Assembly (NCBI GenBank): GCA_021771265.1
Contig: JAETPK010000005.1
Span: 1-54,177 of the forward strand
Source of the DNA: Oscillospiraceae bacterium
GTDB lineage: Bacteria > Bacillota > Clostridia > Oscillospirales > Oscillospiraceae
Direction: 5' to 3'
DNA: 54,177 nt
The translations under genes and the position numbers were made by a program. Each line of letters opens with the position of its first letter. Position 1 is the stretch's first letter. Under the pieces are notes generated by a model that was given only the letters and a program-made list of their open reading frames with translations, made no database searches and was not told where the DNA came from. This document shows, one piece after another, positions 1-54,177 of the stretch.

Positions 1-21
1 GCGCCCCCTTACATGAAACCT

Positions 22-612
22 TCAGTTAAAATCGTTCATGGCCCTCTGGCAGCCGTGCGCAATGATGCACGCCGCCGCGTCGATGGCCCGCTCGAAGCTC
101 TCCAGCAGCACCTTCCGCTCCGCCTTGGAGGGCTCGCCGATGACCCAGTCGACCATGTCGGCTCCGCCGCCGGCGGGGGCGCCGGTGCCGATCTTCACCC
201 GGGGAAAGTCCTGGGTGCCCAGATGGGCGATGATGTTTTTGATGCCGTTGTGGCCCCCAGCGGAGCCGGTGGGCCGCACCCGCAGCTTTCCCACAGGCAG
301 CGACACGTCATCGTAGATCACCAGCACGCGGTCGGCGGGGATCTTATAAAACTGCACCGCTTCCCGGACCGCCTCCCCGGAGAGATTCATATAGGTCTGG
401 GGCTTCATGACCAGGCATTTACACCCGGCGAAAGGGATGATGTTGTAGGCCGACTTGAACTTCACCTTGTTCAGCTTCACACCAGCCTTCTCCGCCAGCA
501 GGTCCACGGTGAGGAACCCCATGTTGTGGCGGGTATTGGCGTATTTTTGCCCGGGATTGCCCAGGCCCACCACCAGCCAGTCCACGGCGGCGGATTTATT
601 TCCAAACAGCAT
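22..612 (-). CDS. pth: Peptidyl-tRNA hydrolase
   Basis: Protein MLFGNKSAAVDWLVVGLGNPGQKYANTRHNMGF...GGHNGIKNII matches Pth motifs; start chosen at the internal ATG (612). Confidence 0.95.
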   Translation of the reverse strand: MLFGNKSAAVDWLVVGLGNPGQKYANTRHNMGFLTVDLLAEKAGVKLNKVKFKSAYNIIPFAGCKCLVMKPQTYMNLSGEAVREAVQFYKIPADRVLVIYDDVSLPVGKLRVRPTGSAGGHNGIKNIIAHLGTQDFPRVKIGTGAPAGGGADMVDWVIGEPSKAERKVLLESFERAIDAAACIIAHGCQRAMNDFN

Positions 613-702
613 ATGCTTCTCCTTAAATGGACAACGCCGCAAGGGCGGGGAAGTAGCCTTCCCCGCCTTGCGCGTCAAAATTCAGTATGGCGTCCGCCGA
701 GA

Positions 703-1668
703 TCAGCGGAACAGCTTGGAGATGGAGATCTCTTGATAAATGCGCTCAATGGCCTCGGCGAACATGGGCGCCACAGGCAGGTACTTGACCTTCTCGCTCT
801 TGGAGAGGTCGATGGCGGGGATAGTGTCCAGCAGGGCCAGCTCCTTGATGGCGCTGTTGTTCAGGCGCTCGATGGCGGGGCCGGACAGCACGCCGTGGGA
901 GGCGCAGGCGTGGACGCTCTTGGCGTGGCCCACTTCCATCAGGGCCTGGGCGGCGTTGCACAGGGAGCCGGCGGTGTCCACCAGATCGTCGAACAGGATG
1001 CAGTCCTTGCCCTCCACGTCGCCGATGACGTTCATGACCTCGCACTGGTTGGCTCTCTGGCGGCGCTTGTCCACGATGGCCAGATTCATGTGCAGCTTCT
1101 GGGCAAAGGCGCGGGCGCGGGCCACGGAGCCCACGTCGGGGGAAACCACCACCATGTTCTCGCAGTCGGCGCCGAACTTTTTGGCGTAGTAGTCCACGAA
1201 GATGGGATTGCCGGCCAGGTTGTCCACGGGGATATCGAAGAAGCCCTGGATCTGGGCGGCGTGAAGGTCCATGGTCAGCACGCGGTCAGCGCCGGCGGCG
1301 ACGATCATGTTGGCCACCAGCTTGGCGGTGATGGGGTCCCGGGCCTTGGCCTTGCGGTCCTGGCGGGCATAGCCGAAGTAGGGGATGACGGCGGTGATGC
1401 GGCCGGCGGAGGCACGCTTCAGCGCGTCGATCATAATGAGCAGCTCCATCAGATTGTTGTTGACGGGGGTGCAGGTGGACTGGACCACGAACACATCGCT
1501 GCCGCGGACGGTCTCGTACAGGGAGACAAAGATCTCGCCGTCGGAAAAAGTGCCCACCTCGGACTCGCCCAGCTTGGTCCCCATGAGCTTGCAGATCTCC
1601 TCCGCCAGCTTGGGGTTCGCGTTACCGGAAAATACCTTGATGTCCTTGCCATGAGAAATCATGTTCAA
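703..1668 (-). CDS. prs: Ribose-phosphate pyrophosphokinase
   Basis: KVFSGNANPKLAEEI, PYFGYARQDRK, DDLVDTAGS PRPP-binding motif. Confidence 0.96.
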   Translation of the reverse strand: MNMISHGKDIKVFSGNANPKLAEEICKLMGTKLGESEVGTFSDGEIFVSLYETVRGSDVFVVQSTCTPVNNNLMELLIMIDALKRASAGRITAVIPYFGYARQDRKAKARDPITAKLVANMIVAAGADRVLTMDLHAAQIQGFFDIPVDNLAGNPIFVDYYAKKFGADCENMVVVSPDVGSVARARAFAQKLHMNLAIVDKRRQRANQCEVMNVIGDVEGKDCILFDDLVDTAGSLCNAAQALMEVGHAKSVHACASHGVLSGPAIERLNNSAIKELALLDTIPAIDLSKSEKVKYLPVAPMFAEAIERIYQEISISKLFR

Positions 1669-1716
1669 CGCCCTCTTTCTCTATCCTGAATTTTTTGTTT
1701 ATTTTAAATATTTTAT

Positions 1717-2847
1717 TTACGCCTTTCCATACATCCGCCGGCGGCGGGCCGCCCAGCCCTCTTTATTCTCCTGCCGGGCACGGGCCACGGCCAGGGCGTC
1801 GGGGGGGACGTCCCGGGTGATGGTGGCTCCCGCGGCGATGTAGGCACCCTCGCCCACCGTCACCGGCGCCACCAGGTTGGTGTTGCAGCCGATGAAGGCA
1901 TTGTCGCCGATGGTGCAGCGGTATTTTTTAAAGCCGTCGTAGTTGGTGGTGACGGTGCCGCAGCCGAAGTTGACACCGCTGCCTACGTCGGCGTCGCCCA
2001 CATAGGTCAGATGGCTCATCTTGGTGCCCTTGCCCAGCACACAGTTTTTCAGCTGGACGAACGCGCCCACATGGCACTTGGCGCCCACGGTGCAGTTGGG
2101 GCGGATGTGGGCATAGGGCCCTACGTCGCAGCCGTCACCCAGGGTGCTCTCATTGACCTGGGAGGCGTTGACGGCCACATCGTCCCCCAGCACACAGCTG
2201 TTCACCAGAGCGTTGGGGCCGATGGTGCACCGGCGGCCAATGCGGCACGCGCCCTGCAAAATGGTGCCCGGCAACAGCACGGTGCCCTCGCCGATGGTCA
2301 CCCGGGGATCGATATACACGGCGGCGGGGTCCAGAATGCGGACGCCGCTGCGGATATGGGCCTTCACGATGCGCTGCCGCAACAGTCCCTCCAGCTCGGC
2401 GATGGTGTCCGGTCCGTAAACGGGCAGCCAGCCGGGGACCAGCTCCGCGGCGCTGACCGCGTTGGTCATCTTCGTCTTCCAGACCTCCTGCAGCTCATAG
2501 CCCGGTGCGGCATAGGCAAAGCCCGCTCCGGCCTCCTCCATAGGCATGGCCGCCCGCGGCAGCACCAGGACCGGGTCCGGGCTGTTTAAAAACGCCAGCA
2601 GTTCACTGTGCTGCTCGGACACCGTCACATCCGCCTCCGCCGGGAAACAGGCCCGGGCCTCCGCCGCGAAGCGGGGGCTGCAGACGACAAAAAACCGCTG
2701 CACGCCATCGGCCAGCAACTTGTCACTCATCCATTGCAGGATCGGGCAGAACAACACGGCTTCCAGCATCAGCGGCTTGGAGTGCTCCGGGACGGAGGAG
2801 TCTTCTTCAAAAAAGAAAACAGCACTCTGGGGGCGAACCATGGTCAA
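1717..2847 (-). CDS. glmU: GlmU-like protein: left-handed beta-helix acetyltransferase domain with short, degenerate nucleotidyltransferase domain
   Basis: Hexapeptide repeats and GlmU C-terminal signature (KNCVLGKGTKMSHLTYVGDADVGSGVNFGCGTVTTNYDGFKKYRCTIGDNAFIGCNTNLVAPV); N-terminus lacks LAAGxGTRM; adjacent to prs and pth as in other Firmicutes. Confidence 0.85.
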   Translation of the reverse strand: MTMVRPQSAVFFFEEDSSVPEHSKPLMLEAVLFCPILQWMSDKLLADGVQRFFVVCSPRFAAEARACFPAEADVTVSEQHSELLAFLNSPDPVLVLPRAAMPMEEAGAGFAYAAPGYELQEVWKTKMTNAVSAAELVPGWLPVYGPDTIAELEGLLRQRIVKAHIRSGVRILDPAAVYIDPRVTIGEGTVLLPGTILQGACRIGRRCTIGPNALVNSCVLGDDVAVNASQVNESTLGDGCDVGPYAHIRPNCTVGAKCHVGAFVQLKNCVLGKGTKMSHLTYVGDADVGSGVNFGCGTVTTNYDGFKKYRCTIGDNAFIGCNTNLVAPVTVGEGAYIAAGATITRDVPPDALAVARARQENKEGWAARRRRMYGKA

Positions 2848-3186
2848 TCTCCTCCCTCACAAAAAGTAATCTCAAACAGTAATCGCTTGCTTTCGCGGGT
2901 CTATTATATCAAACTTTTGTGGGAAATCCAGTGTTTCCAGCGAATTTATTCAGGAAATTTTTCCGAAATCTCCCCTGTTTTTTGTCGTTTTTTTGTAACA
3001 GGCAACGGTTTTCCCTTTTTCATCGGCCGTTTTTTTGATTTTTTCGGCGTTTTGCAAAATTTCCGGGTCATTTGTCGTGATTTCTTCTGAAAATCCAGAA
3101 TATTTTTCACATTACAGTTGAATTTGTACACGTAAAGGATTACAATGGTGTTCGCTTGTATAGAAAGGGGCGATTTTACCGAATTT

Positions 3187-3684
3187 ATGCTCAATATTGT
3201 ATTAGTGGAACCGGAAATCCCGCAGAATTGCGGAAATATCGCCCGAACCTGCGCGGCCACCGGCAGCCGTCTGCACCTGGTCCGGCCCCTGGGCTTCGAT
3301 ATTTCGGACCGGGCGGTGAAGCGGGCCGGTCTGGATTATTGGCATCTGGTGGAGGTCTTTGACTACGAGAGTCTGGAAGACCTGTTCCGCCGCCGCCCTG
3401 AGGCCGCCGGGGACGCCTGGCTCACCACCACCAAGGCCCCCCGCTCTTATGAGGAGGCCCGCTTCACCCCCGACAGCTGGCTTTTCTTCGGCAAGGAGAC
3501 CGCGGGGCTGCCTCTGGCCTTCCGGGAGCGGTTCCGGGACCGGTGCGTCCGCCTGCCCATGGTCTCGGAGGCCCGCAGCCTCAATCTCAGCAACACCGTG
3601 GCCGTCTGCGTCTATGAGGCTTTGCGTCAGAACGGCTTTCCCGGTCTGCGGGGCACCGGCGAGATGGCTGCCCAGGAAAATTAG
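3187..3684 (+). CDS. trmL: tRNA (cytidine(34)-2'-O)-methyltransferase, SPOUT family
   Basis: MLNIVLVEPEIPQNCGNIARTCAATG...FGKETAGLP...NLSNTVAV motifs. Confidence 0.92.
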   Translation: MLNIVLVEPEIPQNCGNIARTCAATGSRLHLVRPLGFDISDRAVKRAGLDYWHLVEVFDYESLEDLFRRRPEAAGDAWLTTTKAPRSYEEARFTPDSWLFFGKETAGLPLAFRERFRDRCVRLPMVSEARSLNLSNTVAVCVYEALRQNGFPGLRGTGEMAAQEN

Positions 3685-3770
3685 GAATTAGGAGTTAGGA
3701 ATGAGGAATTGGCAAACATAGAGGCAGGTCATAAATTTCTGATTTTTCATTCCGAATTCCTAATTGAATA
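3684..3770. repeat. Short AT-rich repeat block with inverted complement (TTAGGAATTAGGAGTTAGGAATGAGGAATT ... CATTCCGAATTCCTAATT)
   Basis: Reiterated (T)TAGGAATT words followed by their complement; lies directly after the trmL stop. Confidence 0.6.
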
Positions 3771-3786
3771 AAAATGGAGGAACCAT

Positions 3787-4980
3787 ATGAATTACAACAA
3801 AAAAACTGTTCGGGACGTGGACGTCTCTGGCAAGAAGGTCCTGCTGCGCTGCGACTTCAACGTGCCTCAGGACAAGGAGACCGGCGCCATCACCAGCGAC
3901 AAGCGCATCGTGGCCGCCCTGCCCACCATCCAGTATCTGCTGGAGCATGACGCGGCTGTCATCGCCTGCTCTCACCTGGGCAAGCCCAAAAATGGCCCCG
4001 ATCCCAAGCTGAGCCTGGCTCCCGTGGCCCAGCGTCTCAGCGAGCTGCTGGGCAAGCCCGTCCTCTTCGCCCACGACGTGGTGGGCGAGGACGCCCAGGC
4101 AAAGGCTGCCGCCCTGCAGCCCGGCCAGATCCTGCTGCTGGAGAATACCCGCTTTGAAAAGGGCGAGACCAAGAACGACCCTGAGCTGGCAAAGGCCATG
4201 GCCTCCATGGCGGACCTGTACGTGTCCGACGCCTTCGGCGCCGTGCACCGGGCCCACGCCTCCACCGCCGGCGTGGCTGCCTACCTGCCCGCCGTGTCCG
4301 GCTTCCTCATCCAGAAGGAGCTGGAGTTCCTGGGCGGCGCCATCGCCAATCCCAAGCGCCCCCTGGTGGCCATCCTGGGCGGCAGCAAGGTCAGTTCCAA
4401 GATCGGCGTCATTAACAATCTGCTGGAGATCGCCGACACCATTATCATCGGCGGCGGCATGGCCTATACCTTCTCCGCCGCCATAGGCGGCAAGGTGGGC
4501 AATAGCCTGCTGGAGGCCGACTGGATGGACTATTCCAAGGATATGATCGAGAAGGCCAAGGCCAAGGGCGTGAAGCTGCTGCTGCCTGTGGACACCGTCT
4601 GCGCCGACGCCTTCGCCGCCACAGCCCGCAGCCAGGTGGTCAAGGCCGGCGAGATCCCCGACGGCTGGGAGGGCCTGGACATCGGCCCCGAGACTGTGAA
4701 GCTGTACTGCGATGCCGTGGCCGATGCCGGCACCGTCATCTGGAACGGCCCCATGGGCGTGTTTGAGTTCCCCGCCTTCGCCAAGGGCACCGAGGCCGTG
4801 GCCGAGGCTCTCAGCAAGACCAGCGCCATCACCATCATCGGCGGCGGCGACAGCGCGGCGGCCGTGGAGCAGCTGGGTTACGCCGACAAGATGACCCACA
4901 TCTCCACCGGCGGCGGCGCCAGCTTGGAGTTCCTGGAGGGTAAGGAGCTGCCGGGCGTTGCCTGCCTGTTGGACAAGTAA
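3787..4980 (+). CDS. pgk: Phosphoglycerate kinase
   Basis: [37 protein letters not shown] motifs. Confidence 0.98.
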
Positions 4981-4987
4981 GATCCCT

Positions 4988-5020
4988 CAACCGGCAAACC
5001 AGCGAAGTGTTTGCCGGTTG
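4988..5020. terminator. 12-bp perfect inverted repeat downstream of pgk (CAACCGGCAAAC ... GTTTGCCGGTTG)
   Basis: Perfect stem, 9-nt loop, located just after the pgk stop; no clear T-tract. Confidence 0.5.
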
Positions 5021-5097
5021 AAGATGCGAAGCAGGGGAACAGGCTTTGCGGCGGCGCGAATAAGGGCGGAAAATCCCCTCTGTTCCCATCAAAAGGG

Positions 5098-5126
5098 TTG
5101 ACAAATGTTCCGTTTTTTTGTATAAA
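5098..5126 (+). promoter_or_regulatory. SigmaA-type promoter for tpiA: TTGACA-17 nt-TATAAA
   Basis: Consensus -35 with exact 17-nt spacing to -10, upstream of tpiA. Confidence 0.8.
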
Positions 5127-5246
5127 ATAATAGTTTGCGCATCACAGAGAGCCGGGTGTGGGTAATTTTTCTTCTCCCGCCTCTCTGAACGAAAATATCC
5201 CGCACCGTTTGACCATACGATACAGACATAAAGGAGATAGAAGAAC

Positions 5247-6020
5247 ATGAATCGCAGATATCGCAAGACCGTCATCGCCGGTAACTGGAAGATGAACATG
5301 ACCGCCACCGAGACCAAGAAGTTCGCCGAAGACATCAAGAAGATCATGCCCCGCGCCAAGTGGTGCGAGACGCTGATCTGCGTCCCCGCCTGCAACATCC
5401 AGACCGCCGCCAAGGCCTTCAAGGACCTGCGCATCTCCGTGGGCGCCGAGAACGTCTACTTTGAGGAGAAGGGCGCCTACACCGGCGAGGTGTCCGCCGA
5501 CATGCTGAAGGACCTGGGCGTGAAGTACGTCATCGTCGGCCACAGCGAGCGCCGCCAGTACTTCTGCGAGACCGACACCACCGTCAACAAGAAGGTCCAC
5601 GCCGTGCTGAACGCCGGCATGAACCCCATCATCTGCGTGGGCGAGAGCCTGGAGCAGCGGGAGACCGGCGTCACCAATGAGTGGATCGCCCTCCAGGTGA
5701 AGAGCGCCCTGTACGGTGTGCCCGCCGATAAGCTGCGCCGCTGCATCATCGCCTATGAGCCCATCTGGGCCATCGGCACCGGCAAGACCGCCACCGCCGA
5801 GCAGGCCGGCGAGGTCTGCTCCAACATCCGCGCCACTATCCGCGCTCTGTACGGCGCCCGCGTGGCCCGCGCCGTCACCATTCAGTATGGCGGCTCCATG
5901 AATCCCAAGAACGCCGCTGAGCTGCTGGCCCAGCCCGACATTGACGGCGGCCTCATCGGCGGCGCCGCCCTGAAGCCCGAACAGTTTGTGGACATTATCA
6001 ACGCCGCCAACCAGGAGTGA
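5247..6020 (+). CDS. tpiA: Triose-phosphate isomerase
   Basis: GNWKMNM, VGHSERRQ, AYEPIWAIGTGKTA, GGSMNPKN motifs. Confidence 0.98.
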   Translation: MNRRYRKTVIAGNWKMNMTATETKKFAEDIKKIMPRAKWCETLICVPACNIQTAAKAFKDLRISVGAENVYFEEKGAYTGEVSADMLKDLGVKYVIVGHSERRQYFCETDTTVNKKVHAVLNAGMNPIICVGESLEQRETGVTNEWIALQVKSALYGVPADKLRRCIIAYEPIWAIGTGKTATAEQAGEVCSNIRATIRALYGARVARAVTIQYGGSMNPKNAAELLAQPDIDGGLIGGAALKPEQFVDIINAANQE

Positions 6021-6113
6021 TCCCGGAAGGAGGGACCCCCGGTCCCTCCCGGCCCCTTTTCCCATGGGCCGATCGGTCTGGCAAATGCCAGCGAAATGAG
6101 GAACGTATATTCT

Positions 6114-7631
6114 ATGAATAAAACACCGACTACTCTCATTATTATGGACGGCTTCGGCCTGACCGGCGGCGTCACCGGCAATGCGGTCCGCACCGCCCGG
6201 ACGCCCCGGCTGGACCAGTTTTTCCAGGAGTTCGCCAACACCACCCTGAAGGCCTCCGGCCTGGACGTGGGCCTGCCCGACGGGCAGATGGGCAACAGCG
6301 AAGTGGGCCACACCAACATCGGCGCCGGCCGGGTGGTGTTCCAGGACCTGCCCCGCATCACCAAGTCCATCGCCGACGGCGATTTCTTCCGGAACCCCGC
6401 CTATACCCATGCCATGGACGCCTGCAAGGCCAAGGGCACTGCTCTGCACCTGATGGGTCTTTTGTCCGACGGCGGCGTCCACTCCCACCTGGACCACCTG
6501 TTTGCCCTTTTGAAGCTGGCCAAGGAGAAAGGCCTGGAGAAGGTCTATATCCACGCCTTCCTGGACGGACGGGATGTATCCCCCACCTCCGGCGCCGACT
6601 TCGTGACCCGGACCGTGGAGGCCTGCCGGGCCATCGGCGTGGGCAAGATCGCCACCGTCATGGGCCGGTATTACGCCATGGACCGCGACAAACGCTGGGA
6701 CCGGGTGGAGCAGGCCTATGACGCCATGGTCTACGGCGAAAGCGCCCACTTCAACCCCGTGCCCGTGGCCGCCGTGAAGGACTCCTACGCCGCCGGTGTC
6801 ACCGACGAGTTCGTGGAGCCTGTGGTGTGCGACACCGAGGGCACCATCTCCGATAACGACAGTGTCATTTTCTTCAACTTCCGCCCCGACCGGGCCCGGG
6901 AGATCACCCGGACCCTGGTGGACCCCGCTTTCGACGGCTTCACCCGCCAGTATTTCCCCGTCACCTTCGTATGCAACACGGAGTATGACGCCACCATGCC
7001 CAACGTGGAGGTGGCCTTCCCCCGGAACACCGTCCGCAACGGTCTGGGCGAGTACCTCAGCCAGATGGGCATGACCCAGCTGCGCATCGCCGAAACGGAG
7101 AAGTACGCCCATGTGACCTTCTTCTTCAACGGCGGCAGCGAGACCGTGTTCCCCGGCGAGGACCGGGTTCTGGTGGCCTCTCCCAAGGTAGCCACCTATG
7201 ATCTCCAGCCGGAGATGAGCGCCTACGAGGTGTGCGACAAGTGTGTGGAGCGCATCGAGTCCGGCGCCTATGACGTGATCATCCTCAACTATGCCAACTG
7301 CGACATGGTGGGCCACACCGGCGTGTTCGACGCCGCCGTGCGGGCCGTGGAGACCGTGGACACCTGCGTGGGCCGCGTGGTGGACGCCACCTTGAAAATG
7401 GGCGGCATCGCCATAATCACCGCCGACCACGGCAACGCCGAGCAGATGGTGGAGGCCGACGGCTCTCCCATGACCGCCCACACCACCAACCCTGTGCCCT
7501 TCGTTCTCTGCGGTGCCGGCACGGAGCTGCGCGGCGACGGCCGCCTGGCGGACATCGCCCCTACCATTCTGGACGTAATGGGCCTGGCCTGCCCCGCTGA
7601 AATGGACGGCAAGACGCTCATCGTGAAGTAA
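6114..7631 (+). CDS. gpmI: 2,3-bisphosphoglycerate-independent phosphoglycerate mutase
   Basis: LIIMDGFG, QMGNSEVGHTNIGAGR, ADHGNAEQM motifs. Confidence 0.97.
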   Translation: MNKTPTTLIIMDGFGLTGGVTGNAVRTARTPRLDQFFQEFANTTLKASGLDVGLPDGQMGNSEVGHTNIGAGRVVFQDLPRITKSIADGDFFRNPAYTHAMDACKAKGTALHLMGLLSDGGVHSHLDHLFALLKLAKEKGLEKVYIHAFLDGRDVSPTSGADFVTRTVEACRAIGVGKIATVMGRYYAMDRDKRWDRVEQAYDAMVYGESAHFNPVPVAAVKDSYAAGVTDEFVEPVVCDTEGTISDNDSVIFFNFRPDRAREITRTLVDPAFDGFTRQYFPVTFVCNTEYDATMPNVEVAFPRNTVRNGLGEYLSQMGMTQLRIAETEKYAHVTFFFNGGSETVFPGEDRVLVASPKVATYDLQPEMSAYEVCDKCVERIESGAYDVIILNYANCDMVGHTGVFDAAVRAVETVDTCVGRVVDATLKMGGIAIITADHGNAEQMVEADGSPMTAHTTNPVPFVLCGAGTELRGDGRLADIAPTILDVMGLACPAEMDGKTLIVK

Positions 7632-7648
7632 ATTCACACCAAAACCGT

Positions 7649-7680
7649 AAAAACGGCGCCTATGAAGGCGCCGTTTTTTT
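7649..7680 (+). terminator. Rho-independent terminator after gpmI
   Basis: AAAACGGCGCC-TATGAA-GGCGCCGTTTTTTT. Confidence 0.9.
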
Positions 7681-7748
7681 ATTTTTTGTATGAAATCAGG
7701 AAATTTTGTCCATACTTTCCTCAGACTTCATTTCAGGGAGGGAAGATC

Positions 7749-8456
7749 ATGGCAAACAAACTCAAGGGCATTTTGTCCGGCGCCGGGTTTTACGCCGCGC
7801 TGGGCATCTGCCTGGTGACGGCGGCGGTGGCCGGCTGGTTTTTGCTGCTGGACGGCAGCAAATCCGGAGAGACGGAGACACCGCCCGTGGAGGCGGCCGC
7901 GCCGGCGGAGGTGCCGGCGGAGCTCTCCGAAGCTCCAGCGGAGCCTGAGATGCCGCCTGAGCCCGAGCCGGCCGCCGAGGTGCCTGCCGCCGCCATGCCG
8001 GAAGTAAGCGTGCCGGAGCCTGACGTGCCTGTGGTGGCGGAAGTGCCCCAGCTGGTGGTGTCGCCCCTCAGTGGAAAGGTGGTGACCGCCTTTTCCGTGG
8101 ACCAGCTGGTGTACAGTGAGACTATGGGGGACTGGCGGACCCATGACGGCATCGACATCTCCGCCCAGGCGGGCACCAAGGTCCTGGCCGCCAGCGCCGG
8201 CACGGTCCTGGCCGTGGAGGATGACACCCTCATGGGCACTACTGTGACCCTGGGCCACGGCGACGGCTACCAGACCACCTATGCCTGCCTCCAGGCAACC
8301 CCCGCCGTGGAGCAGGGGGACACCGTCACCGCCGGACAGGTCATCGGCGCCGTAGGCACCACCGCCGCGGCGGAAAGCGCCCAGGGGCCCCATCTGCACT
8401 TCTCCGTCACTAAGGACGGCGACGCGGTGGACCCGGAGGAATATTTGAACAAATAA
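7749..8456 (+). CDS. M23 family metallopeptidase (peptidoglycan DD-endopeptidase-like), N-terminal TM and Pro/Glu/Ala-rich linker
   Basis: HDGIDISAQAGTKVLAASAGTV...GPHLHFSVTKDG: M23/LytM HxxxD and HxH motifs. Confidence 0.88.
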   Translation: MANKLKGILSGAGFYAALGICLVTAAVAGWFLLLDGSKSGETETPPVEAAAPAEVPAELSEAPAEPEMPPEPEPAAEVPAAAMPEVSVPEPDVPVVAEVPQLVVSPLSGKVVTAFSVDQLVYSETMGDWRTHDGIDISAQAGTKVLAASAGTVLAVEDDTLMGTTVTLGHGDGYQTTYACLQATPAVEQGDTVTAGQVIGAVGTTAAAESAQGPHLHFSVTKDGDAVDPEEYLNK

Positions 8457-8458
8457 GC

Positions 8459-8494
8459 GCAAGCGCCCCGGAATGAAAATTCCGGGGCGCTTGC
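8459..8494. terminator. Convergent-gene terminator hairpin (16-bp perfect stem)
   Basis: GCAAGCGCCCCGGAAT-gaaa-ATTCCGGGGCGCTTGC between convergent genes. Confidence 0.75.
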
Positions 8495-8507
8495 AATGCG
8501 GTTTGCT

Positions 8508-9902
8508 TCAGCCTGCCGCCTGATTCATCCGGGCGTTGGCGCCGCGGACGGTGCGCCGCAGGAAAATGGCGCTGAGGGTGACGGCAACGATCTCGGCAAT
8601 GGGGAACGCCCACCACACCAGCTCCAGCCGCCCTGTCTGAGACAGAAGCCACGCCACCGGCAGCAGCACCACCAGCTGGCGGCATACGGAGACCACCATG
8701 CTGTACAGGGGGTTGCCCACGGCCTGGCACACGGACCCGGCGATGATGCAGAAGCCCGCCAGCAGGAAGGAGATGCTGATGGTCCGCAGGGCAGGGACGC
8801 CGATGGCCGTCATCTCGGCGGAGGCGTCGAACAGAGACAGCAGCAGGTCGGGGATGGTCTGGAAGGCCAAAAAGCCCAGGCACATGATGCTCACGGCTGT
8901 GAAAATGGTCAGCCGCACGGTCTTCCACACCCGCCCCGGCCGGGCGGCGCCGTAGTTATAGGAAATGATGGGCACCATTCCGTTGTTTAAGCCGAACACA
9001 GGCATGAAAATAAAGCTTTGGATCTTGAAGTAGGCGCCGAACACCGCTGTGGCGGTGGGGGTGAACACAAAGAGGATCTTGTTCATGCCAAAAGTCATAA
9101 CAGAGCCGATAGACTGCATGACAATGGAGGGGACGCCCACCCGGTAGATCTCCCGGACCACCATCCTGTCCCAGCGGATGAGCTTGGGGCGGATGTGGAT
9201 GTCGGGGTTTTTCTTCAGATTCAGGAAAACGGCCAGCACTGCCGCCACGACCTGGCCCAGCACCGTGGCCACCGCCGCGCCGGCCACCTCCAGCCGAGGC
9301 ATGCCGCACAGGCCGAAGATAAAGATGGGGTCCAGCACGATGTTGATGAGGGCTCCCACCAGCTGGGTGGTCATGGCCAGAACGGTCCGTCCCGTGGACT
9401 GGAGCAGACGCTCAAAACAGAACTGGCTGAACAGGCCCACGGACAGCCCCAGGCAGATGCGGGTATAGGCGGTGCCCATCTCCACGATCTCCGGCACGCT
9501 CTTGGCCTGCGCCATGAAAAAGGCCCGGGAGAGGAAGACGCCGATACAGGCGAATGCCACAGCGCTGCACAGGGACAAAAAGATGCCGGCGCCGGCGGCA
9601 CGGTCGGCCATATCCTGCCGCTTTTCGCCCAAGGACCGGGACAACAGGGCGTTGATGCCCACGGCGGTGCCGGCGCCCACGGCGATCATCAGGTTTTGAA
9701 GAGGGAAGGCCAGACTCACGGCGTTGAAGGCGTTCTCGCTGAGGCGGGAAACGAACACGCTGTCCACCACATTGTACATCGCCTGTACCAGCATGGAGAT
9801 CATCATGGGGACCGCCATACTGGCCAGCAGCCGGCCCACAGGCAGAACGCCCATTTTGTTTTCCTGGGGTGCCGCACCGGCGGCGGGGGTCTGATCGTTC
9901 AT
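8508..9902 (-). CDS. MATE family efflux transporter
   Basis: ~12 hydrophobic segments; N-term MGVLPVGRLLASMAVPMMISMLVQAMYNVVDSVFVSRLSENAFNAVSLAFPLQNLMIAVGAG typical of MATE. Confidence 0.93.
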   Translation of the reverse strand: MNDQTPAAGAAPQENKMGVLPVGRLLASMAVPMMISMLVQAMYNVVDSVFVSRLSENAFNAVSLAFPLQNLMIAVGAGTAVGINALLSRSLGEKRQDMADRAAGAGIFLSLCSAVAFACIGVFLSRAFFMAQAKSVPEIVEMGTAYTRICLGLSVGLFSQFCFERLLQSTGRTVLAMTTQLVGALINIVLDPIFIFGLCGMPRLEVAGAAVATVLGQVVAAVLAVFLNLKKNPDIHIRPKLIRWDRMVVREIYRVGVPSIVMQSIGSVMTFGMNKILFVFTPTATAVFGAYFKIQSFIFMPVFGLNNGMVPIISYNYGAARPGRVWKTVRLTIFTAVSIMCLGFLAFQTIPDLLLSLFDASAEMTAIGVPALRTISISFLLAGFCIIAGSVCQAVGNPLYSMVVSVCRQLVVLLPVAWLLSQTGRLELVWWAFPIAEIVAVTLSAIFLRRTVRGANARMNQAAG

Positions 9903-9945
9903 GTTTGATGTTCCTTTCTCTTTATGATTCGAACCGGCAGAAAAA

Positions 9946-9977
9946 GGACGCGGCTCTTGCAGCCGCGCCTTTTTTAC
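9946..9977 (-). terminator. Terminator downstream of duplicated prfB tail
   Basis: Minus strand GGCGCGGCT-gcaag-AGCCGCGTCC-TTTTT. Confidence 0.8.
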
Positions 9978-9985
9978 AGGTGCTT

Positions 9986-10077
9986 TTACTTTTTCAGCTC
10001 ACCGGTGGCCAGTTGGGTCAGATAGGCATTTAAAAAGCCATCTAAGTCGCCGTCCATGACGCCGTCGACGTTGCTGG
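9986..10077 (-). repeat. Second copy of the prfB 3' end (92 bp, 7 mismatches to 10213-10304)
   Basis: Encodes SNVDGVMDGDLDGFLNAYLTQLATGELKK* versus SNIDGVMDGDLDGFLNAYLTQLATGELKK* in prfB; period 227 bp. Confidence 0.95.
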
Positions 10078-10212
10078 CGCGACCCCATGCGCCTCCGGCG
10101 CCCGGGGGCCCCGCATGGGACTCAAATGGCCGGGCAGAGCCCGCCCGTTTCAAGGTTTTGCTCCGCAAAACGCTTGGACGCCGCACTTGCGGCGGAGACC
10201 ATCCACATCGAC
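10078..10212 (-). mobile_element. 135-bp hairpin-rich insert separating the two prfB tails (putative mini-element)
   Basis: Minus strand contains CGCCGCaagtGCGGCG, GTTTTGCggaGCAAAAC, CCCATGCG...CGCATGGG stems; resembles the insert at 19399-19549. Confidence 0.6.
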
Positions 10213-11338
10213 TTACTTTTTCAGCTCGCCGGTGGCCAGTTGGGTCAGATAGGCGTTCAAAAAGCCATCCAGGTCGCCATCCATGACGCCGTCGATGTTG
10301 CTGGTCTCATAGCCGGTGCGGGTGTCCTTCACCATTTGATAGGGCATGAACACGTAGGAGCGGATCTGGCTGCCCCACTCGATCTTCATCTGAACACCCT
10401 TGATGTCGGAAACTTTTTCCGCATGCTGCTGTGCCTTCAGCTCCAACAGCTTTGCCCGCAGCATCTTCATGCAGTTGTCCTTGTTCTGGAACTGGCTGCG
10501 CTCCTGCTGGGACGCCACCACGATGCCCGTGGGCTTGTGGATGAGGCGGACGGCGGAGGAGGTCTTGTTGACGTGCTGGCCGCCGGCGCCGGAGGCCCGG
10601 TAGACCTGCATCTCGATATCCTCCTCCCGGATCTCCACGGTGTCATCATCCTCCAGCTCCGGCATGACCTCGATGGCGGCAAAGGAGGTCTGGCGGCGGG
10701 CGTTGGCATCAAAGGGGGAGACACGGACCAGGCGGTGAACGCCGTTTTCGCTCTTCAAAAGGCCATAGGCGTTTTCCCCTTCAATGGAGATGGCGGCGGA
10801 CTTGATGCCGGCCTCGTCGCCGTCCTCATAGTCCAGGATCTTGTAAACAAAGCCGTGGCGCTCGGCCCAGCGGGTGTACATGCGGTAGAGCATCTGGGCC
10901 CAGTCTTGAGCTTCGGTGCCGCCGGCGCCGGCATGGAACTGCAGGATCGCGTTGGAGTTGTCATACTCGCCGGAGAGCAGGGTGGTCATCCGGGTCTCCT
11001 CCACCTTCTCCTCCAGGGCCGCGAAGCCCTCCTTCAGCTCGGAGAGCAGCTCCTCGTCCTCGGCCTCCTGGCCCATCTCGCAAAGGGTGGCCAGGTCCTC
11101 CCACTCTCCGATGAGCTTTTCCTGCCGGGCCACCTTGTTTTGCAGCTGCTTCAAGCGCATCTGCACCTTTTGGGACCGCTCCAGATCATTCCAGAAGCCG
11201 TCCTGCGCGGTTTCCTCCTCCAGCCGGGCCGCCTCCTGCCGGGCGCTTTCAATGTCCAGCGCGGCGGACAGCTTGTCCAGCTCGGGTCCCAGGTCCCGGA
11301 GCTTCTGCTTGTATTCATCGTACTCGATCAAAGCCATG
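10213..11338 (-). CDS. prfB: Peptide chain release factor 2 (no programmed frameshift visible)
   Basis: GGQHVNKTSSAVRL...HKPTGI GGQ motif; start placed at MALIEYDEYKQKL. Confidence 0.95.
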
Positions 11339-11448
11339 GCGATTCTCCATTCACTGAATTTCATTAGCCATAGTATTATAACGAAAGAAAGTTTTTTTGT
11401 AAAGAAAAACGTGCAAAACCACTGAAAATTCCGCACATTCTCCTTTTT

Positions 11449-11482
11449 TGCCCGCAGCGGCCGCCTGCCGGCGGGCTTTTTT
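11449..11482 (+). terminator. Rho-independent terminator-like hairpin
   Basis: GCCCGC-agcggccgcctgccg-GCGGGC-TTTTTT. Confidence 0.55.
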
Positions 11483-11602
11483 CTCTGCCGACTTCTGGAA
11501 AAAAGCGGTTGTTCATAATTTGTTCATGATTTTAGGAGACTTTTCCGATATGGTACAAGTAGAAAGAAAGCAACAACTTCGCGACCATAAATGGAGGGAA
11601 TC

Positions 11603-14600
11603 ATGAAGAGTTATTGGAAGAAGAAACTATCGGCCTTCCTGCTGGCCCTGACGTTGATCGTCGGGCTGATGCCCACCGCTCTGGCGGCGGACTGCGGCCA
11701 TAACAACTGGAGCACCTGGCAGAAGCTGAATGACCAGCAGCATCAGCGCACCTGCCTGACCAGCGGCTGCGACAATATCCAGACGGCTAACCACCAGTGG
11801 TCCTCCGTTTATGAAAAAAACGCCGCCTCCCACTGGAAGAAATGCACGGAATGCGGCGCCCAGACCACCCATAATGCCCATACGTACAGCGGCAGCATGA
11901 AGTATGACGCCAACAACCACTGGGACCAGTGCTCCGTCTGCGGCTATCAGGATAACCTGGGCGGTCACGTGGACCTGAACAACGACGGCAAGTGCGATAC
12001 CTGCGGCTATACCATGGGCACCGCCACCATCACCGTCACCTTTGTGAACGGTACGAAGACCTTCAAGACCCAGAGCGTGAAAAAAGGCACCGCTCCTTCC
12101 GCGCCCGGCACTCCGTCCAAGTCCAGCAGCGGCAGCAAGACCTATACCTTTAAAGGCTGGACCACCAAGGACCCCGGCTCCTCCGCCCTGTATAACGGCC
12201 AGAGCTATCTGACCTCCTCCCAGGTGGCCAAGACGACTCTGAGCGCCAACACCACGTATTACGCCCTGTATACCGCTTCCAGCAGCAGCGGCGGCGATAT
12301 CTCCTACAAGGTCTCCGCCGGAGAGGTCGTGACCTTTGACCGCTCTGATTTCAAGGATCTGTATGAAGACGCCTGCGGCGGAAAATTCGACTACGCGGTC
12401 TTTACCCCGGACAGCTCCTATAAGAGCGCCTACGGCTCCTTCTACTTCGACTACGACGGCAAGGAGGAGGAAAAGATCTCCAAGAGCGATCTGGAGGACT
12501 ATGAGTTCGAATACGCCAAGAACAGCGCCTACCCCATCGGCAGCCTCAGCTTCGTGGCCGCTGAAGACGCTTCCGACCGCACCATCACCCTCAGCTGCAC
12601 CCTCTACGGCGTCGATGATGACGTGGAGGCTTCCGTGACCGTGAAGATCGGCAAGGGCAGCGGCTCCTCCAGCAAGGCCGACCTGGTGCTGGAGGTGGAG
12701 CCCGATGACGAGGTGACCTTTGACCGCTCGGAGTTCAAGGAGCTCTTTGAGGACGAGTGGGACGATGACACCTTCCGCTCCGTCACCTTCACCGGCAGCG
12801 ACAACCTCTCCTCCTCCGTGGGTCTCCTGTACTTCGATTACGACGGCAAGGAAGAAGAGAAGATCACAAAGAACAGCCTGGACGATTACGAGTTCGAGTA
12901 CTCCAAGAGCGGTGACTATCCCATCAGCAAACTGTCCTTCCTGGCGGATGAAGACGCCGACGGCGAAGTGGTCACTTTGGAATTCACCCTGTACGGCGAC
13001 GATGAGACCCTGGACGGCGTGCTGGAGATCCGCATCGGCGATGTGGAGGACAGCGAGGACGAGGGCGATATCAACTATACCGTCACCGCCGGCGACGAGG
13101 TGGCGTTCGACCGCTCCGATTTCAGCAAGTTCTTTAAGGAAGAGTATTCCAAGACCCTCCGCTGGGTCACCTTCTACCCCGACAACTCCTATAAATCCGC
13201 CGGCGCCATCTATTACGACTATGATGGCAAGAAGGAGGAGAAATTCTCCAAGACGGACCTCACCGACGAGGCCTTCTATTACAGCTCTGATGACTACGGC
13301 GACTACGCCCTGGGTGATTTGAGCTTTGTGGCGGATGACGATTTTGACGAGACCCTGCTTTTGGAGTTCCGGGCCTGGTACGATGAGGACACCTATGTGG
13401 ACGGCGTGCTGGCCATTATCCCCGAGGAAGACGGCACCGAGACCTCCATTTCCGGCAAGGGCGCCGCCGATATCCGTTACTACACCACGTACAGCAACTC
13501 TGTGCAGCTGAACCTTAATGACTTCTCCCGGTTCCTGAAGCAATCCTATCCCAGCAGCACGCTGGAGTATGTGAAGATCACCGCCGTGCCCGCCTCCGGC
13601 AGCCTGTATTACAATTATTACGGTGCCAGCAAGTACGGCGAGTCCAAGGTCCGCCTGACCGCCGACAACTGCAAGGACTATAAGTTCTACTTCAGTCCCG
13701 ACAGCACCAAGGACTGCGCCCTCAGCGAGCTGACCTTCATCCCCAACGGCTTCAACTACTGCCCCAGCATCTCCTTTACCGCCTATGGCAGCGGTTCCAA
13801 GTCCGTGTCCGGCAGCATCCTCATCGGCGTCACCCTGGACTCCATGTCCGAGGTCTACGGTGTCACCCCCAAGGGCACCTCCGTCAACTTCCCCGCCAGC
13901 TCCATCTCCAGCGCCGTGTCCAAGGGCACAGGGCTAAGCCTTGGCAGTATCCGCCTGCTGGCGCTGCCCGCCTCCAGTCAGGGCATCATCCAGCTGTCCA
14001 ACGGCACCAAGGCTGACACTTCCACGCTGTATACGTACAGCGGCACCGGCACCAACAAGATCTCCAATCTGAGGTTTGTGCCCGCCAGCGGCTTCACCGG
14101 CTCTGTGGAGATCCCCTATGTGGCCTACAACACCAGCGGCAACGCCATCGCCATGGGCAAGTTCTCCCTGGGCGTGGTGAGCGCCATTTCCAAGTTCTCT
14201 GACGTGACCTCCTCCACCTGGTGCTATAAGTACGTGGTGGAAATGTGCGACGCAGATGTCATCGATGGTTATTCCAACGGCACCTTCCGCCCCAACAACA
14301 CCGTCACCTATGGCCAGGCCCTGAAGCTCATCATGCTGGCCGCCGGATATCCCGCTCAGGAGAAGACCGGCACCCACTGGGCCAGCGGTTACCTGACCAA
14401 GGCCAAGGCCGATAAGCTCATCAGCGGCACTGTGGATCTGGATGAGCCCATCACCCGCCTGGCCGTGGCCCAGATCGCCGCCAAGGCCATGAAGCTGAAG
14501 ACCTCCGGCCTCTCCAGCGTCAAGCCTTTCACCGACACCTCCGACGTGTATGTGCAGGCGCTGAGCGCCGCCGGCATCGTGGAGGGTTACTTCTCCAACG

Positions 14601-14686
14601 GTACCAGCACCTTCCGCCCCAGCAACACCCTGACCCGCGGCCAGGTGTCCGCCATCGTCTGGCGCATGAAGAATTACAACGGCTGA
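11603..14686 (+). CDS. Secreted surface protein: signal peptide, Cys/His-rich N-terminal repeats, acidic ~120-aa repeats, C-terminal SLH domains
   Basis: MKSYWKKKLSAFLLALTLIVGLMPTALAA signal; repeated VTFDRSDF...YFDYDGKEEEKI...LSFVA units; SLH motifs FSDVTSSTWCYKYV, GYSNGTFRPNNTVT, FRPSNTLTRGQVSAIVWR. Confidence 0.88.
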   Translation: MKSYWKKKLSAFLLALTLIVGLMPTALAADCGHNNWSTWQKLNDQQHQRTCLTSGCDNIQTANHQWSSVYEKNAASHWKKCTECGAQTTHNAHTYSGSMKYDANNHWDQCSVCGYQDNLGGHVDLNNDGKCDTCGYTMGTATITVTFVNGTKTFKTQSVKKGTAPSAPGTPSKSSSGSKTYTFKGWTTKDPGSSALYNGQSYLTSSQVAKTTLSANTTYYALYTASSSSGGDISYKVSAGEVVTFDRSDFKDLYEDACGGKFDYAVFTPDSSYKSAYGSFYFDYDGKEEEKISKSDLEDYEFEYAKNSAYPIGSLSFVAAEDASDRTITLSCTLYGVDDDVEASVTVKIGKGSGSSSKADLVLEVEPDDEVTFDRSEFKELFEDEWDDDTFRSVTFTGSDNLSSSVGLLYFDYDGKEEEKITKNSLDDYEFEYSKSGDYPISKLSFLADEDADGEVVTLEFTLYGDDETLDGVLEIRIGDVEDSEDEGDINYTVTAGDEVAFDRSDFSKFFKEEYSKTLRWVTFYPDNSYKSAGAIYYDYDGKKEEKFSKTDLTDEAFYYSSDDYGDYALGDLSFVADDDFDETLLLEFRAWYDEDTYVDGVLAIIPEEDGTETSISGKGAADIRYYTTYSNSVQLNLNDFSRFLKQSYPSSTLEYVKITAVPASGSLYYNYYGASKYGESKVRLTADNCKDYKFYFSPDSTKDCALSELTFIPNGFNYCPSISFTAYGSGSKSVSGSILIGVTLDSMSEVYGVTPKGTSVNFPASSISSAVSKGTGLSLGSIRLLALPASSQGIIQLSNGTKADTSTLYTYSGTGTNKISNLRFVPASGFTGSVEIPYVAYNTSGNAIAMGKFSLGVVSAISKFSDVTSSTWCYKYVVEMCDADVIDGYSNGTFRPNNTVTYGQALKLIMLAAGYPAQEKTGTHWASGYLTKAKADKLISGTVDLDEPITRLAVAQIAAKAMKLKTSGLSSVKPFTDTSDVYVQALSAAGIVEGYFSNGTSTFRPSNTLTRGQVSAIVWRMKNYNG

Positions 14687-14734
14687 GCTTCCACGAAAAC
14701 GCGCCGGAGCTCAGGGCGATATCCAAAAAACAGA

Positions 14735-14777
14735 GGAGTCTCCGTATGGTCCTATGACCATACGGAGACTCCTTTTT
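14735..14777 (+). terminator. Strong rho-independent terminator
   Basis: GGAGTCTCCGTATGGTC-ctat-GACCATACGGAGACTCC-TTTTT, 17-bp perfect stem. Confidence 0.93.
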
Positions 14778-14917
14778 CGTACATGATACAGTCGCTGGTG
14801 GCAAAAAGCTCGCCAAAATTGTGTTCAGAACGGCTGGCCCACGGAGACATGTCTTTGGCCGCACAGGAAGGCGCGGCCGCCCTGTCGGGATGGCGCAGGA
14901 CCCACGGCAGCCGAAAC

Positions 14918-15574
14918 TCATTTGTGCAGTTCCTGGCTGAATCGCTGCCGCACTTTTTCCAAGTCCGTTTCACATAGCAGCGGTAAAAATTCCACCAGCT
15001 TTTCCTCGCCAAAATCCCACCATTTCAGCTCTAAAAGCAGTTCGATCAGCTCATCATGAAACCGCTTTTTTATAAAACGGGCAGGATCTCCTCCAACGAC
15101 ATGATAGGGCGCCACGTCTTTTGTGACCACGGAATACGCTCCAACGATCGCACCGTCGCCGATCTGAACGCCCGGCATGATCACACTTTCTCTTCCGATC
15201 CACACGTCATTGCCGATCACAATGTCTCCCTTAAACGGAAGCTGGGACATGTGCGGCGGCGTGCTTTGGCTCCAGGCGCCGCCAAAAACATGAAACGGAT
15301 ACGTGGAAACGCTGCTGATGCGATGATTGGCCGGCCCCATGATAAATTTTGTTCCGGCGGCTATCTGGCAAAACTTCCCTATCACCAGCCTGTCCCCAAA
15401 CTCCGGGTAATTGAACAGAATATTCTTGCGTTCAAATGCGGCTGGGTTGTCGGCATCATCATAATACGTGTAGTCCCCGATAAAGACATTGGGGGCTGTA
15501 ACGACATTTTTTATAAAGCAGGATGTCCCGAATTCATTCGGGAAAACATCATTTGGGTTTGGCAGATCCAACAT
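14918..15574 (-). CDS. Vat/CatB-type xenobiotic O-acetyltransferase (putative streptogramin A acetyltransferase-like)
   Basis: [97 protein letters not shown]: Vat family layout. Confidence 0.88.
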
Positions 15575-15601
15575 TCACATTCCTCCATAAATTTCTGTGC
15601 A

Positions 15602-15661
15602 TCACTTCCTTTCCATTTCATACGCCGTAGCCACCGCCCGCTTTTTTCTGATCTCTTTCAT
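15602..15661 (-). CDS. Short upstream ORF (19 aa, MKEIRKKRAVATAYEMERK) preceding the Vat-like gene; possible leader peptide
   Basis: ATG with AAGGGA upstream, ends 27 nt before the acetyltransferase ATG. Confidence 0.3.
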   Translation of the reverse strand: MKEIRKKRAVATAYEMERK

Positions 15662-15810
15662 ATGCTGTCCCTTCAAATCATCAGTTTTTGAGCAGCATAG
15701 GTGTTAAGTATGCCGATCCCTGTCACCCCCGCCACCCAGCCGCGGCCTCAGCGAAGCACCCGCAAGGGACACGCCGCATCCGTAAGGCGGCGAAGCCCCT
15801 CATCCCTCGT

Positions 15811-16075
15811 CTCCCTCCGCCGCGAGTCCAGTGGAGCGAGTCGCAGCGGAAAGCAAAAAATTCCCACAAGAGTGCAGTTTTCGGCGAAGCCGGAAACGGA
15901 ACGGTGGTGGGAATCTCTGAGCTGTACCAAGGCGATAAACTTACTTTTTTGCCGCTTTGTCCGCCAGCCGCGAACCCAGAGAAGCGAATCGCGGTTGGAA
16001 GCGAAGAAATTCCCTGTCCGGCTAAGAAGCCTCGCCGCAAGGCGGGGATTCGTGCCAAGCAGGGAATTTCTGAGC
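15811..16075 (-). repeat. Two tandem, diverged ~120-bp hairpin units downstream of tRNA-Gly
   Basis: Unit 1 stem GAAATTCCCTG/CAGGGAATTTC (16006-16016/16060-16070); unit 2 stem ATTCCCAC/GTGGGAAT (15860-15867/15907-15914); both start GCTCAGA(A/G)ATTCCC and end with related GCGA(T/C)TCGCT...CTGG(G/A)(T/C)TCGCGGC. Confidence 0.7.
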
Positions 16076-16149
16076 TGGAGCGGCTAATGGGAGTCGAACC
16101 CACCTATGCAGCTTGGGAAGCTGCCGTTCTACCGATGAACTATAGCCGC
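16076..16149 (-). tRNA. tRNA-Gly (anticodon CCC)
   Basis: GCGGCTATAGTTCATCGGTAGAACGGCAGCTTCCCAAGCTGCATAGGTGGGTTCGACTCCCATTAGCCGCTCCA folds as cloverleaf; CCA encoded. Confidence 0.95.
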
Positions 16150-16307
16150 ATGTCTGGAAGTCATTATAACAGGCCTTTTGAAAAATTGCAACCCGAAAAA
16201 TGTCGCGTACCGGCACGGCTTCATTTTATCACGCTTTCCTTGCGCCCTCTCACGGTCCTGTGTTATCATGGCTCCAGAGCCAAACTGAAAAATGGGAGGT
16301 ATCCTTT

Positions 16308-16700
16308 ATGATCACAGTCAAAGGCGGCATGGACAAGCGCATGGCCACCCTTTCCAACGGCAGCTGTACCTATTACGCGGATGTCCCGCTGGAGAGCGGC
16401 GGCACAGGCCTGTATCCCCGGCCGGGCGAATATCTGGTGTCCGCCTTCGCCGCCTGCATGAACATGACTGCCCGGGGACTTTTGAACGAGCGGTCCGTCT
16501 CCTATGAGGAAGTGGTCACCCATGTGGAGCTGGACCGCTCCGATTTGGACCATCTCACGTTTTTCTATCGGACGGAGATTCTCGGCGATGTGCCGGAGGA
16601 GATCCGGCAGCAGGTCCTGCGGGAAGTGGAAAACTGCGATGTCTGCCGGATGCTGCGGGCGGAAAAGACGTTTTTGCCCTTGGAAGCCCTGCACAAATAA
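16308..16700 (+). CDS. OsmC family protein
   Basis: Size and layout of the OsmC fold: GEYLVSAFAACMNMTAR...ENCDVCRML. Confidence 0.8.
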   Translation: MITVKGGMDKRMATLSNGSCTYYADVPLESGGTGLYPRPGEYLVSAFAACMNMTARGLLNERSVSYEEVVTHVELDRSDLDHLTFFYRTEILGDVPEEIRQQVLREVENCDVCRMLRAEKTFLPLEALHK

Positions 16701-16817
16701 CGCTGTGAACGCCTTCGCGGGTCTCCGTATCCGCGGGGGCGTTTCCCGCACCCCCGCTTGTCATGACCGTCCCTTCTTTTTCATACAGTTTACCATCTGT
16801 TGATAAGGGGGATCACC

Positions 16818-17939
16818 ATGAAGAAGTTCCTTGCCGCTTTGAGCGCGGCGCTAGTGCTGACCACCGGCGCGGGCGCTATCGAGGTGTCGGCGCCCTCGGC
16901 GCTGCTGATGGAAAAGGAAACGGGCACCGTGCTGTTTGCCAAGGACGAGCACGCCCGCCTGGAGCCCGCCAGCGTCACAAAGATCATGACGCTGCTGCTG
17001 GTGATGGAGGCTATCGACAGCGGCCAGCTCAGCTATGACACTGTGGTCACCGCCTCCGCCCACGCCTGCTCCATGGGCGGCAGCCAGATCTGGCTGAAGG
17101 AAAATGAGCAGATGTCCGTGGACGATATGCTCAAGGCCGTGTGTGTGGTATCCGCCAACGACTGCGCCGTGGCTCTGGCGGAGCAGGTGGCCGGCAGCGA
17201 GGAGGCCTTTGTGGAGCGGATGAACCAGCGGGCGGCGGAGCTGGGCATGGCGGACACCACCTTCCGAAACGCCACCGGCCTGCCGGCGGAGGGCCATCTC
17301 ACCTCCGCCTACGACATCGCCCTCATGAGCCGGGAACTCATCTTAAAGCACCCGGACATCCGCCGCTACACCACTATCTGGATGGACACCCTGCGAAACG
17401 GCACCTCACAGCTGGTGAACACCAACAAGCTCATTCGCTTCTATGAGGGCGCCACGGGGCTGAAGACCGGCTCCACCGACAGCGCCTTGTACTGCCTGTC
17501 CGCCACAGCGGAGCGGGACGGCATGGAGCTCATTTCCGTCATCATGAAGGGCGCCACCTCCGCCCAGCGGTTTGAGGACGCCAAGGCCCTCCTCAGCCAC
17601 GGCTTTTCCACCTACGCGCTGAAGACCATCGTGCCGGAGGAGGCCCTGCCGCCTGTTCCGGTGGAGCTGGGGACCCAGGCCACCGTGCAGCCGGTGCTGG
17701 GAGAGGGGAATGTACTGCTGCTGGAAAAGGCCCGGGCCAGCGACCTGACCCAGGCCGTGGAGCTGGTGGATTCCGCGGCGGCTCCGGTGGAGGCCGGGGA
17801 CCGGCTGGGGACGCTTACCGTGACGGCCGGGGATGAGATCGCGGCGGAAATCCCTATCCTGGCGGGAGAGGCTGTGCCCCGCGTCACATTTTCCCAGATG
17901 CTGCGGCGGCTGCTGCGCACCGCGTTTCTGGCCGGATAA
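16818..17939 (+). CDS. D-alanyl-D-alanine carboxypeptidase (DacA/DacF type)
   Basis: EPASVTKIMT (SxxK), SANDCAVALAE (SxN), KTGSTDSA (KTG). Confidence 0.95.
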   Translation: MKKFLAALSAALVLTTGAGAIEVSAPSALLMEKETGTVLFAKDEHARLEPASVTKIMTLLLVMEAIDSGQLSYDTVVTASAHACSMGGSQIWLKENEQMSVDDMLKAVCVVSANDCAVALAEQVAGSEEAFVERMNQRAAELGMADTTFRNATGLPAEGHLTSAYDIALMSRELILKHPDIRRYTTIWMDTLRNGTSQLVNTNKLIRFYEGATGLKTGSTDSALYCLSATAERDGMELISVIMKGATSAQRFEDAKALLSHGFSTYALKTIVPEEALPPVPVELGTQATVQPVLGEGNVLLLEKARASDLTQAVELVDSAAAPVEAGDRLGTLTVTAGDEIAAEIPILAGEAVPRVTFSQMLRRLLRTAFLAG

Positions 17940-17969
17940 GGCGTTTTATCAAAATCCGACGGTTTTCTC

Positions 17970-17998
17970 TTGCTGTCTCCGCGGTTGAATGGTATACT
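17970..17998 (+). promoter_or_regulatory. SigmaA-like promoter for pgi: TTGCTG-17 nt-TATACT
   Basis: Spacing exactly 17 nt upstream of pgi. Confidence 0.6.
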
Positions 17999-18059
17999 TT
18001 TCCTAAGATATTCCATCCAGGCGGCCAGGCCGTCAAAACAAAAGAAAGGACTTGTTTCT

Positions 18060-19394
18060 ATGCTGGATGTCAAGTTGTTCCATATGAAATCCTTCCTGCC
18101 CATGCCTTACGAGGAGGCGCTGGCTCCCCGCCTGAAGCACGCCCATGAAAAGCTCCAGAACGCCAGCGGCGCCGGCGGTGAGTTTACCGGCTGGGTCCAT
18201 CTGCCCCGCAGCTATGACCGCGCCGAGTTCGCCCGCATCAAGCAGGTCGCCGCCAAGATCCAACACGACTCCCAGGCCCTGGTAGTCATCGGCATCGGCG
18301 GGTCCTACCTGGGTGCCCGGGGCGTCATCGACTGCCTGTGCTCCCCCAACTACAACCTGAAAAAGAAAGACACCCCCAATGTCTACTTCGCCGGCAACGG
18401 ACTGTCCGCCGACGCCCTTCAGGAAATTCTGGAGCTGGTGGAGGGCGTGGATTTCTCCGTAAACGTCATCTCCAAGTCCGGCACCACCACGGAGCCCGCC
18501 GTGGCCTTCCGCTTCTTCCGGGAGGCGCTGGAGAAGAAATACGGCAAGGAGGGCGCCAAGGGCCGCATCTACGCCACCACCGACAAGAGCCGCGGCGCAT
18601 TGAAATCCCTGGCGGACGCCGAAGGCTGGGAGACCTTTGTGGTGCCCGATGACGTAGGCGGCCGTTACAGTGTGCTGACCGCCGTGGGCCTGCTGCCCAT
18701 CGCCGTCGCCGGTGTGGACATTGATGCCCTCATGCGGGGCGCCGCCCAGATGATGGACCGCTGCGCCGAGGCGTCTTATGACTGTCCCGCCTGGCGCTAC
18801 GCCGCCATTCGTTACGAGCTGTACCGCTCCGGCCGCTCCGTGGAGCTGCTGGCCTGCTATGACCCCGCCTTCCGCTTCATGCTGGAGTGGTGGAAGCAGC
18901 TGTACGGCGAAAGCGAGGGCAAGGATGACAAGGGTCTGTTCCCCGCCAGTGTGGAGTTCACTGCGGACCTCCACTCCATGGGCCAGTACATTCAGGAGGG
19001 CAAGCGCCTGATGTTTGAGACCGTGGTGCGTCTGGGCGCCTCCGAACACCGTCTGGCCGTGCCCCGGGACGAGGCCGACGGCGACGGCCTGAACTTCCTG
19101 GCCGGCACCGACATGGACTTCATCCGGGACCGCGCCATGGAGGGCACGCTGCTGGCCCACACGGAGGGCGGCGTCCCCAACATCATCGTGGAGGCCGACG
19201 GCAAGACCGCCGAGGGCCTGGGCCAGCTGATCTACTTCTTTGAGTACGCCTGCGGCCTGTCCGGCTACCTGCTGGACGTGAACCCCTTCGACCAGCCTGG
19301 CGTGGAGGCCTACAAGAAAAACATGTTCGCCCTCCTGGGCAAGCCCGGTTATGAAGACCGAAAGGCGGACCTGGAGGCAAAGCTGGCGGAGTAA
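18060..19394 (+). CDS. pgi: Glucose-6-phosphate isomerase
   Basis: [57 protein letters not shown]. Confidence 0.97.
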
Positions 19395-19398
19395 CGGC

Positions 19399-19549
19399 GG
19401 CCTTTATCAAGCGCCGCTTGCCCAGGAGCCGCCGCGCAAGCGGCGTACGAGCGTTTTGGCCAAAGGCCAAAACCTCGGACCTGACGGGATTCACTCCCGG
19501 CAGGTCAAGTCCTATCCGAGGGATCCCCATGGGACCGGTCCCATGGGGA
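19399..19549 (+). mobile_element. 151-bp hairpin-rich insert separating two copies of the pgi tail (putative mini-element)
   Basis: Contains GCCGCgcaaGCGGC, GTTTTGGCCaaaGGCCAAAAC, CTCGGA...TCCGAG and a perfect 24-bp palindrome CCCCATGGGACCGGTCCCATGGGG (19525-19548). Confidence 0.6.
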
Positions 19550-19610
19550 GGCAAGCCCGGTTACGAAGACCGGAAGGCGGACTTGGAGGCAAAGCTGGCG
19601 GAGTAACGGC
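19550..19610 (+). repeat. Second copy of pgi 3' end (61 bp, 3 mismatches to 19338-19398)
   Basis: Encodes [18 protein letters not shown] identical to the pgi C-terminus; period 212 bp. Confidence 0.95.
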
Positions 19611-19774
19611 CTGCTCTTCCCACAGGAATGGCGGACCGCTGTCAATATTACATTGTGAACAAAGTTTGAATTTGCTTTTTTGCATTGTCTTTTGCAAATT
19701 CTTATGGTATGCTGAACATAGCGATCTATCCCTTTCCCCCGGCGATTCTATTAGTGAGACAGGAGTGATTTATT

Positions 19775-20185
19775 ATGGTCAGACTGATTATGGGCGTCAA
19801 GGGTTCCGGCAAGACCAAGCAGCTCATCGAACTGATCAACAACGCGGCGAAGGATGAGCCCGGCAACGTGGTTTGCATTGAGGCTAACCGCAACATGATG
19901 TACGATATTCATTATCATATTCGCTTGATCGACGCTCAGGAATATCGGCTGAGCAGCTATGATCTGCTGCGCGGCTTTATCAGCGGCTTGTACGCTGGTA
20001 ACTATGACATCTCCCATGTGTTTATCGACAATCTTTGCAAGATCGTTGGCGGGGAAGTGTGCAATGAAACGGAGACTTTCCTGAACTGGCTGGATGCCTT
20101 CGGTGAGCAGAACGGCATCAAGTTCACCACCACCATCAGCGCGGAGGAATCCGCCGCCACGGACGGAATGCAGAAGTATCTGTGA
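19775..20185 (+). CDS. Small P-loop protein of unknown function
   Basis: MVRLIMGVKGSGKTKQL Walker A; downstream terminator. Confidence 0.7.
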   Translation: MVRLIMGVKGSGKTKQLIELINNAAKDEPGNVVCIEANRNMMYDIHYHIRLIDAQEYRLSSYDLLRGFISGLYAGNYDISHVFIDNLCKIVGGEVCNETETFLNWLDAFGEQNGIKFTTTISAEESAATDGMQKYL

Positions 20186-20196
20186 ATCGGAAAAGA

Positions 20197-20226
20197 AAGA
20201 GGAGGGCGCTGCCCTCCTCTTTTTTG
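20197..20226 (+). terminator. Rho-independent terminator
   Basis: GAGGAGGGC-gct-GCCCTCCTC-TTTTTT. Confidence 0.9.
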
Positions 20227-20272
20227 CCCTTTGCAAGCACTCCGGCGCGCCCCCGGGCACGCCGGAATTCTT

Positions 20273-21781
20273 TTACCGCAGTCCCTCCAGCACGTCAGCG
20301 GACATGGCATCCATATCGCTGAGGCAGATCTGGTCCACGCCGAAAAAGGCGCACATCTGCCGTCGAGCCTCCACCGCCTGGCGGTCCAGATACCACACTG
20401 TCACGGTGTTTCCCTGGACCTCCCGCACCAAATAGGCACAGGCGTAGCGGCTGGAATAATACGACTCCGTGTTCTTTTCATCCGCCAGCAGCTCCGCGAT
20501 CTCGCCGCTGTCAAGGCTGGAGACCCGCTTTCCGTTTTTCCACTGACTGCCGACAGTGGTCAGCAGCAGTGAGAGCTTCCCCACCGGGACAGTGTCCTTC
20601 AGCTCCGCCAGGGCGTAGTATACCTCCTCCATGGGCTCCAGCGGCGCGATGGAAAAGCCGTTCTCCGTTTTCTGATACGGCGCCACCCGCAAAACCAGCT
20701 GGTCCACTGACGCCGCCAAGGCGGCATAGTCGTAAGCGCTGTACGTTTTGCCCTGCCAGACGGGAGCCTCCGCCGTCACATACAACAGCCTTTCACCCAG
20801 CTTTTCCCGCAGGCCCGCCACGATTTCCGTCAGGACAGTACGGCAATTGTCCGCCAACTGGGGAAGATCCAGATACAACCCGTCATAGCCGCCATCCTCC
20901 ACCGCCCGGGCCAGCACCGCGGCGATCTCTGCGCTCTCTCCCCGCAGCGCGCTGGTGCTGCCGGTCACATAGAGCAAGGCCTTGGCGCCGGCCGAGCGGG
21001 CGGCGGACTGCATCATTTCCTGCCGCTCCGCGTCAGGAAGCGCCAGCTGGACCCGGCCCGAGGCAGCGGAAAGGCGCCCGCCGGTAATGGCCACCGCCGC
21101 ACAGCCGCTCCAGTCTCCGGAGCCATCCACGGCGATGCCGGTCAAGGACGGCGCGGCGGCGCGGTACTTGTCGTACACCCGCATGAGCATGACCGCCGCC
21201 TGTTCCCGGGTGGCGGTACGGTCGGGAGAAAATGTGTCGGCAGAAGTGCCATTGACGATGCCCAGCTCATAGGCTATGGAGATATAGCCCACGTTGGTGC
21301 TCACATCTGTAAAGGGCATGGACAGGTCCTGGGCAAGGCCGGCGATGGTCCCCCATCCCAGCGCCCGCACCAGCATGACCGCCATCTCCTCCCGGGTGAT
21401 GGGGTCCTGGGGGCAGAAATTCTCCGTCTGCCGGGTAATGGCGCCGTGGGCATAGGCGGTCTCCACCGCGCTGAAATACCAGGCGCCGGTATCCTGCACA
21501 TCGGCGTAGGTGCCCGTCTCCGGCGTCTCCATGTCCCAGCCAAACAGGCGGCACAGCACCACGGTAAAGGCCGCCCGGGTCATCTGGTGCCCCATGCCGA
21601 AGCGGGTGGAGGTCTCTCCCTGGAAAAGGCCCAGGTCCACACAGCGGCGGATATCCGACGCTGCCCAGCTGTCCGACGGTACATCCGCAAATCCCGTGGA
21701 CACGGCATCCGTGGGCACGGCACCCACCAGCAAGGCCGCCAGCAGGATGCAGGCCAGTGACCGGCCAATGAATCGTCTCAT
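20273..21781 (-). CDS. Secreted SLH-domain protein with C-terminal GH18-like domain
   Basis: Signal peptide MRRFIGRSLACILLAALLVGAVPTDA; three SLH units (FADVPSDSWAASDI..., YADVQDTGAWYFSAV..., FTDVSTNVGYISIAY...); GGYDGLYLDLPQL like GH18 DGxxxDxE region. Confidence 0.8.
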   Translation of the reverse strand: MRRFIGRSLACILLAALLVGAVPTDAVSTGFADVPSDSWAASDIRRCVDLGLFQGETSTRFGMGHQMTRAAFTVVLCRLFGWDMETPETGTYADVQDTGAWYFSAVETAYAHGAITRQTENFCPQDPITREEMAVMLVRALGWGTIAGLAQDLSMPFTDVSTNVGYISIAYELGIVNGTSADTFSPDRTATREQAAVMLMRVYDKYRAAAPSLTGIAVDGSGDWSGCAAVAITGGRLSAASGRVQLALPDAERQEMMQSAARSAGAKALLYVTGSTSALRGESAEIAAVLARAVEDGGYDGLYLDLPQLADNCRTVLTEIVAGLREKLGERLLYVTAEAPVWQGKTYSAYDYAALAASVDQLVLRVAPYQKTENGFSIAPLEPMEEVYYALAELKDTVPVGKLSLLLTTVGSQWKNGKRVSSLDSGEIAELLADEKNTESYYSSRYACAYLVREVQGNTVTVWYLDRQAVEARRQMCAFFGVDQICLSDMDAMSADVLEGLR

Positions 21782-21910
21782 GTGTCGTTTCTCCTTTTTC
21801 GCGGAAATTTCACAACGGCATTGTATCAAAATTTGGCAGATCAGTCAAACAAAGCCTGTCGAAGCCTGGGCGTCCCTGCAATTTCGGCACTTTTGGAACA
21901 CATTTTTTCT

Positions 21911-21939
21911 TTACCTGGCGCCGCCGGTCTGCTATAATA
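21911..21939 (+). promoter_or_regulatory. Putative recJ promoter: TTTACC-17 nt-TATAAT
   Basis: Consensus -10 with 17-nt spacing. Confidence 0.55.
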
Positions 21940-21997
21940 GAATAGTTATTGTGGATTCTTATACCCCAAAAATACTATTTGAAAGGAGGGAGCGCCT

Positions 21998-24097
21998 GTG
22001 AAATTCAAAAAATGGACCATCGGCACGCCGAAGGAGCAGGATGTCGCCCTCCTGCGCAGCGCCGGCTATCCGTATCTGCTGTCCACGGTGCTGGCCGCCC
22101 GGGGCATTTCCACCGCGGAGGATGCCGCTGAATTTTTGGACCGGGAGCGCGCTTTGACCGTGTCTCCCATGCTCATGCGGGATATGGACAAAGCCGTGGA
22201 GCGCATCCAGCGGGCCATCGCCGGCGGCGAGACCATCGCGGTGTTCGGCGACTATGACGTGGACGGCATCACCTCCACAGTGCTGCTGATGGACTATCTG
22301 AAAAGCTGCGGCGTAAAGTGCCTGCGGTACATCCCCCGCCGGATCGAGGACGGCTACGGCCTCTCACGCGACGCCATCCAGGGTCTCCACGACCAGGGTG
22401 CCACCTTGATGATCACCGTGGACTGCGGCATCACCGGCAACGAGGAAGTGGCTTTTGCCCGCTCTCTGGGCATGGATGTGGTGGTGACGGACCACCATGA
22501 GTGCAAGGAGACGCTGCCTGACGCCGTGGCGGTGGTGGACCCCCACCGCCCTGACTGCCCCTATCCCTTCAAGCACCTGGCCGGCGTGGGCGTGGCGCTG
22601 AAGCTGGTGCTGGCTCTGGGCGGCGAGAGCCGGGAGGACGCCCTGTTCGCCCGGTACTGCACGCTGGCGGCCATCGGCACCGTGGCCGATGTCATGCGCA
22701 TGGAGGGGGAGAACCGCACCATCGTCTCCTGCGGCCTGGAGGCCCTGCCCCACACGGATTTTGTGGGCGTTCACGCCCTGCTGAAGGAAGCGGGCCTGCT
22801 GGGCAAGCCCATCACCTCCATTCAGATCGGCTTTGTTCTCTCTCCCCGCATCAATGCCGCCGGCCGCATGGGCAAGGCGGACCTGGCCGCCGACCTGCTG
22901 GAGACCTCCGACTCCGCCCGGGCGGAGGAGCTGGCCCGGCAGCTGTGCGATCTGAACCGGGAGCGTCAGGCGGTGGAACAGGCCATCTGCGTCGATGCCG
23001 TCAACAAGATCCAAAACCTGCGCAGCGAGGAACGCTCCGCCCTGGTCCTCTCCAGCGAGAACTGGCACCAGGGCGTGGTGGGCATCGTGGCCTCCCGCCT
23101 CAGCGAAAAATACTCCTGTCCCAGCTTTATGATCCACCTGAAGGATGGCACGGGCAAAGGCTCCTGTCGGTCCTACGGCGGCTTTAACCTCTTTGCGGCC
23201 CTGGAGTCCTGCGCCGACCTGCTGGACGGCTTCGGCGGCCATGAGCTGGCCGCCGGCTTCACCATTCCGGAAGCCAATATCGACGCCTTCCGCCAGCGGA
23301 TGAACCGCTATGTCCGCTCCGCCTCCGGCGGGGAGCTGCCTGTCAGCTCCCTGGACATTGACGCGGCCATCACCTGTCCCGGCGATGTGTCGCTGTCGGA
23401 GGTGGAGCACCTGAGCCAGTTGGAGCCTTACGGCGCCGGAAATCCCCGGCCCACCTTTGCCCTGCTGGGCGCCACGGTGGACACCGTCCAGTCCGTGGGC
23501 CAGGGCAAGCATTTGAAGCTGCGGCTCTCCAAGGGCACCTGCCGGTTCGACGCCATTTTCTTCTCCGTGACGGAGACCGAGTGCGGCGTCGCCGCCGGCA
23601 TGCGGGTGGACGCCGCCTTTTATCTCCAGGCCAACACGTTCCGGGGCAACACCACACTGCAATTGCAGCTCATCGACATCCGACCCTCCCTGACTCCCAG
23701 CCGCCATGAAGCGGCGGACCTGGAGCTTTTGGACCGGCTGGTGGACGGCGCCCCCATTACCGCCCAGGAGACCGCCCGTCTGAGCGCCTCCCGGGAGCAG
23801 TTCGGCGCGTACTGGGTGCTGCTGGAGCGGCGTCTCCGTCAGGGGAAGGCAGAGGAAGATCTGCTGCCCTTTTTGCGGCAGCTGGCAGCCCAGGCCGGCG
23901 GCGGGGAGAGCTTCCTGCGGGCGGGGCTGGCCTTGCTGGTCTTTGACGAGCGGGGACTTATGTCCGTGAACCGGGACGGTGGGCGGCTGACCCTTTGTCT
24001 CAATCCCATCCAGGGAAAGGTGGATCTGTTCGCCTCTCCTTATCTCTCCCGGCTGCGCGGCGGCGCGGCCAATCGGAACCGAGGTGACGTTGTATGA
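21998..24097 (+). CDS. recJ: Single-stranded-DNA-specific exonuclease RecJ (GTG start)
   Basis: VFGDYDVDGITST, TDHHE, GTVADVM DHH-family motifs. Confidence 0.96.
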   Translation: MKFKKWTIGTPKEQDVALLRSAGYPYLLSTVLAARGISTAEDAAEFLDRERALTVSPMLMRDMDKAVERIQRAIAGGETIAVFGDYDVDGITSTVLLMDYLKSCGVKCLRYIPRRIEDGYGLSRDAIQGLHDQGATLMITVDCGITGNEEVAFARSLGMDVVVTDHHECKETLPDAVAVVDPHRPDCPYPFKHLAGVGVALKLVLALGGESREDALFARYCTLAAIGTVADVMRMEGENRTIVSCGLEALPHTDFVGVHALLKEAGLLGKPITSIQIGFVLSPRINAAGRMGKADLAADLLETSDSARAEELARQLCDLNRERQAVEQAICVDAVNKIQNLRSEERSALVLSSENWHQGVVGIVASRLSEKYSCPSFMIHLKDGTGKGSCRSYGGFNLFAALESCADLLDGFGGHELAAGFTIPEANIDAFRQRMNRYVRSASGGELPVSSLDIDAAITCPGDVSLSEVEHLSQLEPYGAGNPRPTFALLGATVDTVQSVGQGKHLKLRLSKGTCRFDAIFFSVTETECGVAAGMRVDAAFYLQANTFRGNTTLQLQLIDIRPSLTPSRHEAADLELLDRLVDGAPITAQETARLSASREQFGAYWVLLERRLRQGKAEEDLLPFLRQLAAQAGGGESFLRAGLALLVFDERGLMSVNRDGGRLTLCLNPIQGKVDLFASPYLSRLRGGAANRNRGDVV

Positions 24098-26307
24098 CCA
24101 TTCAGGAACAGTACGAAAATCTGGAAAAGACCATACGGATGTATAATCCCTCCGCGGACTTTGCCCAGATCCGGGCGGCCTTTGAGTACGCTGATCGGTG
24201 CCACGATGGTCAAAAGCGTAAGAGCGGCGAGCCCTATATCATCCATCCTCTGGCCGTGGCCCAGATCGTGGCGGAGCAAAACCTGGACTCCGAGTCCATT
24301 ATGGCCGCTTTGCTCCACGATGTCATCGAGGATACTCCCGCCACCCATGAGGACGTGGAAAAGCTGTTCTCTCCCACCATCGCCAACCTGGTGGAGGGCG
24401 TCAGCAAGCTGACCCGTATCCAGTACGCCACCAAGGAAGACGAGCAGATGGAGAACCTGCGGAAAATGCTCATCGCCATGAGCAAGGACATCCGCGTCAT
24501 CCTCATCAAGATCTCCGACCGGCTCCACAATATGCGGACCATGGAGTACCAGTCTCCGGCCAAGCAGAAGCAAAAGTCCCTGGAGACCATGGAGATCTAC
24601 GCGCCCATTGCCCACCGGCTGGGTATGCAGCGCATCAAGTGGGAGCTGGAGGACCTGTCTTTAAAATACCTGGACCCCATCGGCTATGATGAGATCGTCT
24701 CCAAGCTGGATGAAAAGCACCAGGAATACGAGGCCTTCATGCAGCGGACCCAGATCCAGATCGACGACCGGCTCAACGAGCTGAATATCCAGCATATCGT
24801 CTACGGCCGTATGAAGCATCCCTACTCCATTTACCGGAAGATGTTCAACCAGAACAAATCTCTGGATGAGATCTTCGACCTGTTCGCCTTCCGGGTCATC
24901 GTGGAGAATGTGGGAGACTGCTATAACGTGCTGGGCGTCATCCACGACATTTACAAGCCTGTCCTGGGCCGGTTCAAGGATTATATCGGCACGCCCAAGC
25001 CCAACGGCTACCAGTCTCTCCACACCACCGTGGTAGGCGGTGACGGCATCCCCTTCGAGGTGCAGATCCGCACCCGGGAGATGCATGAGGTGGCTGAATA
25101 CGGCGTGGCCGCCCACTGGAAATACAAGCAGGGGGGCCAGGGCGCCGGCACGGAGGGCCGCTATGAGTGGGTCCGGCGCCTGCTGGAAAACCAGGAGGGC
25201 GCCGACGCCGAGGAGTATATCCACTCCCTGAAGATCGACATGTTCTCCGACGAGGTGTTTGTGTTCACCCCCAACGGCGACGTGCAGAATCTGCCCGCCG
25301 GCGCCACCCCCATCGACTTTGCATACGCCATCCACTCCGCCGTGGGCAACCACATGGTGGGCGCCAAGGTCAATAACCGCATCGTCACCTTCGACTATGT
25401 GCTGAAAAACGGCGACATCGTGGAGATCCTCACCTCCAAGGCCGCCAAGGGCCCCAGCCGGGACTGGATGAACATCGCCAAGTCCAGCGAGGCCCGCAGC
25501 AAGATCCGCCAGTGGTTCAAAAAGGAGAAGCGGGACGAGAACATCGCCAATGGCCGCTCCGCCTTTGAGGCGGAGCTGAAGCACTGCGGCATCGCCATGC
25601 GGGATGTCATCTCCGCGGAGGCCCTGCCGCTGCTGTTGAAAAAAGTGTCTTATCCCACCTTGGATGACCTGTACGCCGCCATCGGCTATGGCGGCTTCAC
25701 CGCCCAAAAGGCTGTCAGCCGGATGCAGGGCGAGCTGCAGCGCATCGCCAAGCAGCACCAGGCGGAAAAGCTGGCGCTGGAAGCCAGCGAGGCCAAGCCC
25801 GCCAAGCCGGAGGAGGTCCGATCCCCGGCACCCAAGCGGGTGAAAAGCGAGCAGGGCATCATTGTGGAGGGGCTGGACAACTGCCTGGTGAAGTTCTCCA
25901 AGTGCTGCACCCCCGTCCCCGGTGACGAGATCATCGGCTTCATCACCCGGGGCTACGGCGTATCCGTCCACCGGGCGGACTGCCCCAACGCCACCCTGGC
26001 CAAACGCACCGCCCCCGGCCAGGAGGGCCGCTGGATCAAGGTCTCCTGGGGCTCTGACACCAACGAGAGCTATCCCACCACCCTGGACGTCATCTGCAAG
26101 GACCGGGCCAACCTGCTGCTGGATATCTCCGCCGCCCTGTCCACCACCAACACCTTCGTGCTGGGCATCAACACCCGCAGCACCGAGGATGGCTTTGCCA
26201 TCTGCCGGCTGGAGGTCCGCATCCGGGACGGCGTGCAGCTCCACGCCATCATGAACAAGCTGAACCAGATCTCCGGCGTCTTGAAAGTCACGCGGCCCGC
26301 GGGCTGA
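24094..26307 (+). CDS. relA: Bifunctional (p)ppGpp synthetase/hydrolase RelA/SpoT
   Basis: HD region, synthetase, TGS and ACT regions; overlaps recJ by ATGA. Confidence 0.96.
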   Translation: MTIQEQYENLEKTIRMYNPSADFAQIRAAFEYADRCHDGQKRKSGEPYIIHPLAVAQIVAEQNLDSESIMAALLHDVIEDTPATHEDVEKLFSPTIANLVEGVSKLTRIQYATKEDEQMENLRKMLIAMSKDIRVILIKISDRLHNMRTMEYQSPAKQKQKSLETMEIYAPIAHRLGMQRIKWELEDLSLKYLDPIGYDEIVSKLDEKHQEYEAFMQRTQIQIDDRLNELNIQHIVYGRMKHPYSIYRKMFNQNKSLDEIFDLFAFRVIVENVGDCYNVLGVIHDIYKPVLGRFKDYIGTPKPNGYQSLHTTVVGGDGIPFEVQIRTREMHEVAEYGVAAHWKYKQGGQGAGTEGRYEWVRRLLENQEGADAEEYIHSLKIDMFSDEVFVFTPNGDVQNLPAGATPIDFAYAIHSAVGNHMVGAKVNNRIVTFDYVLKNGDIVEILTSKAAKGPSRDWMNIAKSSEARSKIRQWFKKEKRDENIANGRSAFEAELKHCGIAMRDVISAEALPLLLKKVSYPTLDDLYAAIGYGGFTAQKAVSRMQGELQRIAKQHQAEKLALEASEAKPAKPEEVRSPAPKRVKSEQGIIVEGLDNCLVKFSKCCTPVPGDEIIGFITRGYGVSVHRADCPNATLAKRTAPGQEGRWIKVSWGSDTNESYPTTLDVICKDRANLLLDISAALSTTNTFVLGINTRSTEDGFAICRLEVRIRDGVQLHAIMNKLNQISGVLKVTRPAG

Positions 26308-26400
26308 TACTGTCAAGAGGGGGCAGGCCTCTTCTTGGAGATCTCTCCCCAGTCCGCCGCACCGCACTCGTTTCACGCGCACACTTGCGAACTGCAAAGA

Positions 26401-26433
26401 ATCGTTTGTCAGGCACATGTCCTGCCAAACGAT
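26401..26433. promoter_or_regulatory. Inverted repeat between relA and dtd (ATCGTTTGTCAGG ... CCTGCCAAACGAT)
   Basis: 13-bp near-perfect stem, 7-nt loop, no T-tract. Confidence 0.4.
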
Positions 26434-26482
26434 CATGGAACATTTATTCACTTTTGGTTGATTAAGAAAAAGGAGAACGACC

Positions 26483-26926
26483 ATGCGCGCTGTTGTCACC
26501 CGTGTGCACCACGCCTCCGTCACCATTGACGGCCAGATCCACGGTCAGATCGGCCAGGGCTTTCTGGTGCTGCTGGGCGTCGGCCCCAACGACACCCACG
26601 AAACCGCCGTGAAGCTGGCGGACAAGATCTGCAACCTGCGGGTATTTGAGGACGAAAACGACAAGATGAACCTGAATCTGGAGCAGGTGGGAGGCGGTCT
26701 TTTGGTCATCTCCCAGTTCACCCTGTACGCCGACACCTCCTCCCGCCGCCCCGGCTTTTCCGGCGCTGCCAAGCCCGACCTGGCCATTCCCCTGTACGAG
26801 GACTTCATGGCCCGCTGCCGGGAGCGGGGCTTCCCTGTGGAGCACGGGGAGTTCGGCGCCAAAATGGAAGTGGATTCCCTGAATCACGGTCCCGTCACCA
26901 TCCTGTTTGACACGGACCGGCCCTGA
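26483..26926 (+). CDS. dtd: D-aminoacyl-tRNA deacylase
   Basis: MRAVVTRVHHASVTIDG...QFTLYADTSSRRPGFSGAAKPD, GEFGAKMEVDSLNHGPVTI. Confidence 0.96.
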   Translation: MRAVVTRVHHASVTIDGQIHGQIGQGFLVLLGVGPNDTHETAVKLADKICNLRVFEDENDKMNLNLEQVGGGLLVISQFTLYADTSSRRPGFSGAAKPDLAIPLYEDFMARCRERGFPVEHGEFGAKMEVDSLNHGPVTILFDTDRP

Positions 26927-26944
26927 GTTTTTTCGGAGGTCATT

Positions 26945-27559
26945 ATGGAAATCAAGACTCTGCAGGTGGGTCCCATCGGGACCAACTGCTATCTTCTCTG
27001 CGATGAAACAGCACAGCGCTGCGCCGTCATCGACCCCGGCGGAGACCCCCTGACGGTGGCCGCCGCCGTGAAGGACACCGGCTGCGCCCCCGCCGCTATT
27101 TTGCTGACCCACGGCCATTACGACCACACCGGCGCCGTGGCGGAGCTTCAGGCCAAGTGGCCCCAGGTGCCTGTGTACCTGAACCGCCGGGACCAGTACG
27201 AGGGCGACGCCTACCTCCAGCAGCTGTTCCCCCCGGTGGCAGGCACCCGGAGCTACGACGAGGGCGACACCATCACCGTGGGCAGCCTGACCCTTTCCGT
27301 CCTGGCCACGCCCGGCCACAGCGAGGGCGGCGTCACCCTCCGGTGCGGAGACGTCCTTTTCTGCGGGGACACCCTGTTTGCCGGCTCCTGCGGCCGGACG
27401 GATTTCCCCGGCGGCAGCGTGAAAAAGATCATGGCCTCCCTGAAGCGGCTGGGAAGCCTGGAGGGGGACCTGAAGGTGTACCCCGGCCATATGGAGCCCA
27501 GCACCCTGGAGCGGGAGCGGGCCTGGAACCCCTATCTCATCCAGGCCATGAACGGATAA
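26945..27559 (+). CDS. MBL-fold metallohydrolase (glyoxalase II-like)
   Basis: THGHYDHTG, GHSEGG, CGDTLFAGSCGRTD, GHMEPST. Confidence 0.92.
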   Translation: MEIKTLQVGPIGTNCYLLCDETAQRCAVIDPGGDPLTVAAAVKDTGCAPAAILLTHGHYDHTGAVAELQAKWPQVPVYLNRRDQYEGDAYLQQLFPPVAGTRSYDEGDTITVGSLTLSVLATPGHSEGGVTLRCGDVLFCGDTLFAGSCGRTDFPGGSVKKIMASLKRLGSLEGDLKVYPGHMEPSTLERERAWNPYLIQAMNG

Positions 27560-27568
27560 GGAACAGAT

Positions 27569-29044
27569 ATGAAACTGGAATTGAGAGGCCACGATGAGCG
27601 GTACGTGGTGGAACAGAGCCTCATGAACCTGTTCCCCGGAGAAAAGCCCGTCTATGCGCCCATTTTGCCCGGGGATGACACCTGGGCCATTGTGTCCCTG
27701 GGGGAGGAGGCCGGGCGGTGCCATGTGACCGTGGAACTGTGCTTCCACGGCCAGGCGCTGCCGTACAGCTATGACTGCCCCCTCTCCGGCACGAACTTTG
27801 AAAAAGAGGGCCAGCGGCGCCACGCCATCGGAGCCGCCTTTTTCCTGGCGGCCCGGACCCTCACCGGCGTGACGCCTCCCTGGGGCATGCTCACCGGCGT
27901 CCGGCCTGATAAGCCCGTCACCTGGGCCCTTTCGCAGGGCAAAAGCCCTGCCCAGGCCCGGGCCATGCTGGAGAGCGAATATTTTGTCACCCCCGACCGG
28001 GCCGCCCTGGCGGTGGAGACCGGCGCCCAGGCGTTCCGGGCCGCCCGGGGACTGGCGCCCCGGGACATCGCCGTGTACGTGGGCATTCCCTTCTGTCCCA
28101 CCCGCTGTGCCTACTGCTCCTTTGTGAGCCAGTCGGTGGAAAGGAGCTTTTCCCTGGTGCCGCCCTATGTGGACGCCCTGGTGGAGGAGATCCGCTCCGG
28201 CGGGCGGATGGTGCGGGAGCAGGGCCTGCGGTGCCGGGCCTTCTACATGGGCGGCGGCACTCCCACCACGCTGACGGCGGAGCAGATGGACCGGGTGCTG
28301 ACGGCCTTTGAGGAGGCCTTTGACCGCTCCGCCTGTGATGAGGTCACTGTGGAGGCCGGCCGGCCCGACACCATCACCGCCGAAAAGCTGGCGGTTTTAA
28401 AAGCCCACGGGGTGGACCGGGTGTCCGTGAATCCCCAGACCATGGAGGACCATGTCCTTCGGGCTATCGGCCGCCGCCACACCGCCGCGGAGCTGTCCGC
28501 CGCCATGGAGCTGGTGGGAAAATACGACTTTCCCCATGTGAACATGGATCTGATCGCGGGCCTGCCGGAGGACACGCCCGAGGGCTTCCGCCGGTCCCTG
28601 GACGCCTGCATCGCCTTTGGCACGGACAATGTCACCGTCCACACCCTGGCGCTGAAAAAGGGCAGCCGCATCCTGCTGGAGGGGCTGCGCATCCCCGCCC
28701 CCGAGGCGGTGGCGGACATGCTGGACTACGCCGCCCCCACCCTCCGCACCGCCGGCTTTTCCCCCTACTACCTGTACCGGCAGAAATACATGTCCGGCAG
28801 CTTTGAGAACATCGGCTGGAGCCGCGCCGGCGCCCAGTGCCTGTACAACATCTATATCATGTCGGAGCTGTGCTCCATTTTGTCCTTCGGCGCCGGTGGG
28901 TCCACGAAAATGGTGGAGCCGGGCACCAACCACATCGAGCGGGCATTCAACCTGAAATATCCCAAGGAGTACACGGAACGGCCGGAAAAGAGCCTTGCCA
29001 ACCAGGCGGCCTTCGCCGCGTTCTACAACAATCTGGACCTTTGA
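27569..29044 (+). CDS. hemZ: Coproporphyrinogen dehydrogenase HemZ (radical SAM)
   Basis: VGIPFCPTRCAYCSF cluster motif, MGGGTPT; gene order relA-dtd-MBL-hemZ. Confidence 0.93.
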   Translation: MKLELRGHDERYVVEQSLMNLFPGEKPVYAPILPGDDTWAIVSLGEEAGRCHVTVELCFHGQALPYSYDCPLSGTNFEKEGQRRHAIGAAFFLAARTLTGVTPPWGMLTGVRPDKPVTWALSQGKSPAQARAMLESEYFVTPDRAALAVETGAQAFRAARGLAPRDIAVYVGIPFCPTRCAYCSFVSQSVERSFSLVPPYVDALVEEIRSGGRMVREQGLRCRAFYMGGGTPTTLTAEQMDRVLTAFEEAFDRSACDEVTVEAGRPDTITAEKLAVLKAHGVDRVSVNPQTMEDHVLRAIGRRHTAAELSAAMELVGKYDFPHVNMDLIAGLPEDTPEGFRRSLDACIAFGTDNVTVHTLALKKGSRILLEGLRIPAPEAVADMLDYAAPTLRTAGFSPYYLYRQKYMSGSFENIGWSRAGAQCLYNIYIMSELCSILSFGAGGSTKMVEPGTNHIERAFNLKYPKEYTERPEKSLANQAAFAAFYNNLDL

Positions 29045-29058
29045 AAGGAGCGTTTTCC

Positions 29059-29994
29059 ATGGCGTATTCTCTGAAGCAGCTGAATGAAGGCATTCGCAGC
29101 GACCCCCAGGCCTTTGTGGACGAGTGCGACGCCGCTTTCCACAAAAAGGTGGAGACCGCGGCCCAGAAGATCGCCGACCACCGGGCCGAATCCCGCATCA
29201 TCCTGCTGTCCGGCCCCTCTGGGTCCGGCAAGACCACCACGGCGTTGAAGATCGAGGAGCAGCTGGAAAAAATGGGCATTGAGACCCATACGGTGTCCAT
29301 GGACAACTATTTCAACACCATCGACCCGGAGACGGCTCCCCGAAACCGGGAGGGCGCCATTGACTATGAGTCCCCCTTCTGCCTGGATGTGGATCTTTTA
29401 AACCGCCACTTCGCCATGCTGGACCGGGGCGAGACCATCCACGTGCCCAAATACGAGTTCTCCCGGCAGATGCGCTCGGACATCCTGTCCCAGCCCATGC
29501 GTCTGGGGTCTGACGAGCTGGCCATTTTCGAGGGCATCCACGCCCTGAACGACATCATCGTGGGCAAGAATCCCCGGGCCTTCAAGCTGTATATCGCCGC
29601 CCGCAGCAGTCTGCGGGACGAGGACGGCTCCGTGGTGTTTGACCACGCCTGGCTGCGGCTGTGCCGCCGCATCGTCCGGGATTATCAGTTCCGGGGCAGC
29701 GACGCCGCGTTCACTCTGAAGATGTGGTCCAATGTCCGCCGGGGCGAAAAGCTGTACATCTCTCCCTACAAGGAGAACGCCAATTTGATGTTTGATTCCT
29801 CTCTGGCCTTTGAGTTCGCCGTCCTCAAGCCCATGGTGGTGCCGCTGCTGGAGGCCATCCCCGCCGGGAAGTACAGCGTGGTGGACGACATGCTGCGGGG
29901 CTTTGAGAAAATCGAACCCCTGGAGGCCAAGTACGTGGCCTCCGATTCCCTGGCCCGGGAATTCATCGGCGGCTCCATTTACGACAATCACTGA
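29059..29994 (+). CDS. Uridine kinase-like nucleoside kinase
   Basis: LLSGPSGSGKTTTALKI P-loop, SMDNYF, IFEGIHALND. Confidence 0.88.
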   Translation: MAYSLKQLNEGIRSDPQAFVDECDAAFHKKVETAAQKIADHRAESRIILLSGPSGSGKTTTALKIEEQLEKMGIETHTVSMDNYFNTIDPETAPRNREGAIDYESPFCLDVDLLNRHFAMLDRGETIHVPKYEFSRQMRSDILSQPMRLGSDELAIFEGIHALNDIIVGKNPRAFKLYIAARSSLRDEDGSVVFDHAWLRLCRRIVRDYQFRGSDAAFTLKMWSNVRRGEKLYISPYKENANLMFDSSLAFEFAVLKPMVVPLLEAIPAGKYSVVDDMLRGFEKIEPLEAKYVASDSLAREFIGGSIYDNH

Positions 29995-30049
29995 GCGCTC
30001 CCACCTTTGATCTTATGGGCAGTCCGCCCGCCATGTCAGGAGGTTTTTC

Positions 30050-30442
30050 ATGAACGAAACGTTGCAGGAACTGCTGCGCACCATCCAGCGTACCGCCGGC
30101 CAGGTCAGTGACACCGCTGCCGACGCCGCCTATGGCGTGGGCAAAAAGGCGGAGGCACTGCTGTCCACCGCCAAGCTGAACATCCGGGCGGCGGACCTGA
30201 AGTCTCAGATCGGCGCCCAGATGAAAACCGTGGGCGAGATGATCTACGCCACCCACACCGGCACCCCCACGGATTCCGATGTCCTGCTGGACAAGCTCCA
30301 GGAGATCGATGACCTCAATGCCCGTCTGGCGGAGGTAAACGCCCTGCTGGGCCGCCGGGAAGAAGCCGCCCGGTGCTCCGTCTGCGGCGCCGTGAACCGG
30401 GAGGGCGACCAGTTCTGCCGGGAATGCGGCGCGAAGCTGTAA
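30050..30442 (+). CDS. Small protein with helical N-terminus and C-terminal zinc ribbon
   Basis: CSVCGAVNREGDQFCRECGAKL. Confidence 0.8.
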   Translation: MNETLQELLRTIQRTAGQVSDTAADAAYGVGKKAEALLSTAKLNIRAADLKSQIGAQMKTVGEMIYATHTGTPTDSDVLLDKLQEIDDLNARLAEVNALLGRREEAARCSVCGAVNREGDQFCRECGAKL

Positions 30443-30454
30443 AGGAGGCCCTGT

Positions 30455-31282
30455 ATGGAACTGTATACCTATGCGCAGTATGAGGCCAGCGCCCAGGCGC
30501 TGCGGCAGCGGCTGGGCGACTTTCGCCCCCAGGTACTGCTGATCCTGGGCTCCGGCCTGGGTGCTTTGGGTGACGCCGTGGAGGACCCCATCGTGGTCCC
30601 TTACGACGAGGTGCCCCATATGAAGTTTTCCACCGCTCCCGGCCACAAGGGACGCTTTCTGTTCGGCCAGCTGTCCGGTAAGCGGGTAGCCGTCATGCAG
30701 GGCCGCCTTCATACCTATGAGGGCTGGTCTTTCGCGGATGTGGCCTATCCCGTGCGGGTGCTGCGGCTGCTGGGCGCGGAGACCCTGGTGGTCACCAACG
30801 CCGCCGGCGCCGTGAACCAGACGTTCTCCGTGGGAGACATCATGCTCATCACGGACCATATCAAGCTCTTCGGCGTCAGCCCCCTGTGCGGCGCCAATGT
30901 GGACGAGTTCGGCCCCCGCTTCCCGGACATGAGCCGGGTATACACCCCCGCTTTGCGGGATGTAGCCCGGCAGGCCGCCAAGGCCCTGGACATTCCCCTG
31001 CGGGAGGGCGTCTACATGTATTTCCCCGGTCCTCAGTACGAGACTCCCGCCGAGGTCCGGGCCGCCCAGCTGCTGGGTGCCGACGCCGTGGGCATGTCCA
31101 CGGTGCCGGAGGCCATCGTGGCTGGCCACTGCGGCATGCGGGTGCTGGGCTTCACCCTGTGCACCAACATGGCCGCCGGCGTGCTGAACCAGCCCCTCTC
31201 CGGCGAAGAGGTCATCGCCGCCGGTCAGGCGGCGGGCCCCCGGTTCTCCGCGTTGGTAAAGGCGTGTCTGGCCCGGTTATAA
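30455..31282 (+). CDS. Purine-nucleoside phosphorylase
   Basis: LILGSGLGAL, QGRLHTYEGW, LVVTNAAGAVN, GPQYETPAE, ADAVGMSTVPE. Confidence 0.95.
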   Translation: MELYTYAQYEASAQALRQRLGDFRPQVLLILGSGLGALGDAVEDPIVVPYDEVPHMKFSTAPGHKGRFLFGQLSGKRVAVMQGRLHTYEGWSFADVAYPVRVLRLLGAETLVVTNAAGAVNQTFSVGDIMLITDHIKLFGVSPLCGANVDEFGPRFPDMSRVYTPALRDVARQAAKALDIPLREGVYMYFPGPQYETPAEVRAAQLLGADAVGMSTVPEAIVAGHCGMRVLGFTLCTNMAAGVLNQPLSGEEVIAAGQAAGPRFSALVKACLARL

Positions 31283-31356
31283 GGCGCCGCCTTTTTCCAT
31301 AGAGTAATTGAGAACCCATCCAGCGCATCTTTCTGTGATTTCGAGGTAAATTTTTC

Positions 31357-32967
31357 ATGTCCAATCAAAAAAAGCAGTCCTTTTTAGGCGGCGCCGCCAT
31401 TTTGGCCTCCGCCGTGGCCATTGTGAAGATCATCGGCGCGTTTTACAAGCTGCCGCTGAACAACATTCTGGGCGATATCGGCAAGACCTATTTCAACACC
31501 GCCTATGAGATCTACAACGTTTTGCTGACCATTTCCACGGCGGGCCTTCCCCTGGCCATCTCCAAGCTGACCAGCCAGGCCCACGCCCAGGGCAGGGAGA
31601 ACCAGAAGCAGAAGATCTTCCGCACCGCCATCTGGCTGTTTTTCGCGCTGGGCCTGGCGGGCTCGCTGCTGATGTTCTTCGGGGCGGAGCAGCTGGCGGC
31701 CTTCCAGAACAACGAGATGGCCAGCCAGCCCATCCGGGCCCTGGCCCCCGCCGTGTTCTGCGTGTGCCTGCTGGCCTGCATGCGGGGCTACACCCAGGGG
31801 CAGGGCAACATGACGCCCACCGCCATCTCCCAGGTGCTGGAGGCCCTGTGCAAGGTGGGCATCGGCCTGCCGCTGGCGTGGTATGTACTGCAGTTGGGCT
31901 CCGGCCTGGACATCGGCGCCGCCGGCGCGATCCTGGGCGTCACTGTGGGGACCATCATCTCCATGTGCTTCCTGGTGGCCTATCTGCTGACCCACCGGAG
32001 CCGTGAGAAGGCGCTGGACGTGCCCGGCAGCAGCGGCGCCATCATGAAGAGCATCCTGGCCATCGGCATCCCCATCACCCTCAGCAACTCCGCCATGAGC
32101 ATCATCACCATGATCGACACCAAGATCATTCTTGGGCGGCTGCAAAGTGGCCTGGGCCTGACGGAGGTGGCGGCGTCCGCCCTGAAGGGCCAGTACTCCT
32201 ACGCCATGGACATGGTGAACATGGTGGCCTCCTTCGTCTATCCCGTCACCATGAGCCTGATCCCCTTCGCGGCGGCGGCGCTGGCGAAAAAGGACTACGC
32301 GGGCGCGAACCGCACCATCTCCACCTCCTTCCGCATCATCGCCATGCTGGCTCTGCCGGCGGGCGTGGGCCTCAGCGCCCTGGCCACCCCAATTATGGTG
32401 CTGGTGCTGCCCGCCCAGTACGAGGGGGCCCTGGCGGCGGGACCCCATCTGCGGGTCCTGGGCATCGCGGGCATTTTTGTCTGCCTGATGATCCTGACCA
32501 ACGCTATTTTGCAGACCTACGGCAAGGAGAAGTTGCCCATCTTCACCGTCGTCCTCGGCGGCCTCACCAAGATCGTCATGAATTATATCCTGGTGGGGAA
32601 CCCTGATATCAACATCCACGGCGCGCCGATTTCTACCCTTTGCTGCTATATGGTGATCGTGGTGCTGAACCTGTTCTTCGTCTGGAAATACTCGCCGGAG
32701 AAGCCGAAATATCTCCAACTCTTCGCCAAGCCCATTCTGGCTTCCCTGTTGATGGGCGGCGCGGCCTGGGCGGTGTACGGCTTTGCGTCCCGGGCCCTCA
32801 GCGGCCATTCCGCCTATATGGCCAACGCGGCTGCAACGCTGTGTGGCATTCTGGCTGGCGTAGTGGTATACGCTGTGCTGATCATTGCCCTGCGCATCCT
32901 GCGGGCAGATGACGTGCGCTCCATCCCCAAGGGGGAGATGCTTATTAAACTTCTGCACTTGAAATGA
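31357..32967 (+). CDS. SpoVB/MurJ-like polysaccharide flippase
   Basis: FLGGAAILASAVAIVKIIGAFYKLPLNNILGDIGKTYFNTAYEIYN typical SpoVB N-terminus; many TM segments. Confidence 0.9.
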   Translation: MSNQKKQSFLGGAAILASAVAIVKIIGAFYKLPLNNILGDIGKTYFNTAYEIYNVLLTISTAGLPLAISKLTSQAHAQGRENQKQKIFRTAIWLFFALGLAGSLLMFFGAEQLAAFQNNEMASQPIRALAPAVFCVCLLACMRGYTQGQGNMTPTAISQVLEALCKVGIGLPLAWYVLQLGSGLDIGAAGAILGVTVGTIISMCFLVAYLLTHRSREKALDVPGSSGAIMKSILAIGIPITLSNSAMSIITMIDTKIILGRLQSGLGLTEVAASALKGQYSYAMDMVNMVASFVYPVTMSLIPFAAAALAKKDYAGANRTISTSFRIIAMLALPAGVGLSALATPIMVLVLPAQYEGALAAGPHLRVLGIAGIFVCLMILTNAILQTYGKEKLPIFTVVLGGLTKIVMNYILVGNPDINIHGAPISTLCCYMVIVVLNLFFVWKYSPEKPKYLQLFAKPILASLLMGGAAWAVYGFASRALSGHSAYMANAAATLCGILAGVVVYAVLIIALRILRADDVRSIPKGEMLIKLLHLK

Positions 32968-33025
32968 GAGATTTTTGGGAAAATTCCCTTCCTTCAATGA
33001 ATTATCTTGCAAAGGCAGGCAATGT

Positions 33026-33832
33026 ATGGTAGATTTTCAATGTAAGCACCGCTATGACTGGGCGGATTTTCTCCAGATCATGCGGCTTCTTCGGTCTCCT
33101 GGGGGCTGCCCCTGGGACGCCGAGCAGACCCACCAGTCCATCCGCCGGAATTTTCTGGAGGAGACCTATGAGGCGCTGGACGCCTTGGACCGGGACGACC
33201 CGGTGGATATGTGCGAGGAGCTGGGGGACGTTTTGATGCAGGTGGTGTTCCACGCCACCATTGAGGAAGAGCGGGGCCGCTTCACCATGGCGGACGTGGT
33301 GGACGGCGTGGCCCAGAAAATGGTGTACCGCCATCCACATGTATTCGGCACCGTCCACGTGGATAATTCCGACCAGGTGCTGGTAAACTGGGAAAAGCTG
33401 AAGCGCACGGAAAAGGGCCAGTCCTCCACGGCTGACGCCATCGAAGCCGTGCCTCACACCCTGCCCGCCCTGTGGCGGGCGGAAAAGGTCCAGAAAAAAG
33501 CCGCCAAGGCGGGCTTTGACTGGGAGGATCCCCTCCAGGCTCTGGACAAGCTGGAGGAGGAGGTGCGGGAGCTCCGCGCCGCCATGGAGTCCGGAACGGC
33601 GGCAGACGCTCCCCACGGCCTCCGGGAGGAGCTGGGCGATGTCCTGTTCATGGCCGCCAAAATCGGTCAGATGAGCGGCACAGACCCGGAGGATGCCCTC
33701 CACCGCTCCTGCGACAAGTTTGACAGCCGTTTCCGCTTTGTAGAGGAAGCAGCGGACAAGCCCCTCTCCGGCTGCGGCGAGGCGGAGCTGCTGGCGCTGT
33801 GGCGGGAGGCCAAAACAAAAGAGAAGTCTTAA
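33026..33832 (+). CDS. mazG: Nucleoside triphosphate pyrophosphohydrolase MazG
   Basis: MRLLRSPGGCPWDAEQTHQSIRRNFLEETYEALDALD...EELGDVLMQVVFHA. Confidence 0.95.
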   Translation: MVDFQCKHRYDWADFLQIMRLLRSPGGCPWDAEQTHQSIRRNFLEETYEALDALDRDDPVDMCEELGDVLMQVVFHATIEEERGRFTMADVVDGVAQKMVYRHPHVFGTVHVDNSDQVLVNWEKLKRTEKGQSSTADAIEAVPHTLPALWRAEKVQKKAAKAGFDWEDPLQALDKLEEEVRELRAAMESGTAADAPHGLREELGDVLFMAAKIGQMSGTDPEDALHRSCDKFDSRFRFVEEAADKPLSGCGEAELLALWREAKTKEKS

Positions 33833-33891
33833 TCGCGCGTTCCGCGTTAAGAAATAAAACAAGAAGTTAAAATTTCAGGAGGATATGTTCC

Positions 33892-34167
33892 ATGAACAAA
33901 GCTGAACTCATCAATGCCGTTGCCGCTTCCGCGGATGTTTCCAAAAAGGAAGCCGAGGCAGTCGTCTCCGCCACTCTGGACACCATCACCGCCGCTTTGA
34001 AGGAAGGTGAGAAGGTCCAGCTGGTGGGCTTTGGTTCTTTCGAGGTGAAGAAGCGCGCCGCCCGTATCGGCCGCAACCCCAAGACCAAGGAGTCCATCGA
34101 GATCCCCGCTTCCGTGGTGCCCGTGTTCAAGGCCGGCAAGGCTCTGAAGGACAGCATCTCCAAGTAA
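33892..34167 (+). CDS. HU family DNA-binding protein
   Basis: [12 protein letters not shown]...[24 protein letters not shown]. Confidence 0.97.
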
Positions 34168-34237
34168 TTCAGGAAATCATCTGGATCAAAAAGCTGCCGG
34201 CACAGTGTGCCGGCAGTCCCTGTTTGGAGGTCATTTC

Positions 34238-34483
34238 ATGCGTTTGGACAAGTATTTGAAGGTCTCCCGTCTCATCAAGCGGCGGACCGTGGCCAATGAG
34301 GCCTGTGACAACGGTCTGGTCACTGTCAACGGCAAGCCCGCCCGGGCCAGCTATGACGTGAAGGTGGGGGACCAGATCTCCCTGCGCTTCGGCCAGCGGA
34401 CGCTGTGCGTGGAGGTGGTATCCGTCCAGGAGACCGTGAAGCAGGCCGACGCGGTAACGCTGTACCGGGAGATCGGCCGGTAA
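34238..34483 (+). CDS. rqcP: S4-domain RNA-binding protein RqcP
   Basis: MRLDKYLKVSRLIKRRTVANEACDNGLVTVNGKPARAS; flanked by hup and yabP. Confidence 0.9.
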   Translation: MRLDKYLKVSRLIKRRTVANEACDNGLVTVNGKPARASYDVKVGDQISLRFGQRTLCVEVVSVQETVKQADAVTLYREIGR

Positions 34484-34532
34484 TATTTCGTCCCGTCCGC
34501 CCATATCATGGGGACAGGGGAGGGACGATGAA

Positions 34533-34814
34533 ATGAACGATTTTACTGGCGTACCCGCCGCCGGCCACCGCCTGGAGCTGGTGGGCCGGGAAAGGCTCAC
34601 CGTCTCCGGGGTGGAGGACGTGGAGCGGTTCGACGAAAACGGCATCGTCATGTCCACCTCCGCCGGCGTTCTGGTGGTCACCGGAGAGGATCTGCACATC
34701 GGCAAGCTGTCCCTGGATGGGGGAGAGCTCCATGTGGACGGCCGCATCGACTCTGTTGCCTATGAGGAGGGCGGCAGGGAGCAGGGCGGCTTCCTCCGGC
34801 GCCTGTTCGGGTAA
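34533..34814 (+). CDS. yabP: Sporulation protein YabP
   Basis: HRLELVGRERLTVSGVEDVERFDENGIVMSTSAGVLVVTGEDLHIGKLSLDGGELHVDGRIDSVAYEE. Confidence 0.92.
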   Translation: MNDFTGVPAAGHRLELVGRERLTVSGVEDVERFDENGIVMSTSAGVLVVTGEDLHIGKLSLDGGELHVDGRIDSVAYEEGGREQGGFLRRLFG

Positions 34815-34818
34815 GGCC

Positions 34819-35466
34819 ATGGAGATCCAGATCTCCAGGCAGCTGGCCCTGTTCGGCCAGTCGGTGCTGCTGGGCCTGGCGGCGGGGCTGCTTTATGACC
34901 TGCTGCGGGCCTTCCGGCTGCGCCTGCCCCGCTCCGCCGCCCTGTGGGACACCCTGTACTGTCTGGCTGTGGGCATCGGCCTGTTTTTCTTCACTCTCCG
35001 CCAGGCGGCGGGTCTGCTGCGGGGATACGTGGTGCTGGGGGCTCTGGGTGGCGCGGTGCTGTTTTTTTGCCTGCTGTCCTCGCTGCTGCGGCCCCTGTGG
35101 GATTTTTGGGTGGATACTCTGGCATTTTTTCTGCGCTTGATGTCCCTTCCTCTCCGGTGGCTGAAAAATTTTTGCAAAAAAGTGGCCCGCCGCGGAAAAA
35201 ATCTCTTTTATTTTGCAGGAAAATGCTATACAATAATAAAAAATAGCTGTAAAGTATTTCATGGCAGAGGAGGCGGACCACATGGCAAAGGCGGCAAAGC
35301 AAAAAAAGCAGCGGGTCCGCTCCAGTTTTCTGACAAAGCTGCTGGTGCTGCTCCTGGTGGGCGGCATCGGCTGGCAGCTGTTCCACCTGCAGGAGCAGGT
35401 CCGCGCCGCCGAGGCGGAAAAGGACGCTCTGGCCGCCCAGGTCCAAGCAAGGCAGCAGGAAAATGA
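34819..35466 (+). CDS. yabQ: Spore cortex biosynthesis protein YabQ, with an abnormal C-terminal tail overlapping divIC
   Basis: GQSVLLGLAAGLLYDLLRAFR..., TM segments, position after yabP. Confidence 0.85.
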   Translation: MEIQISRQLALFGQSVLLGLAAGLLYDLLRAFRLRLPRSAALWDTLYCLAVGIGLFFFTLRQAAGLLRGYVVLGALGGAVLFFCLLSSLLRPLWDFWVDTLAFFLRLMSLPLRWLKNFCKKVARRGKNLFYFAGKCYTIIKNSCKVFHGRGGGPHGKGGKAKKAAGPLQFSDKAAGAAPGGRHRLAAVPPAGAGPRRRGGKGRSGRPGPSKAAGK

Positions 35467-35584
35467 CGCCCTGGCCGCGGATATCGCCCAGGGCAACACC
35501 CAGGAAAAGATGGAGGAAATGGCTCGGGAGGAGCTGGGCCTTGTCTATCCTGGAGAGCGGGTGTTTTACGATACGAGCAATTGA
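35282..35584 (+). CDS. divIC: Septum formation initiator (DivIC/FtsB-like)
   Basis: Short cytoplasmic basic region, one TM, coiled coil, EEMAREELGLVYPGERVFYD. Confidence 0.88.
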   Translation: MAKAAKQKKQRVRSSFLTKLLVLLLVGGIGWQLFHLQEQVRAAEAEKDALAAQVQARQQENDALAADIAQGNTQEKMEEMAREELGLVYPGERVFYDTSN

Positions 35585-35708
35585 CCGGTGCCGGGCGGCG
35601 AGGGTGGCGTTCCGCTCCCCCGCTTGTGCCAGCACCGGCCCTTTATTTTCATTTCGTGCCCGGTTCGACGGTCGCGGAAAATCACCGGAAGGAGAAACAA
35701 TATACCAT

Positions 35709-36194
35709 ATGGAGCCTCAGGTTGGGAGCATTGTAGAAGGCAAGGTGACCTCGATCACCAAATTCGGCGCGTTTGTCGCCCTGGACAATGGGAAGTCCGG
35801 TTTGGTACATATTTCCGAGATCGCCAACAGTTTTGTCAACGATGTACATGATTTTCTGCAGGAGGGTCAGGCCGTCAAGGTGCTGGTCCTGTCCACAGAG
35901 AACGGAAAGATCAATCTTTCCATTAAAAAAGCGCTGCCGCCTCAGGAGCGGCCTCTTTCCCGGGGTTCCCGCCCCGGCATGAATGGCGGTCCACGCCCCG
36001 CCGGCGGTGCGCCCCGGCCCGCCCAGCAGCAGAGCCGTCCGGCTTTCGCCTCCCGGCAGCAGCCGCTGCCTCCCTCCGGCGACCAGTCGTTTGAGGACAA
36101 GCTCAAACAGTTTTTGAGCTCCTCCGAGGGGAAAATGGCCGACCTGAACCGTAGCATCGACGGCAAGCGGGGCGGCGGCCGCAGACGCAAATAA
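35709..36194 (+). CDS. S1 RNA-binding domain protein (YabR-like)
   Basis: MEPQVGSIVEGKVTSITKFGAFVALDNGKSGLVHISEIANSFV. Confidence 0.9.
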   Translation: MEPQVGSIVEGKVTSITKFGAFVALDNGKSGLVHISEIANSFVNDVHDFLQEGQAVKVLVLSTENGKINLSIKKALPPQERPLSRGSRPGMNGGPRPAGGAPRPAQQQSRPAFASRQQPLPPSGDQSFEDKLKQFLSSSEGKMADLNRSIDGKRGGGRRRK

Positions 36195-36199
36195 CCGCA

Positions 36200-36234
36200 C
36201 AGCGCACCGGAAACTCTCCGGTGCGCTGTTTTGC
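36200..36234 (+). terminator. Rho-independent terminator
   Basis: CAGCGCACCGGA-aactc-TCCGGTGCGCTG-TTTT. Confidence 0.88.
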
Positions 36235-36332
36235 TTTTCCAAATTTATTGCCACTCCTCCGCGTTTCCGTGGGATTTTTCCGCTCCGGCCGCATATACTG
36301 GCAGGTAAGCAACTGCAAAGGAGGACACAGCG

Positions 36333-36398
36333 ATGATCGACAAACGGGACGTGGACGACCTGATCTTTCAGGATATTTGGCAGATCAGTGAACGATAG
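36333..36398 (+). CDS. Candidate small protein (21 aa: MIDKRDVDDLIFQDIWQISER)
   Basis: AAAGGAGG Shine-Dalgarno 8-10 nt upstream, own terminator 10 nt after the stop. Confidence 0.5.
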   Translation: MIDKRDVDDLIFQDIWQISER

Positions 36399-36407
36399 AG
36401 TCTTTCA

Positions 36408-36434
36408 GGGCGCCGCTTTCGCGGCGCCCTTTTT
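36408..36434 (+). terminator. Terminator directly after the small ORF
   Basis: GGGCGCCGC-tttc-GCGGCGCCC-TTTTT. Confidence 0.88.
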
Positions 36435-36443
36435 CCACCCGCA

Positions 36444-37505
36444 TTATTCGATGATGCCGCCGCCCACCACGGCCTCGCCGTCGTAAAACACCACGGCCTG
36501 CCCGGCGGTGACGGCCCGCTGGGGCTCCTCAAACACCGCCCGGACCCTTCCGCCGGGCAGCGGTTCAATGACGGCGGCGGCTTCCCCTTGGCTGTACCGG
36601 GTCTTGGCGGTGACCGCCATGGGTCCCTCCAGGGAGGGGATGGCGATCCAGTTGACCCGAGCCGCCGTCAGGGTTCGGGTATAGAGGGCGCTGTCCGGCC
36701 CCAGCACCACAGTGCCCCGCTCCAGGTCCTTTCGCAGCACATACAGCGGCACCCCGGCGCTGACACCCAGCCCCTTCCGCTGGCCGGTGGTATATCGCTC
36801 CAGTCCCCGGTGGCGGCCCAGCACCCGGCCGCTCTCATCCACAAAGTCGCCGGGGGTCAGCTCCACCCCTTGACCCTTCAAAAAAGCGGCATAGTCCCCG
36901 CCGGGGACGAAGCAGATGTCCTGGCTGTCGGGCCTTTGGGCGTTGCGAAGACCGTGGGCCTCCGCCAGCGCCCGGATGGCGGGCTTTTCATAGCCGCCCA
37001 CCGGCAGCAGCAGGCGGCTCAGCTGGAACTGGGTCAGCTGAAAGAGAAAATAGCTCTGGTCTTTGCGCCGGTCCACGCCCCGCAGCAGCCGCCAGCGGCC
37101 GCTGGCCCTGTCGTGCTCCACCCGGGCGTAATGCCCGGTGGCCAAGCCATCGGCTCCATGATCCAGCGCCCAGTCCAGCAGGGCACCGAATTTGATCTCC
37201 CGGTTGCAGTCCACGCAGGGATTAGGCGTCCGGCCAGCCGCATATTCGGAAACAAAACGGGCCATGACCGTGTCCCGGAACAACCCGCACAGGTCCACCA
37301 CCGTATGGGAGATCCCCATGGACGCCGCCACGGACCGGGCCAAGTCGATGTCGTCGCCGGCACCACAGATGCCGGGGCGGTCTGTTTCCCGGTGGAGCCG
37401 CAGCGTGACGGCGGACACGTCATAACCCGCCTGCCGCAGCAGCAGCGCCGCTGCGGCACTGTCCACGCCGCCGCTCATGGCCAGGATAATGCGCTTTTGG
37501 GACAT
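36444..37505 (-). CDS. mnmA: tRNA-uridine 2-sulfurtransferase
   Basis: ILAMSGGVDSAAAALLL PP-loop, NPCVDCNREIKF, GLATGHYAR, KDQSYFLF. Confidence 0.96.
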   Translation of the reverse strand: MSQKRIILAMSGGVDSAAAALLLRQAGYDVSAVTLRLHRETDRPGICGAGDDIDLARSVAASMGISHTVVDLCGLFRDTVMARFVSEYAAGRTPNPCVDCNREIKFGALLDWALDHGADGLATGHYARVEHDRASGRWRLLRGVDRRKDQSYFLFQLTQFQLSRLLLPVGGYEKPAIRALAEAHGLRNAQRPDSQDICFVPGGDYAAFLKGQGVELTPGDFVDESGRVLGRHRGLERYTTGQRKGLGVSAGVPLYVLRKDLERGTVVLGPDSALYTRTLTAARVNWIAIPSLEGPMAVTAKTRYSQGEAAAVIEPLPGGRVRAVFEEPQRAVTAGQAVVFYDGEAVVGGGIIE

Positions 37506-37572
37506 GGGGATCCCTCCGTTCAAAAAGTGTTCGCTCTTATTGTAGCGTATTATTCCCGAAAAGAAAACAATG

Positions 37573-37596
37573 GGCCGCGGCTTTCACCGCGGCCCG
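37573..37596. terminator. Terminator hairpin GGGCCGCGG-ctttca-CCGCGGCCC
   Basis: Perfect 9-bp stem downstream of the histidine kinase-like gene. Confidence 0.6.
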
Positions 37597-37602
37597 TGGG
37601 AT

Positions 37603-38415
37603 TCAATCTTCATTGCGCAGCAAAAAGGCCTTTGCCGGCAAGGCATCCGCCAGCGCCAGCAGCGTTTTGTTGAAGCCGCCGCCGTATTCCAGGGGGATGT
37701 CGGACACATCGCCGCTGTCCGCCCGCCGGTCCGGCAGGGAGACTGTAAACCGGCTTCCCTGTTCCGGCCGGGACTCCGCCATGATGCTGCCACCGTGGCC
37801 CTCCACAATGCGGCGGCACAGGGACAGGCCCAATCCCAGGCCATGGGGCCGGGGGTCCATCAGTCCTTCATGAAGGTAGCGGTCAAACAGCGTCTCCAGC
37901 TTATCCTCCGCCATGCCGCAGCCGGTATCCGCCACGGACAGCCGCAAAAAGCCTCCGCTTCTGCGCAGCTCCACCGTGACCGTGCCGCCGGCGGGGGTGA
38001 ATTTAAACGCATTGGACAACAGCTGATAAACCAGCTGCTCCAGATGGTAGGGCGACACGGCGCAGATGTGCCGCTCCAGGGGAGAGACAAAGCGCAGCGT
38101 CAATCCCAACTCTCCCGCCAGAGGCTCCGCTCGCAGGCACAACTCCTTCACCAAAGCCGCCACATCCGCATCCTTCAGAGGCAGCTGCTGGCCACTGGTC
38201 AGCAGGGAAGCGTCGGTGAGATTCACTGCCAGCCGCAGCAAGCTGTAACAGCTTTGGTCCAGCAGCGCTGCCTTCGCATCCAGATCCGGGTCTTGCTCCC
38301 GCGCCGCCGCCGGAGCCAGCTGGGCCGCTGCCAGCTGTAAAGTACTGAGCGTATTGCGCAGCTGCGCTGCGATACCGGGAAACAATTTGGCTTGCTCTTT
38401 GGACTCCTGTTCCAT
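37603..38415 (-). CDS. Histidine kinase-like ATPase, apparently lacking the phospho-acceptor His
   Basis: HATPase_c motifs LLSNAFKFTP, VADTGCGM, GLGLGLSLCRRIVEGHGG; dimerisation region reads IAAQLRNTLSTLQLAA. Confidence 0.82.
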   Translation of the reverse strand: MEQESKEQAKLFPGIAAQLRNTLSTLQLAAAQLAPAAAREQDPDLDAKAALLDQSCYSLLRLAVNLTDASLLTSGQQLPLKDADVAALVKELCLRAEPLAGELGLTLRFVSPLERHICAVSPYHLEQLVYQLLSNAFKFTPAGGTVTVELRRSGGFLRLSVADTGCGMAEDKLETLFDRYLHEGLMDPRPHGLGLGLSLCRRIVEGHGGSIMAESRPEQGSRFTVSLPDRRADSGDVSDIPLEYGGGFNKTLLALADALPAKAFLLRNED

Positions 38416-38651
38416 GGTGGACTTCCTTTCTGGTGCCCTGGGCACTGAATGTAGCATTTGCGCGCCCGGGGGCGGTCAACCGTGGAAAACCCTGGCTGCA
38501 ATACTAATAGCATAACAAAAGCCGCCGCGAAAAACAAGAAGTTTGTCGAATAACTTCGTTTTTTGTCGAACAAACTTCCTTGCGGCAACGCTCCCGCCGG
38601 CGGGCACAAAAAAAGGACAGCATGGATGATCCACGCCGTCCCTTTTTCAGG

Positions 38652-39242
38652 TCACGCCTCTTCCGTTTTTTCCGCCGTCTTTCTCCGGTGGCCTCCCCGG
38701 CGAACGCGGGTTGGCTTTGCGGGATGTTCCGGCTCTGCTGCCGGCTCCGGTCCCTGAAAGATCTCCTTGAGATGGTTGTACAGGGCATTGCCCTGGATGG
38801 CACCGTATTCCTTCACTAGGGCGTTGCACAGTTGTCCCCGGTCAGCGGCCCGCCGCACAAAAGGCAGGCACAAGCACTCCTCAATGGAGGGCCGCAGGGC
38901 CACCTCCCGGAAGGCAGTGCCGTACCGGGCCCGCAAGGCATCAATGGAGGCCTCGTATCCCTTGTCCTGGCTGATCACGTAGGCATAATCCGCCTCGCCC
39001 TTACCCACCAGCACGCCCAGCTCCGTGATGATCTGGAAGTCGATGGAGTTTTTGCCGCCCCGGACGCTCTCGATATACTGCACCTCCGCCTTCGTATCGG
39101 CACACAGCTTTTGCAGCCGGCTGAGGGCCAAGCCGGTCTTTTGGTAAAACACCAGAACGGCGTCCTGCTCGGAGAGCATGTCAATGCCCTTCAGTCCGGT
39201 GCCGATGTTGTTGTCGCCGTCCACTAAAAATATCGTCTTCAT
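38652..39242 (-). CDS. PIN/NYN-like nuclease-fold protein
   Basis: MKTIFLVDGDNNIGTGLKGI...KNSIDFQIITELGVLVGKGEADYAYVISQDKGYEASI: Asp-rich NYN/PIN pattern; basic C-terminal tail. Confidence 0.65.
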   Translation of the reverse strand: MKTIFLVDGDNNIGTGLKGIDMLSEQDAVLVFYQKTGLALSRLQKLCADTKAEVQYIESVRGGKNSIDFQIITELGVLVGKGEADYAYVISQDKGYEASIDALRARYGTAFREVALRPSIEECLCLPFVRRAADRGQLCNALVKEYGAIQGNALYNHLKEIFQGPEPAAEPEHPAKPTRVRRGGHRRKTAEKTEEA

Positions 39243-39336
39243 GAAAATAGTTCTTTCTTTTTTGAATTTTTGCCCGTTTTCACGGGGAAGTCTCTTGTAG
39301 TATACCAGGTATCTTCTGTTCGCGCAAGGCAAAAAA

Positions 39337-39361
39337 GGGAGGACCGCTACGCGGTCCTCCC
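39337..39361 (-). terminator. Terminator of hpf
   Basis: GGGAGGACCGC-tac-GCGGTCCTCCC, T-tract on minus strand. Confidence 0.88.
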
Positions 39362-39373
39362 GAATCGGTGAAG

Positions 39374-39919
39374 TTATTCCTCCTCGTCGGTGACGATGAG
39401 GCCATAGCCGCCGTTTTTGCGCTGGTAGACGATGCACAGGCTGTCATCCTCGCTGCTGCGGAAGACGAAGAAGTCATGGTCCAACAAATTCATCTGCAAA
39501 ATAGCCTCCTCCGTGCTCATGGGCTTGACGGAGAAACGCTTGGTGCGGACGATGTTGAACTCCTTTTCCTCAGCTACTTCAAAATCATCCGCAGGGGCGG
39601 GAGGCGGAAAGCCCTCGCTGCGCAGGCGCTTGGCCAGGCGGGTCTTGTTTTTCAGGATCTGGCGCTCGATATATCCCACCGCGGCGTCAATGGCCCCGCG
39701 CATATCCCCATCCGGCGCCTCTGTCTGGGCACGCAGCAGCGTGCCGCCGCCACGGATGGTGAGCTCCACCGTGCACAAGTGGTCCTTCTCCACGGAGAAC
39801 GTCACAAATGCGGTGGTGTCCTCCCGGAAATAGCGCTCCAGCTTGGAGATCTTCTTCTCGGCGTACTCCTTGATGGAATCGTTCAGGGAGACTTTCTTGC
39901 AGGCGTAGGTGTACTTCAT
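39374..39919 (-). CDS. hpf: Ribosome hibernation promoting factor (long form)
   Basis: MKYTYACKKVSLNDSIKEYAEKKISKLERYF...; C-term FSVKPMSTEEAILQMNLLDHDFFVFRSSEDDSLCIVYQRKNGGYGLI. Confidence 0.95.
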   Translation of the reverse strand: MKYTYACKKVSLNDSIKEYAEKKISKLERYFREDTTAFVTFSVEKDHLCTVELTIRGGGTLLRAQTEAPDGDMRGAIDAAVGYIERQILKNKTRLAKRLRSEGFPPPAPADDFEVAEEKEFNIVRTKRFSVKPMSTEEAILQMNLLDHDFFVFRSSEDDSLCIVYQRKNGGYGLIVTDEEE

Positions 39920-40305
39920 CGAGATCGCTCCTTTCGTGTGAAAGAGAGAAGTCGTCCTCTCTTATGTGTAGTATAACACAAACATCTGTCCTTGCAAAGA
40001 GGAAGTCTCAAGATTCACAAATTGTTTCCAACTGCGCTTTTCGGCAAAAGAAGTGCCTTTTCGGCAAAGGCTCCCATTTACAAATAGGCAGAAAGGATGT
40101 ATCATAATCATCGGAAGCTTTCCAATATCCCACCCGTTTGGGCCGCGCGGCGCAGTGCCGGGCGGCTCCTTTTTAACCTGACAGCCCTCAAAATCCGACG
40201 GATTCCGCCGCTGTCGAATCCCCCCGAAAGATTTTTCAAAGTTTTTTGCGCAAGACCTTGACACTGTGCAGGCAAATGTGGTATTCTAATTAATGCCGAC
40301 AAGCT

Positions 40306-40391
40306 GCCGGTGTGGTGGAATGGTAGACACAGGAGACTTAAAATCTCCCGGTAGCGATACTGTACCGGTTCGAGTCCGGTCACCGGCACCA
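40306..40391 (+). tRNA. tRNA-Leu (anticodon TAA)
   Basis: 86-nt class II tRNA with long variable arm; anticodon loop CTTAAAA; CCA encoded. Confidence 0.95.
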
Positions 40392-40403
40392 CTTTTTAAA
40401 TAT

Positions 40404-40482
<79 letters not shown>

Positions 40483-40517
40483 AACACCTGATTTCATATG
40501 AAATCAGGTGTTTTTTT
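40483..40517 (+). terminator. Terminator after tRNA-fMet on the attL side
   Basis: AACACCTGATTTCATATGAAATCAGGTG-TTTTTTT. Confidence 0.9.
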
Positions 40518-40564
40518 GCACTTTAGGCTCCGAATAGATTAGGTGAAAAATTAAGGTCAGCGGT

Positions 40565-40593
40565 CTGACCCAAGCCGTGACCCAAACGCGGAT
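40565..40593 (+). repeat. Left subterminal repeat (putative integrase arm site)
   Basis: CTGACCCAAGCCGTGACCCAAACGCGGAT, 25/29 identical to 46716-46744; contains two TGACCCA words. Confidence 0.6.
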
Positions 40594-40607
40594 AGATTCG
40601 GAAAGCA

Positions 40608-40644
40608 CCAGCCGGACTATTTAGCACGTCCGGCTGGTTTTTTT
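40608..40644 (+). terminator. Terminator-like hairpin near the left end of the element
   Basis: CCAGCCGGAC-...-GTCCGGCTGG-TTTTTTT. Confidence 0.75.
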
Positions 40645-40705
40645 GCTCTTTTCTATCATTTTTTTGTAGAGCATGAGTCAAATTATTTGTCCAGTTTTCG
40701 GGGTT

Positions 40706-41863
40706 TCAGCTATTTGCCGCCACTCTCAGAACTCCTCCCATGGTATTGGCTGCTTCTTTCTGTGCCGCAGTGGTGACATGGGCGTAGGTGTCCAGGGTGA
40801 ATCCCGCCGAGAAGTGGCCCAGCATCCCGGAGACGGTCTTGATATCTACGCCGTTCTGGAGCGCCAGCGTGGCGAAGGTGTGTCGAAGGTCGTGGAAACG
40901 GACTTTTGGCAGACCTGCCCGCTTCAGCACCCGGTGGAGCATATGGAGGACACTGTCCGGAGAGATGGGGCCACCTGTGGGGGATGGAAATACGTATTGG
41001 CTGTTGCCGCATTTTTTCTTCTGTGCTTTCAGGACGTCTGTTGCATCCGCCGACAGCGGTAGGGTGCGGTAGGCGTTTTTCGTTTTCAGTGGGGCTTCCA
41101 CGATCTCACCGTCGATGCGGGCGATTTGCCGCTGTACCCGGAGACTGCCATGTTCCAAATCAATGTCGCTCCATTTCAGCCCAAGCAGTTCTCCCCGGCG
41201 CAGGCCGGTAGCCAGTTCGATATAGTACATCTCGAATACACCACTCTCTTTTGCCTCCCGCAGGAAAGATGTCAGCTGCTCGACGGGAAGCGTTTTCATC
41301 TCCCGGTGTTCGAGCTTTGGGAGAGCACAAGCGTTGGCGGGGTTGGTCAGGATGAGTCTATGCTCGATTGCCAGATTCAAGGCAGAGGCGATAATCTGGT
41401 TGATATTCCGCACTGTCTTGGCGCTGAGGCCCTTGGGCTGCTTCTTGGATTCGATACGCTCCACTCTCCCATTTCCCAACAGCTTTTTGTAGAGCTTCTG
41501 CAATTCCAAAGAAGTGAGTTTATTCAACGGAATGCTGCCGATGTTGGGTTTGATGTGATTCTCGATGTAACCCCGATAGGTCTGGTGAGAGGATGGCCGC
41601 ACTTTGATTTTGGCGTAGTTTTCAAACCAGATGTCCATCCATTGTCCTACGGTGTACTGACCCATTTTGCTCATATCCAGCTTCGCAGAATCCTCGATAG
41701 CCCGTTTCAGCTTTTCTTTGACTTCTGCCTGGGTCCTGCCAAGGACATTTTTGTAGATGGTCTTGCCTGTTACCGGGTCATGTCCTGCTGTGTAGCGGCC
41801 CTCCCAGCGGCCATCCTTGCGCTTGCGGATACTACCCTCACCGTTGGCTCGTTTCTTTGCCAT
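40706..41863 (-). CDS. Tyrosine-type site-specific integrase
   Basis: AP2-like N-term MAKKRANGEGSIRKRKDGRWEGRYTAG; catalytic ATGLRRGELLGLKWSDID, FHDLRHTFATLALQNGVDIKTVSGMLGHFSAGFTLDTYAHVT. Confidence 0.96.
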   Translation of the reverse strand: MAKKRANGEGSIRKRKDGRWEGRYTAGHDPVTGKTIYKNVLGRTQAEVKEKLKRAIEDSAKLDMSKMGQYTVGQWMDIWFENYAKIKVRPSSHQTYRGYIENHIKPNIGSIPLNKLTSLELQKLYKKLLGNGRVERIESKKQPKGLSAKTVRNINQIIASALNLAIEHRLILTNPANACALPKLEHREMKTLPVEQLTSFLREAKESGVFEMYYIELATGLRRGELLGLKWSDIDLEHGSLRVQRQIARIDGEIVEAPLKTKNAYRTLPLSADATDVLKAQKKKCGNSQYVFPSPTGGPISPDSVLHMLHRVLKRAGLPKVRFHDLRHTFATLALQNGVDIKTVSGMLGHFSAGFTLDTYAHVTTAAQKEAANTMGGVLRVAANS

Positions 41864-42206
41864 AGTCACAGCCCTCCTCTCTTGCGATCTCGCAGGCTTG
41901 CCGCTCATCTTCGTCTTCGAAGTTGTAGGGCGGCTGGTCTGCCAGCAATTCCTGCTGGATACCCTGGGCCAGACGGTAACCGGACATAAAGCTGTTCAGG
42001 CAAGTCTGGTCCCGCAGGGCAGCTTCCAGGTCTACAAGGCGCAGGAGCATTTTTCTCTCTGGCTTAGCCAATCTGTTGGCCAGCAGCCTGTGGGTCTTGT
42101 TTGCCGCCTTTTCCAGAGCAGTCATTCGCTCCGATGGAGTCTCAAATCTGTGATAAAGTGCTTTCATATAGTCGTACATGGTGTGCCACCTCCTATTCAG
42201 CAACAC
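41838..42206 (-). CDS. Small integrase-associated protein (DUF6809-like)
   Basis: MYDYMKALYHRFETPSERM...LAKPERKMLLRLVDLEAALRDQTCLNSFMSGYRLAQGI; overlaps integrase start. Confidence 0.6.
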   Translation of the reverse strand: MLLNRRWHTMYDYMKALYHRFETPSERMTALEKAANKTHRLLANRLAKPERKMLLRLVDLEAALRDQTCLNSFMSGYRLAQGIQQELLADQPPYNFEDEDERQACEIAREEGCDYGKETSQR

Positions 42207-42422
42207 ACCATACCCGAAAGGAGCGGCAATAGCCAGCCCAAAAGCGGAGAGTTATCAGAAAGTTAAGAGTTTCATTATCGAGAGAGCCTATTCTTTGGTG
42301 TCTTCGTTTTGTTCATATATTTCCTCCCCATCTGGTGCAGCGAGGGTGGTGCAAATGCTGGAGGCAGAAAAGTTCCTGTTCTTTGTCTACTGCGACGCAA
42401 TTCTTGAGCGTGTTCGTCTGCA

Positions 42423-42472
42423 AAAAAGACATCTCCCACTCTGACGTTCGGCAGAGCGGAAGATGTCTTTTT
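42423..42472. terminator. Bidirectional terminator-like hairpin
   Basis: AAAAGACATCT...AGATGTCTTTTT. Confidence 0.7.
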
Positions 42473-42610
42473 GCCTACGATAGCATCTTTTCTGGGGCAT
42501 GACCCCCATTATTTTCTTACAGGAGTAGGCTTTGGGGGATAACGACCGCAGAAGTAATATCATTCTTTCAATTTTGACCCCATTTGGGTACACCCTGAAA
42601 ACCCCCATAA

Positions 42611-42629
42611 CTGCCCGCACTGCGGGCAG
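42611..42629. repeat. Palindrome CTGCCCGCA-c-TGCGGGCAG
   Basis: Perfect 9-bp arms in the element's intergenic region. Confidence 0.6.
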
Positions 42630-43039
42630 AAGTGACCGAACAGAGCGTCGCACTTGACGCCTGTTCTTTATCCTGCCTCAGCTTTCGTCCTCCGTCGGCT
42701 CCCGGAAACCGGCCCAAATCCGTCCTCACAGCCCTGGCCGGTGTCTGTTCCCGATTCTCCCGGCAAAGTCGCACACAACGGCTCACAAGGCCAACCAAGG
42801 TGTGAATGGACACTCATCGTTCCCTCCTGTGCCAATAAGTTCTTCTTTGATTACAGCGGTGCATTTTTTGCACCAGCGTTCCGCTGCGTTCATGCACCTT
42901 TCTCAGCACTCCGAATCCGAGCTGTACAGACTTTTGTACAAGCCTGTGCTCTATTATGTTTTCGCAAAAGCGATTTAAAATCGTAATCTCAGAAACCAAC
43001 GTTGGCCCAAAAACCGCATGAATCGGAGGGGATACTTCC

Positions 43040-44326
43040 ATGGGGGAAGAATTGATGCGCAAAGTCTGGAGTATCTGCGCAGACCGCTATGGTGCTGCTT
43101 TGCCGGATGTCATTTTCAACAGACTGCAGCAGGAACTTCAAAATATTACCGTAAATGTCTTTTCCGAAGACTACTTGTCCACAAGCGGCATCTGCCTGGA
43201 GCTCCAGCACTGCAACGCATTACAGATCTGTCTTGGCACGGTTGGCAACTCATTTGTCGCCTACTTATTAGGTATCACAGAGATCAATCCCCTCCCGCCA
43301 CATTACCGCTGTCCTCACTGCAAGCGGGTAATCTTTGTATCGGACGTTTTGGATGGATTTGATTTACCGCCGCAGGATTGCCCCCTCTGCCGCACTCCCA
43401 TGGAAGGTGACGGACATCATTTACATGTTGCATGGTTCACCGGGTGGGATGGAACTTGCCCACCAGCCTTTGGGGAGTTTAGGATGACTCCGAAGGGAAT
43501 CCAAATAACAGAGCAGGCTTTGAAAAAATATTCTCCTCTTACACCGCTTGCATTCAGCGATGGTCGGTTTGCAGGCTGGTATCTTTGCAATTCAGAAACC
43601 CTGAGTCATGCAGAGTGGATGCAACTCACATACCCCGGGCATCCAAACTATATTGTACCGGGAGTGAAATACGACTGCGATCTGCCTGCGCCGCGTATTC
43701 TTGTCCATGACAGTGTTTTTCTAAGAAAGCTGGAATGGCTGTCGGACGTTACCGGCGTTGAGCTATCCTCGATTCCGATGAATAACCCGGCTATATATAA
43801 CGCATTTTGCAGAGCAATTGAGTATGATACCGCTGACGCAGGTAATCTGCTCTGCACAACTGGTCTTTGCGCTTCGGAGGAACTGCTCAGTGACAGATTT
43901 ACTTTTTGGAGACGGGCTTCCAAGAGCGGATTATCTTTTTCCAGACTTGTCTCGCTGTATGGCGTTATGCATATGAGCGTTCGCCATTCGAGTGCATTGG
44001 ATTTGTCCACAGCGTTGACATTCAGTGACCGCGATTCCGTAATGGAGTATCTGATCCGTCAGGGTCTGCCTCCAAAGGACGCTTTCCAAACAGCCGACAA
44101 TATGCGGTGCGGGAGATTTGCCCGCATGCCAGCAGATGCATACCCCGTTTTTACACAGGGAATAAACGATGGCGGCTTCTTTTTTCATGCGGCGCAAAAC
44201 ACGGAGTATCTGTTTCCCAGAGCGCATAATTCATCTGTCGTTATGAATGCTGTGCGGCTGGCCTGGTTTTCCATTTATGAACCAAGTGCTTTTCGGGAAG
44301 TGCAGGACATTGCCCACACTCCATGA
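43040..44326 (+). CDS. PolC-derived palm/fingers protein, predicted catalytically inactive (pseudo-polymerase)
   Basis: LQICLGTVGNSFVAYLLGITEINPLPPHYRCPHCK...FDLPPQDCPLCRTPMEGDGHHL matches PolC GYLVGSRGSVGSSxVATxTEITEVNPLPPHYVCPxC...GFDLPDKxCPxCGTPLKKDGHDI; C-term VMEYLIRQGLPPKDAF and YLFPRAHNSSVVMNAVRLAWF match PolC IMVYLIYxGLEPSLAF and [31 protein letters not shown]. Confidence 0.88.
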   Translation: MGEELMRKVWSICADRYGAALPDVIFNRLQQELQNITVNVFSEDYLSTSGICLELQHCNALQICLGTVGNSFVAYLLGITEINPLPPHYRCPHCKRVIFVSDVLDGFDLPPQDCPLCRTPMEGDGHHLHVAWFTGWDGTCPPAFGEFRMTPKGIQITEQALKKYSPLTPLAFSDGRFAGWYLCNSETLSHAEWMQLTYPGHPNYIVPGVKYDCDLPAPRILVHDSVFLRKLEWLSDVTGVELSSIPMNNPAIYNAFCRAIEYDTADAGNLLCTTGLCASEELLSDRFTFWRRASKSGLSFSRLVSLYGVMHMSVRHSSALDLSTALTFSDRDSVMEYLIRQGLPPKDAFQTADNMRCGRFARMPADAYPVFTQGINDGGFFFHAAQNTEYLFPRAHNSSVVMNAVRLAWFSIYEPSAFREVQDIAHTP

Positions 44327-44407
44327 GAAATCTTCCGTCCAACTTTGATGCGAAATCATCGGGGCGCTGGTAAACGGTAGCCGCCTATGCTTCTCCGCTC
44401 GCAGGCG

Positions 44408-44436
44408 TTGGACAAATTTACACACATATGTTAAGA
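44408..44436 (+). promoter_or_regulatory. Putative promoter of the WYL-nuclease operon: TTGGAC-17 nt-TTAAGA
   Basis: Correct 17-nt spacing ~25 nt upstream of the WYL ORF. Confidence 0.5.
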
Positions 44437-44459
44437 TACAGGCAACAATCAGGCTGGGA

Positions 44460-45434
44460 GTGGATGTCATGATGACGGATCGGGCCAACGCCATCTGCCT
44501 TCTTCAGATTTTGAAAGAATATTCTGATGAGAACCATATCCTGTCCATGCGGGAGATCATTGGCAAACTGTCTGCTTTGTATGATATGGAACTGGACCGC
44601 CGCACCGTATACAGCGCCATAGATCTTCTGTGCAATCTGGGGTATGACATTTCTGTTTACGATGAAAACAAGAAGGGCTATTATCTGCGCAGCCGCGAAT
44701 TTGAGGCTGCGGAAGTGCGTCTCCTGATGGATGCGGTCTATTCCTTCGATTATATTCCGGCCAAGCAAACACAATATTTGATTCAAAAGCTGCAAGGCTT
44801 TCTCAGTGTTCATGAACGAAAGCAGTATAAAAATCTGACAGTTGTAAGGCAGGAGCGAAAAACGCAGAATGCGGAGGTCTTTCTGAATATTGAGCTTTTG
44901 GATGAGGCCATCTCAAAAAAGCAAAAAGTCTCATTTACATATCTGGAATATGGGTTGGACAAGCAGCTTCACCCCCGGAGGGAAAAGCCCTATACCGTCA
45001 GCCCTTATGGAATGGTATGTGAGAACGAGCATTACTATTTGATCAACATCAAAGATGGTTTTTCAACGCCCAGCCTGTACCGAATCGATTTGATGAGGGA
45101 CATCTTCCTTCTGAATGAACCTGTTGCCATCGATGCCAAAAACGCCTGTTTGGACTCCGTACAAAAGGTGACCTATGCGTTTGTGGGAAAGCAGGAAGAA
45201 ATCAAACTGCGCTGTGAGAATTTCACACTTCGGTATGTGCTGGACCGGTTTGGGACGGATGTTCGGATCACGAATAACCATGACGGCACCTTTACCGCCA
45301 GTTTCTCCGCTTCTCCGAATGGCGTCAAGTTTTGGGCGCTGCAGTACCTCCCTTATATAGAGGTTCTGTCCCCGCAGTCCTTGCGGGATTCCATCATTGA
45401 CAGCATCAAAAGCAACAAGTATCTGGAGGTGTAA
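44460..45434 (+). CDS. WYL-domain transcriptional regulator (N-terminal wHTH)
   Basis: AICLLQILKEYSDENHILSMREIIGKLSALYDMELDRRTVYSAIDLLCNLGYDIS; WYL-like KVSFTYLEYG...YTVSPYGMVCENEHYYLINI. Confidence 0.88.
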   Translation: MDVMMTDRANAICLLQILKEYSDENHILSMREIIGKLSALYDMELDRRTVYSAIDLLCNLGYDISVYDENKKGYYLRSREFEAAEVRLLMDAVYSFDYIPAKQTQYLIQKLQGFLSVHERKQYKNLTVVRQERKTQNAEVFLNIELLDEAISKKQKVSFTYLEYGLDKQLHPRREKPYTVSPYGMVCENEHYYLINIKDGFSTPSLYRIDLMRDIFLLNEPVAIDAKNACLDSVQKVTYAFVGKQEEIKLRCENFTLRYVLDRFGTDVRITNNHDGTFTASFSASPNGVKFWALQYLPYIEVLSPQSLRDSIIDSIKSNKYLEV

Positions 45435-45436
45435 CC

Positions 45437-46678
45437 ATGTATAGCGGCAGTCCAAGCACATCAAACGAGATCTCAGATAAAGAGGCGCTGCAGAACTTGT
45501 TGCTGGATATTCAGTGCCTGGATAGATTGTCAAAATGGAGCAATCGCTTTAATCTTTTTGACGTTCTGAAAATATCCGGCACCGAGATCCGCCACAGCAA
45601 CGTGCTGGCATGGCTCCTTGATCCTAATGAGAACCACGGTCTCGGGGATGCTGTCCTGCGGAGGCTTTTGCAAACACTGGTGATCAATTCGCCCCAGGCA
45701 GATGTTTTCCATTCCCTCCTGATGGACTTGTATGGATTTACCGTTTTGCGGGAGTGGGAGCATATCGATCTGCTTGCAGTCTCTCATGAAGAAAGATTCC
45801 TGCTTTGCATAGAAAACAAGGTTTTCTCCGGGGAACACGATCATCAGTTGGCCCGATATCAAGAGCTTCTGGAAAAAGAGTACCCGCAATATCACAAAAT
45901 TTTTGTATTTCTCACGCCGGGCGGTACAGAGCCAGAGGAGGAAACCGCCTGTGGCACTTGGCAGTCGATCAGCTATGAGCAGATCATAGAGGTGGTAGAG
46001 GCTGCCAAGTCCGAAAAGACGCTGTCCGCAGAAGTCTCATTTTTTATTGACCAATATTTGGATGCAGTCAGGAGGCATATTGTGGGAGACCGTGAGCTTG
46101 AAAAAATTTGCAGAGAGATCTATGCCAAACACCGTCAGGCGCTGGATTTGATTTATGAAAATCGCCCGGATACTGCTTCGCAGATTTCATCCATCGTGCA
46201 GGAATGGTGCGAGGAGAAATCCCACACAGGCGGGATCAGTTTTGATCCCCAATATTCTGGAAAAGCGTACATTCGATTCACTACACCGTACATGACGGAA
46301 CTCTTGCCTGAACTTGAAGAGGAAAAGAGTGGTTGGAACTCAAAAAGCATGTACTACTATGAGGTAGTCAACTATGGAAATTCTATCAAAGTTGTTTTGA
46401 CCGTCGGGCGTGACAATCTCTCCGCACACCAACTGTACTGCTGTGAACAGCTGAGCACACTCTTAAATCAGCCGGACAAAAAAGAGACGTGGCGTTGGAA
46501 ACGGTTGTTTGCTACACGTCGGCACAGCATAAAAGCTGATCCTTTAACGGACGATTTGCATAAGGAACTCTTTCAGGCTATGGATCAATATTGGGAACAA
46601 ATCGCTGATTTTGAGCATAAAACTTGTACAGCGATTGAACAATCTTCCCAAACGCTTGATGGGAACCTTCCCGTTTGA
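45437..46678 (+). CDS. PD-(D/E)XK nuclease superfamily protein (PDDEXK_4-like)
   Basis: GTEIRHSNVLAWLLDPNENHGLGDAVL; IDLLAVSHEERFLLCIENKVFSGEHDHQLARYQELL gives D-(x)n-E-x-K. Confidence 0.85.
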   Translation: MYSGSPSTSNEISDKEALQNLLLDIQCLDRLSKWSNRFNLFDVLKISGTEIRHSNVLAWLLDPNENHGLGDAVLRRLLQTLVINSPQADVFHSLLMDLYGFTVLREWEHIDLLAVSHEERFLLCIENKVFSGEHDHQLARYQELLEKEYPQYHKIFVFLTPGGTEPEEETACGTWQSISYEQIIEVVEAAKSEKTLSAEVSFFIDQYLDAVRRHIVGDRELEKICREIYAKHRQALDLIYENRPDTASQISSIVQEWCEEKSHTGGISFDPQYSGKAYIRFTTPYMTELLPELEEEKSGWNSKSMYYYEVVNYGNSIKVVLTVGRDNLSAHQLYCCEQLSTLLNQPDKKETWRWKRLFATRRHSIKADPLTDDLHKELFQAMDQYWEQIADFEHKTCTAIEQSSQTLDGNLPV

Positions 46679-46715
46679 TCATGGGAGATTCCTGTCTTCA
46701 CCGCCACTCTATGGC

Positions 46716-46744
46716 CTGACCCAAACCGTGACCCAGACTGGGAT
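46716..46744 (+). repeat. Right subterminal repeat (putative integrase arm site)
   Basis: CTGACCCAAACCGTGACCCAGACTGGGAT, same orientation as the left copy. Confidence 0.6.
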
Positions 46745-46849
46745 CGGAGCAGGCAGCAGACAACGGAACCAACGGAGCGGACAGCAAACAATTTTGACCA
46801 AATAGGCCCGGAAAGGTCTCAAAAGCAGCCGACAGCAGCCTCGGCCGCA

Positions 46850-46898
46850 GCTCATAACCCGGAGGTCGCAGGTTCAAGTCCTGTCTCCGCAACCATAA
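46850..46898 (+). repeat. attR: 49-bp direct repeat (3' part of tRNA-fMet)
   Basis: Identical to 40434-40482; no 5' half of a tRNA present. Confidence 0.95.
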
Positions 46899-46899
46899 C

Positions 46900-46936
46900 C
46901 CCCTGAAACCGCAACGGTTTCAGGGGTTTCTCTTTT
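46900..46936 (+). terminator. Displaced terminator of tRNA-fMet
   Basis: CCCCTGAAACC-gcaac-GGTTTCAGGGG-TTTCTCTTTTT. Confidence 0.85.
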
Positions 46937-47079
46937 TCCGGTCAAAGGGGAAAATTGGCGCTTTCTAACATTTTTCTAACACTTGCTTAGATTTTTCAGC
47001 AAAAAGCAACTTATTCCACACTCTTATTACTATCTATATTTTAATAATGCTCTATATGGAACAAATGTTCTAATCGCCC

Positions 47080-47108
47080 TTGACATAATGGAAAAGCTAT
47101 GATAGTGT
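47080..47108 (+). promoter_or_regulatory. Putative promoter TTGACA-17 nt-TAGTGT upstream of HD gene
   Basis: Consensus -35, 17-nt spacer. Confidence 0.55.
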
Positions 47109-47152
47109 AATAAATAATTGCGCCTTATCATAGGGGAAAGTATGGGTGTGAT

Positions 47153-48412
47153 ATGAGTAAGAACATTTACGAAATTAGGGATGTCGTTTATGGTTTCGTT
47201 CAGCTCGATGAGCAAGAATGGGAAATAATAAATAATCCAGTCTATCAAAGGCTACGAAGGATCAAGCAACTCTCATTAACTGACATGGCATATCCCGGAG
47301 CCACACATACACGCCTTGAACATTCTATTGGCGTGATGCAAATGGCTACTGACATATATAATAGTATTACCAATAAAGATAGAGCCCGTGCCCTTCTTGC
47401 AGATCAATATCATCTTACCGATGGCGGTATTGATCGATATCGTAAAATTATCCGGCTGGCAGCGTTACTGCACGATATTGGCCATGCTCCCTTTTCGCAT
47501 ACCGGAGAAAACTTGATGCCAATCAAAGTCCCCGGGACAAATAAACGCTACGATCACGAAGAGTATAGTATAGCCATTATTAAAAAGTATTTCCGAGATA
47601 TTATTGAGGAGCACCCAATTAATGCCAATTATCAAATTAAAGCGGAAGAAGTAACAGCTCTTCTTGGTGATTCGACAAAATGTGCGTTTCAGGGCATTCT
47701 TCTCTTATTTAAGGGTATTATTTCCGGCCAGTTGGATGCAGATCGAGCAGATTACCTTCTTAGGGACTCCATTCATACAGGGGTCAACTATGGATTATAC
47801 GATAAAAACAGGCTTATTAATTGCATTGACATCGGTCAAATGCAAGATACTGATGCTCTGGTATTGGCAGTACAAGATGGTGGATGGCACATTGCCGAAA
47901 GTCTTGTACTGGCCCGCTACCAAATGTTTTCCCAAGTTTATTTCCATAAGACTCGGAGAGCATACGACCACCACGTTAGTTGTGCTGTAAAAGAAATTTT
48001 AGATAAAGCTTATCCTGACTTTGGTGGATACTATCCAACACCAGAAAATCTTGATAAGTACATTGGCCTTGATGATTGGTCGATGTACGGAAAAACGAAA
48101 GATGGATACGGTGGAAAGCACGGACAAATTATTCTAGAACGCCGGCATTATCGGAAAGTCTATGAGACCAGCCTATTGCCTAAACCTGAGGAAGAAGAGG
48201 AACTTAATCGGTTGAGGACGGAAATTCAGCAAAAAGGTGACATGGACTTCTTTGAAGACGAAGCCAAAACCAAATGGTACAAACTCGATAAAGATATATT
48301 AATCTGTGACGAAACTTCTGGTTATGTGAAAGAGCTGAGTAGAATATCACCAATTGTTCGACACATGGTTGATGCTCCAAGAATGAAACGTCTTTATGTT
48401 GAGAAAAAGTGA
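47153..48412 (+). CDS. HD-domain phosphohydrolase (YwfO/dNTPase-like)
   Basis: PVYQRLRRIKQLSLTDMAYPGATHTRLEHSIGVM; LLHDIGHAPFSHTGE; SGQLDADRADYLLRDSIHTGV. Confidence 0.92.
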   Translation: MSKNIYEIRDVVYGFVQLDEQEWEIINNPVYQRLRRIKQLSLTDMAYPGATHTRLEHSIGVMQMATDIYNSITNKDRARALLADQYHLTDGGIDRYRKIIRLAALLHDIGHAPFSHTGENLMPIKVPGTNKRYDHEEYSIAIIKKYFRDIIEEHPINANYQIKAEEVTALLGDSTKCAFQGILLLFKGIISGQLDADRADYLLRDSIHTGVNYGLYDKNRLINCIDIGQMQDTDALVLAVQDGGWHIAESLVLARYQMFSQVYFHKTRRAYDHHVSCAVKEILDKAYPDFGGYYPTPENLDKYIGLDDWSMYGKTKDGYGGKHGQIILERRHYRKVYETSLLPKPEEEEELNRLRTEIQQKGDMDFFEDEAKTKWYKLDKDILICDETSGYVKELSRISPIVRHMVDAPRMKRLYVEKK

Positions 48413-48423
48413 AGGAGATAGCA

Positions 48424-48984
48424 ATGAAAACACAAGAAAGGCTGGCTTTCATAACAGAGATAGCAAAAAGGGACGCAAATATTGGAAAAACCGGGATGAT
48501 GAAATTTTTATATCTGCTACAAGCGATATATAAAGTTCCTTTGGGATATGATTTTGAAATTTATACATACGGCCCATATTGTCAAGCTGTTATGAGTGAT
48601 ATCGAGTATGCAGAGTTTGCAGATTATATTCAGGTAGCCCCTATTACTTATTCAAATGGAATAAGTGGCTATCAAATTACTGCTAAAGATGGGAGTAAAG
48701 AGATTTTAGAAGAAAAGTCAGAAATTCTTTCCAAATACAGCAAGGAAATTAGTGAAGTAATTAGCTCTTTTGGGAAAAAAAATGCTAAGGAGCTGGAACT
48801 GTACTCCACTATTGTTTTTGTCGCATTCTCTTTTTCTGATAATGATTGGGGAAAATCTAAAGGCGAGATTTGCAACGCTGTTAAAAAGATAAAACCACAC
48901 TTTACAATTGAAACAATATCCGAAGCATATGATGATTTAAATCATAAGCATCTTTTAGAAATTGATAAAACACAAGACCGATAA
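48424..48984 (+). CDS. YwgA-like protein paired with HD hydrolase
   Basis: IGKTGMMKFLYLLQAIYKVPLGYDFEIYTYGPYCQAVMSDIEYAEFADYI; RBS GAAGGAG overlapping the HD gene end. Confidence 0.65.
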   Translation: MKTQERLAFITEIAKRDANIGKTGMMKFLYLLQAIYKVPLGYDFEIYTYGPYCQAVMSDIEYAEFADYIQVAPITYSNGISGYQITAKDGSKEILEEKSEILSKYSKEISEVISSFGKKNAKELELYSTIVFVAFSFSDNDWGKSKGEICNAVKKIKPHFTIETISEAYDDLNHKHLLEIDKTQDR

Positions 48985-49104
48985 TTCGCTCGTTGTAATT
49001 TCCTATTTCCAAAAGTTGCCTTTCGTATCTATAACAAAAGTCCCTGAAGCCCAATGGGCACACCGTATAAGGACAACAACAAAAAACGTTCATGAGCATG
49101 AATT

Positions 49105-49131
49105 AAGGCCGCCAGATATTCTGGCGGCCTT
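49105..49131. terminator. Hairpin terminator AAGGCCGCCAGA-tat-TCTGGCGGCCTT
   Basis: 12-bp perfect stem downstream of HD/YwgA pair. Confidence 0.8.
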
Positions 49132-49243
49132 GATTTCTATCTTTTTTTATAAGGGTCTAAGACGAAGAATGGTGCTTTCCCTTTCCGCTAATAAAGCGAA
49201 CATAATGCCGTTTTTTGCCCGCTTTTTTGCTTTTTACAAAAAA

Positions 49244-49666
49244 TTATTCGGCAGGACGATTGGTGTTTCTGCTAAACACCCTATGGTTGATTTGCAAAAA
49301 TGGGCGAAAAAACCGCAGAGATTTTTGAAAATCTCTGCGGCTTGGTATGGCTTGCATTTCGTTTTTCGTTCTTATAGTAAGGAGTGAGCGCCAATATTTT
49401 AGGCTGTTGCTCTCTGTCCGTTTCCGCGGTTGACTGGATGTCTTGAGGTTTTCAATAACTTCTTCTAACTCTTTGACCTTATCCCGCAATTCTCGTTTAC
49501 TTTTCTCAACCAGTGCAAATGCCTGGTTAATAGCCTCAAAAATTGCTGCAAGAATCAGCGAGAAAGTGATTAAAGCGCGAAAAGGATGGTTGTTTTCAAA
49601 CAACGATCCAATCCCGCTGACCGACATCAGCAAAAAAGACAGTGCCAACCCAAAAGCATATCTCAA
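49244..49666 (-). CDS. Small membrane protein with coiled coil (C-terminal extent doubtful)
   Basis: Two hydrophobic segments then KSKRELRDKVKELEEVIENLK; a terminator hairpin lies inside the annotated 3' end. Confidence 0.45.
   Translation of the reverse strand: MRYAFGLALSFLLMSVSGIGSLFENNHPFRALITFSLILAAIFEAINQAFALVEKSKRELRDKVKELEEVIENLKTSSQPRKRTESNSLKYWRSLLTIRTKNEMQAIPSRRDFQKSLRFFRPFLQINHRVFSRNTNRPAE
49313..49340 (-). terminator. Terminator hairpin CCGCAGAGATTT-ttga-AAATCTCTGCGG with T-tract on minus strand
   Basis: 12-bp perfect stem followed by TTTTTT on minus strand. Confidence 0.85.
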
Positions 49667-49704
49667 AAGAGTTTTTACGGTATGATTTTTTTGTTTGCCG
49701 TGCT

Positions 49705-50964
49705 TTACTCAAAGACGGCCTTGGAAATGTCCACGCTCTGCCCGCAGCGGTTGTCGATGTCGGTGCCGTTGCCGTCAAACAGACACTCATCAAAGAACAG
49801 CGTGGAATCGCCGGGCACACTCTCCAGCAAAACGGCGGTGCCATTGTCCACGAACTCATTGCCCGTGTAGGAGTAGTTGCTTACGACGCCGCTGACGGCG
49901 TTGAAGTGGAAGCCGGTGGTGTTGTTCTCAAACCGGCATTCCTGGGCGTTGACCCAGGTCTCCCCGTAGGCCAGCACGCCGGTCTTCCAACCGTAGATAT
50001 TGCAGTTTCTCAGATGGACGCGGGCTTCCGCGGAGATGCCCACGCCGGTGCGGTTACCGGCAAAATCCACATTGTCAAAATAAGAAATTGAACCGCCCTC
50101 ATAGGTGACCTGAAGATTGCCGGTGAAGGTGGTGCGGCCCTCCCCCTCGGTGCTGCCGTAGAGGTTGATGGCCCGCTCCCCGATCACCAGCCCGCCCTCA
50201 TAGGTGACGGCGGGCAGATGGAGGTACACCACGGCGTCAGATTCCACCGTTTCGGGCACCTGATCGATCAGCGCCTGCACCTGCTCCACGGTGTCCATAG
50301 GCGTCTCCTCCGGGTAATAGTGGCAGGCCGGGATGGGGTGGAGGAAGATGGGCATGCGCATGGTAATGGTATCCCCGTTTTTCATGCGGATGGACCAGAC
50401 CTGCTCCGTGTCACCGCTGGCGGCGGTGAAATCGTTCAGGGTGAGCAACGCCACATCCGGGAGGCCGTCATGGGGCGCCGGCTGGGTGCAGATCCAGGGG
50501 CTGGGATTGTCCGCGTCCTGCATAAATTCGGCGGTGGCACTCTCCACCTTCTGCAAAAACACACCGGAGGCGTCGGCGCCGCTGTCCTTGTGGTTGATGT
50601 ACAGCCGCAGGGGAAAGCGGTAGTCCATCTCCTCCTCCGGGTTCTGATCCACCTGGGTGATGGGTTCATAGCGGCCGCTTGAGCTCTTCAGCACCAGCTG
50701 ATAGGTGCCGTCCTCGTCGGTGTAGATCACCTCGCCCACGCCCTCATAGGTCCTGGGCCGGTTTATAAGCCACGCTCCCAAGGCGACGGCTGCGATCACC
50801 ACGACGGCGATCACCCCGTACAGAATTTTCCGGGGAAGGGGCCTGGGCGGGGTTGGTTCGGTACGATCATTGATGCTTTGGGCGCAATGGGGGCAGAAGG
50901 ACGCGCCTTCCGGCAGCTCCGAGCCGCAGTGGGGACATAGTTTCATGGTTTCATTCTCTCTCAT
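49705..50964 (-). CDS. Zinc-ribbon, TM and right-handed beta-helix protein (paralog B)
   Basis: CPHCGSELPEGASFCPHCAQ; TM VIAVVVIAAVALGAWL; repeated beta-helix-like N-rich C-terminal half. Confidence 0.8.
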   Translation of the reverse strand: MRENETMKLCPHCGSELPEGASFCPHCAQSINDRTEPTPPRPLPRKILYGVIAVVVIAAVALGAWLINRPRTYEGVGEVIYTDEDGTYQLVLKSSSGRYEPITQVDQNPEEEMDYRFPLRLYINHKDSGADASGVFLQKVESATAEFMQDADNPSPWICTQPAPHDGLPDVALLTLNDFTAASGDTEQVWSIRMKNGDTITMRMPIFLHPIPACHYYPEETPMDTVEQVQALIDQVPETVESDAVVYLHLPAVTYEGGLVIGERAINLYGSTEGEGRTTFTGNLQVTYEGGSISYFDNVDFAGNRTGVGISAEARVHLRNCNIYGWKTGVLAYGETWVNAQECRFENNTTGFHFNAVSGVVSNYSYTGNEFVDNGTAVLLESVPGDSTLFFDECLFDGNGTDIDNRCGQSVDISKAVFE

Positions 50965-52232
50965 TCATCAAAGGTGGCCCCGGACACATCCAGGCTCTGG
51001 CCGCAGCGGTTGTCGATGTCGATGTCGTTGCCCGAGAACAGGCAGTCTCCGAAGGTCATGGCCACATCGGTGGGCACACTCTCCAGCAGGACGGCGGTGC
51101 CGTTATTCACGAACTCGTTGCCCGTGTATAGGGTGTGGGACACCTGAGCGCCGTCGGCGTTAAAGTGAAAACCCACCGTATTATTCTCAAAATGGCTGGT
51201 CTGGACGTTGACCCAGGTGTAGCCGTAGGCCAGCACCCCGGTCTTCCAACCGGTAATACTGCAGTTGGTCAGGTGGAGCCGGGCGGAGGCGGAGACACCC
51301 ACGCCGGAGCCGCTGCCTGCAAAGTCGATATTGTCAAAAAAGGAGACATAGGACCCGCCGCTGGTTACCCGGACGCTGCCGGTAAAGACGGTGCGCCCCT
51401 CACCTTCCGTATTGCCACAGAGGTTGATAGGGCGGTCCTGGATCACCAGGCTGCCTCCGTAGGTAACAGCGGGCAGATGGAGGTAGACAACGGCGTTTTC
51501 CTCCACTGTGCCGGAGATCTGGTCGATCAGCGCCTGAAGGTCCTCCGTGGTATCCATGGGTGCATTCTCGGGGTAGTAGTGGTAGGTCGGGATCGGATGG
51601 ACATAGATGGTCACCCGAAGGCGAATGGTGTCTCCGTTCTTCATGTGGATGGTCCACACCTGCTCCGTGTCGCCGCTGGCGGCGGTAAAATCGTTCAGCG
51701 TGATCAGTGTGGCGTCTGGCATGGCGTCGTGTGGCGCGGGTTCGGAGCATTTCCAGGGACTGGGGTTGTCCCCAGCCTGGATAAACTCAGCGGTGACGCT
51801 GTCCACCTTTTGAAGGAAGAGCTGCCCCGCATCGGCGCCGCTGTCCTTATGGCTGATATACAGCCGGATGGGGAAGCGGCCATTTTCACCCTCTTCCATG
51901 TTCTGATGGATCTCTGTAATGGGCTGATAGCGGTCACTGGGCCAGGCAAGCACCAGCTGATAGGTGCCGTCATCATCGGCATAGATCACCTCGCCCAGGC
52001 CCTCATAGGTTTTGGGCCGGTTCATGAGCCATACCCCCAGGGCGACGGCGGCGGCCACCACCACGGCGATGATGGCGTACACCGCTTTCCGGGGGAAGGG
52101 CTTGGGCGGGACCGGTTCGGTACGGTCGTTGATGCTCTGGGCGCAGTGGGGGCAGAAAGAGGCACCTTCCGGCAGCTCCGCGCCGCAGTTGGGACATTTC
52201 TTTTCCATCCCTCTTATCCTCCATCCGGTCAC
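50961..52232 (-). CDS. Zinc-ribbon, TM and right-handed beta-helix protein (paralog A)
   Basis: CPNCGAELPEGASFCPHCAQSINDRTEP; full-length similarity to 49705-50964. Confidence 0.8.
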   Translation of the reverse strand: MTGWRIRGMEKKCPNCGAELPEGASFCPHCAQSINDRTEPVPPKPFPRKAVYAIIAVVVAAAVALGVWLMNRPKTYEGLGEVIYADDDGTYQLVLAWPSDRYQPITEIHQNMEEGENGRFPIRLYISHKDSGADAGQLFLQKVDSVTAEFIQAGDNPSPWKCSEPAPHDAMPDATLITLNDFTAASGDTEQVWTIHMKNGDTIRLRVTIYVHPIPTYHYYPENAPMDTTEDLQALIDQISGTVEENAVVYLHLPAVTYGGSLVIQDRPINLCGNTEGEGRTVFTGSVRVTSGGSYVSFFDNIDFAGSGSGVGVSASARLHLTNCSITGWKTGVLAYGYTWVNVQTSHFENNTVGFHFNADGAQVSHTLYTGNEFVNNGTAVLLESVPTDVAMTFGDCLFSGNDIDIDNRCGQSLDVSGATFDE

Positions 52233-52954
52233 AGCGCTTCCACCAGGCGCAGGACGGTTTTGTAGCGCTTGGCGGGATTCACCCGGGTGCAGTGCTCCAC
52301 CACCCGGCCCAGATGGCCGGGAGCCAGCTTTTTGGACGGATGCTCCCCGGTCAGCATCACGTTGATGAGCACGCCGACAGAATAGATGTCCGCCCGGCTG
52401 TCGGACTGGGACATGCCGTACTGCTCCGGTGCGGCGAAGCCGGTGGTGCCCAGGATCTGCGTATCGGCCGCCTGCTCCGTTTTATAAACGCGGGCGGCGT
52501 CAAAGTCGATGAGGACGGCGGTATCTCCCCGCAGGATGACGTTGTCCGGTTTGACGTCCCGGTGGACGGCCCCCAGGTCATGGAGCACCCACAGGGCCCG
52601 GCACAGCTGCATCACGATCTTCCGGGTCTCCTCCGGGGAGAACAGCGCCTCCCGCAGGAGAAAGTCCAGGGTGTCCCCCTCCACGAACTCCTCTAAAACG
52701 AGATTTTCGCCGTTCTTTTCCGCCACTTCATAGATCGTCGGCAGGTTGGGACAGGAGCAGCCCAGCAGCTTGCGGTAGACCTCCGCGTTTCCGGTAAACT
52801 GCCGCAGAATGAACTTCTGCCCCGTGGCCTTGTGCCGTATGAGGCGGACGCTGCCCCGGGAACTCTCCTTCAACAGGCGGACTTCCCCGTACTCCTCCTG
52901 TAAAATATTGGACAGCCAGTTATAAATGAGAATCACCCCAAAACATGGAAACAA
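52229..52954 (-). CDS. Eukaryotic-like Ser/Thr protein kinase (atypical; start uncertain)
   Basis: LGAVHRDVKPDNVIL, LIDFDAAR, GTTGFAAPEQYG; overlaps the next gene by ATGA. Confidence 0.88.
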   Translation of the reverse strand: MFPCFGVILIYNWLSNILQEEYGEVRLLKESSRGSVRLIRHKATGQKFILRQFTGNAEVYRKLLGCSCPNLPTIYEVAEKNGENLVLEEFVEGDTLDFLLREALFSPEETRKIVMQLCRALWVLHDLGAVHRDVKPDNVILRGDTAVLIDFDAARVYKTEQAADTQILGTTGFAAPEQYGMSQSDSRADIYSVGVLINVMLTGEHPSKKLAPGHLGRVVEHCTRVNPAKRYKTVLRLVEAL

Positions 52955-52975
52955 TATGCTCCTGGCATATTGTTT
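52949..52975. promoter_or_regulatory. Perfect 11-bp inverted repeat in divergent promoter region (AAACAATATGC-tcctg-GCATATTGTTT)
   Basis: Between divergent kinase and XRE genes; candidate operator. Confidence 0.6.
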
Positions 52976-53047
52976 CGACTGAAAAAGTGTTATAAATTAA
53001 TACATAATATATCTCCTTTCCACCGGAAAGTAAAGAAGGTACAGAGT

Positions 53048-53473
53048 GTGAAAAGCAAATCCACCAACGATTTGAATGAAGAATTGATGCAGGAATCCAA
53101 CATCGACGCCTACATCAACGACAACCGGCAGTTCTTTTCCGATCAGAGCATTTCGGAGCTTTTGACGGAACTCTATGAGAAAAAGTCCATCTCCAAGGCG
53201 GCGCTGGCCAGAAAGGCCGGCATCAGTGAGGTCTACCTCCACCAGGTGTTTGCTGGCCGGCGGAACCCCTCCCGGGACCGGCTGCTGTGCATCTGCGTAG
53301 GGCTGGGGGTGACGCTGGAGGAGACCCAGCGGCTGCTGACCCAGGCCTCCTACGCCCAGCTCTATCCCAAGATCAAGCGGGATGCCATCATCAGCCATGG
53401 CATCGTCCACCATACCGAATTGAACGAGATCAACGACAAGCTGTTCGCGGAGGGGGAAAAGGCCCTGTTCTGA
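53048..53473 (+). CDS. XRE-family helix-turn-helix protein (GTG start proposed)
   Basis: KAALARKAGISEVYLHQVFAGRRNPSRDRLLCICVGLGVTLEETQRLL. Confidence 0.85.
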   Translation: MKSKSTNDLNEELMQESNIDAYINDNRQFFSDQSISELLTELYEKKSISKAALARKAGISEVYLHQVFAGRRNPSRDRLLCICVGLGVTLEETQRLLTQASYAQLYPKIKRDAIISHGIVHHTELNEINDKLFAEGEKALF

Positions 53474-53536
53474 CCTGGCGGACGGATGTCCCTGCGGTCC
53501 GGACCCTTGCGGGAGGACCCTTCGCAGTTCCGACCG

Positions 53537-53572
53537 AAAAGGGGCGTCACTTCACCGTGCCGCCCCTTTTTT
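53537..53572 (+). terminator. Terminator AAAAGGGGCG...CGCCCCTTTTTT
   Basis: 10-bp stem with T-tract. Confidence 0.8.
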
Positions 53573-53617
53573 GCGCCCATAGACTGCCTATTTCAGAGAG
53601 AAACGGAGCGATACCGG

Positions 53618-54177
53618 ATGCCCACACTGACCAAATATCTTTGCTACAACTGCTTCCAGGAGCGGGAGACGCCGGAGGGGGCGTGTCCCTACTGCGGGTT
53701 TGACCTGGCGGAAAACCGGGAGAAGTACCCAGTGGCCCTGCCGGCGGGGACGGTGCTGAACGGCCGCTATATCGTGGGCCGGGTGCTGGGCCAGGGCGGC
53801 TTCGGCGTTACCTACCTGGCCCTGGACACCCAACTGAACGCCCGGGTGGCCATCAAGGAGTTCCTCCCCGGTGAGATCGCCACCCGCATCGGCACCACCG
53901 TGTCCGTCATGTCCGGCGACAAGACCACTGATTTTACATATGGCGCGGAGCGGTTCCAGGAGGAGGCCCGGACCCTGGCCAAGTTCATCGGCCACCCCAA
54001 TATCGCCGGCGTTTCCAGCTACTTCAACGAAAATGATACCTCGTATTTCGTCATGGACTACATCGAGGGCATCAGCTTCAAGAGCTACATCGCAAACCAA
54101 GGCGGAAAGGTCAGCGTGGACGAGGCCCTGAACGTGATGATCCCGGTGCTGCGGGCCCTGACGGCGGTCCACGCCGA
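53618..54177 (+). CDS. Ser/Thr protein kinase with N-terminal zinc ribbon (truncated by window end)
   Basis: CYNCFQERETPEGACPYCGFDL; VLGQGGFGVTYLALDTQLNARVAIKEF; open at the window edge. Confidence 0.9.
   Translation, partial: MPTLTKYLCYNCFQERETPEGACPYCGFDLAENREKYPVALPAGTVLNGRYIVGRVLGQGGFGVTYLALDTQLNARVAIKEFLPGEIATRIGTTVSVMSGDKTTDFTYGAERFQEEARTLAKFIGHPNIAGVSSYFNENDTSYFVMDYIEGISFKSYIANQGGKVSVDEALNVMIPVLRALTAVHA

Follow-up and report, generated by a model that had tools for sequence, protein, structure and literature searches.

The tRNA-Met element and its cargo

The stretch of DNA analysed here (hereafter the window) comprises 54,177 nucleotides of contig JAETPK010000005.1 from an Oscillospiraceae bacterium (assembly GCA_021771265.1) and contains a 6.4 kb integrative element, which is marked as tRNA-targeted by an integrase and by direct repeats at the 3' end of a tRNA-Met gene (Table 1). 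A preliminary description of this DNA, made from the sequence alone, had placed the gene of interest on an integrative element beside a WYL regulator and a nuclease, and the 49-bp att repeats, the integrase and the WYL/WCX and PF14281 matches bear this out. In addition to the integrase and a DUF6809-like protein the element carries three cargo genes, a PolC-derived gene which we term pseudo-PolC, a WYL/WCX regulator and a PDDEXK_4 nuclease, and it is complete in a second species too.

Table 1. Features of the tRNA-Met element in the window
Feature	Position	Strand	Basis
tRNA-Met(CAT), integration target	40404..40479	+	ARAGORN; Rfam tRNA
att repeat 1 in tRNA-Met 3' end, left end of element	40434..40482	+	49 bp identical to 46850-46898
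Tyrosine recombinase (integrase)	40706..41908	-	Phage_integrase E=1e-30
DUF6809-like small protein	41838..42206	-	PF20648 E=3e-5, 25.1 bits, slightly below curated cut-off of 27
Ribosome-binding site GGAGGGG of pseudo-PolC, strong	43025..43031	+	Read from sequence
Pseudo-PolC, 428 aa (N-half of palm, zinc module and fingers, without the catalytic Asp)	43040..44326	+	Sequence, profile and structure matches
WYL/WCX transcription regulator, 324 aa	44460..45434	+	WYL E=7e-8, WCX E=5e-7, both above cut-off
PDDEXK_4 nuclease, 413 aa	45437..46678	+	PF14281 E=3e-37; PADLOC PDC-S26 E=8e-133
att repeat 2, right end of element	46850..46898	+	49-bp direct repeat

The cargo genes are closely spaced, with 133 bp from the end of pseudo-PolC to the WYL gene and 2 bp between the WYL and nuclease genes. 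A promoter-like site at 44409-44437, right ahead of the WYL gene, could uncouple its expression from that of pseudo-PolC; promoter and terminator counts around the spacer are the same as those in shuffled sequence, and an operator here was rejected as there is also no notable inverted repeat. For an N-terminal helix-turn-helix in the regulator the HTH_11 score is 15.1 bits, below the cut-off of 25. The nuclease retains a D-ExK motif (D111/E126/K128, read by eye) and by its profile match is a candidate phage-defence protein (PDC-S26) with a putative anti-phage role; in PADLOC the regulator matches generic WYL models only and pseudo-PolC has no match.

Just outside the element, at 47153-48984, an HD-domain (dGTPase-like) gene is followed by one for a protein weakly similar to SocA/Panacea and to the DarG C-terminal region, which could be a toxin-antitoxin-like pair. 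Further along, on the minus strand at 49705-52232, two tandem paralogous proteins of 419 and 423 aa, apparently a recent duplication, carry a zinc-ribbon-like motif at the N-terminus and also a hydrophobic segment.

A PolC core without catalytic aspartates

The similarity of pseudo-PolC to PolC falls into two colinear blocks (residues 3-142 and 220-418), as expected from the earlier claim of colinearity with the palm, zinc module and fingers. The matches to PDB PolC 3f2b (E=2e-38), to NCBIfam TIGR01405 (E=3e-52, at 177.5 bits far below the family cut-off of 1043) and to Pfam DNA_pol3_alpha (E=8e-9) are, as sequence matches, well past chance. An AlphaFold model built from a 36-row alignment has a pLDDT of 83 and a pTM of 0.87, and when this prediction, a check that the preliminary description had proposed, was compared with the PDB, the top five matches were all PolC (E of ~1e-18 to 1e-19, TMq 0.73-0.76). 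The C-family palm/fingers fold is thus present by both PDB sequence match and predicted structure.

The catalytic motifs are another matter. PDIDLNF of PolC is replaced by PPAFGEFR, KLDxLGHD by PRILVHD and GSRGSVGSS by CLGTVGNS, and in an alignment of 36 sequences the columns of the catalytic aspartates are occupied by A143, E146 and L221, in agreement with the initial reading that all three appeared to have been lost. On top of these substitutions the palm is partly deleted between the two matching blocks, and the PHP, Exo, OB and C-terminal domains, likewise described as missing, are absent from the 428 aa. All four zinc cysteines (91, 94, 114 and 117) are retained in the same alignment. By alignment and model the ORF is therefore a stand-alone PolC core, predicted to be catalytically dead and with most of its domains gone; a full-length polC lies on another contig of the same genome, in an open frame of 1354 aa.

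The cassette in related genomes

The cassette is found in three of 86 genomes of the genus, G000 (the window genome), G805 and G566, the latter two representing two further species. In G805 the att sequence is the same and pseudo-PolC is again 428 aa, 94% identical to the window copy, whilst in G566 the gene is 5'-truncated to its last 235 codons and the WYL and nuclease genes are intact. The G566 copy sits in a composite island (L035 7513-14903) which reads att, DnaQ-type exonuclease with BRCT, unknown gene, truncated pseudo-PolC, WYL, nuclease, second att and integrase, and looks like a tandem insertion at one tRNA.

The pseudo-PolC genes of G000 and G805 differ at 49 nucleotides, with no indels. 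These differences produce 27 amino-acid changes where 33.6 would be expected under random change (P=0.027), compared with 4 against 15.3 for the WYL gene (P<0.001), and the NG86 dN/dS values are 0.38 and 0.05 respectively; the window pseudo-PolC is therefore, on present data, at most weakly constrained. It had been called a domesticated pseudo-polymerase, and of that claim the dead core on an element beside WYL and nuclease genes stands; the action of this copy as a decoy, sensor or inhibitor stays a proposal, its own selection signal being weak and one related copy truncated. The gene could be a decaying former mini-PolC (a larger PolC variant described below), an element passenger of no present function, as is suggested by the weak selection, the much better conserved WYL gene, the G566 truncation and the decayed copies seen elsewhere (L133 with stops, and the remnant L157). 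We consider this unlikely, as a 428-codon frame has stayed intact in two species through 49 changes without an indel (the chance of no stop being 0.22), the ribosome-binding site is good and a related dead clade is strongly constrained.

Accessory PolC-derived genes in Clostridia

A wider set of accessory PolC-derived genes emerged when 394 genomes of the order and 371 genomes of the class were surveyed; in the genomes checked they sit alongside a full-length polC. They include pseudo-PolCs of ~360-530 aa (L070, L071, L072, L073-L077 and L123-L128) and mini-PolCs of ~690-820 aa with PHP and without Exo (L130-L132, L134 and L135), PHP having been called by reading the sequences, with a Pfam test that covered L080, a dead copy bearing PHP. 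Some of the mini-PolCs look active and others dead. The catalytic triad is intact in L131, L132, L134 and L144, L130 and L145 have lost part of it, and L204, L169 and L135 lack it despite a full-length palm; the pseudo-PolCs carry a palm deletion as well. This graded loss of catalysis within a full-length palm suggests that binding, rather than synthesis, is the retained feature.

A single origin for all pseudo-PolCs was rejected: the tree is poorly resolved with long branches, and the pseudo label needs ~5 changes, at least 2 of them forced. An origin from phages or plasmids was also set aside, as tblastn against these returned apparently mostly ordinary PolC matches, and none of five scans of viral contigs found a pseudo-PolC, the matches of one scan lying essentially within the XRE domain.

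That domain, an N-terminal XRE helix-turn-helix, is fused to pseudo-PolC in the clade L073-L077. Two pairs from this clade give dN 0.14/dS 0.76 and dN 0.19/dS 1.24 for the dead core (dN/dS 0.15-0.19), so that it is clearly under purifying selection. In L076 (1-10418, genome G077) the fused gene lies directly upstream of an apparent pyrH-frr-uppS-cdsA-rseP-ispG cluster, with the true polC ~5 kb beyond. Two further loci have unusual surroundings: in L124 (161-3463, G889) an AIG1/GTPase-like gene is flanked by two tandem pseudo-PolC genes, and in L125 (5330-10226, G939) a TIR_2+SEC-C protein, an unknown gene, a tubulin/FtsZ-like protein and pseudo-PolC follow in a row on one strand.

Linkage to WYL regulators

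When accessory loci are picked by PolC match alone, the window clade, L072, L126, L130, L131 and L132 turn out to have a WYL gene close by. RtcB is the neighbour at L134 and L135, and a phosphatase at L071 (calcineurin-like) and L123 (DSP-like), so that a WYL, RtcB or phosphatase neighbour is present at 10 of the 17 loci that are not XRE-fused; at the pseudo-PolC loci L070, L124, L125, L127 and L128 no WYL gene is nearby. WYL genes are scarce in the genomes counted, with one in the window genome (that of the cassette), one in G931 and four in G125. The window WYL protein belongs to the A4 group and is 34% identical to that of L126.

For a reciprocal scan three WYL proteins were searched against 84,980 genomes and the 80 nearest loci were kept, 873 kb in total. 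A PolC-derived accessory gene lies within 6 kb of the WYL gene in 12 of these 80 and a full-length polC in none. About 10 of the 12 are independent, because L136 was itself one of the queries and L211 is closely related to L215. The number expected is ~0.01-0.02; we obtain ~0.01 from the ~11 accessory genes in 371 class genomes of ~2.4 Mb, an estimate that takes no account of a possible general tendency of such genes to cluster in islands. In five cases (the window, L126/L136, L144, L130/L187 and L204) the PolC-like gene sits on the same strand as the WYL gene, directly 5' of it and no more than ~135 bp away. For L204 the full three-gene order was considered and rejected, as the gene after WYL is PDDEXK-like by eye, has no Pfam or PADLOC match and gives an insignificant profile comparison.

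Among the further families that recur in the WYL islands are RtcB, AAA ATPases and a DUF2779/Cas4-like protein. Across L136-L215 these shared families include an uncharacterised 247-aa protein that is often directly 3' of WYL (39 loci), an AAA protein (25), a 561-aa protein (21), the DUF2779/Cas4-like protein (17), a 116-aa RGVFW protein (16) and RtcB (15). RtcB, the calcineurin phosphatase, the AAA pair and the other recurring island genes are absent from the window element, L069 and L035. RNA-repair conflict islands, reportedly treated by Burroughs and Aravind in 2016, are likely to be relevant.

Random decayed polC fragments with no conserved neighbourhood, the outcome that the preliminary description had set against its own reading, are not what was found for the wider group. 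WYL linkage of independent PolC-derived genes is far above expectation and the dN/dS of the XRE-fused clade is low, and random decay of polC is therefore rejected for the group as a whole, remaining a rival for the window copy. The recurrence of similar crippled polymerases beside WYL genes in Clostridia suggests their reuse as sensors or decoys.

Possible function of the cassette

The explanation that we tentatively prefer, and to which we give close to an even chance, is that pseudo-PolC is a non-catalytic sensor or partner in a WYL-regulated cassette controlling the PD-(D/E)XK nuclease. The retained palm/zinc/fingers scaffold would bind a ligand connected with replication, be it DNA (single-stranded or primed), a nucleotide or a partner in the replisome, the ligand state would be relayed to the WYL regulator, and this would control the downstream nuclease, with a role in defence. 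It is plausible, by analogy, that a dead core, possibly retaining the ability to bind DNA, nucleotides or components of the replisome, could serve as the input to a WYL switch: in PafBC the WYL domains are reported to be activated by ssDNA (PMC11804915), and the WYL repressor BrxR is reported to control phage-defence islands (PMC9122601).

This sensor reading draws on the PolC fold being kept with the zinc cysteines as the three aspartates were lost, on the proximity of PolC-derived and WYL genes in clades that are unrelated, together with WYL rarity, the reciprocal scan and the five cases with the PolC-like gene directly 5' of WYL, on the graded triad loss in L130, L145, L204, L169 and L135, on the constrained XRE-fused clade, on an att-bounded element with its integrase and three cargo genes that is complete in a second species, and on the ability of WYL proteins to sense ssDNA and regulate phage defence. 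Against it stand the weak selection on the window copy, the pseudo-PolC loci that have no nearby WYL gene, the promoter-like site ahead of the WYL gene, and the G566 cassette, whose intact WYL and nuclease genes beside a truncated pseudo-PolC imply no strict requirement for the full-length gene.

It would seem improbable, to much the same degree as decay, that pseudo-PolC is instead a decoy that mimics the host polymerase core and absorbs phage or rival-element proteins by which PolC is attacked or hijacked; the WYL and nuclease genes would then be a separate defence. The positions kept do include conserved PolC ones (the zinc module, PPHY and YLFPRAH), the carrier is mobile with a defence-candidate nuclease, and mimicry is consistent with repeated loss of catalysis; however, the repeated WYL pairing and the XRE fusion are left unexplained, and the protein is by now far removed from PolC in sequence, with a stem branch of ~2.5 changes per site. 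Least probable is a nuclease partner or antitoxin, or an inhibitor competing with the host PolC for replisome contacts. The genes are adjacent on one strand and the nuclease motif is kept, but a strict antitoxin is hard to reconcile with G566, where the nuclease is intact and no more than the final 235 codons of pseudo-PolC survive, and the lack of the C-terminal part of PolC past the fingers also counts against this reading.

Taking the sensor reading beyond the window, Clostridia may repeatedly have converted the core of the replicative polymerase into a sensor without catalysis, WYL-paired on mobile conflict islands or XRE-fused, that triggers defence in response to disturbed replication or to a replicating phage; this is more speculative than the proposal for the window cassette, and we hold it to be possible rather than probable.

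Comparison with known systems

Pseudo-PolC is like PolC-type DNA polymerase III (TIGR01405; 3f2b) in its fold and in its colinear palm/zinc/fingers sequence, and unlike PolC (~1440 aa) it has 428 aa and lacks the OB, PHP, Exo and tail domains and the catalytic aspartates. Closer in domain content to the mini-PolCs are Exo-less PolC variants, whose PHP and polymerase without Exo resemble L130-L135, L144 and L145 (PMC3919608). The 2013 survey of C-family polymerases noted such Exo-less PolCs in Clostridia and Negativicutes; according to the available portion of its text it discarded fragments without an intact active site, and therefore pseudo-PolCs are undescribed there, and that portion makes no mention of the WYL linkage seen for the island PolCs here (PMC3919608).

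ImuB and other inactive Y-family polymerases provide a precedent for a polymerase kept as a non-catalytic partner, although ImuB is Y-family with DnaE2/RecA-like partners, whereas pseudo-PolC is C-family and no such neighbours were seen at its locus (PMC12926913). The accessible part of that 2026 survey does not mention an inactive PolC (PMC12926913). In the literature we found nothing that joins PolC to a pseudo-polymerase or to a WYL domain; dead versions of other polymerases are known as functional components, and a description of a dead replicative C-family polymerase as a working part was not found in the material available.

BrxR, CapW and PafBC, WYL regulators of defence and of the DNA-damage response, are like the cassette in having a WYL-type regulator beside a defence-candidate gene, and differ in that the available text on them reports no PolC-derived partner (PMC9122601, PMC9122588, PMC11804915). 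PDC-S26 of PADLOC strongly matches the cassette nuclease and leaves pseudo-PolC unmatched. If the PolC cores are sensors or decoys, they would reveal how a cell keeps watch for attacks on its replication machinery; they would also offer directly testable WYL/pseudo-PolC pairs, active-looking intermediates included. The novelty lies in a dead-polymerase component within an otherwise known type of system, the WYL-regulated conflict cassette.
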